DNA of 64,000 nt from Antedon mediterranea (lineage: Eukaryota; Echinodermata; Crinoidea; Comatulida; Antedonidae). Each line of letters starts with the position of its first letter. Position 1 is the stretch's first letter. Position numbers and translations under genes: made by a program. Where the stretch lies: the NCBI RefSeq assembly GCF_964355755.1, contig NC_092675.1, positions 23,786,412 through 23,850,411 of the forward strand, read 5' to 3'. Of this stretch, positions 1 through 64,000 are shown piece by piece. The notes below the pieces were generated by a model. That model searched no databases. It was not told the origin of the DNA and saw only the letters and a list, made by a program, of their open reading frames with translations.

Positions 1-1148
1 TCTCATTTTTTTTTGTCACATGCAAGTGACGCGTACATATTTATGATTGTTGTTAAAACGTGTTAAAAACGCACGGTGTTCTTGATGTAAAATGGAGAAC
101 AAAATAATATAAATAAACATAAAGTGAACATGGAAACACCCCAACTTCTACGATAAAACCGTATATATAAGCACGCCTAAACTAAGTTTCGTAATGTGAT
201 AGCATGTTCTCAAGTACATTCTGACGTTTGCCATTCTGAAAAACTGTGGATAGGCCTACTACGTATGTGCAATAATAATACGTCATACACTATTGAACGT
301 ACAGGTCCAAGTAGTCCTCATCAGTTTCGCTTGACAGATTATTTTTGAAAACGCAGATAATAATAAAAACTACAAAATCAACTTTATTTAGATTAATAGG
401 ACATATACGTATACCTAATTTTCATACATTTACTTAAAATGATGTATGACGTATTCTATAGGTCTACGAATGCATTGGAGTATCCAAAATACGTATCAGA
501 ACGCATATAATAATTAAAATGTTGATAGTTTACTTACTGTGTCTTCTGTCTTGCTAATACAGTGAAATAAACAACTTAAAACTCTTCACTGGACAGTAGG
601 TCACTGGATATAAACGTAGGCGCGGCAGTTTAATTTAAAACGATGATATAGAGGTCGCTGTTTACAATCAATACAAAAAGATAAGACATTATGTTTAGGA
701 TACCATATTTAAGACGGTGTAGAAGGCAGTATAATATATAGCCTATATAATACAATTATACCATGCTGAGAAGTGACAGAAACAAAATAGTGATAATATT
801 TTGTGCAAGCTCATATATGTTTTTGTGAGAAGCATGACACTGTGATTTCCATGATCCTGAGATGGTCCAACAAAACATCGGTTGCATTGCATTAGACGGT
901 ATAAAAGTGGACATAACATGGTGCAGTACTCGTATTGCAATCTCTATTATATCTGGAAAAGTGTAAAGATCTTGGAATTGAACGTAAGTAGGCCTACCAT
1001 AAGGAGGATGTAGAGTAGTTAACGAGAAATCCTATCAATTACACCCAGAATCACCATTCTAAAACATGAATCATTGACAAGAAGAAATGTTGCTCTAATT
1101 AGCACAACGGCTCAAAGGAATCACATATAACCAACAACCGTGGACAGG

Positions 1149-1198
1149 CAGGTGTGCGGTCCCCGGTGCGGTCAAAACAATGGACCGCCGCACACCTG
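1149..1198. repeat. GC-rich imperfect hairpin
   Basis: The left arm CAGGTGTGCGGTCC pairs with the right arm GGACCGCCGCACACCTG, with a three-base bulge and a loop of about 20 bases. It stands out against AT-rich surroundings. It may be the core of a small inverted-repeat element; function is unknown. Confidence 0.5.
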
Positions 1199-1717
1199 TT
1201 TTGTAACTTAAAGCGTAACATTCCTTTTTCTAAAGTCTACAAATGCACTCTCGTTTACAAGTACACACCATATGGTGGATTTTAATTTACAGAGAACCGT
1301 CCTCTTCGATACTTTATTAAAATGAATTACCAAATTCATATTTTAGCAATATGTTTTAAACTGCCGACCCATTGACAGTAGTCCAACATTCATATATTCC
1401 TCTCATCTACTTGACATTCTATATATTCAACATGTATTTACCCTCGACATGTATTTACCCGTGATTATTCCTTTTCGCAATTAAGGTCACATGAATATTA
1501 CAGAGAGTTTAGAAATACTAGGTCTATACAACTTAAATGGTCATAAATAATTCATAATTTTATTCTTGATACAATTACAATTTGTTTGTAGGCCTATATA
1601 CACCTGAACAGTACCTATATCAGGAAAAATGAGCTCTTAGTATATACTACGTATTGTTTATATTATGAAAAATACAACATGAATATACAAACAATATGAA
1701 TATGGTAATTATGTATA

Positions 1718-1754
1718 CTAGAGGGTGAGCTCGCTTCGCTCGCTCCCCCTCTAG
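1718..1754. repeat. Helitron-like terminal hairpin with CTAG ends
   Basis: The arms CTAGAGGG and CCCTCTAG enclose a GC-rich loop containing GCTCGCTTCGCTCGC. The same loop, in reverse complement, forms the core of the terminal hairpin of the Helitron-like insertion at 16242-17528. Because the hairpin reads CTAG on both strands, orientation cannot be fixed. Reading on the minus strand, CTAG is followed by T, as expected at a Helitron 3' end. I could not find the other end of such an element. Confidence 0.4.
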
Positions 1755-4463
1755 GAAGTGTAGACGATGGTTTTCGGAATGATAATGTTCTCCTTATACG
1801 TTTTCTGTCGGTTACCATTATTGAAAATGCTTGACATTCATAAAACTAAACTACTTTGTTTCACATTGTTTTAGATGATTAATAACATTTTAAAGTACAG
1901 TTTTTATTGTTTGGTAGGGCCCTTTGGGGAGGCGGAGGTCATTTAAGGGAGGTGCTTATTCGAGGGATATATGTTAAATTTTGTAGTTTTAATAATATGG
2001 AGCTACACTCAGACTTTCTCAGCTTATATTATGTTTAAGTATGTTTAATTGAAAGTGATTACATAAAAAAAACAGAGAAAACACGGAAATATTTTTCAAA
2101 AACCCATTTCTAAAAAATCGGTTAGAAAATAGTGTTTTTTAATACATTACACTTTTTCAGTAACTTAGGGGTTATTAGTTTACAATACGTCGCGAAACGC
2201 GTTACACTTAGCGACTGACGCGTTTTAGTCGCCGGTGAACTGTCTCCCCTTTGGTAAATTATGTGTCGAAAAATGGGGAATACATTTTATACACACAATT
2301 AATACGATTTGTTTAGGCCTAAGTAATATTTCCGATAAAAATGTCAGTATAATTTACATGTATAACCTCATGATTTGCAATGTACAACAACAGCATAATT
2401 AATCTTATCAGATTGCTTATTAACTTTAAGCTAGGCCTAGGCCTAGCTAAGCCGTCTCTGCTCAGCCTAGCTAGCCTTGAATTTTTGTCTAAGCCTATGG
2501 CATTCATGGGTTTGAAAATGCTTGGTCGTTTCGCCCCATTTATCGTTCCTGGGTTTTCTCGCACATTCACAAGAATTGTGAAACACAAAATCCTATACAG
2601 AACAAGAGTAGTAAAGCGATGACCGATGTGGAAGCTTAGGCCTGACTGAAAAGCAACTTTTCAGGCACCCTATCATGGCCCAATGGGTAGGCCGAAGTTG
2701 GGTGTCAACAGAACAAACTTCACTGCTGTCAGCCTAGCTAGAGGCCAAGCAGCATCGGTACATACCTACACTCTAGTAGGCCTAGCTTTATTGAATATAT
2801 AGCCACGTCTTTCTCAAATCTCGTTAAATTTGACATTTTAGTAATAGTCTCATAATCACATTATTACACTGTGAAACATGATAGGGTCACATTCAGAATG
2901 TTTCAATATACTTTTCGCCCGTCAAAAATAACATCGCGACAAAATAACAGATCGCCAGCTGCAGTAGTGTGATTGTGAAAATTGTCACGTGATCAGACTC
3001 CCTAGCAAAATAAAAAAAACAATTGGACCCGAACGGGGGAAAGTGTCTATTTACGCAAAATTGCGCAATGTATACGCGATAAAAATACCAGAAATAGAAA
3101 GATCTGGAAAAATTACATAAAAAAACTTTTTAAATTTTTTTTTAGTGAAGAAATTCATTTTTTAGGATTATTCAAATATACCCCCCTTTTGCATGTAACA
3201 GAATAGGAAATTACAAGGTATCCCCCCAAAACTCAAAAAGGCGTGATTTTCAAGAAAATCGTACTCATTGAAAACAATTTCAAAAAAATATGAAGTATGA
3301 GGGATGATATTTTTAAATAATAGTTGAAATGTATGAAAAATAGTAATTTTCTGGGTGGAGCTCCACTTTAATAATATGGTAACATTTATAATCAAATGAA
3401 ATCCTCTAATAGATATGAAAAGTGCTAAAAAAGAATAACAAATGCTTGATAAATTGTAGATAACAGTGCGGTGAATTCTACTACAAATAGTACCGTATAA
3501 TTGTGTTGTTATAAATATGTGGATGGACGTTTATTAGATAGTTGGGTTGGGGGGGGGGGGGGTATTATTCAAAGTGATGTTTTATTGGAGAGGCGTTTAT
3601 TCAAATGAATACCATCCTAATAATTATTAATACATTATTTAATTTAATCATCTTTTGAAAATAACTGCCGTGACACAGTGGGCCCAAGAAAGAAGACATT
3701 ACGGTTTGCAACATGGGCAGACATCTCGGTCCTAACGGGACACAAGAAGATAGCCTACAGTTATTCCTGCAAGCTTACTCAATAAAACTCAGCTATCGGG
3801 ATTTCACTCGAAAAATGTCTTATCATCAAATCTCCCTATGTAATTTTATAATACTATTCCCCACAATATATTCTGATTCTTTATGGCGTATATTTAATTT
3901 GATCTTTATTAATTTTCAGTATAATTCCTATTATTTAATTACTGTACCTTCACACACGCGCGGTATTTAAAATAAACAAAAAACTGAAATGGCTATGATT
4001 AATGGCCAACTTAAGCGCCTACTATATCTGATTTTTTTTTTCGTCTTCCAAAGGGACACTGTATTGATTGATGGAAAGTGCCTGTTTCCAGACACCTTTA
4101 GGGTCAAATCTATTATTTTAACTGCTCCCTTGTGTATAAAAGAGAGAAAATATTTGAAACCAGGTTGTTGCAAGGTGAACTTATCTTAAACCCGGAAATT
4201 ACTTTGACCGGGAAGAATTGAAATTGAGATGAAAATCTAATGTTGAAATCATAAATTGTTTAAAAAACTCTTTATAACATCTTCCTAAGATAGAAATATG
4301 GAACAATAGCGTCGCCGTGAACACTAATGTTATCAAATCTACGTTTCGCGGTACATCTCAGATAGATAAGGTAGGTATCCAAGGCGGAGATTTGTACCGA
4401 AGTTTTTGCATTGTGCTCGCCTATGTCAGAATTAACCATAATTTATATATAGATTATATTAGT

Positions 4464-4469
4464 TTTATT
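4464..4469 (-). terminator. Candidate polyadenylation signal of the GMC gene
   Basis: AATAAA on the minus strand lies 53 bases past the stop codon of the GMC oxidoreductase. Its position suits a short 3' UTR, but the hexamer is common by chance in AT-rich DNA. Confidence 0.4.
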
Positions 4470-4521
4470 GTTGATCAGACGTACATAACGAATTTGACAT
4501 ACTAAACTTTTTTGTCTAAAC

Positions 4522-7500
4522 TTAAGTTTCTGATAAAATAATAGTTGCAGCTTTTTGACCAATCATAATGCTTGGTGAGTTTGTATTTCCCGACGTCACT
4601 TCCGGCATAATTGACGCATCAGCAACTCTTAGTCCTTCTACGCCTTTAACTCTGAAATGTAATGCATATCACAATGTTTAGTTTTTTTTAACGAAGCACG
4701 TTGTTCTCATCTCCAAACTAATCATCTGTAGTGCCATTGAAAGGTAGTTAAAACTCTAAAATGATGTATTACTACTATTACCATATGCGACTCTTTCATA
4801 CTATTAAAACTACGTGTAATAATAAATGAGATTTAAAACCTGAGTTTAGGATCAACCACAATAGAAGGGTCATCTGCTGCCCCCATACGACAAGTGCCAG
4901 TAGGATGGTAAATAGTTGTTGCAATGTAGCGTACAAACTGGTTCCGATATTCGTCAGTACATTTGTTTACATGAGTGTCAGTCAAATCAGGAAGATTAAG
5001 TTCAAGTCTAAGATAGCAAAATGATTAGTGAGAATATCTTTGATACATACACATTTCTTGCTGAAATAGTATATACAATAACATCAACAAGAAGTAGTAG
5101 GCCTACTTACTCAAATGGCTTCATTACCTCTGTTGCAACAATATCCTGGCAAATCTTTAGGCCCTATTATTATAAACGGAAAAAATTGTCAAAAATGTAT
5201 TTGGTCAACAAGCCTAACTGATGACCTTAATAGATTATCAAACGTTAAAGTAAGTTCTTGGTTCTGATGATCTTAATAGATTATCAAACGTTACAAGTAA
5301 GTTCTTGGTTTAACTTACCTTGGCCAATACATCTACATCTCTTTGATCTTCGAGATAGTTTGGCTGTATAAATGGTGGCGCCGTGGGGTCAGCACTGGAT
5401 AGTTTGATGAAACCACTACTGTACGGATGAAGCAACACCGGTACTAACATAACTCCTTCAAATGAATTGCGTTCATCTTCTGGAATATCATAGCCCAGGG
5501 AAGATTTGTATCTATAAAAAGTTTAAACCTTTTAAGCATAGCAAACTAAGTTAAAGAAGCTCAGTTGTTATAGAAGCTTTTTGCATTGTGCTTAAAGATG
5601 GGGATGGTGCCATATCTTTCTTCATAACTGAAAAGATTAAACTGGCCTGTGCCAAGTGCGAAGTAACTTGGACTTAAGATAATCTGCATGTCTGGCCTTT
5701 TAAACATAGCAAATTAAGTTAAAGAAGCTCAGTTGTTAAAGAAGCGTTCTGTATTGTGCTTTAAGATGGGGGTGATGCCATACCTTTCTTCATAATTCAA
5801 CAGATTAAATTGGCCTTTGCCAAGTGCGAAGTAACTTGGAATTAAGATAATCTGCATGTCTGGCCATTCGTATTTTTTCTATGAAACAAACGAAAACACC
5901 TGACATAACAATTAACTTGAAAAAATAACGTGTTTTTATATATAGTATATGGCCCCAGTAATACTTTATAACAAGTGTACATATCATTTATATGTCATTT
6001 ACAAAAAACATCTTTAAAAAGGGAAGGTTTTTAAATATGCATTTTATACCTTCGACCTACATTATAAAAAAGTTACACAAACTTACCTCCAGCCCACTAT
6101 TTAAGAACGCAACAGCTTCAAGACCATTCGTTGATAGCATTCCCTGAATAAAGTAATTAGAATTATTTTTCATAGATATGTTTGTAATTTAATTTATTTG
6201 ATTTTATAATAATTAGTCTGAATGGTGTTTACTAACTTTAACCAGAAAATGGAATGACAAATCCATTTAACAATCGGATGAAGAAGAGTTTCAATAAGTT
6301 TAATTTACAATTTGATGATAACGGAAAACCAGGTGTTCTTAAAAAAAAACCAAATTCGTTGCCTGAGTTTATTTTATTCTTTTGTGGGCACGTCCCACTT
6401 TCATGACAATTCTTTTGGAGTTACCATAAGTTTACTTTATCTAATAGGCAAGGTCCATGTGATTCTTTGGATGATCTCAGAATTGACGATTTCACCTGGC
6501 AAACGTTTCCAATACGTAATCACTCAAGTTTATCTCATACAGCTCAGTCTTTGTGGAAAGTTGGTTTGAATTATTATTCTTATGTTTGTCAACTGTCAAC
6601 TTTAGATGTTTTATTTTCAAAGAGGATTTAAATATATTAATACTTATCTATATCTAACTACTTTTATATTGTTTTTACAATGCTACATATATCTGAATAA
6701 ATTTAACAATACCTTCCTTTGAAATAAATATTTCATTTTTGATGAGAATGTTGTGGCATACGCTTCTGTGAGCATTGTCTGTGTTCCTTGAGTACTGGTA
6801 GCCATTAATGGAAGCATCATATGATCCTATAAATTAATAACAATATTTTCACTTTTTCCCGTGAAACGACTTGTCATAAAAAGCTCGAGTAGTAAAATCA
6901 ATATGATCGTAAGACTGAGAAGCAAACCGTGATTTTACTTTGGAAAATTGCATTTTTGCTCATGACTAAAGTATATTACCTCGAGAATATAATATATAAT
7001 TTTCTTGGGGAGAAATGCCTTAGCGAGTGTACTAATATCTGTTTAAATAATAACGTAATAATGTTTATATTATTATTATTTGTACCTGCAAATTCCTACC
7101 GACGGCAGGTAAATTAACTTTACATTCGATGCCGACCTCTTTTAAATCTTCTTCAGGTCCTATTCCCGACAACAGCAAGATCTGCAAAAAAGATTAAAAT
7201 AAACACGTAAAACTGATTTTACATACAGATTGAATGATTAAGTTTATTCATTAAAGTTTGTGAATTATATGTAAAATACAAAAATTAATTTAATTGATAT
7301 TGATTGATTACTTAATCAATACAGATTAAATTCCACACAATTACATCAAACATAGACGCAAAGACGCAACATTTAAAGATTGGTTCTTACTAGGACACAA
7401 CGTAAGGACCTGACATTCGTCGACGCAAAGCCCAGTGATGTAGACGCCTTGTAAGATGTCGTTCCACTTTTTGCGAGTGTTGCGTTGGTTGCAAGAAGCT

Positions 7501-10500
7501 GACTTGATTCAACTTTCGCAATGCAGGGAATGTCTAAGTTGGACATCTGGTGATGTCCAACTTACGACAGTACAGCATAAATGTGGAAACCAAGCATTGA
7601 GATTAGGCTTGAATATGATTACATTTGAAATAATATTATAATAATATTACATGTGGTGATCCAACAGCTCCTGCAGATAGAATAATTTCTTTTCCTACTG
7701 GAATAAACTCTTCTTTACCATCTGCAATTACGTGCACACCTGTTGCCTTTCCATCTACAACTTCAATCTAAAAAAAAGCAAGGCAGCATCCGTAATAATA
7801 AACAGATATTCAACAGCAAAGTGATTCGATTGTTATCAATACCATTTTGACAAATAACAATGTGCAAGAGCTATAAACCTTGGTCACCAAAGTGTTGACC
7901 GATATCGTGAGATTTTTCCTTTTCTTGATGGGATCCAAGAACGCTTTAGCTGAGCTGCATCTTTCTCCATTTCTAATCGTTGCTGGGAATTCACCAAATC
8001 CAAACTATGTAAGAAAAAGTTAGACGCTCGAATGATTGAATCTAACAATTATGTGGGGTTTTATGTATGTTCAAACACGTTTTTTATTCCAATTTAATTT
8101 AATTTATAGTACTAAGCTGGGCCTCTTTTAGACTATTTTGTATACATCATTTTTAAAATGATGACATTGCCTACATTACATTACCATTACCTATTATAAT
8201 GAAACTCAATTATTCTGCAGCTGTCACTAGGTAGATCTTAACTGACTATTGACATTCATCTAGAGTTGAGTCGTATTGTTATAATTATTGGTATTATGAA
8301 CTACTTACAATAGACTTTCTATTTATATCGGGTGTCGTCGGATAACCAAGTTCAATACCTGTCAATGAAGATAATGAGATCTCATATTTATTTTAAAACA
8401 CAAATAGTACCACTGCGTAGTATGTTCGCTGATAATGTGTTGGTAAATAAATTAACAAACGATTTAAATTATAAATGAACATATCGGTAATACAATGGAA
8501 ATAAAATATCATGATTTAATTCTGATGATCTATCATCGTGACAAGTTTACATGATAAAGAGAAACCGTGCAATAAAGTGTCTTTTTTTCATTATAAATCT
8601 CGGACAAATAAGCTAGTGACATGTGCCCTGACCAAATCTAATTGTGATTGGTTAATAATTTTTCTTCAACGTGATGCATTAGATCACATTTCGTGATTAA
8701 GGTAATCACGTTATTTGATTTTAATTAATGACTTGATCATGATGAGTGGAAGCATGGTCAACCTAGGTAACATTCACTGTTGGCTTAATATATAATATAA
8801 TCATTAACAAAGAAAAATGATTTATGCGCAATTAATTCTCTCATTTAATGAACTAGGCTATACTTCACTGTTCCATATGCTGGCATCATATGAAAATGTT
8901 TCACCAAAAAAACAACTCACCAGCTTCAATGAACGCTTTGGCCATCGGTGTCTTATAACTCTGTTCAGTAACAGATAAGCCAGGTTCTCTGGAAAAGAGA
9001 AAATGCAGGTAGTCAGTTTGTTGAACTGTTGAACATTACCAAGTTAAATTCGAAGCAGGTGAGTGAATAAGTACCAGTTATTCAACATTCGGGCCCATGT
9101 TTTCACCTAAATTGTCAATTTTCAACGATAACATTTTTGTTTTTAATCTGTATAATTGTTTTATGTATTTGCTTAATGTTAGGTGACTGTAAATACCTTT
9201 GATTGTTCTCCAATATTTCAAAACAGGGTAATATGTCTTCCCAAGCCCAGTTATCAGCTCCCATTTCAGCCCATCTATTAAAATCCGCTGGGCATCCCCG
9301 GATGTAACACATGTTATTGATGCTACTCGATCCTCCTAACACCTGATATAAAAGAAATGATCTAAATTGTGTTATAATTATGGAGGAAGTAAAAAGAATG
9401 GAGAAGCAATGAATGCAGATCAAAAGGACCATACACACAACACGACGGTCACCAGGTTGCCTTATGCTAAAATAGAAATGCAAAACATAATTAAGATAAG
9501 TGATCTTGGGCAGTGCCCATGACATTTTTACACTATAAGGATTTTTCTTCTTTCAAATCAAATCAAATCAAATCAATTTTATTTCCACAATATTTTAACA
9601 TACATACAGTATAATAAATGCAATGAAGTATTCATGTGGGTGGAGGTGGGGAGTCATATAAGTCAGAAAGACTTATATGAAATATATATATATACATAAA
9701 CTAATAATAAATAATAAAAAACAAAGCTACAATTTCTATTTAAATCATATTATCCGATCTTTAGTTTATTTCTTATAACAATAAGCTCACAATAACATAA
9801 TAGCATATATTATTCTGTACTAATTCCAGTATTCTGTACTGATTACACAAAATTGCTGACTTGGTTTATGTTCTATTGAACATACTATCTCTATTATTAT
9901 GTGGTTCAGAAGAGGTCACAATAAGATTATTATCATGTAAAATATACTTTATGTGACTATAATGTTAGATCAATAATGTTTGCTTTTCTAGTAAAGTTAA
10001 CTTAAAATTACCTTCCCACGAGGCCAGTCACACTTTTGGCCTTTCTTTCCCTTGCAAGCATACTTTTGTGATTCGATCTACCAACAAATAAAATAGATAA
10101 CAATGTAAAGAGCATAGTATGATTAATCCATTGGTACTTTTATATCAAAATGGCGTTGTGAGTCTACGGCACAATGGTTAAACAGTTGTAAATAATGTGT
10201 ATATAACAATATGAATATTCAAATTGCAATATACTAATAGTATACTGTAAATGGACAGTTTATTTACTCAAGAAAAGAACAAATATACATAAATATTCTT
10301 CCAAGAAAATGAACTTTTATTAGAAAGAAATGCCAATCATCAACTGAATTTGTGTAGAGAGCAGCCTACTAGTAACGTTTGACTTTACGGAGACTGAACC
10401 GAAAATGATCATCTTGATTTTGTCTAACTATTTGCTAACTTACGTACTTGTGAGATAGTAGGCATGTGGCTACTGCTTTGCCATGAGAATCATGGTACTG

Positions 10501-10876
10501 TAACTGAGCTTTTATTTTAAACTAACCAAACGTGGGATTCAAAAGAATATATATGCCTATATTCACAATCGAAATATCCCAAAATGAGTTTTCGTCTTTT
10601 GGAAACGACATTAATATGTTCTGTTCTCACCTTAAATTTCCAGTCCACATCTGACTGCTGTAGAGAGGCCACTGCTAGTGGTACGTGTATTTCGGGTTTA
10701 GTGTCTTCTCCTCCAGCTTCTATCAGGAGAACATTGGTGTCTGGATTAGCACTTAATCTGTTGGCTACAACACAACCCGCACTACCTGATCCTACCACTA
10801 TATAGTCGTATTTATCTTCAAGATTGTACTTGCTGATCTTCTGTTTAGGCCTTAACCAATCTAACAGGTTCGCCAT
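4522..10876 (-). CDS. GMC-family flavoprotein oxidoreductase (choline dehydrogenase-like), 15 exons
   Basis: Coding exons: 10876-10631, 10077-10012, 9342-9197, 8988-8921, 8358-8309, 8004-7879, 7767-7651, 7181-7086, 6826-6713, 6143-6087, 5878-5784, 5511-5319, 5163-5111, 5007-4840, 4651-4522. Together they give 574 aa, normal for the family, with GT-AG joins throughout. Visible features are the FAD-binding VVGSGSAG near residue 27, GMC signature 1 (GGSSSIN, about 107), signature 2 (SAGAVGSPH, about 265, continuing LSGIGP in the next exon) and the C-terminal active-site block HPTGTCRMG. The catalytic residues are predicted as H510 and N554 (SGNTNSP). The family oxidises alcohols such as choline using FAD; the substrate here cannot be read from sequence. 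No signal peptide or clear mitochondrial transit peptide is evident. Choline dehydrogenase or an invertebrate sorbose-dehydrogenase-like paralogue are both possible. A decayed duplicate of exon 11 lies in the following intron. Confidence 0.93.
5221..5314. repeat. Short tandem duplication in a GMC-gene intron
   Basis: A unit of about 46 bases, including TAATAGATTATCAAACGTTA and AGTAAGTTCTTGGTT, occurs twice in a row. It abuts the donor of exon 12 (exon ends at 5319), so the repeated AGTAAGTTCTTGG is a near copy of the splice-donor region. Confidence 0.75.
5530..5865 (-). repeat. 168-bp tandem duplication carrying a decayed copy of GMC exon 11
   Basis: Copies at about 5530-5697 and 5698-5865 match with an offset of 168 (checked at three anchors: 5537/5705, 5611/5779, 5691/5859). 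The right copy holds most of real exon 11 (5878-5784). The left copy holds the matching 82 coding bases (5697-5616), still open and about six differences away. Its donor reads AT where the real exon has GT, and the real acceptor at 5878 lies outside the duplicated unit. The left copy is therefore best read as a pseudo-exon, not an alternative exon. Confidence 0.8.
7536..7563. repeat. Perfect 12-bp stem hairpin in a GMC-gene intron
   Basis: AAGTTGGACATC (7536-7547) and GATGTCCAACTT (7552-7563) are perfect inverted copies around a four-base loop. It lies about 90 bases downstream of exon 7, between exons 7 and 8. Confidence 0.7.
9553..9576. repeat. AAATC microsatellite
   Basis: About five tandem copies of AAATC lie in the intron between GMC exons 2 and 3, followed by CAATTTTATTTCCACAA. 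Such tails occur at 3' ends of non-LTR retroelements in reverse orientation; here I see no coding remnant, so that link is only a suggestion. Confidence 0.6.
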
Positions 10877-13274
10877 AGTTATTTATCTAGTGTAAAATGA
10901 AAAATGCGCTCGCAATTTTACAATCCTTTGTGTTTGTTAAAAGGCCGTAATAAAACTTTCTACTAAATAACTTTGAGAGTTTTTTTCTAAAGGTTGCGGA
11001 GACTCGAATAAAACAGTTATATATTATTTACAATTGATATCAAGATAATGACGCACCTAGATAAGTGATAGGGCGCGATAGTCCGCAGTAGATTAGAATT
11101 ATACTATAGTTTATAGGCGGTCATGTAAATACGGGTCTGTTACTTATTATTAGGTTGGATGCTTACTAGTATAGTCACAATCTGGCGTACTAAAATAAAT
11201 GTCGAAGATGTTGTAAACGAGTAGGCCTATATAATGTGGCACACGTGAGTTTAGGTAATGTCTGAAAGTTTTCTGAGTTGGGATATGTGGACGATGACCG
11301 TGCCGTGGGAGTATTACACAAATTAATTAGGAATAGTTAGAAATGTAAACACTATACGACTTACTACATTGCATTGCGTAATTGTATTCACTCTTCTCTG
11401 ATAGGCCTATCGAGATTACGGAAGAAATAAACTCTTGAATTAAAACGTTTTACACAAATGAACCTGATAAAGGGATTCCTTACTTTTAACATGTTATTGA
11501 AGACAATCTCATAGATAAACACACTTACCAAATTCAATCCGGTTATGATTGGTAGTCGACTGATAGGCCTACTCGTCCACAAGTATATGAACGTTTCGAT
11601 TGACATGCACTGTATGTTGACACACCAGTGTACCTATGACCTAATGAATTAATCTAGTGTGCGTGTTGCTATCCACTCTACTCCACCAGTGGTACGCTAG
11701 TACATGGGCTTAGGCAAGCAAAGCGGCAATGGACAACATGTTTGTATGTGATAACTGTCACAGAAAATTCTCCTTAATATTAATATAATAATGTTAAATA
11801 ATATAATGTAATATTGGATATAATACTTAAACATGTTGTGCTAATTTGGTTCTAAAATGCACTCGAATGTCTTTTCCATAGTCATTTTCGACTCAGAAGG
11901 ATGCTTGGTGAATGGTACTGCAAAATCCTAGAATCATTAATACAGGACCAAATAAGTTTAATTAAAATGTTTATTATACGAATGCAGTGCAGTATTCGAA
12001 TTAAATATAACATGCACAAACTAAAACGTATCTGAATATGTTGTTAGTTTCCTTCGTATCGTCGCGCCTGTCTACCTAAATACAATAAAATAATGTAAAC
12101 TATTTAAATGTAGGAATAGTCTAACTTATAAATGATGACATATAGGTCACTGTTTAGCTAAAAATAGAAGAAAATGTTTTTTTTTTTATTGGTGAACACT
12201 GAATGTATGGCCATTGTGATATCTGTCCAAAATGGTTAACAGTGTGTAGTCTCCTGTGAGTTTTTTTACAGGCCTAACGTACCACAGAATATTTAGAAAT
12301 GTAGGCCTAATCACTGTGACTCCCTACATGTTGCGTAATTGTTATTTCATTTCCATTTATTATGTCAATTTAATACAAAAAGACTTAGAAAATGTGTTGC
12401 TCTCAGACCGTACACAAAACAATACAAAACAGTAGAAATAATAGGACCAGAAGTGTTACAACATTCTCTTACAGTCAGTGAGACGCGTAAAAACTAACTA
12501 TCTATTTATCTATCTTGTATGAGAAGGTTTTGATATGATGGATTGGAAACGGTTGCAACATTGTAGAAATTTCAAAAACATAGTTCTGGGATAGGTTGGG
12601 TTTTGCAAAATTGAATGTGTTTTTCTCAGTTAGTTTTATACTCTCTTTTCTTGTATTACAGATTCAAAACATTTTTGTTCTTTGCTGTTTCTGATTTTAC
12701 TTTTAATTGTTGTAGTTTCTAATTTTTATTTATCTGTAAACTAAAATACACCTATTTAGTATAGTCTATTTTTTATTTTCTTTGCTGTTTTGTTTTTTTG
12801 GTTTTTCTTTCTTTCTTTTTGCTTTGGCTGGATGGATTGAAGAAATCAAATAATAATAACTTATCACGTGGAACATAAATAAATAGCCTAGTTCTATATT
12901 TGTTATTCCAATGTGATATTTAATTGAGTTGCTTTTTTACTGTTTTTGATTATTTTATTCTATACAAACATTTTTTTTTTGACTTAATAATAAACTAAAT
13001 ATAACGCACGTTATCATGCATGTTTACGTTAACTGTACTTGTTTCATTGTCTTGCTTTACTTGTTTGTTTGTCCTGTTTTGTTTCAATATGATTACAACT
13101 TCTTAACTTGCTACCCGTCACAAGTTTTTTTGGAGGGAAACCTCCAACTGTTATTACTTTCTGGATGTTTTGCCTCTTAATTATTTATATTTAAATTGTT
13201 ATTTTGTTTACTTTGTAAGATAAGAAATAAATGTTATTATGATGATGACGATTTCACTTTATGCTTCTTGTGCA
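10877..13274. other. Intergenic region between GMC oxidoreductase and VWA7-like gene A
   Basis: This 2.4-kb stretch is the 5' side of the GMC gene and the 3' side of VWA7-like gene A. I see no coding exon. It contains a candidate GMC 5' UTR exon ending at 11529, T-rich tracts near 12770-12820 and 12965-12985, and several TAGGCCTA-type palindromes. Confidence 0.55.
11529..11606 (-). other. Candidate 5' UTR exon of the GMC oxidoreductase
   Basis: On the minus strand a strong donor (TTTG|GTAAGTGT) ends a possible exon at 11529. A T-rich acceptor (TTTTACACTAG) ends at 10887, ten bases before the GMC start codon at 10876. A non-coding leader exon joined to 10886 would explain both. The upstream limit shown is arbitrary and there is no transcript evidence. 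Confidence 0.3.
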
Positions 13275-16200
13275 TTACTTTAGTTTGAATGGTGTTGCAT
13301 ACTTCTTTTCTGTTGATCCATTTGGTGAGAAGATGGTCGGTGCGGATTGTTCTACGCTTATTGACGTTTCTTTGGGGTGTTTATTTTGTGGCTCCACGTA
13401 TTCGTAGATTTCTCTAAACCTTTCTGAGTCGGGCAAACGGGCAGGTTTGTTAGATTTACTAACGTTGACCTTTTCTTTATGTATCTTTTGTTTTTTTGTT
13501 TTCTTAGATTGCTTTCTATTTTGTGCCACACAACAACAGCAACAAGCACACAGGACAGCCAGCAAAGCGGCAACACCACACGTTACCATTACAATATAAA
13601 CAAACATATCTTCATTCTTTGCTTCTTTTGTCTTCCCTTCTTCCTCCTCGGCAAAGTTGACTTGTAGTCGACCAATGTTCCCTACAACGTCCGTCGCGAT
13701 TAATTCTACCAACGGGTCACAGCAGCTGCCGTGGTAGATAGCTTTAGCTATAGAACCTGGCACACCTTGGGTAAATTCAGACATTTTAAGACCGATTGCG
13801 TGAGATTCCTTTGAAGTAATGACGTCATAAAGACCCATTCCATTATCGACAACCTCAACAGCAACCGTAAAATTAGCGTCATTACAGCTTCCTTTTAATG
13901 GAAAACACTTTCCAACACGCTCGACAATACTAAAAGATGGTGCAGCTTCATCTAATTCCTAAAAAATATTAAGATTGAGAAACTTTATCAGGACATTTTT
14001 TAGTGAAGATTTTATATCAATTAATTTTTTTTTAATCAAACTGTAGTTGTAGCGTTTTGTTATGACCAATGTTAACGTATTATACTATGATAATAAGACA
14101 ATTATTCTTTTTTAACATTTCATCAGATTTTATTTTTAAACATAATTAATGTTGAGTTAATGAATCACAAGGAGTTCAAACTTAATTAGCATTGAAAATA
14201 ATATATTCAAAGAAAGATGTCAATTAATTCTTCTCTATTTAAATGTATAGGTAAATCCTCTGTGCTTTTTTTGGAATTCTAGATCCGCCCATTGAGAGTA
14301 GAATATAATGAATGAAGTTTTGAAATTGGATGTTACATGACTACCTTGGTTATGACTTATATTACCTTTGGCTGAATGTTGATGGTGAAAACAAAGTAGT
14401 TGTAGTCAGAAGATGCTTTATTTCCTCTGATAACCAACGTCACAGTACTAGAAGTATCGTATGTTGTACCTGTTGGTACATCAAACAGTATTTCTCCTTT
14501 CATCTCTTCATTCTTTCCCAGAACAAACCTGGAAAGAGAGATAATGTAACGAATCTGACAATAGCCAGCTGTTTAGCTGGTTGACACTTTATTTAGAGTT
14601 AATTTTACTTATAATACCTGTTTGGTGTAAGCTGTTTTATAAACCCAGCACTATCGATAGCAGACACAGTGTATTCGGCAGACTCTCCATCATTTACAGC
14701 TTGGAATGGAACACGTTCAGTTGATCCTGGCGACAGCACACGTTGTACATCACCACGGTCGGTTTTTACTGAACACTTTGACGTGCTAATAACTTGACGA
14801 AGTATTCGAGAGAAAACATTTTTTATTACATCCGAACCAATCACTTTTATTTGGAATGGTGACGATGGCAAGATTGTTTTTGTATACAATTTGTTAGATG
14901 CTTCGCTTGTCTGCAGAGGCATTGATTTTATAGTTTCCCCATTTGGTGATAATAATTCAAGTTTATTGGTTGTTCCTACTTTATTTTTATCTCCAATGAC
15001 ATCAATGAGTATGAAGACTTCGACACCTAAAAAATGTAAATGTCATTATTTTATGTAAATGAGTGCAAGCTTCAAGCTTTAAGTTCAAAACAAAATTTAA
15101 AAAAAACACGAATACATAAACATAACAACATATCCTTTTTAGAAACGTTACATTATAAAGCTAATATAGCATAATTATATGAATAAAAAATAATAGTTTC
15201 AAAGCTTGTTTTAACTATCGGAACACCAATAAATACTACAGGGTTGGGTAGGTTTGGCCAGTATGCGTACCTTTTTATGGCCAGCGGGCGTCCCGGATAT
15301 TGCGCAATATGGCCAGCGGGCGTCCAATTATTGCGCAATATTTTTTTAATGGCAGCGTCCGTGCGTGTGAAATACGTACAATGCGACCGGGATGCGTGGA
15401 TAGCTATGTGTGGATAGCTATGGGATAATCGGCCGGCGGAGAGAGTCGGTTTTCATTTTTAAGAGTTTCAATTTTTGGCCTTTATTTTCTGTGTCTGGTT
15501 TAGAATTTGTTTTGTCTCTGTGATGTCCCAGATAGATAGGCTTTAAGAGGCCTCAGTTCAGGCTTGCCCTACTTGCAAATGCTGTATATATAAAATAAAT
15601 GATGTATATAGCGCCCTCTGTCGCATTGTACGTACAGTAGAACCTGTGTTTTACGTACCCTGATTTTACGTTCCCTCGATTTTACGTACGCTAAAAATAA
15701 CCGATGACGTCATCATTTTCTTACATTGAGGGCGCAATTTAACAACAACAAAGCACACAAAGCCACAAGCATGGCTGTGTGAGGAATTCTGCTGTGTGTG
15801 GGACAAGCTACGCACGTGCATTCCCCATAAAGCAGCGACTGTTTTTTTTTTTATAGAAAACAATTATATTTTACACTTTATTTAAACATTGCACAGCCTG
15901 TATATACTGTACTTTTCTAGTTAGGCCTCACATCTTGCTAGGCCTGCTAGCCTGGCCTGAATAGTCTAGGCAAGGCCTAGCTAGTGACCACCTGCGTAAT
16001 GTACAGAAGGCAAACACGGCCAGCTACGATCTCTACGTATTTGGGGTCAATTTAAGGTCAACCTTGATTTTACGAATCCTTTGTTTTACGTACGCCTTTC
16101 GGTCCCGTACCGTACGTAAAATGGAGGTTCTACTGTATTTCACACGCACGGAGCGGAGCTGCCATTGAAAAATTATTGCGCAATAATTGGATGCCCGCTG

Positions 16201-19200
16201 GCGATTTTTTTTTTCGTACATAAATAAACATGAATAATTCATCTATATATAAATTTACGTAAGGGCAAAAATCGGTAAATCGTGCGTTATTTCTAGAATG
16301 TTTACTCGATGGTATATAAAGTTGGTTCGTACTTTCGGTATTGATTTTAACCACCTGATGTAACCCTGTTTACTAATTAAATTGAGTTCGATAATTAGTT
16401 ATTGACGATTAAAACGAATTTAGGTTCAACGATTTGCCCCAAATAGGGTGTTTTTCGATCGTGGTATACACTGTCTAATGGATGTCAATTTGAAAAATAC
16501 CCGTACACAATAATACGAGGACACTTCGCATTTTCCTATCTCCTCCTACGATAATTGTTTTTAATAGCTGAAAACCGGTTGAACAGTTCGAGTACAGCAT
16601 CATAATGTTGAAGACAGGCCGATTTTCTTTAAAAAATACTATTTTGATACATGTAATATACGTTTTTACAAATGTATTGATTTGTGATGAAAATGGAACA
16701 TTCCAAATTATTTGGTTTAACCATAGAGGTATAGATTTAGATTTATGGGCCCCCTTGGAGAATAAACATAAATAGTATTACAATGCTGTACAATACTGTT
16801 AAGGTATTAACCACTTTTGATCGCAATTTGAATCGCAAATTTCTTACTGTGAGTGTTGGTACTGTTAGATATAATATAAACAAATATACAAATAAACTTT
16901 ATTACTGTGAGTGTGGGTAGGCCCTACTGTTAGATTATAAACATATAATATACAAATAAATAAACGTTATTACTGACAGTTGCTTCTCAACGTTTGTATT
17001 AATTAATAATTTAAAAATATATAAACGTCGTAGTGGTGTATCGTTACATGTACTTTACTATTTCAATCGACTATGACAGTGAGAGTTTTAACAAAGTATT
17101 AAATCGTAAATGTTTTACTGTATTTAGTGGTATATTATTTATAGGCCTATAAAACATTAAAAACAATATTTCGTTACTGAGTGGATAAGAATATATTTTA
17201 AAATGTTTCCTCTTTGTACCTATCTTCTTCCCCCATCCCTCAACCCTTAATGTTACATACAAAACACAAATTGGGTTTGTTTAAATGAGTCCAAATAAAA
17301 AAATTGACTCATTTTGTTTCTCTCTCGGAAGTAATTCCCAGGGTGCTAATTTTGGTTGACTACATAAATCATTGTGTATATTTATTCGTTTCTGTAAACG
17401 AACATTTATTATAGTCCTGCAGTACATTTGAAATCTCCATTTTTTTCTCGCTGGAAATACTGTGTATTCGAGAACCATCTGTGGGCACGACCTAGATGGT
17501 ACGCGAGCGAAGCGAGCGTGCCATCTAGTCAGTTAAATTTGTTGTTCCGTGTGCACCCAAGCGTATAGCAACAAGAAGTGATTACACGAACAACTGCGAT
17601 ACGATTCTTTCTACAGTAGGCCTAGGATTCTAGGTCAATTCACGTGATTGCCTTCGCGCACTATTCTTCACACAAAATGTGTCGAGTCGAGGCTAATCGA
17701 CAGCTAGGCAAGACATTAAACTAAGTAGTAATTCATTGGACATAGCCCAAAGAAAGCTTAGACCCACAAGAATAAAGAATGTGTATAATTTGTGTACTGT
17801 ATTTTTTTAATTCTGCTATTTTATTATCAAACAATATGCATGAACTCAAAGGAACTTTAAAAATGCGCGTATATGAACACATGAGATGGGAAGATTAGAC
17901 CCACGAGAATAAAAAATTTATTTTTGTGTAATGTTTAATGTTTAATTTTGCTGACTTATTACTCGGATTGTGTCATACCTAACACACACACGTCACACAC
18001 ACACACACCGTACCCACACAGCTACTACTAGAATAGACATGGGTTTAGAGACTAATAATTAGGCCTATAGTATTTATTAATAGAAACTATAATTTTAACA
18101 CGTAATTCTTTAGTAATAAATTATATTAAAAACACCATAAACAAAGGCTGATTATTTCGACAATCCACACAAAACGCCGCTATTCTTCTATGAAATCGCA
18201 CGCCGCAACAACAGCGGAGATAGGCCTAGAATCGTGGGTGTCACGAAACCTAAGACCACAAAAGCTAAGACCCCCTAAGACCTAAGATCACGAAAGCTAA
18301 GACCCAAGACCTAAGATTACAATATTTATCTTTCGCACCTGCCTTGTATTTTAACTCCCAACATTTATTCTGAATACCACACCTTAGAATTGGCACTTTC
18401 ATGAAAAAGAATCACATAAAAAGTAATAAATACATTTTTAAATTGATGATTTTACAGACGTTTTTCTCGCACACAAAATGACTAGCCTACAGTACAGTAG
18501 GCCTACCCCATGTTCAATTTTTTTGTTTCTATGGAACGTCAAAAGAGCAAAAATTATATAGAGGGCTGAAAACTCTGTGGAGTCCATCTACAGTGCGGAT
18601 GGAACAATGTAAAATTAAAATTGTAATGATAATAGTATAATCAACATGCAATACGAGGAAATAAATACTGGCAAATAAATTTTAATTAAAAAATCATGAT
18701 AAGTTTTTTTGTTTCGTTTTCTTTCTGTTTTTATACTTGTACTATTATTGTTGCTCTTTTGGCGCAGAAACAAAAACATTGAGCATGGGTAGCTCGAGGA
18801 GTTACATTACAGTATACAAAGAAACACATCTGTAAAATCATAAATTTAAAGGATTTATTTATTTGTTATTATGTGTTTCTCCTTCTGAAAGTACTTATAA
18901 GTCCTAATTTTAAAGTGTGGTGTTCAGGATAAAGTTAGTCAACAAATTTGGAGTCAAAATACAAGAAAGGCAGGTGCGTAAGAAAAACATCCTGTATAAA
19001 TATATACAAACAAACACCCCGTCAAGTTTGTTTGTTGTAAACGGGCGAAAATAATGTGAGTTTATCTATGTTTTGCGGTGGTATTAAATTATATTTATGG
19101 TAATAAATGAAACCTACTGTGTTTAAAATTATGTATGGATAAACAAGTATTGTTTTTAAGCTGTAGTATATCTTAGAATTTGTAATCTTAGGTCTTGGGT

Positions 19201-22200
19201 CTTAGCTTTTGTGATCTTAGGTCTTAGGGGGTCTTAGCTTTCGTGGTCTTAGGTTTTGTGAAACCCCTAGAATCGTACCGCACTTGTGTAATCACTTCTT
19301 GTTGCTATACGCTTGGGTGCACACGGAACAAGAAAATTTAACTGATGAATTATTCATGTTTATTTTGTGACGTTTCATGAGGGGGTCCCCAACTTATGTA
19401 CGAAAAAAAAAATCGCCGCCCGCTGGCCATATTGCGCAATATCCGGGACGCCCGCTGGCCATAAAAAGGTACGCATACTGGCCAAACCTACCCAACCCGT
19501 ATCAGTAAATACATTAATCAATTTTACAATTTCTATTGTTGTTCCATGAAAATAAAAGAGAATGGCTTACAAACATTATTATTAAATGTGTTTAAAAACT
19601 AGAACTATTTCGATCGATCATGAAACCAAGGTCTACGGTACAGTATGTGTGTTTTAATGATCATTTAGGCCTACCTTGTGGCGGTTTTCCAACAAGTCGT
19701 TCTACTCCAGGATGAACACCGCCATGTTCCACACCAAACGAAGGTACAAGATCTACAGAACCTTTTCCCGTTACATATACTGAGTACGTGAGGATAGAGC
19801 GTATACGCACTCGCCATTTTCCTGCCTCGGGATTTGCTATTTTAATAATGCGAATGTCTGTAAGTTGTAATACAGCTTCAAATATGTTACCAGTCGATTT
19901 CACGAGTTTCCCTGCAAATATAAGGTATCAACATCGTATCATCGTAGAATATAAATTATATACCTAAATAATAAATAGTATTGTACAACTTTCCAAAAAA
20001 TTAGTAATAATATTAGTACAGCAGATACAATTAATTGTTAATGTCATTTTGTCAAGTTCATTTTATAAATTTTGTCCGGCATAAAAACAATTTAATTCTC
20101 AAAGTCTGTGTGTATATATCATCATCCTGTGTAACCTGCGAAATATTGTTCATTTTCTTGACATTGCGCCTTAAGAAATATAATAATATAAATAAAACAG
20201 AATCAACGTACTTACCAGAAGGATTGAAAATCTTAACGTTGATAACTGTTCCTTTCACATTGATTTCAATTTCTTTAATCGTTGAATCTATATTGACATA
20301 ATGACTTCGACCATCTAATGGGTTCGTCACACCTTGTTGACTTGCATACATTAACGTTATCTAAATAACATATAAATATACGTGTGAATGAATATTGTAC
20401 ACTAAGTATGCAAACACATAGTAAGTTGTCCTCAAAATGGCACCTGAGTTCAATCTCTTCCACATCACCACCGAGATGAAGTTTGCGATGTGTAACAATC
20501 AATAGCCTACACGTGGGACTATTTAATAATGAAAACTTAAATTTTATATTAGCATCACTTTTTAAGTGTTGCAAGTGAAAATAATATAAATCTAGAAAGA
20601 GTTTGACTTGGTGGATAATAGGATTTGTTACCTCTGGTTGACCTGAATCAATATTTAGCATCGAGGTTGCAGCCTTAATTTCCTTTTTCGATAATGTAGT
20701 AACTTCACCGCCTGTTGAGAGAGCTACATCAACATACGAGCTATCAATTGTTATTGCAGCACGTGGGCGGCGTCCTACATCACGTTGTCCGCGAGTACTA
20801 CACGAACCAGATAACATATACTTAATCTGTAAAAACAATATTATGTAAATATTTAAATTAATGATGAAATGTGGTTAATAATAGTGTGATGGCGGCGAGA
20901 ACTCAACTGTTTGAATACCAAACATGACGAAGTAACAACAGGGTCAACGAACATTTAGACAATGCATACATGGAAAACCGGACATTCCGTTAATTACTTC
21001 GGTCACTCAATACGTAAAATAAGAATATCAATACCAGCTTTGTAATGCTGTTCTATTGGCCTTTTGGCTTTCACCACATTACAAACACGTTTTTTCACCC
21101 GATAAATAAAGATGCGAAAACGAAAAACAACCTACAGTATTCTCCCACAGTTATCACACCTTTTTAAAATATGACCTTTTAGGTTTTCAGACATTGTACT
21201 GTCGTAGAAAGGTATTAAACGTTTGTTAACCAACCTTAATAGTCTTGTACTTTGCTAAGGCAATAACTGATTCTTTCAAGTGGGCGTCCTTAGATGAAAC
21301 ATCTGTGAACACGAAACATGTCGAATAGGAGTCTGTGTTCTCTACAGCTAGACGTAAAGCATGGAATGAATTCTCTGGACACTCGATTCCATCTGTGATG
21401 TTGATAGATGATAGTTGTGAAAGGAATTCATCAGGTTTTTTGGTAACAAACGCAGGACCATAATCTAAACGAAAAAACAATTGTCATGTATACTGATTTG
21501 TGGAGAACACTCACAATTAATTTTGAAGAAAAAATTAGACTAAGCAGTTAAGTTCAGCTTTTTATGATTTGTATGTTCACATCATAGGTGTGAACTTTGT
21601 TTCTAAAATTTAATTATTATACAAAATAATGTTTATAGGTGCAATGGGGAAAATAATTTAATGAGGTGAAGCCGAGTGAAAAGAAATACTTTTAACTTTC
21701 ACTGAATGAAATTATTTGCCCGATAATTACTTTTAATGAGAGGCTAGGCCAAGACATAAATCATTCGGGAAGGCAATCCAATTGGTAGAACATCACTAAA
21801 GGTTGATTTTTTTCGAACGCGCAGTTAACAGTGCTCCGATTCCTCACTGGGTAACAGAGTAAGAGTATTCACTCTGATGTCAGAGTTCACTAAACTCAGT
21901 TTATTAAACTCAATGTGACCCACAATCGTCCAATCAAATGACAATTTTCTGTTATTTAAATCGTAATTGTTATTTTAGCTTACCTAGATCACTAAAGGTT
22001 ACAAGTACAAATTGTGACGGTTCGTTGATACTTCCATTCATTCGCTTAATGATTTGTCTTGTTCTATTTTGAACAGCTTCAATATCATTTCTCATGCTAC
22101 TGGTTCTGTCAATTACCATACACATTGTTCCACCTATATGTAACCCGAGATACTTTACAAATTCTCTGTGTCCAACAACTTTTCGAATGTCTTTCAGGAT

Positions 22201-23967
22201 CATTTCAGATGCCTTTGTTGCTACTTTAGCAGCCTCGTGATGGTGGTAATAATGTGGAGATATTAGAATACTATCTGCGTCTTTGTTGATTCCACCGCGA
22301 GCATATTCAATTCCACTTGAATCAACTGGTCCTCCGTGGCTGCATTTTCCTTAGAGATAAAAAGTTTGATATTTATGTATAACTTTTATTTATTTATAAA
22401 GGAATTTATTTATGGAATATTCTAACACTAAACATAAAATATATAACTTTGTTCAAAACCAAATACAAAAAAAAAAAAACCTCCCGTCACTTCATTCATT
22501 TTACTATGTCTTACTATACATTGTATTTTACATTGTACCGTATTATTCTATTTGTGTCAATTTTTTCTATAGATTACTCATTTGGACGATTTAAAATGTC
22601 GGTTTGACTTTTTTTACATATATTATTTTGTTTATCATTACTTTAGATAAACATATATTCAGCAATAAAAAGGCCATGTTGTCTTATTTTCAGATTGATC
22701 GGACATTTTCGTCAGCAATATGGTGGAGTACCAAAGGATGTTTATACATTAATGTGATGTTGATACATTATTGAACGCTTTTCCTGTTCTGCTTTTCACA
22801 TTATTTGAAAGGTTCATAAAGGTTATTCTAGTTTCCTTACTTTGGTTAAATTATTTCCTATACATATGTTTCGGATTTTCATCATTTTCAACAAACAATA
22901 AATAAAATGTTTACAGACTGTGGAATGAACTGGTCGATTCTACATTGTCTTGACTAAAGCTACTGTTAAGAATTTAGCACAATCAACTTTTTTTTTCATT
23001 CCAATAGGATATATAATAATGAAGGCCTACGGCGATGGTTTAACAAATTATTTCATGAGGCTAGGCCCAAACGAAAATAGAATTTCATTTCAAAATTATG
23101 TTTAAAAAACCTATTGGTCTAGGCCAAGATTTTTAAAGCGACAGTTCGATACACACGTTGCTCTTTAACTTAAAAGTCATTATTATGAGATTATTATGAG
23201 AACAAAAGATAAAGCGTGTTCTTTGCAGAGAACTTACCAACATCATTAGGCTTAACCACAGGTTCTCCCTTGTGATTTTTCTGATCACTACAATAGCCAC
23301 TTGTAAGCTTATTATTCGATATTATAGTTCTGAGAATGTTGTTTTTACATCTTCCAAATAGACCGCAATTATCACACGTTTCTGTGTTTGGATCAGCAAT
23401 ATTATCAATTTGTGATCCTGGAACTCCTAGGCTAGGATGTGGCTGACGGTTTCCCATCTCGATCCAGTTAGAATGGCTGTAGAAATCTTGCAAAGTATGA
23501 AACAGCTGACCAGTTTTACGTCTGGCTTCTTTGTAGTTCTTAGCTTTTATTGAAATAATTGCCTCCTGTCGTAGTCGAAGTAATCTGTTATTGCTTTCTA
23601 TGAACGTTTCAGCATCAAAATGAGCCGACGGTAGCTTCTTTGAACTTTCGTCGAAATCTACATTTTCGTTTGCATCCTTAAAATCTTTAATAGCCTCCTC
23701 AAAGCTTGCAGTAGAGACCTGATCACCGTAATAGGCCCGAAGAAGATCGGATGCTGAATCATATGGTGCATTCTTACTGAGAGGCTTGATCGGTTGTAGC
23801 GGTCGCGGTGTACTTTTAAGAAAGTCGTAGGCCACGTTTAGAACAGCATTTTCTGTGATCTTAACATGAGTTTTTGAACTTGGAGAAATTAAACCTAGCC
23901 ATTCATTTGGAATAAAGCAGTCAACATTTACAGTTACTACGATGACAAACAGCAATGATAACATCAT
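13275..23967 (-). CDS. VWA7: VWA7-like protein A, secreted-entry single-pass membrane protein, 9 exons
   Basis: Coding exons: 23967-23238, 22349-21984, 21464-21235, 20826-20632, 20360-20216, 19911-19675, 15026-14618, 14528-14366, 13958-13275, giving 1052 aa with intron phases 1,1,0,0,1,1,2,0. The protein has a signal peptide (MMLSLLFVIVVTVNVDC), the VWA7 N-terminal module with HTLQDFYSHSNWIEMG, then GKCSHGG and RGGINKD. A von Willebrand A domain starts near residue 317, with a MIDAS-like DRTSS at 324. Beta-rich extracellular modules follow, then a membrane segment at about 944-968 ending in a run of cysteines (possible palmitoylation) and a basic cytoplasmic tail of about 84 aa with YEYV. VWA7 itself is poorly understood; VWA domains usually bind proteins through a metal ion. 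Human VWA7 lacks a long tail of this kind. Intron 6 (4.6 kb) is filled by nested transposons. Gene B is the adjacent tandem paralogue. Confidence 0.9.
15323..16200. mobile_element. Inverted-repeat element inserted in the left foldback arm
   Basis: The ends (about 15323-15376 and 16137-16200) are imperfect inverted copies sharing TCCAATTATTGCGCAATA, then an ATGGCAGC block and GTGCGTGTGAAATAC. The right arm of the foldback at 19415-19417 runs straight through the corresponding point, so this block is absent there. The element shares GCCAGCGGGC and the palindrome ATTGCGCAAT with the host element, suggesting related families or a rearranged arm. A pogo-like element is nested inside it. Confidence 0.7.
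15635..16135. mobile_element. pogo/Tigger-like MITE, TA target site
   Basis: The ends CAGTAGAACCTGTGTTTTAC (left) and, on the reverse strand at the right, CAGTAGAACCTCCATTTTAC are inverted repeats. TA flanks both sides (15633-15634 and 16136-16137). The CAGTAGAACC start and TA target match the pogo/Tigger branch of Tc1/mariner transposons. At 501 bp with no transposase frame it is non-autonomous. It interrupts the inverted-repeat element at 15323-16200, making it one of the youngest layers of the nest. Confidence 0.75.
16242..17528 (+). mobile_element. Helitron-like non-autonomous insertion in the foldback arm
   Basis: The left foldback arm reads ATTCA up to 16241 and resumes with TCAGTTAA at 17529. 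The intact right arm reads ATTCATCAGTTAA in reverse complement, so the 1287 bases between are an insertion exactly between A and T without target duplication. The insert starts TC and ends CTAG. Its 3' end is a hairpin (17492-17528) with arms CTAGATGG and CCATCTAG and a mirror-symmetric GC loop GCGAGCGAAGCGAGCG. These are Helitron hallmarks. The hairpin abuts the CTAG rather than lying about ten bases before it, which is unusual. No Rep/helicase coding is visible. Confidence 0.7.
17981..18008. repeat. CA-rich microsatellite
   Basis: An interrupted run of CA dinucleotides (ACACACACGTCACACACACACACACC) within the left-arm-only block of the foldback element. Confidence 0.7.
22944..23008. repeat. 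65-bp dispersed repeat, copy 1
   Basis: Matches 24467-24531 with a single base difference. It ends with nine T residues and CATTCCAATAGG, which resembles a plus-strand splice acceptor. Copy 1 is in intron 1 of VWA7-like gene A and copy 2 about 500 bases upstream of that gene's start codon. Confidence 0.8.
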
Positions 23968-24021
23968 GTTTAGTTGGTTGTTGCTGTAGCATCACATCTA
24001 GAATATTTTACTGTTCTGCCC

Positions 24022-24057
24022 TTTATATACGATTGCCCGCTTACTCGTGTGTTATTG
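24022..24057 (-). promoter_or_regulatory. TATA and CCAAT boxes of VWA7-like gene A
   Basis: On the minus strand GTATATAAAG (24030-24021) lies about 55 bases upstream of the start codon at 23967, and CCAAT lies about 30 bases further upstream near 24054-24058. The spacing suits a focused core promoter with a 5' UTR of roughly 30 bases. This is motif evidence only. Confidence 0.55.
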
Positions 24058-24466
24058 GTTGAATGTCCATCTTTCCAATTTTATTGAGACCATATGTTCG
24101 ATTTTCCAAATGAAAGCAATTGTCATTCTCAAAACATTAGCTTTCGCGTTTTGTATAGGACTAAAATTGGTTAATTGGTTAATGTTCAACATTCCCAGTT
24201 GAGAAATGTCACTGATATTCATATAAGATTATGTAATATAAGATTTTGTAAATGAAAGTCGAATTGCATAATAACATAATAATAACTTGTAATCAGAATT
24301 ATCAGTGCAATATGAAATATGTGCATAATTTAACTTTAATGGTTTCGAAATAAGAAATGACAGACTTTTAATAAACCAGAGATCTAGAACAAAATACACA
24401 AAACTAAAATAAATAGTTACAACTTCCTGTTCAAATATACACTATAGTATTTTTTTATTGTAAAAT

Positions 24467-24531
24467 ATTGTCTTGACTAAAGCTACTGTTAAGAATTTAA
24501 CACAATCAACTTTTTTTTTCATTCCAATAGG
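24467..24531. repeat. 65-bp dispersed repeat, copy 2
   Basis: Second copy of the 22944-23008 repeat, same orientation, one mismatch. It lies between the two VWA7-like genes, upstream of gene A. The sequence following the shared AATAGG differs completely between copies, so the right edge is sharp. Confidence 0.8.
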
Positions 24532-25061
24532 GGCTTTGGTGCATAGTTTGTCCAAATGTTTTGGGACACCATATAGAGACCAAAAAGTAACATTCAAAAG
24601 ATGTGAGTCGCTGTGGTCTTGTCGACATATCTGGTTAATTTAACTAGACTTAGAAATGATGCCAGGCAGGCATTTAAAAGGTTGTTGACAAGCCTTTTTC
24701 AAAATGATACCTATAATTCCAACTACTCAAAGTTAAGCATGATTTGTAAACGACCCACCAACATAGCTGCTGAAATAAATATTGCTGATACCATTAAAAT
24801 GATATACATGTCAATTTAAAAGCCAAAAAATAAATAAAATTGGGCCTAAATAATGTAAATCTTTTCGCTGACCGTTAAAGGTTAATATGATGAGAGAATT
24901 TCACACAATACAAAAAAAATGATATGTGAGGAGATTATCAATGTTGTTTATATTTTATAATAAGCAATAACATTTTAAACCCGGAGCTACAGTACAGTTT
25001 AAATTCATTTCAAATACTTCAATACAGTATGTGTACATTATATACACAATCTTAGCTCTAG

Positions 25062-28000
25062 TTATCTGATGAAAATAACTTTATTTCTTATTCTTTTTCT
25101 ACAAATAATACAAATGACCACTAGAATTAAAAGTCCAACAATCGCTAGACCAATGCAGGCAATGAGAATGTATGTACTAAGATTCGACTCATCGACGGGT
25201 GAAGTTGAAATGTTATTTATCTCAATAACACATCTACCAACGTTTCCAACGACATCAATGGCAATCAGTTGGAACTTTGGATGGCAACATGTTGAGTGGA
25301 AAACCCCCTTGACGCTCTGATTGGTTAAGCCTACTTGAAAATGATCTACATTCTGACGACCAATATCAGTCTGTGTTGGGTATTTTGCTTGAATGTCATA
25401 CAAGCCATATCCTATGTCCATAAATGAAGCAGTGACAGTATAGTTAAATTTCTTGCAATCCATAGTTGGCCCTACTGTCGAACAATCGCCCTTTGTTTCT
25501 ACAACAGTACATGTTGGAGGGTCTTCATCAAGATCCTGAAATTATATGTAATAAAAAGGGAATGATATTATTGTGATTTGCATACAAGTGAGTGCATGTT
25601 GGAAACGCTTAAAGGTTCCGTGTACCAGAGTGGGAGCTTTGCTTATAATGGAAACGTTGACGAAAATCAATAAGATAGAAATGTATTTTTGTTACTGATG
25701 CTATATTCAATTCAACTTCATGTCAGATAAACTGGTTATAATGGGGTGTTATGATGGTATTTCTGTTATAATGGTGGCTTACTATGAATGCCGCTGTTCA
25801 TTATAGTTTATGCATTGTTGATGTTTAAATCGGTAAATTTACCTGCAAAGTGAAACTAACTAAGGAATTTGGCATGGAGTGGGTGGTGGGTGATCAAAAA
25901 CATACAATTATATAGTTCTTGGCAACATTTTACAAATTTACAAGTTATAGATAATCTTGTTTTCATCTACTGCGAAAGCAAAACTAAACTTTGCAATCAT
26001 AATTCAACTTAATTTATTAATTTCCACCATCTTCAATTTCTTAGCAATAAACAGTAATAGAAGCGCTTGATTAAAGAAACACTAAATAAATAAAAAATTT
26101 ACTCCAAGTACAATGCAAAGTGTACAGTACATATGTCAGTCAATTTACCTGAGGCGCAACAATGACGTCGAAAACCATGAAGTTGAATGTTTGACCTGCA
26201 GTGTTGGTGTGCACGGTTAGTGTCACTGTAGACGTCGTTCCAAACGCTGCGTGTTTAGGAGCAGCTAACGTGATGTAACCATCAGCCGAATCATTTACTT
26301 GAAGATTTACTCTGCAAAAATTAACCCATACAATCAAAGTAAACCAGACCACCTGGTAAATGTTACAATGCATTTAGTGTTGTTCTAACTACACAACAAT
26401 TGAAAGAAACTTCCTAAGACAGACATTATGTTTGGAAAATTATAAGACTGGGGACTTGTTGTGTAGTAATGCAGTTGCTTAATATGTTACAGGTACCGGC
26501 ACTTAAATAATACAAAAAACTTATCTTATCATTTACCTGTCTGGCGTTACCATTTGAACAAAATCCTTTTCATCCGTAGCTTTTATCCTGAATGCTGCAG
26601 GTTTACCGATATTAAACACTGTGAACCTAACATCAGTAGATCCTCCAGGCGCTAGAGTACTGTTCTTCGTGCTGGCGTAGGCTATGATTTCTGTTGTTGA
26701 CGGTTCGACTACGGTATTCAGTAACCGATGTATCACATTACCATTTCCATCCCTGCCAACCAATCGCACTAAGAACGGAATGTCTGGAGGAATCGCCTCA
26801 GCAGTGTACTGTGATATTGGACTGATCTTCTGTAATGATTTACTGTTTAGGATTTTGTCTTTTATATTTACTAAGTCCATTTGTTCCATTCTAGCAATAT
26901 CTTGGCCAATAGCTCCAAATATTTTCATCATGATATGTGCTGGTTTTCCTGGAAATAAAAATTGAATATTTGAATCGAAACGAATTTTATGAGAAGGTGA
27001 ACAATTTTCGAGTAGTGTTAGGAAGTATTAAAAATATGAATCAAAAGTTATTATGTTTGACCCAATCAAATGGACTATTTTTGTTTGTTTTGTTTCGCTT
27101 CTCTCTTCTTTCCTGTAGCAGTTGTCCTTAAAGCTAATGACTACATGACTCTTTAAAAGAACACAGTATTGCAGATAATATCAACCAGTGTATCCACCAT
27201 GATTATGCTAAGTATGAATGAATGATTAAACCACCATGCACGAAATCGTACATAAATGTATGTTAACCAGTTCAGTTTTGAAACACAAATTTAACTTTTC
27301 TAAAACAAATGTCCAAAACAACACTTATACATAATACAAATTGATACTACAGTTGACTTCTCCTAATTATGATATAGTATGGCTGCATAAGTAGGTCAAT
27401 TATATTTTTTCAAAATGTAAATTGGCACCTTTTAATGGTCTGCCGCCAATCTCTTTGTGACCTGGGTGTGGTCCGTCCGTGACGCTTTTTCCGAAGGTGT
27501 GTATAAAGTCGAGCGTACTCAGTCCGTACACAGACACGCTATACGACATGAACGAATTCACTCGTATTTTCCACATACCAGGCACAAGATTTGTCATTTT
27601 TACAATATGCAAGGTAGGTAAGTTGGCGATGAATTTTATTTTGCCAGTAGTGCCGATCTTTCGTGATGTTCCTACAAAAAATGATAAATACTTATAAAAA
27701 GTACGGCTCGTCAGTAGGCATATTATTCTGATCATGAAGACATAATGCATGATGAATAATAAGGGGAAACAATATTAATCAATGTAAATATAATAATTAG
27801 AATTGTTAATAATACACAAAACAATTGTATGTATGAATATCATTCAGTTATAATTATAACGACTCAAATTATGTAAGATTGAATCCATATTGTTTTGAAG
27901 TAGACATAATCATCCATTCATTTCTTTATTTCAAATAGTACATCCATATACAAATCATACAAAAAATACAAGAAAGAGAAACAATTACACCAGAAAACTA

Positions 28001-31000
28001 ACAAATAAGCAACTTCAACAAAACCAACCTACAATATCCTAAAAAATGCACCAACGCTGATGTAGGTTGGATTGTGGAAGTACCTATATTCTTTAAAGCT
28101 GTTAAATGAAGACACGGAAACGTTGCTAATGAGATTCATGTATGTAATTATAAATATATTGAATGAATACGTATTTATTGTATATGGCTTACTATGTGCA
28201 TACTAGTCAGTATAAGAATGTCACGACATTTTAAAATACAAAATCGATAAATTGGTTACTTTAATTTTAAAGTCGATATGATCTAGTATTATATAATTGC
28301 TTGTTTTTAATTCTGTCTCCAAAAATGTACGAACAGCACGTTGTCTTTTCCTATTTCAGAGTTTCTTTCTTTTTCAGATCTGATTAAGCTCAAGTACAAT
28401 TCTATAATATTAAATACTTTTAGTTTGCTTAATTACTCTAGGCGATACGGTGTACTCATTATCCTCTTTACAGTACGACGGAACAGACTGGTACATAAAT
28501 TAGTAATATTGTAAACAAACACAAATGCCAAGTTTTCCTTGTATTTTTGTTAGAAACTGCATAAAGTATATATTTGTATTGCGCATGCGTACAATGTGAT
28601 CTAGTAATCTTCCATTCTAAATTGTTAACACACCACTATGCTCAACAGTTCGAGTTCAGTTCGTAAAACATTTTTAACTTTGGAAAATTATATAATTGTC
28701 AATTCAATTCAACTTTATTTAGTCAGGGATGCCAGGGCGGGTGTTTGCATACAAAATAGAAATACAATTTCAAAAATATTATCATGTACAATATATAAAT
28801 ATATATTTTTAAAAAAACGTTTAAAGGAGGTTTATGTTTAAACGATTGTAGATGAATTTCAACACCAAAATTGTTCTATTCACAGGTGCCCATTAATGCA
28901 ATGCAACGTTTTTTATATTCAGTCTTATGTAAAGGTTTAGCAAAATGATGGCGTTACAGTAAAGAGATTATAATTTTGTGTTCTTAATATTCAAACTAAA
29001 ATGAGCACATACCTTTTGGGTCAATCATGTTCATTTTTTCGATGTATCCATTAACTTCTATTGTTACTTCGGTCAGTGTTAGGTCTATTGGAAATACATG
29101 AGCTCGGCCATTATTAGTCGTAGGTGGTAAATCGTATGCTTTAAATAAAGATACCTGTATAGAAAATATAAATGTTACATTCAGCAATACTGCTTAAATA
29201 AAATGGATGGTTGTACATTTTGAAATAGCATCCAAATGCAACGAAAGCATTCCGTTTATAGTCCGTTGGCCACCATGAATCAACCAATGTCCATCAAAAG
29301 ACTACAACAAACTCTCAACATGTAAAGTTTTTTATCATGATGTGCATTCTTTGTGTTTTCTATTTGTATTTGAATGATATAAAATACTCAAGAACAACCT
29401 ATGATTTACGCCTAAACAGTACATAGACAAGAAACAAAAGTAAACTTATGAAAAGTCTAAAAACTAGCCATTTATGGTCGGTGTACTGAAACAATATTTC
29501 AGTTGCATACGTTCTCCGTCTTATCTTGGATTTCCCTATCATTTATTCATTTTATATACTTTGTAATGCAATGATTTGCATTTTGTAATTGTTTGGTTCT
29601 CTTATATGTTGTGTACCTTGGACAATTGAACTGTGCTCTCAATAATCTGTGTTCCTTCCAATATATCTTTTTTGGTCAGATCCAAAGCTTGACCTCCGGT
29701 TGAAAAGGCGATGTCTGAATACAATTTGTTTCCTGCCGTTGCTTTTTTGGTCCGACTGGCCCTTCGACGACGCCCTGTATGGCCGGAGTGCCAACATTTT
29801 CCGGACACAAAGAAGCTAACCTAATAAGATGAAGATGTTACTATACTCTATAAAACTTTACTCATTAAAGTGAGTAAATAAATGGCAGTTGTAAAAACGT
29901 AGCTGATTCTCGATTCTGACTAACATTAACAAAAACTACAACAAAACTAGCCATTCAACAGAAAAGGCGCAGAAAGCGTTGAAATGGCATGGGGCAGTGT
30001 ATTATAGTATCTGGAGAGATAAACAGTGACTAACTCAGACTGGAGTTATCACGACGAAACAAAGAAATTATTTGTCGGTTAGCATGGTTAGTAGGAGAAT
30101 TGAAAAAAAGGTTCTGGGGATAATAAAGTATGTTTCATTTCATTTCAAATAAACATTTAATTTTCTTCCTTTAACATCACATAAAATAGAAAAGTAAGTG
30201 ACAAATTACATTGTGGATATGAATATTCATAATGATTACCTCTATTTTCTTATGCTGTGCAAGCGCCACTACAGAATCCCTCATAACCTCGTCTTTAGCC
30301 GAAGCATCGGTAAACACAAAACATGATGAATACGGCTCACTGTTTGTTAAAGCTAAGCGTAGCCCATTCAGGGCTAACTCAGGACAATCGCCTCCATCTT
30401 TGGTTTTAAGATTGTTTAGTGCTGATTTAAAATGATCTGCATTATCCGTAACCGTCGCAGGTCCAAACACTGTAAGATAAATTATCAATGCAATTAGTTT
30501 GGAAACATAATTATGATTTCGATTATGATTCGTTTAACACAGTGATATGGACAGTCAATCTGCTTAGAAAGATATTTATTGTTAGAACCAGTAGCAAGAT
30601 ATTGGATGGCATGTTCACAACAATACTCAAGTTCCTCTTTTAAAGAAATAAAATAATGTATTGTAAATACAGTTATGGAAAGCAGTTGGATGACACATTT
30701 GTTTAACTTTAAAAAAAAACATTTTTAAAACCTGGATCATGGAATGGTACCAGAACAAAGTTAGCTGGTTCAGCGTCTGTACCCATCCTGCTATCAATGA
30801 TGTGATATGAACGGTTGATGGCCGCATCCATATCGTTACGCATACTGCCACTGATATCCATCACGATGCAAAGTGTACTGCCTAGACCCAAGTTCAGAAA
30901 TCGAGCAAATGCTGATTCTCCAACAGATTCTCGTAAATTCTGTAAGAAAGTCACCGTAGCCTTGATAGCTAGATGAGATGCTTTCTTATGATAATAAAAG

Positions 31001-32430
31001 TGTGGAGACAAATGAGGGCTGCTGGTGTCTTTGTTGATACCGCCCGCCTCACGTTCTGTGTTGCTGGAACCTCCGCCATGTGAACATTTACCTGTTAGTG
31101 AAGACACACACATTTATATATTATATTAATTATTGATTTTACGAAGATAGTAGTAAAAAATACAATGTTAAGGAAATGGATGATGATAATTTAGAAAAAG
31201 AAAAAACAGAGAACGACGGATAGAAAATAAGCGATAGACAAACGAAAATAGAAGACAAGATAAACACGAAGGAAAAAAGAAGACAATAGACATAGATAGG
31301 AGGAAGAATAATTGAAGATAAAATACCGAAAATAAACATGTTTAGGCCTACAAATTACGTTTGGAAAGTTACTCCTTGATTTTTAAACAACCACCGAAGA
31401 TTAGTTAGTAGGATCGGGTGATGATGGGATAGGTGTTCCTTTTCCATTTTTGGCACAATTCACTAGCGTGCTTATTACTATCACATTTATCTCCACAAAG
31501 CACATGCCGTGCTAGGCTAATTTTAGAAATACACTGGCCCGAGTTGGCAGACAGGTTTATTTCAATGAGCAGCATTGTATTCCAAATATTTAACATAATC
31601 AATAATCAATAATCTTTCAGTAAATATGAACATATGAATATACACTGCATAATATGTGTGCAAATAAGTAAATAACACAAACCTATTCCTGGAGGTTTAT
31701 GGATGGGTCTTCCCTGACTGTTCACCTGTCCCTCACTGTATCCACTTGTAAGGATGTTGTTTATTTTGATGTAATTAAGAACATTGTTTTTACATGTTTT
31801 ACTCTTACTACCACAATCAATACACGTTGGTAAAGTAGGATCAGCGAGTTTACCTAAATTACCCCCGGAAACACCTAAGTGCGGGTTCAAATCATCAGTT
31901 TGTCCAATTTCGATCCAATTTGAATGACTGTAGAAGTCTTGTAGAGTGTGCAAGAGTTGGCCACACTGACCACGAGCTGCTTCAAAGTGGCCGTCAATAA
32001 TTGACGATACGACTGCTTGCCGAAGTGACAACAGTCGTTGGTTACCAGAGACAAATTGTTCAGCATCAAAATGTGCCGCAGCCAGATGGGAAACTGTTAG
32101 ATCTAAGTCTACATTTGCATTGGCTGTGGTTAGTTCTTTGATCGCTTCCTCAAATTTCCTTGGTGATGCATTGTTGCCGTAATATGCTATGAATAAGTCA
32201 GTTGCACTGTTATAAGGGGACCTACTAGAAAGTGGCTTGACACGCTGTGAGGGACGTGGGTGCTTTAAAAAGTAGTCTGTTGCTACATCTAATATTGCTC
32301 TTTCTGTAATTTCAACGTGTGTGAACGTGTACTTAGACGAAAATTGTAGCCATTCGTTCGGTATGAACGCATTGGAGACGAAAATTAACACATTGAACCA
32401 GATCAATGACGTCACGTAAAATATTTCCAT
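25062..32430 (-). CDS. VWA7: VWA7-like protein B, single-pass membrane protein, 9 exons
   Basis: Coding exons: 32430-31683, 31091-30732, 30469-30240, 29820-29617, 29154-29013, 27671-27429, 26948-26537, 26311-26149, 25535-25062, giving 991 aa. Intron phases (1,1,0,0,1,1,2,0) are the same as in gene A, so the pair arose by whole-gene tandem duplication. Features: an N-terminal hydrophobic signal peptide, FIPNEWL, HTLQDFYSHSNWIEIG, GKCSHGG, GGINKD, and a von Willebrand A domain with a canonical MIDAS DISGS starting at about residue 328. The beta-rich extracellular part ends in a membrane segment at about 956-978 and a short basic tail of about 13 aa. That tail is the main difference from gene A, which has about 84 cytoplasmic residues. 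The role is probably metal-dependent protein binding at the cell surface, by inference from the VWA domain. Gene A starts about 1.1 kb downstream. Confidence 0.9.
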
Positions 32431-32764
32431 TTCTGGAGCTACAAAAAAAGCATGCTAATTAATTATTTGACTTTTTACTTAACATTTAATTTTTTAAGCA
32501 TAAATAATATATTATTTACCTGTTGGCCTATATACAGTATTATCAAAAATGCTGATACAATTGGCGAAAATTACCAACATGCAGAAAACGTTATGATAGG
32601 AAAGTTGGAGTTTCTTAAAAAGTGTCGCACATTCAGATAACGACGACGTACGGTAATGCTTATTTCTATTTATTTAGAGTTAACATAAAACTGTACCAAT
32701 GATAATTTTTTAGCATGCGCAGAACATTTTCCATCGACAAATAATAAAATCTGAACTCAAAGTT

Positions 32765-32831
32765 AACAAAACGTATGCACACGGTCGGGCGAATTTTTCA
32801 TTCTTGATTCTTGGAACATAAGGAATAACAG
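32765..32831. repeat. 67-bp direct repeat, copy 1
   Basis: The stretch from AACAAAACGTATGCACACGG to AAGGAATAACAG is identical to 34442-34508. It lies about 335 bases upstream of the start codon of VWA7-like gene B. Confidence 0.85.
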
Positions 32832-33242
32832 AAACTTAAATTACTAATTACTATTACACCATTATGCTAGACATAATATTTGAAAGTTCCTTTTTACTTC
32901 AATGACTGTCAATTAAACAACATAGGCCCAGGCTTTTAGTTAATGAATATGAAGGACGTTCAATTATGTATTTCCATGATCCTTTGTTGCTTGCGTAGTG
33001 TTAGTTTGATTTGATTGAAAAAGCATTGTTTAAATGTATGTGAATCAGCCAATGTGTAATATGACTCACTAAAAATAATATGGTGGAAAAAGAAGTTTCT
33101 CATTTTATTTCTTTTTGTTCTAATACTCTGGTTTCAAATGTTATGCAAGATATTTGTAGGGCTTAGGGTCTACTTCTGTAGGCTAAAGAAGGATGATGAC
33201 CGAACATGTTTATAAAATAGCTCTATTAACACAAAATAAATG

Positions 33243-33354
33243 TATCCTTGCAATTAGTATAAAGGTTCATCTGGATCTATGTATAGTATTCAAATCATTT
33301 TTTTCTTTTGGATCATCCAAAAAAAAAATTATTTGAATAGTATCCTTGCAATGT
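33243..33354. repeat. Hairpin flanked by 12-base direct repeats
   Basis: TATCCTTGCAAT occurs at about 33243 and 33343. Between them the sequence folds back: ATTCAAAT, a T-run and TTTTGGAT pair with ATCCAAAA, an A-run and ATTTGAAT. It looks like a small inverted-repeat insertion. The direct repeats may be a target-site duplication, though 12 bases is long for one. Confidence 0.4.
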
Positions 33355-34441
33355 GATTGGTTAAAATAACATTACGTGTCGTTTCTATTGATAAACGGTA
33401 ACGGTTCTATTGAATGGTTCTATTACATGAAAGCTTTTTAAAAACGCGAGGGTTGTGCCAGGCCTGCTGTATTTAAAATTGAATAAAGGTTTAGACTGCA
33501 TGTTTTACAAAAAAACAGTCAAACTACTTCATGAACATTTTACAGGACTAATTCTTAATTAGGTTACGGTATTTAACACAGTAACTAGTTTTGGCTTTTT
33601 TGTTTTGTATTTTATTTTTCTTAGTACATTTTGACTCAGGATATTTCAAATAGCGATGTTAGTTGAGGCTTGGGATTGTTACAACTGCTGACTCATGTTG
33701 CTAAACAATATATGGTGCCTTTAACAAACAAAAAGAATGTTAAGAAGTAAATACTTTGTATTAATGGTATGATACTAAAGAAAAAACAGAAAATAATGAA
33801 AAAATGTAGAAAATGTTTAGAAATTATGTAATGAAACATTGGGTGGTGAACCACAAAAGAAAAAAATATATGGCGTCTTTTTAAAAGTAAGAGGCACAAT
33901 TAAGAAATAAATATTGTTTTATAATTATAAAAAACATTGTTAACATAAGCTAGGCCTTCCTTAAAATGTAGTTTGCTTGTTGTCACTTTCACTTAATAGC
34001 CATTTCGTAAAGAAGCGAAACTAAATTTGCTGATTGTATTCGTTTTATACTAACCCTGACTCCAACACATTTACGACACCCAAGTATGATGGTGCCAAAC
34101 ATACGCCTACCTGATATGATACATTAAAATATTCTTATACGTCACAATTTTCATAATGAAGTTTACGTACCGTAGGCCTATACAAAGAGTTGTCAGTGCT
34201 TGTGAAACTGTGGAAAAAAAGAACGCCCATTGCTTGATTTAGAAGTCATAACTGAACCACTGTACATAAAGTTAACCTATGACAGCATGATAGTCATCAG
34301 CTTAATTTACAGCGTTTCCTGCAATATAGCCTTCTGAGGGATTCTCTTCCTTTAGTCCCCGGAGGCCGGCTCTCAAATAAAAAACTAACTGTTACAGACA
34401 CAATTATTTTATTTAAACATTATTATAAAGGATCAACGAAC

Positions 34442-34508
34442 AACAAAACGTATGCACACGGTCGGGCGAATTTTTCATTCTTGATTCTTGGAACATAAGG
34501 AATAACAG
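34442..34508. repeat. 67-bp direct repeat, copy 2
   Basis: Identical to 32765-32831, same orientation, 1677 bases away. The sequences beyond both edges differ, so the unit is sharply bounded. Confidence 0.85.
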
Positions 34509-34635
34509 TATAAGCCCTTCATCGATGAGTCAGAGTTTCCAACCGTTGACTTCGGCTATTGGACATTATTTTATTGAGTTAAGTTCCTAATAATGATTGA
34601 GTTGAGTTGAGTCTTTCTTTGGAGAACTTTATTAA

Positions 34636-35184
34636 AGATGTATTGTCCCTTTGTCAAATTCCAAAAAAATAAATATTAGAAGATTTCGAAAAAAAATGGG
34701 TAATTTTGAAATTTCATAATAGTTATTAACTTTCTCCAAAAATTAGTCGGAAAAAAAATAATTTAACTGAAATACAGACGTTTTTTAGTTCAAAAAATAA
34801 CTTTGACTTCCAGTCAAAGTTTTCGATCAAAACATATATCTCATAATGCAACGCGCTTGTTTGGCTACTCTGTATGCATAATCATAAAACTTCCTCACGA
34901 TCTGTGTGAAAACACCTTCTTAACTGTGACGAGTTGTAAACAATCCTAATTAGCATCATGCATAATGCATACTCTTGGTTTGAAATCTTTGTTTACTTTC
35001 GCTCGTGACGATTTTCCAGATGAAATGTAATCAAACTAATTTACCCGTTAATTACGTAAAATTGTTGTTTTTGGCACGAATTTTCGACTTAAAGTGAATA
35101 ACTTTAATATTACTTTGATATGGCCAATTTAAATTTAGAATATTTTGATTTTCATTTTTTTGTGTTGCAAGGGACAATACATCT
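34636..35184. mobile_element. piggyBac-like MITE with TTAA target sites, copy 1
   Basis: Inverted ends AGATGTATTGTCCC (left) and GGGACAATACATCT (right) are flanked by TTAA on both sides (34632-34635 and 35185-35188). A TTAA duplication is characteristic of piggyBac transposons. At 549 bp there is no transposase frame. The same ends recur at 57938-58523 in a DEPTOR intron. Confidence 0.75.
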
Positions 35185-36239
35185 TTAAGTAAACGGGTTA
35201 AATTAACTTCAACGAAATCGTAATGATAGGCCTAAACAAATAATAGAAAATACAGATGTGCAAAAAAGAAAAGTCAAATGGTAAAAATAGTATACTTAAA
35301 CTTTTGTTTATGTTTGTCTATTTTCTTTCTTATAAAATCTTTTTTTATTATAAAACAAAACTGTTAAGTGGATTCTAAATTGGTTTTATTATATTATTTC
35401 TTCTTTGAAATCGTAACAAAAATAACAGACAAAAAAATACTGATATGTCCAAAACAGAAACAGTTATATTTATAAATTGTTTTCTGAATGTTTGTCGATT
35501 ATTTGTAATCTTAGTTATATTAAAACAAATAATGAAAAAAAGGTGTGTGCCAAAATAATTGATTGATAAATTACAATAATTAAAATGTTCATCCCTTAAG
35601 TAGGCCTAACATTCGGCTACATTAGACCTATAGGGCCTAATCATAGTTAGCAGTTGAGGATCCAGAAAGGGATCGTGTGTCGTGTGACGACAGGGCCTAA
35701 CAATTGTAAGATGGAATGTTTAACTAGAGTTAAGTTATAGAGAACTTAACCAAAACATTCAATCGAATAATGACTTAAGATATTTCTCCCCCTTATAAGT
35801 CATACGGGTAGACTCTATTTCAATACAGTACTGGTAGGAGGACTATGATGCCTATATGTTTTCATTACAAAGAATAAATGTTTTATTATGTAGACTTATA
35901 CCATGTGAAATTCTGCGGTTTTATTTGACATCTGTATGTTACATACAGTATGTGATAATGACAATAACAAAAAATCTTATCTTGTTTTATCATTGTAATC
36001 CCGAAATTAAAACTATGAGTTTTATGGAATTATATTTTTAGCAGGCCGACGAAATTATAAAAACAATAAGCCTGAATTCGAGTCAGAATTCGATTAAATG
36101 TTTGAATATAATAATGATTTTTTTTTGGCGTGTGACTTTGACTTAAATTTCTTGACAATACTAAAAATTGATAGGGCGCCATCATGCAGTTGACTTTTCA
36201 TTTAATTTGTCGCGAGTCACAAAAAAAAGTACATTATAA

Positions 36240-36412
36240 AATCAGCTCGACACACGCCGCCACATTGTCAAGTTCAACCGGCCTAGGCTAGGTAGCGCAC
36301 ACGCAACGAACGGCCAAATTGCAGTGAACTCCGAAAATGCTCACCTCCTTGGGCCCACTGTCCCAGGACAAAAAGTGGGCCGATTATAGCAAACAGAAGT
36401 AGGCCTAACCTC
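36240..36412 (+). other. Candidate first (5' UTR) exon and promoter area of the Kelch gene
   Basis: A GC-richer patch, unusual for this region, ends in a donor-like CTC|GTAAGTAG at 36412. It could be the leader exon joined to 37916-37978 and then to 45380. The left limit is arbitrary; no TATA box is obvious. Confidence 0.3.
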
Positions 36413-37915
36413 GTAAGTAGGCTTTTGTCCTTTTTATTGCTTCATTCACAGACATTTTGCAGGTTAGGTGTGTCCATGATATCAACACAATGGATGCATG
36501 GCTCACACCGGCATTTAATTATTAAAATTACACGGAATTTGGATTTTAATAATATTAATAAAGAAATCCTGTGTGTATAACAATGTCAATAACATGCAGA
36601 GAAACATCCATTCAACCTATCTAGGCTAGCCTAGTCTAGTCATTCAATGTACAGGTTAATACCAGATAGAGGTCTAGCCTAAGTTTAACGTTACATAAAG
36701 GAGTGGAATACAGATCACTCCAGTTGCTGCTAAATATTCCGGCCGCAGTTATGAAGCCTGATAAAAAAGGCTAATAATAATAAGATGATAAGAATCAATC
36801 AATCGCAACTAAGGTTCCCTTTTTTATTATTATTATCATTTTTAATTGATTATATTTATTGATTCATTCATTATTAGTTGTGTGGGTGCAAGGCATTTTT
36901 TCCTTTTTAGACATAAAAGTACAGTTAAATGATTTAATAATTTATAAAATGTAGCTTCCTACAGTGATGATTGAATAGCGACGGAGTACATAACATTGCG
37001 AGATGGTGGCCGGAGTGATTTGCTACCAGGAGTCCAGGATTACATTAATTTTATTAGTAAAATGCTTCTCGGGTTTAACCATGCATACATACAATAGTAA
37101 TACTAACATCGAACAGGGCTAGATGTTAAGAAGACAGATGTAAACAGGAAACTCAGTCTGCCAATTATTTAAGTCACCACTTTATTTAATGCAGTTCAAA
37201 AGTCCAATTTCTAAACAAAATACTGATATTATAGTCCATAAGAGTATTACTATCATAGAGTATTACTCCATGTATTTTACATCTCCCCCTGCTCCATGGA
37301 GCACTGTATACAAATATTGATTTTTCAACCGATTTCAGAAGTGTGAAATAACTAAAGTATCTGATTGAATTTGATTTCTTCCAGTTTATAAAGCAATTAT
37401 TCCATGTTTGACATGGCAGCTAATGAACCAAAGAATTGTGCCCTATTATACGTTTTGTTAGGTTACAACAAACGCAAAACAATGTAAAATTCACTTGGAA
37501 CATTGCAACTGTCATCATGACTTGATGAAACTTGTTGGGCTAGCTTTGGCTTTTGGTAAACCAGAGGTGTAACCAAAATTTACATTTGAATATAGGGTTT
37601 CTAGGGACATATCTTGTTTTAAACACTGTTAAATAAAGCATGTGAATACAGTAATGTAATGGTCTAGGCACAGATCTTGTTTTGAACACCGTTAAATATT
37701 CCTGTATGTTGTAAAGGTTTTACTACTAGGATCTATGAGGTTAGATTGCCCAGCCCATTTTTATTAGGCATTAAAGTGTATGCTGGCCAATTAAACAATT
37801 TGAGGCTTACATGCCTGCTTGTGAGTTAAGTTCATCGGATATTGTTATTGTTCAGTATCTGTATCTAGACAGCCCTGTAAACTCTAATAAACACTATTTT
37901 TTTCTTTCTTTATAG

Positions 37916-37978
37916 GAAAAAGGTAAATGCAGATGGAAATGACATAACCATCATAATTTAAACATTGTCCAATCAAAG
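37916..37978 (+). other. Candidate internal 5' UTR exon of the Kelch gene
   Basis: A strong acceptor (TTTTTTTCTTTCTTTATAG) is followed 63 bases later by a donor (CAAAG|GTAATA). The short segment has no useful reading frame, as expected for a leader exon. It would join to the acceptor at 45378-45379, 13 bases before the Kelch start codon. Confidence 0.4.
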
Positions 37979-38200
37979 GTAATATATATTTATTTTACTG
38001 TACATTTAAAATAACTAATTTTATGTATTAATTCAAAATATTATTTTATATTTAAATTTTCCAAACATTTGTGTGTATCTTCTATTGTTTTTTTTATCAA
38101 TTTTGTCAACTTTTATTTAAATTTTTTGTTGGATATATTTTTATAATTGGTTGATGACACCTTATACATTTAAACTGCAGTGAATCATACGTGTAGTATA

Positions 38201-38380
38201 AAGCCTTCTACACTATCAAACTTTATGTGACAACAAAATGTGATGTGCCCATACAGTATATTGACATGATGATGTCATATCACTACCATATTTGAGCATA
38301 ATCACTACCATATTTGAGCATATCACTACCATATTTAGGCATTCACACATTCAAACTGGTTTATAGTGAAGACAGCGCTT
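38201..38380. mobile_element. Dispersed 165-180 bp MITE, copy 1
   Basis: The ends resemble AAGCCTTGTCTACACTATC and its complement, with an interior of TTTATGTGACAAAA and repeated CACTACCATATTTG blocks. This copy has three tandem CACTACCATATTT blocks. Other copies are at 38823, 57468, 61936 and 63695. Confidence 0.75.
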
Positions 38381-38822
38381 ATCTAGTTTTTGGTTCACTG
38401 CAAATTTAGGATCAAGTTTAACTATAGTAGGCAAATTTAGGATTATCTAGTTACTATTGCTACACAATTAACTAGTAAACATGAGCAATTGCTTTTGTTA
38501 ATCAACAATGAAACTTTATCCACAATAGGTTGATTGACATCAGTAATGTCAATCAAATCATAATAATTCTGTCTGAGAAGTTTTATATTCATACCTGATG
38601 TAGGGTGTAACTTTTTCTATATATTATCAATATTATCATTGCTAACTGTAGCCATGTAAAAAATCTCACCTTTATACCAAAAATGCATCTGTATGGCTGA
38701 AGATGCATAGTGGCATCCTAACTAGGAATTACAGTATACTGAAAATAAATGACTGTGTTGAAAATTCGATTGTAAAGTAAAAAGTAAAAAGTTGAGATTT
38801 AACTGGTTAAATTTCCCCATAA

Positions 38823-38993
38823 ATCTTTGCTACATACACTATCAAACCATGGAAAGAATATTTCCTCCATGATCAAACTAGTTTGACAAAAAAAATGACG
38901 TGCCCAAATATGGTAGTGATATGACATCATCACGTCCATATGGGCTAATCACATTTTTTTGTCACATAAAGTTTGATAGTGTGGACAGAGCTT
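38823..38993. mobile_element. Dispersed 165-180 bp MITE, copy 2
   Basis: Same family as 38201-38380 but in the opposite orientation, about 440 bases away. The right end reads GTTTGATAGTGTGGACAGAG; the left end is degraded. Confidence 0.7.
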
Positions 38994-39394
38994 AAGCTAT
39001 TTAAAATTACAATGTAAAGGATTGGACAAATTTGATGCAGATGTTGACATCAGTTTTACTAAGTGATTCAGTATTATATACCCTTTGTAGATGGAAAGAC
39101 CTCGGACTGTGAACGCATTATGTACTTTATCCTTTAAATCCTTCATTTTGAAAAGTATCCAGCATGGCTATCCTGTAAAACAAAACTACAGTGCAGTATT
39201 CATCAAAACTGAACCATTTTCCAGTAAAGCGTTTAAAGTTCAATAAATAAATTTGATAAAAACGAAATCTCAAATGTGAACAGGGATTGTGTAGAACTTA
39301 AGACATAATGGTCACTCTGGATTATAACCTACAGTATAGCAGACAGGGATAGATTCCCACTAATGATGCAATTCAATTAAGGATGTAAGTTCAG

Positions 39395-39782
39395 CGCATT
39401 CGTTTTAAAATCCTGTTGCTGACATATAAGGCCATCAACGGATGTGCTCCAGCCTACATATGTGACATATGTGACCTCATTACTCCGTCAACAAACTCTA
39501 CGCTTCGTTCATCCAGCAGACTTCTTCTAAAACCTGGACCCCGTTCCGGTTTTACGGTGATCATGCTTTCGCTGTCGCAGCCCCAAAACTCTGGAACACT
39601 CTACCCCTCGAAATACGCTCATCAAAATCTGTAATCACATTTAAAACTAAACTCAAAACTCATCTCTTCAGAGAAGCATAATCACACGCTACTACTTGCA
39701 CAGATCTTGGAAAACACAGCGCTTTGAAACCTTTGTCTCTTGCGCTTTATAAATGTTATTTATTATTATTATTATTATTATT
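39395..39782 (+). mobile_element. 3' fragment of a non-LTR retrotransposon (CR1/L2-like), frameshifted
   Basis: The translation starts near 39398 with KILLLTYKAINGCAPAYICD and RSSSRLLLKPGP. After a frame change it continues with AVAAPKLWNTLPLEIRSS and FKTKLKTHLFREA, ending at a TAA near 39680. This is the conserved C-terminal end of a reverse-transcriptase ORF in jockey/CR1/L2-type LINEs. The 3' tail passes GCGCTTTATAAATG and ends in an ATT microsatellite (to about 39782). It is a 5'-truncated dead copy in an intron or leader region of the Kelch gene. Confidence 0.8.
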
Positions 39783-41244
39783 AAGTAAGCTAAACACATG
39801 TAATTTTACAATCACAAGCAATGGATTATTCAAACAGTCGCTTGTCATTGGTTACGACCAGTCTAGTGGGAACCTTGTTCATAATCTATAATTAATTAAA
39901 TTATCAATCCTGGACCTAGATTGGAAGCAAGCAAGGTAACACCATCCAAGCTACAGATTCACCCAAACACTGTAAATAAACTTGTAATATTTGCACTGAG
40001 GAAGGGTTAGTGTTTTTAAAACTTTGCAATATTTTTGTGGATGTTTATTTTACTTTGAATATAGTTTTCATAGTTTTTGCTTATTTATTTGTAACTCCAT
40101 TGAGATCCAGCCACTGAGATACCCATATTAATAATTAATATTACTGTCATTTTTTCAGTGTGCCTTTTGATAAACATATTTAATATTTAAATTAATTCTT
40201 TATTTTCATTTCTTTCTGTTAAAAGCTCTAATTGTGTATTATAGATCAGAAAGCAGTGTCTAAAAATAGTAGTAAAATTGTCCTTTTAGTATCCATGGTG
40301 TTTTATTATTAATACTATGCTATATCATAATGACAACAAACTTTCTTAAAATAAAATGTTGATTGAAATTTCAGATCTGCTCGATATAACATTATAATTA
40401 ATTTATACTGGATACATCAATTCAACCAACCTATCACTTACAAACTACTAGGTAGCCTTTGAATTGCATCTAATAAAATGTCAAAATCCAAAATGTTTGG
40501 AAATGACATTTAAACCTGTTTGCAATCAGAAAAGTACAATCTATCTGAAGTACAGTTAATAGGCCTACTACTAAACAAACAACCTATTAATTATGAAATC
40601 TACTGTAAAATTAAATATAGCTAGGGGGATTGCAAAGTCTTATTATATGTAGGTCTTGGAATCTATGCATTCTTTCTATAATATAGTTAGGCCTATGGGA
40701 CTTAATCATTGATACATGAACAAATCCTTTTGTTTGAAAGATATCAGTTGTTTCTGATCTGATATTGATAATGTTATTTAAATGAGTCCAAGGGTAGCCT
40801 ACATTTATATTTTGGTCTTGATGATGTCATGAACAGAAAGAAAGTGCTTGTTCAAATATTGATACCTGTACTGTACTGTATGTTCACAAGTACGGCTGGC
40901 ATAAGCCTTGCTTAACTTAAGCCTCAGCATTGTTAAATCCACTAACAGAATCTACTTAACTAATGCCACAGAGCTAACTCCAGGGATGATTGAATAGCCT
41001 TTATTTCAAATTGGCATACACATTTTATACAATATTTTATATAGTATATTTAATGTGAAAGTAATATTGACTTCTAGAAAATTGATGGAATAGTTCAGTT
41101 GACAATTTAGACAACAATGTCACATCAACAACTCCCTGGTCACATACAGTAAAACGTTAGTGTCTGTAGTGATGCACGTATTTTGCACATGAGGGAGTAT
41201 TATTGTCATCCAGATGTCCTCATCAGAAATTCCTAGGTATCATA

Positions 41245-41771
41245 GGGCCTGTTTCTATTCTATTGAAAAATAAAAAAAGAATGTTTTTTTTGGTAACCAA
41301 TTTCGGCAGTTGTTTTTGATAATAAAGATCGCGTTGCAGCTTAATTTTTACTCCAATAAAACCGGTTCTGTTTCATGTGCGTTCGTTATGAATGACATCA
41401 TTATATACCACGGTTCATTAGGCGGAAGCGCAATTGGATCGAGGTCATGTTTACTTTTTTTCGCATAGCGATCCCCAATAATTGCATCCATTTTGTCATA
41501 GAGAAGGAGCAGGTAATCCTGTCATTATTACCTGAAACGCTATTGTGGTTCTTGGTTAAAGTATAGTTACGTCACACCCTCATAAATTGTCAAGTTGAAC
41601 TCGTATTTCAAAAAGGTTCATTGCGATCGAGACCGGAATTAATTGGGGTTTTTGAAACCGTTTTTAAGATCGGTTCTTTTTGATAGAAACCCATTTCTGG
41701 TGGCAAGAAAAAAACGTTCTTGAAAAGAACGGTATTCAAAACTGTATTTTCTGCTCAATATAGACAGGCCC
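41245..41771. mobile_element. PIF/Harbinger (Tourist)-like MITE
   Basis: The left end GGGCCTGTTTCTATTCTATT pairs with the right end, which in reverse complement begins GGGCCTGTCTATATTGAG. ATA lies on both sides, which could be a three-base target duplication. GGGCCTGTTT ends are typical of Tourist-type MITEs. No coding capacity. Confidence 0.55.
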
Positions 41772-44085
41772 ATACAGTATGTCTTAAAATAAAACCAGGT
41801 TGCTAGATTTTTAAAAGACTTTTTCAGATGCCTGGTTTGTAGGTGATGAGTCAGTCAGTAGCAGAGTTGTTGTTTTATTCTACACATCATAACACCTCAA
41901 TTGAACAGTAAGGTCAATGTAAATTAATTATTTCCTTACTTCTTATCAAGTTATGATTTGGGAATACAAACATGAGTACTTACTTACTTTTATAAAATAA
42001 ACTACAGTGTGTCGCACAGTTAACATTTTTCATTATTTCTGACTGCTGCAAAAAATTATATAAAACATTTTAATACTGGTAAAATGTTTATCAGAAAAAA
42101 AACTGACACAGAATTAAAAGGCTGCAAAAATAAATTGACAGTTTTTCATTGTTAGGCCTATATTGTATGTACCCATAATTAAAAGAAGTGTTTACAGTCC
42201 TACATGTGTTGGGCACTGTTATTGCAGCGTTGTAAATTTTGTATTTAGTCACTGTTATTAATTTCATTATTGCACTGCGCATAGCTGGAATGACTATTTG
42301 AGATTACATTCATTGTATTGAAAGCTGTTTAACTTCACAGCAAGGATATTATATGATGAGTCACATATCAGTTAGCAAATTTCTCGCATTGTAATAGATG
42401 CTTAAGCGTCGATTCTCTCTCGTAAACCATATCAAAACAGGATGCCTATTTTATCAGATTTTACGTTAATATTCACTTTTAACTCATCCGTTGTCAATTT
42501 GTTTTATTCTACGATTGGCTTGACACATGTACCATTTGCAGCAGCGTAATTGATGACTATTAATTCCAAATAATTAAATTAGAACTTTTTATATACAATA
42601 CAAAAATAATAAATAATAACATTTAAAAGAAGAACTTCCAAATACTGCTGCATACTTTTTAATTATTTTAATATTACTGTAAGGATCATCAAAAAATGAA
42701 TTGATATAAACAGGCCTTGTCTTTTGAAAATAATAGGTGTGCTACAAATGCACTCCTCAATACGTTAATATATAACTCTCAATACAGGAGTGCTGTACAG
42801 TAGGTGTGCTGTTTGTATTTTGGTGTGTAGAAGTTTACCAAATTTAAGCTTGTTGTAAATCGCAAGAGCAGTTTAGTAGTGTGTTAGGTGAGTGGTCACA
42901 CTCGCATGCCTTAAAAGACAAGGCCTGATATGGCATGCTATTGAATAGTTCATGGCACTCGTTAAAGAAGGGAATTCAATGTTTTAATAAGCTTTTGTGA
43001 TATTGGTTTAATCCATAAAATCAATGCATTCTGGTGACAATTTAACTTGAAATGTCCTCTAAATTTTTGGATGCCATCTTGCAAACACTCGCTTTACAGG
43101 CATCAATATAGAGAGTTAATATGGCAGCTATTCTGAAAATTATATTTTAAAAAATGGCCACAAAGATGGAGTAAAAACATATTCCTCCCTCAATACAACC
43201 TCTCCCCCCACCCAAAAAAAAATATATATATACTCCATTTTGTGACATACTGTATTGATCTTCACCAAAACAAACTTGCATAAATTTGCATATAAAGTAA
43301 ATTAGCCAAAAAATATGATAATTTACATCCTTCACCCCTCCTTCTCCCCACACTAATATAAGATATGTCAAAAGCTATTTGACGCCTAAGTAGATTAGAC
43401 CCATTCTGCACTGGTTCAGCATCTAAAATAAATGTGTCTATATTATTTATGAATATAACCCCTACTTATTCAGTGTATTATTATTAATTAGTAGCATTAA
43501 TTATATCAGCCATCTGTTTAGGTTTTCCATATCAGGCTGTTTAGGACTGTCAACATAATATCCATGCTATTTGTAGACTGGGTCATTATCCTAATACCTG
43601 TAGTAAACTGCCTCTCTTTCCCTCATCTATGGATAACTGTATCAGATTTTCAAGGTCGTTTGCTTGCAGTAGTTGCATAAATTATTAAGTATTCTTTGTT
43701 TCAATATGCTAATACATACAGAACATTTTTTTTATTTATGGATATTAATAAATGCTGTAATATTACTTGACTGAAATCTGAAATCAAAATTTAGTTTAAA
43801 AAAATAGTGTCAAAAAATAAATTTTAATAATCCGTAAACAAATACAATACGTTATATAGGTTATATAACAAAAATAAAAACTATACTAAATTATTATTAT
43901 TTTTTTTTACAATTACTGGGCCTATACTAAAATTTTAATAATGAAATGAAATTTGCAAAAATAGAGAACAAAATAATGTAGTGAGGACAATCGGTCAACC
44001 CTGACTGCGGGTTGATAGGCCTGGTACATTCGTGTACAGTAGGGCTTCGTATCATGATCTTAACAGATTGTTCCTGCCAAAAGTG

Positions 44086-44129
44086 GTCATGAATATTAAC
44101 AACATTGTCACAATGTTAATATTCATGAC
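44086..44129. repeat. Long hairpin, 20-bp stem with three-base bulge
   Basis: GTCATGAATATT pairs with AATATTCATGAC and, inside it, AACATTGT pairs with ACAATGTT around a single-base centre, with an AAC bulge in the left arm. It could form a compact stem in RNA or be a foldback relic. Confidence 0.65.
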
Positions 44130-45392
44130 TTTTATGATTGTCATTGTTTTAAATACAGTACTCCAATGCCTTCGGTCAGACTGGATTCACCAATGTAAAA
44201 GAATGTGCACTTAAAATCACAACCAATAATATATTAATCCTGGGAATTAAAAACATGGTTTCTTTAAATTAAATCATTTTAGATCCATATTAATGACTTC
44301 TATTAAAACTGGACATACATTATACCCTCCCAGAGTGTATTGGCAACAGTCTTGAGTTTTATGAGCATTTAAAATATGTATCTGGTAAAGACGACAACGA
44401 GAATATTGTATTGTTTCCACCGTCAAATAGGGTATCTATTCCCAAACAATAAAATCTCATATGCAAAATAGTAATATATTTCATGAGAACCATTTCTGTA
44501 CCCCCCAAAAAAACCTTAAAAAACGGAATGTTTTGGCCCTTTACACTTCACACTGTACTTCAAACAAATATCAAAAAATAAATAGTGTGAAAAATTACAT
44601 CTGATACCTTGTGTACTTTTTGCTTGCCTATACTATTATGTAGTGAGGTGATTGTATACATTGTGAATTGCACTGTGTGATGATGATTGATGTTAGGAAA
44701 TTTGGTATGCCAGTTATTTTTTAAGGACACTAGTAGTACTTATAAGGAAACAAATGAGAATCATGATGATGAGCTAAACAGGCAGCTCACAGTCTTTATG
44801 TTTGCTATTGGCCTGTTTTTGCTGCAAAATTTTATATTTTGTATACACTGTACAAAATACACCAGTCATTGTATTTTATTATTTTTTTGAACGAAGAATA
44901 TCAAGATACCAAACTAGGTGTTACACAAATATTTTATAATCATAAATGTACAAATATTTTGTATTAAATAAATTATTGATGACGATGAACATTTTTTATA
45001 TATTCACTTGGCTTTTTCCTCTTGAAAATATACCTTTCAACTTTCACCTCATGAAATTATTTGTACCATTTCACTCATAAACATTCATTATTTGTATACC
45101 ATTCAACACTAATACCAACACCATATATCTCTATGCCAACACCAATGCTTTTTACAATGTTGTATTATGGAAGAAAAAACATTTTTAGTAACTATATTAA
45201 ATAAATGTTTACAGTATTTTTTAATTGGTGTTTATTCTTGATTCTTCTTGATCTAGGTTTAGCTTCTAGAACTGTTTACATGTTGAACTTGCAGCTTTTT
45301 TGGATTAGAGAGTTGAAGCAGGTTTCCAACAGCACATTAACATTAATTAATAATTAATTGTATATTATTTATTTTCCAGATCATAACTCAAG

Positions 45393-47930
45393 ATGGGTTG
45401 CTGCAATAGCTGCAGGAAGCGCTCTAAGTTAAATGAATCTGAAAACCCAATGAACTCTTCACTGGCACCCATTCCAGAAGAAAATGCATTCCTACCACTG
45501 GAGACAATGACCAGTACACCAGGTCTTCGCAGAGAAAGACTGGATGGCTACATCACAGGTTCCAATTTATCAATATCCAAGAAAACTAACTCTAACTTGT
45601 CAATCGCCCTTAAACGGATGTCTGGTGCGAGTTTCTATCGTCTTGCCAGAGGAGGGGACAGCGACTACAATCTGACAGATGATGAGGGCAGTGTCTGGAC
45701 GTTGGCATCTTCTACCATGGACAATCCAGAAGTCGATGACCCAGATTATGCTGCTGATGTCCTTGCCAGTTTACATCTAGGTCTTATGAATGGCCTATAT
45801 ACAGATTTCACTATTGCTACAAGGAACCAGCAGTTCCACTGTCACAAAGCCATTTTGGCTGCTGCCAGTCGATATTTCTCGTTAATGTTTTATGAGAAGA
45901 GGAAAGAGAACGGTAAAACGGAAGTAGTTGCTTGTAAACCTATCAGTTATATCGACCTATCAAACATTGCCCCTCCCATCATGCTCACTATTATTGAATA
46001 TATATACACGGCAAAGATAATAATGTGTTTAGAGACTGTACATGATTTGCTGGTTGCTTCTCAGTTATTCCAATTAAATTCAGCAGAGGAAGCTTGTAGA
46101 GAATTCATTGAAAGAATCGAAGCTTCAAGTCGATTCAGTGATGATGAAATGATCAAAAGGATCCAACCAGAGTACACATTCAAACAACCTTTTCATGTCA
46201 ATGAAATTCTCCTTGGATTGAATAACCAAAGAGTAGAAAAGAAATTTACAGATATTACCCTTAGTTGCGACGATCAAGAGTTTGCCTGTCACCGTATTGT
46301 ACTAGCCACTATACATCCAACATTAGAAGAAAAGATGAAGACTGTAAACATGGATAATCAATTAGTCTTTAAAGGTATATCAGCCTCTGTGTTAAAAACT
46401 CTAATCGCGTATACATACACCTCCAAGTTGGAGATCAATGCTGACAATGCAATAGATGTATTACGTTTGTCTTGTCGTCTACAACATACAACAGCTATCA
46501 GAAAATGCAGCGACTTCTTAAAGTCTTCGATCAACTGTGCCAACTGTTTATCCATTCAAGAAGCCGCAAGCAGTGAACACTGTGAATACTTGAACAGAAT
46601 GGCGCTGAAATATGCGCTGCGAAACTTCAAAGAAGTTATTAAACAGAAAGCATTTGTAATCATGCCATTAAAACAACTGTTGCGTTACCTTGGTGACAAC
46701 AGCCTGAACGTACATGCAGAACAGGAGGTCTTTGATGCGTTATCAATCTGGGTGAACCACAGTCCTGAAAGTAGAAGCAAGTACGTCTGTGAAATTCTAA
46801 CACGTGTACGTCTACTTTTTGTCGATCCAAAATACCTAAAACAGACCATCTTACAGAGTGATCTGATAATGAACAATGTAGATTGTGAGAAGATGGTAAC
46901 TAAATCAGTTGATGTACACCAACAGATCAGAGATGGCAGAAATTGTTCTGACTTGAGGATAAATGCAAGGAGGTCTTATGGAGAAGTCTCGGTTGTAGTT
47001 GGAGGAAGGTATAAGAATGGTGAATGGATAAATGATGTGTGGTATTATGATCATGTTAAGAGGAAATGGATTGCCATGACCTCTTTACCAAGTGGCAATG
47101 AAGAGTACAATGTGATATCATTCTGCAATGACATTTATGCTATCGGTGGCATTAACAAATTTGGAAATGTTGTGTCTGAAGTGTGGCGTTATGATACACT
47201 TTTCGACGAATGGACTCGCGTAGAAGATTTAAATGCACCAAGAATTGGTCATGGTGTTGGCATACTCTTCGACAAAATATATGTTGTCGGAGGTCGCGAT
47301 GGTTACACTGGAGAAAGTACTAATGAAATGGAGAAATATAATAGAAGAACGAATGAATGGAAGATTGGTGAACCTATGACTTATGGCGTGATGAATCCAG
47401 TTGTTGTTGCTCACAGTCGCAGACTTTATGTGATAGGTGGTAGGCACGAGGACGGAGACATTTTGTTTCAATGTTTCCACCAAGATAAAAATACTTGGAC
47501 AGTCTTAACGCATGTCGGTTTGTTGTATGAGCCACGGATTGCTGCTACTATAAAAAACAAAATCTATCTAGTTGGTGGCAAACAAGAATACAATGTACAT
47601 ATTTACGACCCAAATAAAGACAATTTGACAGCAGCAGGAGAGATGCCACATGCAGAAGCTCATGCTAGAGAACTTTACTCTGGTACAACCACCAACAAAA
47701 AGCTGATTGTCACAGGTGGTCATTGGGCAATTGGGACAGCTGATGACCCTTTAATAATTGCAACGAACAGTGTAGAGCAATATGATCCGGTCACAAATGA
47801 CTGGACAGTGCTGGGTCCAATGCCAAGGGCCCTATCACAGCATGGATGTGTTGCAATTAAGAAGTTTATTGGCTTACCGATGCCTACATCATGGTCGTCT
47901 AAATCGCCATTCCATGCACCTACCAATTAA
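45393..47930 (+). CDS. Double-BTB Kelch protein with N-terminal acylation motif, single coding exon
   Basis: One uninterrupted 845-aa frame. Its start lies 13 bases after a strong acceptor (TTTTCCAG, ending 45379), so upstream exons are probably non-coding. The N-terminus MGCCNSCRKRSK fits N-myristoylation at Gly2 with palmitoylation at neighbouring cysteines and a basic patch. After a Ser-rich low-complexity stretch come BTB 1 (about 127-243, with FHCHKAILAAASRYF), BTB 2 (about 271-380, FACHRIVLATIHPTL), a BACK region (about 385-490) and six Kelch repeats (about 530-825, with GG motifs such as VVGGRDGY and IGGRHEDG). BTB-BACK-Kelch proteins usually act as Cullin-3 ubiquitin-ligase adaptors, BTB binding Cul3 and Kelch binding the substrate. 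Two BTB domains plus a membrane anchor are unusual. I do not recognise a one-to-one named orthologue. Membrane targeting is inferred. Confidence 0.93.
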   Translation: MGCCNSCRKRSKLNESENPMNSSLAPIPEENAFLPLETMTSTPGLRRERLDGYITGSNLSISKKTNSNLSIALKRMSGASFYRLARGGDSDYNLTDDEGSVWTLASSTMDNPEVDDPDYAADVLASLHLGLMNGLYTDFTIATRNQQFHCHKAILAAASRYFSLMFYEKRKENGKTEVVACKPISYIDLSNIAPPIMLTIIEYIYTAKIIMCLETVHDLLVASQLFQLNSAEEACREFIERIEASSRFSDDEMIKRIQPEYTFKQPFHVNEILLGLNNQRVEKKFTDITLSCDDQEFACHRIVLATIHPTLEEKMKTVNMDNQLVFKGISASVLKTLIAYTYTSKLEINADNAIDVLRLSCRLQHTTAIRKCSDFLKSSINCANCLSIQEAASSEHCEYLNRMALKYALRNFKEVIKQKAFVIMPLKQLLRYLGDNSLNVHAEQEVFDALSIWVNHSPESRSKYVCEILTRVRLLFVDPKYLKQTILQSDLIMNNVDCEKMVTKSVDVHQQIRDGRNCSDLRINARRSYGEVSVVVGGRYKNGEWINDVWYYDHVKRKWIAMTSLPSGNEEYNVISFCNDIYAIGGINKFGNVVSEVWRYDTLFDEWTRVEDLNAPRIGHGVGILFDKIYVVGGRDGYTGESTNEMEKYNRRTNEWKIGEPMTYGVMNPVVVAHSRRLYVIGGRHEDGDILFQCFHQDKNTWTVLTHVGLLYEPRIAATIKNKIYLVGGKQEYNVHIYDPNKDNLTAAGEMPHAEAHARELYSGTTTNKKLIVTGGHWAIGTADDPLIIATNSVEQYDPVTNDWTVLGPMPRALSQHGCVAIKKFIGLPMPTSWSSKSPFHAPTN

Positions 47931-48689
47931 TTGCAAAACTTTTTTTCATTCATATTATAATTTTCCATTCCACATCATTGCAAACATTTTTTTATAATAT
48001 CATTTATTTTGTTTACAAACTGTGCTGCTAAATATGTGCTACATATTTTTTTTTTTAAATACATACCAATCCCTGTCTTTCATAATTTTAAAATTTTCTA
48101 GAGTAACTTGTGACCAATGTCAGAGATTTATATTCCAGTTGTGAACTTTAAAGTAAAGTGACACAAATATAAGCACGTAACTCCTGGGAATAATAGCCCA
48201 CCTCAAATGTAGCTTTCAGTACGTAATAACCCACTTCTTGGTTCTTTAAATATGCCAAGCCAAACCTGTATGTCATCCTGTATGGCATTATACTCATTTC
48301 AGTAACGGTAAATTAAGCAAAATTTGTCCTGTGCAAATTCACAGAATAACCTTAATCCCTCCATGTTCACCTTGCTAGATGATTTTCCCTTGTTTAAAAA
48401 TTATTTATCTTAATGAATGCACTAGAGTAACAGTGATTGTACTTACCTACTTGCTATAATAGAGATCATTGTTTTAAATTAAGGTATTGTATAGTAAGAA
48501 GCATACAATGGGAATAATTGGTTTGCATTGCAAATACAAGATAACAGGCTATATTGTTTTTACTGAGTATATAACTGGGTTCATAGTTTGATGACAAAAA
48601 TCATGTAAAATGTATTAGAAATAAAAATTATGTAGAAATTATAATATGTAATTTAATATTAAAATGTATCAGTATTATAACTTAAGGCC

Positions 48690-48799
48690 TAAAATATCAT
48701 GCTTGTTTGGTATCTCACCCACAGCCATGAACATAATTATACGGTTAAAATATCATGTTTGTTTGCTATCTCACCCACAGCCATGAACATAATTATACG
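48690..48799. repeat. 56-bp tandem duplication
   Basis: Two adjacent copies of a 56-base unit containing TATCTCACCCACAGCCATGA differ at only a few positions. It lies within the presumed 3' UTR of the Kelch gene. Confidence 0.8.
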
Positions 48800-48950
48800 A
48801 TGGTTGATAATTGTATCTGTTTTCTATTTGACAATGTATAAAACTGTGTTTATAGATTTCTAAGGGTATGTTCACATGTACAATGAAATGTTACAAAGTT
48901 TTCACAAGAATTTATTAATGAATTGCAATAAATACAGATGTTACATTTTC

Positions 48951-49117
48951 GGGTCTTTCACAGTTCCCGTCCGGTGCAGAAAATGCAAATGAACGTAAAT
49001 GTTTTTTATGCTATGCGCATATCGATTGGTGCATAGCCGCGTGTAGCGTCGTGAAAACGAAACATTAATGTTTGATTCGCCGGACCGGAACTGTGCTGGA
49101 ACAGGTGTGAAAGACCC
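48951..49117. mobile_element. Small MITE with GGGTCTTTCACA ends
   Basis: The left end GGGTCTTTCACAGTTCC and the right end, in reverse complement GGGTCTTTCACACCTGTTCC, are inverted copies, followed inward by a second matching block around CCGTCCGG. It is 167 bp, with no coding capacity. The superfamily was not determined. Confidence 0.6.
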
Positions 49118-50358
49118 TTTAATCTTCTATACCACTGTCTAGGGCCCTAATTCTCTTGCTACGCCAGCATTATGCCGTACCTAAACATACCCTCGAGACT
49201 AACATTAACAAACAATATGTACAGGTTTCAATTAAATGGACTGTGTAAATGTGCGTTATGCACGTTACAAACTTGCTTTATGAATTGCTAAAGTTTACCA
49301 TTTTACAATGGTATAGTGTATTTACGGTTTAGGATGGAGTACAGGATATGCTCCCTCAATTCAAATATGGTATTCCTTTCAGTGTAATATGAAAAATTAG
49401 AGATTCGTAGTAGACATTTAACATTTCTCTAAAATAAATCAATGTGTAATACTCTATGGCATAAAATATACCTGACATCTTGTGTTCATTCAGACAAGAA
49501 CATTTCATGTCAGAAAAGGTGCTTTTTAGTCTGTGGTGTGTTACCATTTAATTCACATTGCATGTTGCAGCTGTGAGTATGTGAATTTCTTTAGGAAAAT
49601 TGGAATGAAAAATGCACAGTATTCAAAATACTATAGACTCACAGCAGGCTTTAGAAACTGTTAACTTTAATTAAATTTGAGTGCTGTAAAATTTTTTTTT
49701 TTTAAATACACACACTCTGTAGCTCAGATCATGTCACACCATGGAACTAACTCCTCATATTAAAAGTCTACACAACGAATAAGTTTTTACTACCCATTAA
49801 GGCATCTGAGAAACAGAATGTGTGCATTGTTGCTGCTTGTTTTTGTGCAAATATGAAATTATAAATAAAACACCGTCCTTTATGTTGTCTGCTGTATAAT
49901 ACAGTACAACATTATATTTAATTCTAGTTTTTATAAGAAAAAAATACTAGTCTGTAATATCGCATTTTTTTAAAAAAAAAGTTTATTTTCTTATTTCAGT
50001 AAATTTAGACAATTAGACTAATGTTGAATAATACTCTTAATTTTTAGTTAAACAACTGGTTCCTTGAAGAAAACATTTTATTAAGAAGATTTTGTGTTTG
50101 TGTGTTCAAAGAAGGATTTAAAAAATGTAGTTTAGTGGGCAAGAATTAACAAATGTTATTAAAAATGGTTTGGTGTAGATTGGTTGTGAAGTTTATCTCA
50201 AAACTGACCGCCTTTTACAGATAAGCTATATAATATCTGTGTTTTCAAATTATTATATGTATTTTGTGTGTGTAGGAATTATAAATGCCTTGTTAAGTTA
50301 ATGATTGTAAGACAACTACCTACCTATTCTAGGACAATAACCCCTGTAAAACAATTAG

Positions 50359-50657
50359 CCCTCCCGTAACAACTATTTCCCCCCCCCCCTCCCGTAACAA
50401 CTATCCTACCCCCTCCCTTAACAAACAACTATTCCCCCTCCCGTAACAACTATCCCCCTCCCGTAACAACTACCCCCCTCCCTCTCCCCCTCCCGTAACA
50501 ACTACCCCCCCCCCCCCCTCCCCCTCCCCCTCCCGTAACAACTATCCACACCTCCCGTAACAACTATCCACACCTCCCGTAACAACTATCCACACCTCCC
50601 GTAACAACTACCACACCTCCCGTAACAACTACCCCCCCCCCCCTCCCGTAACAACTA
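50359..50657. repeat. C-rich minisatellite, G-quadruplex-prone on the minus strand
   Basis: More than a dozen imperfect copies of a unit centred on CTCCCGTAACAACTA are separated by C runs of variable length (up to about 13). The minus strand carries many closely spaced G runs. It lies downstream of the Kelch stop codon, possibly in the 3' UTR. Confidence 0.85.
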
Positions 50658-52856
50658 CCTTACCCTTACTCTAACATTAACAGTAATAGTCTGTCAGAAG
50701 TAGATGGTATATGGTTTATAATTTTAGCTGTCTAAAGGGGAGCACATGACCATTCTACTCCTAACCATGGAATCTCCCCTGGCTAGTTGTCTGGTGTTAG
50801 TAATGTCCTAATAGGGGTAGCTGCCTTATTAAGTTAGCTATACCCATTAGAGGTACAGTAGTACAGGTATTCTAGTTGTTTGCACTTGTTATCTGATAAC
50901 ATTGAATTATTTTTGACATTGCAAAGATTATATAAAACTATTTTACTTGTCTACTTTTTATATTAATTATACTATAATACAATAATGCCTTCCATTAAGA
51001 ACACAGGAACCAAAGGTTTTCTTATTTTTATACAGTTTGTGCTTATTAGATTTAAGTTTATTTTGAATTGAGAGGCTGTTAAAACAGTATAGTCAGGCTG
51101 ATCCAGGATTTCTGGGAAGGGCTAAACATACAATATTAATAGCCTGTCAAAAACTGAAAATTAGTTCATAATTTTATTTTAGCTGTCAAAAGAGTGAGTG
51201 CACATCCCTAGTTTATACCCCCTGAATCCGTTTTGTTCGATGTTTTAACTACTGTATACTGTTTATGGTACATGGAAATGGTAGGGAAATATAAAATACA
51301 GTATTTTTTATATTACAAGCGCAATTAATTGAAGTTATATATAAGTAATTTTTTATTCATTAATAATGTTTGCAGCACATGCTATTTTTAGGTTTATAGA
51401 AATACTAAGCATTGTAGTAGGTTGAGGAACAATGGTTCAGTAGTGTTGCTACTATATTGTAAATTTAAGGGTACACCTTCAGGACCCAAAATGTCCTTGA
51501 GAGGATGGTTCTGTAGTGTTAAACATATATTAATCCCCCTCATTAGTTTCACAAGGAAAGTGTCACCTTTATAGGAATGTGTCTCAAAGGAGGCATTCTA
51601 CTGTACATAAATTACACTGTAGATACTTGCATCTACATCTATCCAGACATCTTATTTTACAACTCCCTGATCTATCTATGTATTTTGGAACGCCACCAAA
51701 GTAGTGGCACCCTGAAACCTCTGCACTAGTATTAGATACCATAACATTATTAGTAGGATAACTGTATAAAATGGCAATATATAGTATGTGTGAAATTATT
51801 TGTTTTGTATGCACCACATCAGTTTGGGTAACTCTGATACTCTATTGTATATAGATACATTACATACACATGCATAGAAATGTTGTTTAATTCCCCCAAT
51901 TAAATTGTATATAAAAAAAATTATGAAATATTTGAATGAATCATGTTTGCTAAAATTAATTACAGATGTGTGTGTGCTGTAGCATTGAAATTAAACGGGA
52001 ATTCTGGTTTTTAAATTGCTATTGTGATTGAAATATTGAAGCAATTTATTTTATTTTTATTTCAACAATATTTTACGAGGTTGCTCTTAAATTAAGATAA
52101 TGATAAAATAATACGCTGTTTTATAATGCATTAAATACACAGGATTCAATACATTTTGATTTAACAGTTGCAATTTTTAACCCAGAATTCCCCTTTGATA
52201 TCTTAATTATGTTAATAACTCTGTGAAATTGTAGTCTTCAATATAAAAACAATGTCAGAAAATATAATTGTATATTTAAATATAAAATCCCAGGTATGTG
52301 CAATTAAGTCATTCGTTTTGTTACGGAAAGCAACTGTATTTAAGTGTATAATACATTGTTATTTACTTGTGCATTGAGTAGACCTACTTGTTAAACTGCA
52401 TTTAAGGAAAAATGAATTATTAAAGGTCTGTTCATACAGGCCTACGCACGATAAACAAACTAAATAAATGCAATATAGTTTTTTCTATCTGAGAAAGAAT
52501 TACAAAAAGTTTTCATCCTAGAACTGTGGGTAACCAATTTATACCATCTTCGAAAAAAATAATATTAATGATGTTATGATCAATTTAAAAAAAAGCTTCA
52601 CTCTCCATACTGATACATGGCATCATTTATTTGGGTTAAACAAATTATTTTCATTGAAGACCATGATTATGAATGGTATTTGTAAAGTTCTGGGATGAAA
52701 ACATTACTAATTTCTTTTGTTTTCTGTAGAAAAAAATGTATATTCATCGTTTGTTATATTAAATAGTATAAAAACAGGCCTTAAGAGATTGAAATTACAC
52801 CTTATATCATGTTTAAAATGTTTGCCGTACACTGCTGCGTTATGCGAGTTTCATTA

Positions 52857-52862
52857 AATAAA
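52857..52862 (+). terminator. Candidate distal polyadenylation signal of the Kelch gene
   Basis: AATAAA followed within 40 bases by a GT/T-rich stretch (TTTTGTGTATTTGTGC). If used, the 3' UTR would be about 4.9 kb. Nearer AATAAA hexamers, for example near 48618, are equally possible. Confidence 0.25.
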
Positions 52863-53726
52863 TGTGTATCAAATTAAATATGCTTTTGTGTATTTGTGCT
52901 TTATTATGGATGTATTTAGTGTATAACCCAAAGGTGAAGAGATAATGACAAGATCGTGGACATTAGATATATCATTGTATTTTTATAAAGAAATACATTT
53001 AAGCATGTTACATACATCATCCCAGGTGACAGCTTGGAGGACCAAGAATATGCAGGGAAGAACCAAACGAAAAGGACACACCAATTTAAAAGGAGATTGT
53101 AAAATCAGTAAAACACATAAAAATGCATAAAATTTCAGTTTATGGCCCACTATGCGCCGCATATATATCTTGTTATGTTTAAATCGCGCCCTCACTTGTT
53201 GGGGCGGCCGCGCGCCGGAGAGAACCGAGTGGTATCGTGGTTGTTGTGTCGTATGTTGTTGTTTTTGTCGGCATCATCATCCTTTTAATCATCAATCAAG
53301 CACAAACAGTACATCAGAAAATTAAATAATTGTAATGTAAGTACCGATTCAAACAATACAATTCTCAGATGATGGTAGTTAGACCGATTCGAACTCTTGG
53401 CTAGGTCCTAGGACTACTATGCTAGGCCTACCTTTTAATTAGGAAGCAGTCTACTACTAGGCCTAGGCTAGGCCTAGGTCTCGCTAGGAGTAGGAGGGTT
53501 TCCGGCCCAGCCAGGCTAGTAGCTAGGGCTATGTCTGCTAGGTAGGCCTCCTAACTAGATAGAGGAAGAGTCATACATCAAAAAATGCATTTTTTATAAT
53601 TAGTTTTGACATTTAATTTAGGCCTAGGCTTAGCCTAGGACCGGATCAACCCGAGTTTTCGGCATGTATTGAATATAGGACTATTCCATTATTATTTATA
53701 GGGGTGTTAGTCAATATGTTGGGTTG

Positions 53727-55133
53727 GGTGTGCCAGGCTTGTTGAGGCTTCTATTGTTCGTGTCATTGTGCCAATTGTTTTTGTATTTCACTGTGTTTGA
53801 TAAAAACAAACAAAAAACTGCTGCTGTAGTTAGTCTATGTGTCTGTAAATTATATCGTATTTTACACTATATAGCCTATAGGCCCTAACATGTTTTTTTA
53901 CCGTCAACCGTTAAATCATATCATGTTTTATTTTACATTTCATGTATTATTATTATATGTTTTTTTTTCTCAACAGCCGAATCAAGTTATATAGCCTCTT
54001 ACAAATAACAAGAAAAAATACATTCAAACGTTATTCACAATAAGGAATACCATACAGAATAAAACAAATACAATGCCAATAATCTTAATTCAATAACTGA
54101 TAACAATAACAAACTCCATTATAACATTTCTTTTTCTACTTGTCTAAACATCTTGTTTCTGTCATGTTCTTATTTTCCCTACAATGTTCATTGTATCTGA
54201 ACTTGATCTGGGATTCTCTGTAAACGTTTCTTTTTTTAAAATAAACAACAACATTTTTATAAATCTATGCCTATATTACATAGATGTTTTCAATCTTCAA
54301 AGTACGCCTTCTATTAAAATCTGTTTATCAACTACATTTAGATTGATTTCAATATAAAATATTTAAGTAATTGATATTTACAATCGATCGGAAATCTTTA
54401 AAAAACCAATCTATTAAAATTAGACCTACAGTACCATCTATGCTTGATCATTAAATAATTAATATGGATGTTACAATCATCAAAATATGCCTTATATTAA
54501 AATGACCATCAAATAAAGTGGAAGGTTTATTCCAGAGTACAGGACCTGGATGTGGTATATGGACACTTAACAGTAAACCACAGTAAGAATGTTGTTGATC
54601 CAATAACAGGAGTTTTAAATTAATTAATTAAACAGATTAAGTAAGTTAAAATAGTATATGTTCCTTGTGCCTTATTAAATAATGTTAAAGTTCTTGTGCC
54701 TTATATTTGAATAAAGTTTGAAGAATGTATCTTTCGATCTATCGATTTTTTTCTTGTTGTTTGTAGAGGCTATTTGATTCAAATGTTGAGAAAAAAACAA
54801 ACATGGATGTATTTATATAAATTAAAACATAAATTGGATATTTTATATAAATTAAAACATAAATTAAATAAGATTAAAATATATATAAATCTTTTTCTTG
54901 ATCTTTTCTTGTTATTTAGAGGCTACTTGATTTAACTGTTCAGTAAAAAAACATGTTAGGGCCTATAGGCTACTGTATATAGTGTAAAATACGATATTAT
55001 TTACAGACACATAATAAAAGCTATAGGCTAACTACAGCAGCAGTTTTTTGTTTGTTTTTATCAAACACAGTAAAATACAAAACAATTGGCACAATGACAC
55101 AAACAATAGAAGCCTCAACAAGCCTGGCACACC
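53727..55133. mobile_element. 1.4-kb foldback element with arms of about 180-200 bp
   Basis: The left arm (about 53727-53910) and right arm (about 54945-55133) are inverted copies. Shared blocks include GGTGTGCCAGGCTTGTTGAG, GTGTCATTGTGCCAATTG, AACTGCTGCTGTAGTTAG and GGCCCTAACATG. Weaker inverted homology continues inward, with a partial tandem copy in the right arm near 54749. There is no transposase frame and target duplication is unclear. Confidence 0.8.
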
Positions 55134-55165
55134 TAATTAAATATGATGGATTTACCTGAAAGTAA

Positions 55166-55499
55166 TGCACTTGTCAATTGTATGACCCACTATAGGACCC
55201 CCAGGAGAGGTGCGTCATTTACAAATAATTACTGACGCAGGGGTGCGTCAAAAAACCTAGATGGTACATCACATCAATGAACAAGGTGTGTCAATGTCCG
55301 TCACTTTACCACCCACCATATCATAAACAACATGGTCACACTCACAGTGCGTCAAAATGGGTGCGTCATGGTCACCTAAAGGTAAGTCACATTTTTGGAC
55401 GCACGGGTGCGTCATGGTATTCAATGGTATGACGCACATCAAACAAATGACGCACCTCTCCCGGGGGTCGTATAGTGGGTCATACAAATGACAAGTGCA
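55166..55499. mobile_element. 334-bp MITE rich in TGCGTCA motifs, TAA flanks
   Basis: The ends TGCACTTGTCAATTGTATGA and (reverse complement of the right end) TGCACTTGTCATTTGTATGA begin inverted repeats of about 55 bases that include GACCCACTATA and GAGAGGTGCGTCATTT. TAA flanks both sides (55163-55165 and 55500-55502), which fits a three-base target duplication. At least eight TGCGTCA/TGACGCA copies are spread through the element. Confidence 0.75.
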
Positions 55500-55557
55500 T
55501 AAAACAAATACTTATTAATAATAATTAAATTTAATACCAACATGTAATAATTGTATT

Positions 55558-55776
55558 AACGCCGTGGATAAAAATACGGTACTGTATCCTAACTTCCGTT
55601 TGCTATTACATCATATCAGCCAATGGGGTGCTAAAGTATATATGACTATGGCGTGTGGGACATAATCGTATATGTAAGGACTTTGAATTTGTTTTATAGC
55701 GAAAACAGTGATCAACCGCTTAACATTTTTAGCATCGAAAGTTAGGATATGTTACCGTATCTTTAGCCACGACGTT
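55558..55776. mobile_element. About 219-bp inverted-repeat element upstream of DEPTOR
   Basis: The left arm (about 55558-55598, with ATACGGTACTGTATCCTAAC) and right arm (about 55736-55776) are imperfect inverted copies of about 40 bases. Between them lie a CCAAT box (55620-55624) and a TATA-like TATATA (55637-55643) in plus orientation, about 550 bases upstream of the first recognised DEPTOR exon. Confidence 0.6.
55620..55643 (+). promoter_or_regulatory. CCAAT and TATA-like pair upstream of DEPTOR
   Basis: GCCAATGG is followed 13 bases later by GTATATATGAC. Spacing and orientation would allow a core promoter for DEPTOR, but the CCAAT-TATA spacing is short and the motifs lie inside a transposon-like element. 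No transcript start can be shown. Confidence 0.25.
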
Positions 55777-56207
55777 GTAATATTAATATATTGTTATTAA
55801 TATATGCGGACTTTTTAAAGAATAATGGACCAACTCAAATTTATTTATTGTATTTGTTCCGAGGACACAACAAGCAATGAATCTTGGACAATTTGCTTCG
55901 GGTCGATTCAACCACTTCAATTCACCAGCTGATAACCTGATGGTTGTAAATTATCAAAAAGTACATAAATCATTGAAATAGAAAAAAAAAAATTAAAAGA
56001 TCCTGCTGTGTCAGTCTGTAAAATTGAATTTCTTTTGGAACTTGGTCATCGGTTTTTGTGTCATTTGCTTCCAAAGTGTCTAACCTTCATGATTCCTATG
56101 CCAGCTGGAATTTGAATGATTTTCATTTCAGTTCCATGTATTATATCAATCGCACATAACATAACAATTGGAAATTTTTATCTTGCAGGAACTAAATGTG
56201 AATATTC

Positions 56208-59200
56208 ATGGGTGATGCCAAGGGCCTAGGCCTGCCTCAGGGTACGGCCACAAAAAGGCAGAAAGCTCATGGTTATGTCTTAGTTGTTGGTCAATATCTC
56301 AGGTAATGTACTTTAAGACATCTCACCATTCTTGGGGGAAATGTCTCTTCCCCCCTTTTCAGGTAAACAATCTTGTTCATAGAAATACAGTAGAAACTAG
56401 CCTATTATTTATTGGTGTAAAGTAGTTGATTACAAGCCAGTAAATGAACAGCTGAGTATAATTTCCTATACCACTATATTTCGAAGAGGATGGGTTCTAC
56501 AAGGTAAATTCGGTTCGATTCACTGCTCAGCCATGCAATTGCAACCAAGCCATCATACTTCCAGTTTCAGTGGAGGGCATCCCAAGCATATTCAAATAAC
56601 CACCCAGTAATTTCAAAGTTATCTTGAAATTTTACATGTGGTGAGGCAAACCAGGCTTGACACACTGGTAGATAGCCACAGATGGTAGTAAAAAACAACA
56701 TACTGTAGGCCAGCACATCATTAAAGGGCTAAAAGGGTTTCATTATGTAAGCATTTTCAATCTTCATTTTAATAATAATAATAAGTTTTTTTCCCCCCAC
56801 AGGGACTTGCTTCATGCACAAACTCCAGCATTAGTCAAAGACAGACGATACCATTTAAGAATTTTTAACAAATGTTTTGTTGGAAGAGAAGTTGTTGATT
56901 GGTTAATGTTCAATGAAGGTTTAGTTGACAGGTCAAAGGTTATTGAAATGATGACTTTGCTTCAGAAGAACAATGTTTTCCATCATGGTATTTTGAGCAT
57001 TATTATGTTTCTTGTTAAATTTTCTGCTAAAGTACTACTGTATAAATATATAAATTGAAGGCCATCTCACATAGTTAATAATTATAAAACTTTTTTTAAA
57101 CTTTCACAATAGAAGGCATTGTCTCATATGAAACCACAAAATATCATATTCACCACATTTTTGGAATACACAACACAATTCTCACGAAATGTAGTGTTAA
57201 ATTACTTAAATATTTCTAAATAATCAGCTTTTATTTAATAATAATTATCTCTTCTTAATTAGAAAATTATATAAATTTGCATCTTAATCTTTATGAATCA
57301 TATTCATGTACAGTATCTATAAGGAAATACTTTATTTAGAATGTTTGGGAATTCCCCCTTTTTTACATACCTTAAAATGAAAGAGGATACTTTAGTTCTT
57401 TCCACAGGCAAACTTTCAATTTCACAAAAACCAGCACATAATGAGAAAACTTGAAATCCTAAGTCTTAAGACTTGTTTACACTATCAAAGTTTATAAGAC
57501 AAAAATAATGATGTGCCCATATATATGGACATGATGATATCATACCACTATCTTGTTTGGGCATATCACTACCATATTTGGGCACATCACACTTTTTTTG
57601 TCAAACTAGTTTTATAGTGAAGACAGAGCTTTAAACAGAGGTTGTACGGCTGCATAACTTTGTTGTTATACGAATGGGAAATCTTTATGTTGAAAAGAAG
57701 AAGTTGTCCTGATAAATCCAAGCTTGTTCCTTACTTAATGTGCTGTTTTACTAAATGCTCTTCAGAAAAACAATACAGTACTGTTTAAAGTCCTCAATGG
57801 AATATGAAAATTGATTTAAATGCAGCTAGATTTTCAAGACATATACCTTTTCAATTACTTCCGTCTCATGAAACTAGATTGAAGTGAGTCAATCAACATG
57901 ACAAAAACAACAAACTTGTCATATATATAAATTATAAAGATGTATTGTCCCCAAAAACATGAAAAATTAAGATTAATTAGATCAGAATTTGAATATGTTA
58001 TTTTGTAGTTTAATAAAGTTAATCACTTCCATAGAAAAAAAAAAGAAAAAAATATGATGTTTTCACTTATAAAATGACAAAATAAATGGTTAAATTCAAC
58101 CAAAAATCCATTGGCTGGCAGCCAATTTGACCATTTTTTGCTTTAAATTACATTTTTCCAGGTAAATTCCTTTTTTCTTCCGATCTACTTTTTGGTCAAA
58201 GTGTATATATATATTGAATATAACTATTGTGTTATGGAATGGCATATTAAAAAAAAATTGTTTTAAGAATAATTTTTTCAGGGGGACAATACATCTTTAA
58301 TTGAAAGCGCCATAATAGTTTTATCTTAAATTATCCATTGGCTGGCAGCCAATTTGACCATTTTTTGCTTTAAATTACATTTTTCCAGGTAAATTCCTTT
58401 TTTCTTCCGATCTACTTTTTGGTCAAAGTGTATATATATATTGAATATAACTATTGTGTTATGGAATGGCATATTAAAAAAAAATTGTTTTAAGAATAAT
58501 TTTTTCAGGGGGACAATACATCTTTAATTGAAAGCGCCATAATAGTTTTATCTTAAATTATCAAATTTTGTTTGCACATTTCAGTTACAGATGATCACAG
58601 TTTTAAAGATGATTATTTATTTTACCGTTTCCGACTTGATGATAACACGTTTGTTATGAAGAGAGAAAACGAACCGTTCATCAAGGGATGGCACTTGTTT
58701 ACAAAGTAATTATAATTTTACAAATATCACATTAAACCCTTCCCCTCAATGTTCCCACCCCTCCCCTCAATGTTTGTACCCCTCACCCCCAATTTTATCC
58801 AAACACCCCCATCCTTCAATTTTAAGAGCTAAATTTAAATTATTAGATATGTTTGATATCTGTTTTTGACAGAATATTAATTTATAGTACTGAATATAGT
58901 ATATATATAGTATATATGGAACGAATAAAGATTTGATTTGAATCTGGAACATTGAAAATATGAATATAATTATTGATGATGATAATAATAATAATTCAAA
59001 AAAAAAAAAGCTTACATAATGATTTCACTTATAAAAAGATAAATTTACTGGTAAATGTGACCAAAAATCTTTATAGCTGACAGATACTGGACTTTTTGTC
59101 AAATTTGTTTTCATAGTGAATAACTGTTATGTGACATTGAAATGGCATACATATTCAACAAAAATATGTTTAATAATTAGCAAAGTTGAATGGATCTTGT

Positions 59201-62200
59201 AAAATATTTATATTACATTTTAAATTGAAACCAGCAACACTGATATTATATGTCAATTATTTGTTAATATTTGATATCTGATTATTATTTTATTTATGGC
59301 ATAGTAACCAAAATTGTTTAATAATAAAATAAATCAACAGACAACTATATTCATTTAATTAATTTTAATATGTTTATATGAGAAAAGTTACTTCTAAATT
59401 ATAAATATAAATTATCTGTTTTGTTATTTCTAAAAGTTTTTAATTTGATTTTTCAGATTGTCCAAATCAGGGAATTCAATCACGTTCCTTCAAAGCAGAG
59501 TAGAAAATAGCATCTCATATGAAAAGGTAAACCTTTATATAAAGATGGAAAATTTCCACTTAATTAAATGCAATTACAGTATACCATAGTGTAGATAAAT
59601 CGGTTTTTTTTTAATTACTGTTATTAAAAATAGAGGTTATACTTTCACAAGAATCATGGATATGTACTTACATGAAAATCTTGCACTCTTATTGATATAT
59701 ATATAACAAATTTATTTTATATATTTATCCAAAAGCAAATTACTGACAAAAATGACAATGCGGTGACAATGAAGATATAAAATAAGCAGAAAGCTAAATC
59801 AAAATGATAAAGTAAAACAGCTAGAAAAGTTAGCAGAGCTTTCGTGCAACGCTATCCCTTCATCGGTGCAAGTGATATATTTTATATATTATATATATTA
59901 TAACATTTCGTGTCTGTGTCTTTGTTTTAAAATTGGATGCAACTTGTCTTTTGTAGTGTTTCTATGGGTCTGAAATGGTTGATTATCTGGTCAAGAAAGG
60001 CCAAGTGGGTTCACGTCAGGAAGCGGTCATGCTTGGAAAAGACCTTCTTGAAAGTGAAATTATTCATCATGGTAATATTAATATAATTGTTATTTTTATT
60101 TAATTTCTATCATTAATGTGTTAGCATTACAGCTATATTGATGAACTGACTACAAAATGGCTTTGTCTAAAGAAAAGTTATTGGTCAGAGGGTTAGCCCA
60201 ACTTTGACATAATTGAACTTGTACTCAATGTAGAACCAGTACAATTAAAATTGATTGAAAATGCAGCTGTATTTGCATGAGCAAAAAGTTTGTTGTGTTT
60301 TTAAATAAACCTAGTATAGATACATTAAACCTAGTATAGATAAATGAAACCTAGTATAGATAAATTAAACCTAGTATAGAAAAATTAAACCAAGTATAGA
60401 TAAATTAAACCTAGTATAGATAAATTAAACCTAGTATAGATAAATTAAACCTAGTATAGATAAATTAAACCTACTATAGATAAATTAAACCTGGTATAGA
60501 TAAATTAAACCTAGTATAGATAAATTAAACCTGGTATAAATAAATTAAACCTGGTATAAATAAATTAAACCTGGTATAGATAAATTAAACCTGGTATAGA
60601 TAAATTAAACCTAGTATAAATTAAACCTAGTATAGATAAATTTAACCTAGTATAGATAAATTAAACCTAGTATAGATAAATTAAACTTGATTTGGTTAGT
60701 TTGTTGTAGAGATATATTGTGCAGTGATAAATCAGTGGATTGTGTCAATCATGGTATCTGTGATAGCGCTAAGTCTGCCCTTTTTAACACTTTATTTTAC
60801 TTGTTAAAACCATTTTAATCTTTTTGATTCGTGTAAATCTTTATTTTGATGTGTTTTATTTTGCTGTACAGTTTTTATATGTTTCTCCTAAGGGAGGTGA
60901 ATAAATTTGAATTGAATAAGGAAGTAAGACAATAAACCACTATTCAAAATGTGGTATGGAACCTGCTGTGCTGGAATTGAAAAGATCCTTGTATATTAAA
61001 ACGAAAAGCAAAAAATGAACATAACATTTACAGTGCGTGCATTGTTTATAGAATACTCTGACTTTGTTTCTCTCAGGTTTTTAATCTAAATTCAATGTAC
61101 TTACTGTACTATTTTTTAATTAAGTGCATCTTGACAATTTTGTCTTGTTTTTTTTAATGACAGTGAGAGATGAACATCACTTCAAAGATGAGCATTTGGT
61201 GTACCAGTTTCATCCACATCTTGAGACTATCAAATTATCTGACCTGTTGAACTTTGACATAAAGCCAATACGAATTTCATCAGCCAGCTCTTCACCAACA
61301 ATTAGTTATATGATGCAATCTAATAAACTGCATTCACCAAATGAAGATATTTCAATCGGTTAGTTAAACTAATAGTGTTATGGTTATAATTTATAATGAT
61401 AATTAATTTTGAGGTAAATCATTATTTGTTTTGGTATATCTTTTTAAATCATCATGGCCTCTTGATAGCTTGGCGCAATAAAGATATTTGTTTGTAAATG
61501 TGTTTGGTATACATTTGGTGGATAAGCGAAGGACTATTTCATTATTTTGTTTTACTTCTAGAGAAATATCAGAAGTTTTGAAACTACCCATTGTACTCTT
61601 AAATTGTTTTTTTTTTTGTCATGTGTGTACTTTCAAATTGTTTACATATACGGTTGAACTATTTGTCTCAAATGTTGTGTATATGCATTTTTTCAGTGTC
61701 AATTCCAAGACATGCTTCATTGCCTGGTAATTTTGACGGCTTGTCATTGCGTACCCTTCGAAGTTTCAATATAGATGAGCCAGCTTCCTCGCAATCATCA
61801 AACTCTTCACCAAAAGTGTCAGGAGACACCAAAGCACCGCCGTCCGTTCTTCTGCGACAAGCCACAGTAGACGAGCTGATGTCACAAGAATCACCATATA
61901 TCCGTAAAACAATGACAGTAAGTTAGATTGTTTCTAAAACTCTATCTACACTATAAAAAAATGTGGTGTGCCCAAATATAGTAGTGATACAGTATGTCCA
62001 AATATGGTAGTGATATGCTCAAATATGGTAGTGGTATGACATTATCATATCCATAGGCACATAACATTTTTTGTCACAAAAAGACACATCACATTGCAAT
62101 CGCTTGTAGCAATTACGACATTTTATCATATTTCCAATCTCAATACGAAATCGTGTGTGAAAGCTCACATTAATATTGCAATTCAATTCATTGGCTATTA

Positions 62201-63010
62201 CAATCTTTGTTAATCCTGATCACATGGAAAAAATTGATTTATAAACTCTGTTCACAAAATTTTGTAAAAAGTATTGTAAAAATATTCAACAAAACTTAAC
62301 CTAGTTTGGAAAATTTTCTTTCTATTTACTGTATCTTATTTTCTATTTTTGTACAAAAATATGAGATAAGATTATAAAATGTTGAGTCCGTTCAGGGTAA
62401 GTTATGTTCCTACCCGGGTAAAATAACTAAACTTTATTTAAGGTGGACATATTATGCTCACACCAATTCCTTATTTAGATTACAATTGATTCTTTTCATT
62501 GTCAGTCAGTTTTTATATTCATTTTCATATGCTTGCATTTTGTGTTCGTTGCGTCAAAGCAAACTCTGATCAGAGCATGGCTTCTCTAAGAGTATTCTGA
62601 AACCATCTCCTGTCATCCTACTGGCTTGCTCCATAGAGCCAAACACATCTGTTATAGTCTTTTCTCATTTACATCTTGGTATTCCACTTCTTCTCTTCCC
62701 TGGAATATAAGCCTCCAACACTCTCTTCTTATACACACATTATTTTCCTTGTTCATTTCAGATTACAAGTGATTCTGTAGGGTATGGTTTTATTGTACGA
62801 GGTAGTGCTCCTTGCTACATACAAACAGTGGATCCGACCGGACCAGCAGCTGAAAAGGGTCTAAAGGTGCGTCAATATGTCTCATCCGTCAACGGCCATG
62901 ATTGCCTTAAGATGTCGCATCAAGAAGTTGCAGATCTAATCCTAAAGCGGCAAAACGAGGTTACTCTCGAAATCATGACCCATTTCAGAGATGCCTCGAA
63001 AACTACATGA
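56208..63010 (+). CDS. DEPTOR: DEP domain-containing mTOR-interacting protein, 8 exons
   Basis: Coding exons: 56208-56302, 56803-56987, 58585-58705, 59457-59526, 59957-60071, 61164-61358, 61697-61917, 62762-63010, giving 416 aa (human DEPTOR 409). An acceptor at 56187-56188 begins the first coding exon 19 bases before the ATG, so a leader exon exists upstream. DEP 1 spans about 27-113 (KDRRYHLR, CFVGREVVDWL, HHVTDDHSFKDDYLFYRF). DEP 2 spans about 131-213 (CFYGSEMVDYLV, IIHHVRDEHHFKDEHLVYQF). A Ser-rich linker spans about 214-330, and a C-terminal PDZ about 331-412 (YGFIVRGSAPCYIQTVDP, GPAAEKGLKVRQYV). DEPTOR inhibits mTORC1 and mTORC2 by binding mTOR through the PDZ and linker; its DEP pair binds phosphatidic acid in mammals. 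The human beta-TrCP phosphodegron SSGYFS is not seen in the linker. Introns carry MITEs and a minisatellite. Confidence 0.95.
57468..57632. mobile_element. Dispersed 165-180 bp MITE, copy 3 (DEPTOR intron 2)
   Basis: Same family as 38201-38380: ACTTGTTTACACTATCAAAG at the left, ATCACTACCATATTTGGGC inside and TATAGTGAAGACAGAGCTT at the right. It has the orientation of copy 1. Confidence 0.7.
57938..58523. mobile_element. piggyBac-like MITE, copy 2, with internal 227-bp tandem duplication
   Basis: Left end AGATGTATTGTCCCC and right end GGGGGACAATACATCT match the element at 34636. TTAA follows the right end (58524-58527), but the left flank is ATAA, one base off. The right part (58106-58332) is repeated in tandem at 58333-58559 with no differences I could find, so the terminal TTAA and some flank were duplicated too. 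A degraded relative follows at 59003. Confidence 0.75.
59003..59215. mobile_element. Degraded relative of the piggyBac-like MITE
   Basis: Shares TGATTTCACTTATAAAA, TGACCAAAAATC and a GAAATGGCATA block, in the same order, with the interior of the element at 57938-58523. The terminal repeats are not recognisable. Confidence 0.5.
60306..60688. repeat. 20-bp minisatellite in DEPTOR intron 5
   Basis: About 19 copies of AAACCTAGTATAGATAAATT, with few variants (CTGGTATA, TATAAATA); one unit near 60615-60630 is shortened. There are no spacers between units, so this is a simple tandem repeat. Confidence 0.9.
61936..62096. mobile_element. Dispersed 165-180 bp MITE, copy 4 (DEPTOR intron 7)
   Basis: Begins 19 bases after the exon 7 donor with ACTCTATCTACACTATAAAA. 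It carries three AAATAT(A/G)GTAGTG(A/G)TA blocks and TTTTTGTCACA. The right terminus is degraded. Confidence 0.65.
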
Positions 63011-63694
63011 ACAGCTACAATGAGATTGTATGCTACATTTGTATTACTGTATTCCAATATTACAAGGTAACTTCTCATACGTAGGGCAATTTCAGGTAAA
63101 ATGCAGCCAAGTGGTATTACATAAATTCTTGTCACTTATTTCAAAGAGACACAATTTGTACACAAATTATGTACAAACCCAGAAAGTAGAAACAAATGCT
63201 TTTTTCTTGTTTGCTACATCAGTGACAATTCAAATTTTAAAAAAAGGAAAGATGTTCAATTGTTGTATATTCTGTTACATGCATTAGATGTATAGGATTG
63301 TTGGACCAACTGGTTATTAACAAGGGCATTGTCCATAGGACTCAACTGATTCCATTCATAATGCAATGGATCAAAGGCTGTGAAATATTTATACTTATTA
63401 ATTGTGATCCAAAGAGTGCATATGTTACAGATCAAATTGTTATGAGTGTATCATATATTTTGGAATCATTATGTAAAATTGTAAGATAAATCTGTTGATG
63501 AAACATCGATATACAACACAATGATTCTAAAAGGATGATATATTCATAAATTTTGGGCAGCCCTTACAATATGGTAGATAAGAAAAAAGATTTTTAGAAA
63601 AAGGATTCTTCTACCTCTGTTTCGACAATCAGAAGAATTAATGTGAGGAGTGCCAGCAAAATGTTAGGTCGGTCATCTAATACACTATTGTCTA

Positions 63695-63857
63695 AAGCCT
63701 TGTCTACACTATCAAACTTTATGTGTTAAAAAAGTTTGATGTGCCTATATATGGTAGTGCTATTTTTAAACATGGTAGTGATATGACATTATCATGTCCA
63801 TATATGGGTACATCACATGTTTTTGTCACATAAAGTTTGATAGTGTAGACAAGGCTT
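63695..63857. mobile_element. Dispersed MITE, copy 5, best preserved, in the probable DEPTOR 3' UTR
   Basis: AAGCCTTGTCTACACTATCA at the left is matched exactly, in reverse complement, at the right end (TGATAGTGTAGACAAGGCTT), and the inverted match continues through AACTTTATGTG. It is 163 bp long. It lies between the DEPTOR stop codon and the candidate polyadenylation signal at 63963, so it would be transcribed into the 3' UTR as a long hairpin. Confidence 0.8.
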
Positions 63858-63962
63858 AAAATGCTGTCAACGACTCTGCGAGTCTTATCTTGTATATGCA
63901 TATTAATAGATATTCGTAATTAGATTGTATAAGTAGTGCCTATGCAATAACTTCCATGTTTT

Positions 63963-63968
63963 AATAAA
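63963..63968 (+). terminator. Candidate polyadenylation signal of DEPTOR
   Basis: AATAAA 953 bases after the stop codon, followed by a T-rich stretch (ACATTTTTCAGATTTT). It is the clearest signal in the remaining window, but another may lie beyond the edge. Confidence 0.4.
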
Positions 63969-64000
63969 ACATTTTTCAGATTTTAAAATAGAGCACAAAT

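Follow-up and report, generated by a model that had tools for sequence, protein, structure and literature searches.

We have analyzed a window of 64,000 nucleotides of the Antedon mediterranea genome (C6:23786412-23850411; genome of 354 Mb in 18 contigs) and found at positions 15236-19503 a nest of five DNA transposons on three levels: a foldback element (F), a pogo-like MITE (P) and a MITE with Mutator-like features (C) within F, and a Helitron-like element (H) and an element with 10-bp target duplications (D) within C. That they were inserted one into another, F being followed by P and C in its right arm and these by H and D in C, is the reading to which we give a probability of about 0.95. 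The five elements carry different insertion signatures: an 8-bp target duplication for F, TA for P, 9 bp in a GC-rich target for C, a position between A and T with no duplication for H, and 10 bp for D. The initial annotation had counted four layers; C (16201-19416) and D (18236-19266) were overlooked there.

Organization of the nest

The features of the nest and its surroundings are as follows (positions in the window).

15228..15235, left target-site duplication of F, AATAAATA, 7/8 identical to 19504-19511
15236..19503, + strand, F, foldback MITE-like element with ends CTACAGGGTTGGG...CCCAACCCGTATC
15236..15387, + strand, left arm of F (F positions 1-152), intact; the right arm, with P and C taken out, is complementary to it at 95% over 151 bp
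15620..15634, + strand, right arm of F, innermost piece, as far as P, with the left TA of P as its last two bases
15635..16135, + strand, P, pogo-like MITE with inverted ends CAGTAGAACC...GGTTCTACTG; TA at 15633-15634 and 16136-16137
16138..16200, + strand, right arm of F, middle piece; the left target duplication of C makes up its last 9 bases (16192-16200)
16201..19416, + strand, C, MITE with Mutator-like features, ends GCGATTTTTTTTTTCGTACATAA and long inverted repeats; its length is 888 bp when H and D are removed
16242..17528, + strand, H, Helitron-like, 5'-TC...CTAG-3', between A (16241) and T (17529), with a 3'-end hairpin
18236..19266, + strand, D, inverted ends GGGTGTCACGAAACCTAAGACC (right end degenerate), 10-bp duplication CTAGAATCGT at 18226-18235 and 19267-19276
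19417..19503, + strand, right arm of F, outer piece; the right target duplication of C makes up its first 9 bases (19417-19425)
19504..19511, right target-site duplication of F, AGTAAATA, paired with 15228-15235 with one mismatch
14401-15060, 19640-19960 and 20400-21800, minus strand, exon-like stretches flanking the nest, with matches to VWA7, hemicentin and von Willebrand A domains

The Pfam matches of the flanking stretches were to Ig_VWA7 (E 2.1e-6), GBD_Hemicentin (3.4e-6) and VWA_4 (2.2e-20). Since exon-like stretches with VWA7/hemicentin-like domains lie on both sides, the nest is taken to be intronic in an animal gene of the minus strand, and it is probably located in an intron of a VWA7/hemicentin-like gene.

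Boundaries and uninterrupted copies of F

The 82 identical terminal bases that had been described for the two arms were confirmed at 15241-15322 and, inverted, at 19417-19498. The flanks of the fetched copies place the start of F five bases outside these ends, at CTACA on one side and GATAC (read inward) on the other, and these asymmetric motifs lie outside the 151-bp arm. The 8-bp target duplication is perfect in 16 of the 19 other listed loci, at the same distance from the ends; the remaining three are L013, L016 and L017, the last two with an altered end. At about 776-800 of L013 the end of C abuts the last bases of F and the 8-bp duplication is absent, so that C seems to have entered the very end of that F copy.

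Copies of F elsewhere in the genome are mostly about 510-645 bp long, with a few longer ones (L003, L004, L006), and the F of the window measures 540 bp without P and C, with 151-bp arms at 95% identity. The genome search for uninterrupted foldback copies with the 82-base ends, which the initial annotation had suggested, did find them: in 22 of the 30 loci fetched, a single match to the joined F extends from F position 306 or lower to 535 or higher, spanning the insertion points of P and C at 399 and 462. These 22 are not all independent, as the pairs L007/L009 and L016/L017 have shared flanks. In both pairs F copies at different places have matching flanks, and they are carried by larger duplications or are assembly duplicates. 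Looser empty-site counts (27 and 29 of 30 for F, 11/11 for C) were left unused, since either palindrome arm can satisfy them.

F resembles Tm1, a Mutator/Foldback family of root-knot nematodes (PMC3169594), in its long inverted repeats of foldback type, which bear short and asymmetric motifs at their ends, in its MITE-like copies and in the elements nested in some copies. Tm1 differs from F in its target duplications of 8-10 bp, mostly 9, in the tandem repeats of its arms and in having one member that codes for transposase (PMC3169594), whereas the duplications of F are of 8 bp (16/19 other loci, in a comparison made over 8 bases) and a partial look at four loci revealed no coding copy. We assign F to no family. 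In the four loci (L003, L042, L045, L046) F matches lie thousands of bases apart; their six-frame translations were read for stretches of at least 70 amino acids, and the three stretches compared with Pfam (one in L003, two in L042) gave no match at E 0.1.

P and C, the elements nested in F

Pogo and Tigger-type MITEs have CAGT...ACTG inverted ends and TA duplications. We take the ends of P as the mark of this group, the name pogo-like being based on the ends and TA; 4/4 P copies examined (window, L038-L040) have TA flanks and CAGT...ACTG inverted ends. Copies of P are up to 99% identical. The pogo-like MITE of the initial annotation was real, its limits are 15635-16135, and it sits in the right arm of F.

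A 32-base motif of the end of C has 674 exact occurrences in the genome and its reversed control none. In the window C is bounded by a 9-bp duplication, TGCCCGCTG / CGCCCGCTG, identical at 8 of 9 bases. Among the nine C copies with both ends in view the 9-bp duplication is perfect in five (L004, L022, L023, L024, L034), reaches 7 or 8 of 9 in three (L020, L033 and the window) and is absent in L021. Among 38 more C ends, all drawn from 100% matches, the flanks show a CCNGG core of the target: C stands at -7 in 84% and at -6 in 100%, and G at -4 in 97% and at -3 in 87%. The target in the window, TGCCCGCTG, differs from this core at one base. With H and D removed, C finds a one-piece match of about 98% in L022, L023 and L024. 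Pieces of 600 bp or more cross the H site in 10 of 11 C loci and, likewise, the D site in 10 of 11. The two loci that do not fit are L025, in which the left end aligns too short, and L021, where a separate D with a different duplication lies 12 bases away from the D site of the window. Near 16222 the left inverted repeat of the window's C is 28 bases shorter than its right one and than those of other C copies. In L033 (1151-1161) two C ends stand back to back with 9 bases between them.

The long inverted repeats and 9-bp duplications of C are those of Mutator-like (MULE) MITEs, the 9-bp duplication being given for MULE elements in PMC3169594. C departs from them in its clear CCNGG-centred target, and the likeness is one of inverted repeats and duplications.

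H and D, the elements nested in C

The Helitron-like insertion of 1,287 bp had been placed correctly to the base in the initial annotation, between A and T. The 5'-TC and CTAG-3' termini and the insertion between A and T without duplication recur in 4/4 H copies (window, L035, L036, L037). H has a stable 3' hairpin (17492-17528), the palindrome of which extends into the terminal CTAG. The Helitron Helraiser (PMC4778049) likewise has 5'-TC, CTAG-3' and insertion between A and T; its 3'-end palindrome stops 11 nt before the end, whereas that of H runs into CTAG.

An uninterrupted inverted copy of the H insertion site does exist nearby and can serve as the empty-site control that had been proposed, yet it belongs to the right inverted repeat of C and not to an arm of F. 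H is an insertion into C, which lies in F, and not directly into the foldback.

The 10-bp duplication of D is perfect in the window, and 10-bp duplications with GGGTGTCACG ends were present in all eight D copies that could be viewed at both ends (window, L021, L027-L032). A literature search on IS4EU, made in view of the 10-bp duplication, found nothing, and D is given no superfamily name. The best scored relatives of D are about 93% identical, those of C 98-99%; as D is younger than C yet has relatives of only about 93%, a diverged source of D is needed. D is found in C at other places as well (L021, 1630-2726; L033, about 912; L092 5384 to L052 947), these loci having been partly picked for holding D and C, so that they give no rate.

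Repeated insertion of C into F

C lies inside F at five places: the window, L004, L006, L051 and the adjoining stretches L092/L052. L004 has an intact C in F, and L006 retains only 97 bp of C. In L051 C abuts one end of F and has other sequence on its far side, and in L092/L052 a C that holds a D is flanked by 63 bases of one F end and by 86 bases of the other end. In all five places the junction on the terminus side is at the same 9-mer of the inner arm of F, CGCCCGCTG, and the same C end faces the F terminus; the second junction in L092 is at a different 9-mer. A pattern search for the left junction gave 30 matches, two of them with 0-1 mismatch (L004 and the window). The right-junction pattern matched at seven sites, exactly in the window, L004, L006 and L051 and with two mismatches in L052; the other two matches, with three mismatches each, had no C end. 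For the outer copy of the 9-mer in F the junction pattern had four matches with two mismatches each, located in F copies L050, L017 and L016 and, the fourth, in L008, and none of them reads as a C end.

The arm, the F subfamily and the C clade all mark the insertions of C in the window and in L004 as independent events. The independence of L051 and L052, placed by weakly supported forks of the C tree, is not well supported, nor is that of the C of L006 from L004. C occupies this imperfect 9-mer in one or the other arm of F, and the C copies involved belong to different lineages. CCNGG occurs three times in the 540 bp of F vs 67 times in the 59,732 bp of the rest of the window; the denser CCNGG may partly explain the recurrence of C in F. 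A foldback hairpin or a GC island may offer a safe haven to another MITE, and it is conceivable, although we would not count on it, that the arms of F are a preferred landing site for C.

Order of events and alternative explanations

In the order favoured here F was inserted first; P and C, in either order, then entered the right arm of F, and H and D, likewise in either order, entered C. Each element of the nest was probably moved by enzymes from elsewhere. The claim of the initial annotation that the Helitron and pogo are younger than the foldback agrees with this order, unlike its number and order of layers and its placing of the Helitron directly in the foldback. The terminal branch of the window's F (0.028) is longer than that of its C (0.0011), which fits F as the older layer, although divergence between subfamilies also enters the F branch, which therefore gives no clean age. 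Several observations count against the layering: one mismatch each in the duplications of F and C; relatives of D at only about 93% though D is younger than C; a C layer that is not unique to the window locus (intact in L004, damaged in L006, L051 and L052); and eight of the 30 loci (L011, L019, L042, L046-L049, L051) in which no single piece covers both F sites.

The initial annotation had read the same bases differently, with the left arm of the foldback broken by a small inverted-repeat element (15323-16200, holding pogo) and by the Helitron, and with the right arm undisturbed. An inverted repeat of 62 bp and 84% identity (15306-15367 / 16147-16208) does resemble the ends of a small separate element, but it is formed by F's own arms, as the 22 one-piece matches obtained once P and C are removed indicate; the "small inverted-repeat element" is accordingly the interior of F with the continuation of its right arm and P. 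Many matches of 15333-15631 also fall within loci found by the 82-base end, F copies without P and C have arms that run on unbroken, and C and D can each be delimited separately, with copies and duplications of their own. The arm that is broken, by P and C, is the right one, the left one (15236-15387) being intact, and the earlier description has hardly any chance of being correct. It had named as decisive the presence of all inserted blocks at the same places in other copies: no fetched copy has all of them, in agreement with the layering of P, C, H and D, but the 15323-16200 block is common to other F copies and is no layer. The recurrence of C raises another possibility, namely that F and C are one composite moving as a unit, the C layer of the window having been inherited with F. 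L004 and L006 speak for it, being F copies elsewhere with their own perfect 8-bp duplications and with C at the same 9-bp sequence in the same orientation to the terminus. In both, however, C occupies the arm opposite to that of the window; the window's F groups with L008 and L016, which are F copies without C, and not with L004 (100/100); and the window's C groups with L022-L026, the flanks of which are not F (support 100/98), being 99.2% identical to L022 and L026 vs 96.4% to the C of L004. With the arm, the F subfamily and the C tree all speaking against it, the mobile composite is very improbable.

The identical outer ends of F had been attributed to gene conversion between the arms or to very recent movement. 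The arms of the window's F do show 0/82 differences, and at 146-767 of L001 there is an F copy with its interior inverted relative to the asymmetric end bases, which suggests exchange between the arms at least once and that arms recombine at times. Identical ends are nevertheless common in the family: in a genome search with the 82-base end, 16 of the 40 matches scored (out of 69 candidates) were 100% identical, two of them being the window's own ends, so that outside the window the count is 14/38, and many of the matches pair into elements of mostly about 510-645 bp. When arms were compared, 12 of 34 outside the window were equal to its 82 bases (14 of 36 with the window's two). Five loci with unexpected end bases or a single end (L016, L017, L041, L042, L048) were dropped from this comparison, both L007 and L009 were kept despite their identical flanks, and its length was set at 82 bases because 87 bases reach into C in some copies. 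The 18 F copies with both ends had a mean of 1.61 arm-to-arm mismatches per 82 within a copy, against 1.66 for opposite arms of different copies, a within-copy mean as low being reached in 51% of 20,000 permutations; the same (ctaca) arm of different copies differed at a mean of only 0.86 positions per 82, below the within-copy value. The arms of one copy are thus no more alike than those of different copies, and gene conversion is unneeded. In 12 copies of the main F subfamily, variation amounts to 1.1 and 1.8% in the outer arms and to 2.2% in the interior, which argues for ends conserved in the source copies. The near-identical outer ends are accordingly a family trait of F: they look freshly identical since the outermost 82 bases differ little from copy to copy; conversion or very recent movement is unlikely as the cause. 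The visible identity stops at 82 bases because it is exactly there that C begins and interrupts the arm.

Significance of the nest

The nested transposons are all ordinary, as are nests like this one, and most likely the nest has no function. It yields limits exact to the base, target duplications and empty-site controls for five of the genome's transposon families, and it exposes two traps in the reading of such structures: when an arm of a foldback is interrupted, the inverted repeat of the nested element can be mistaken for the other arm of the foldback, and the inner arms of the foldback itself can be mistaken for a separate small element. With its layering corrected, the nest makes a clean teaching case.
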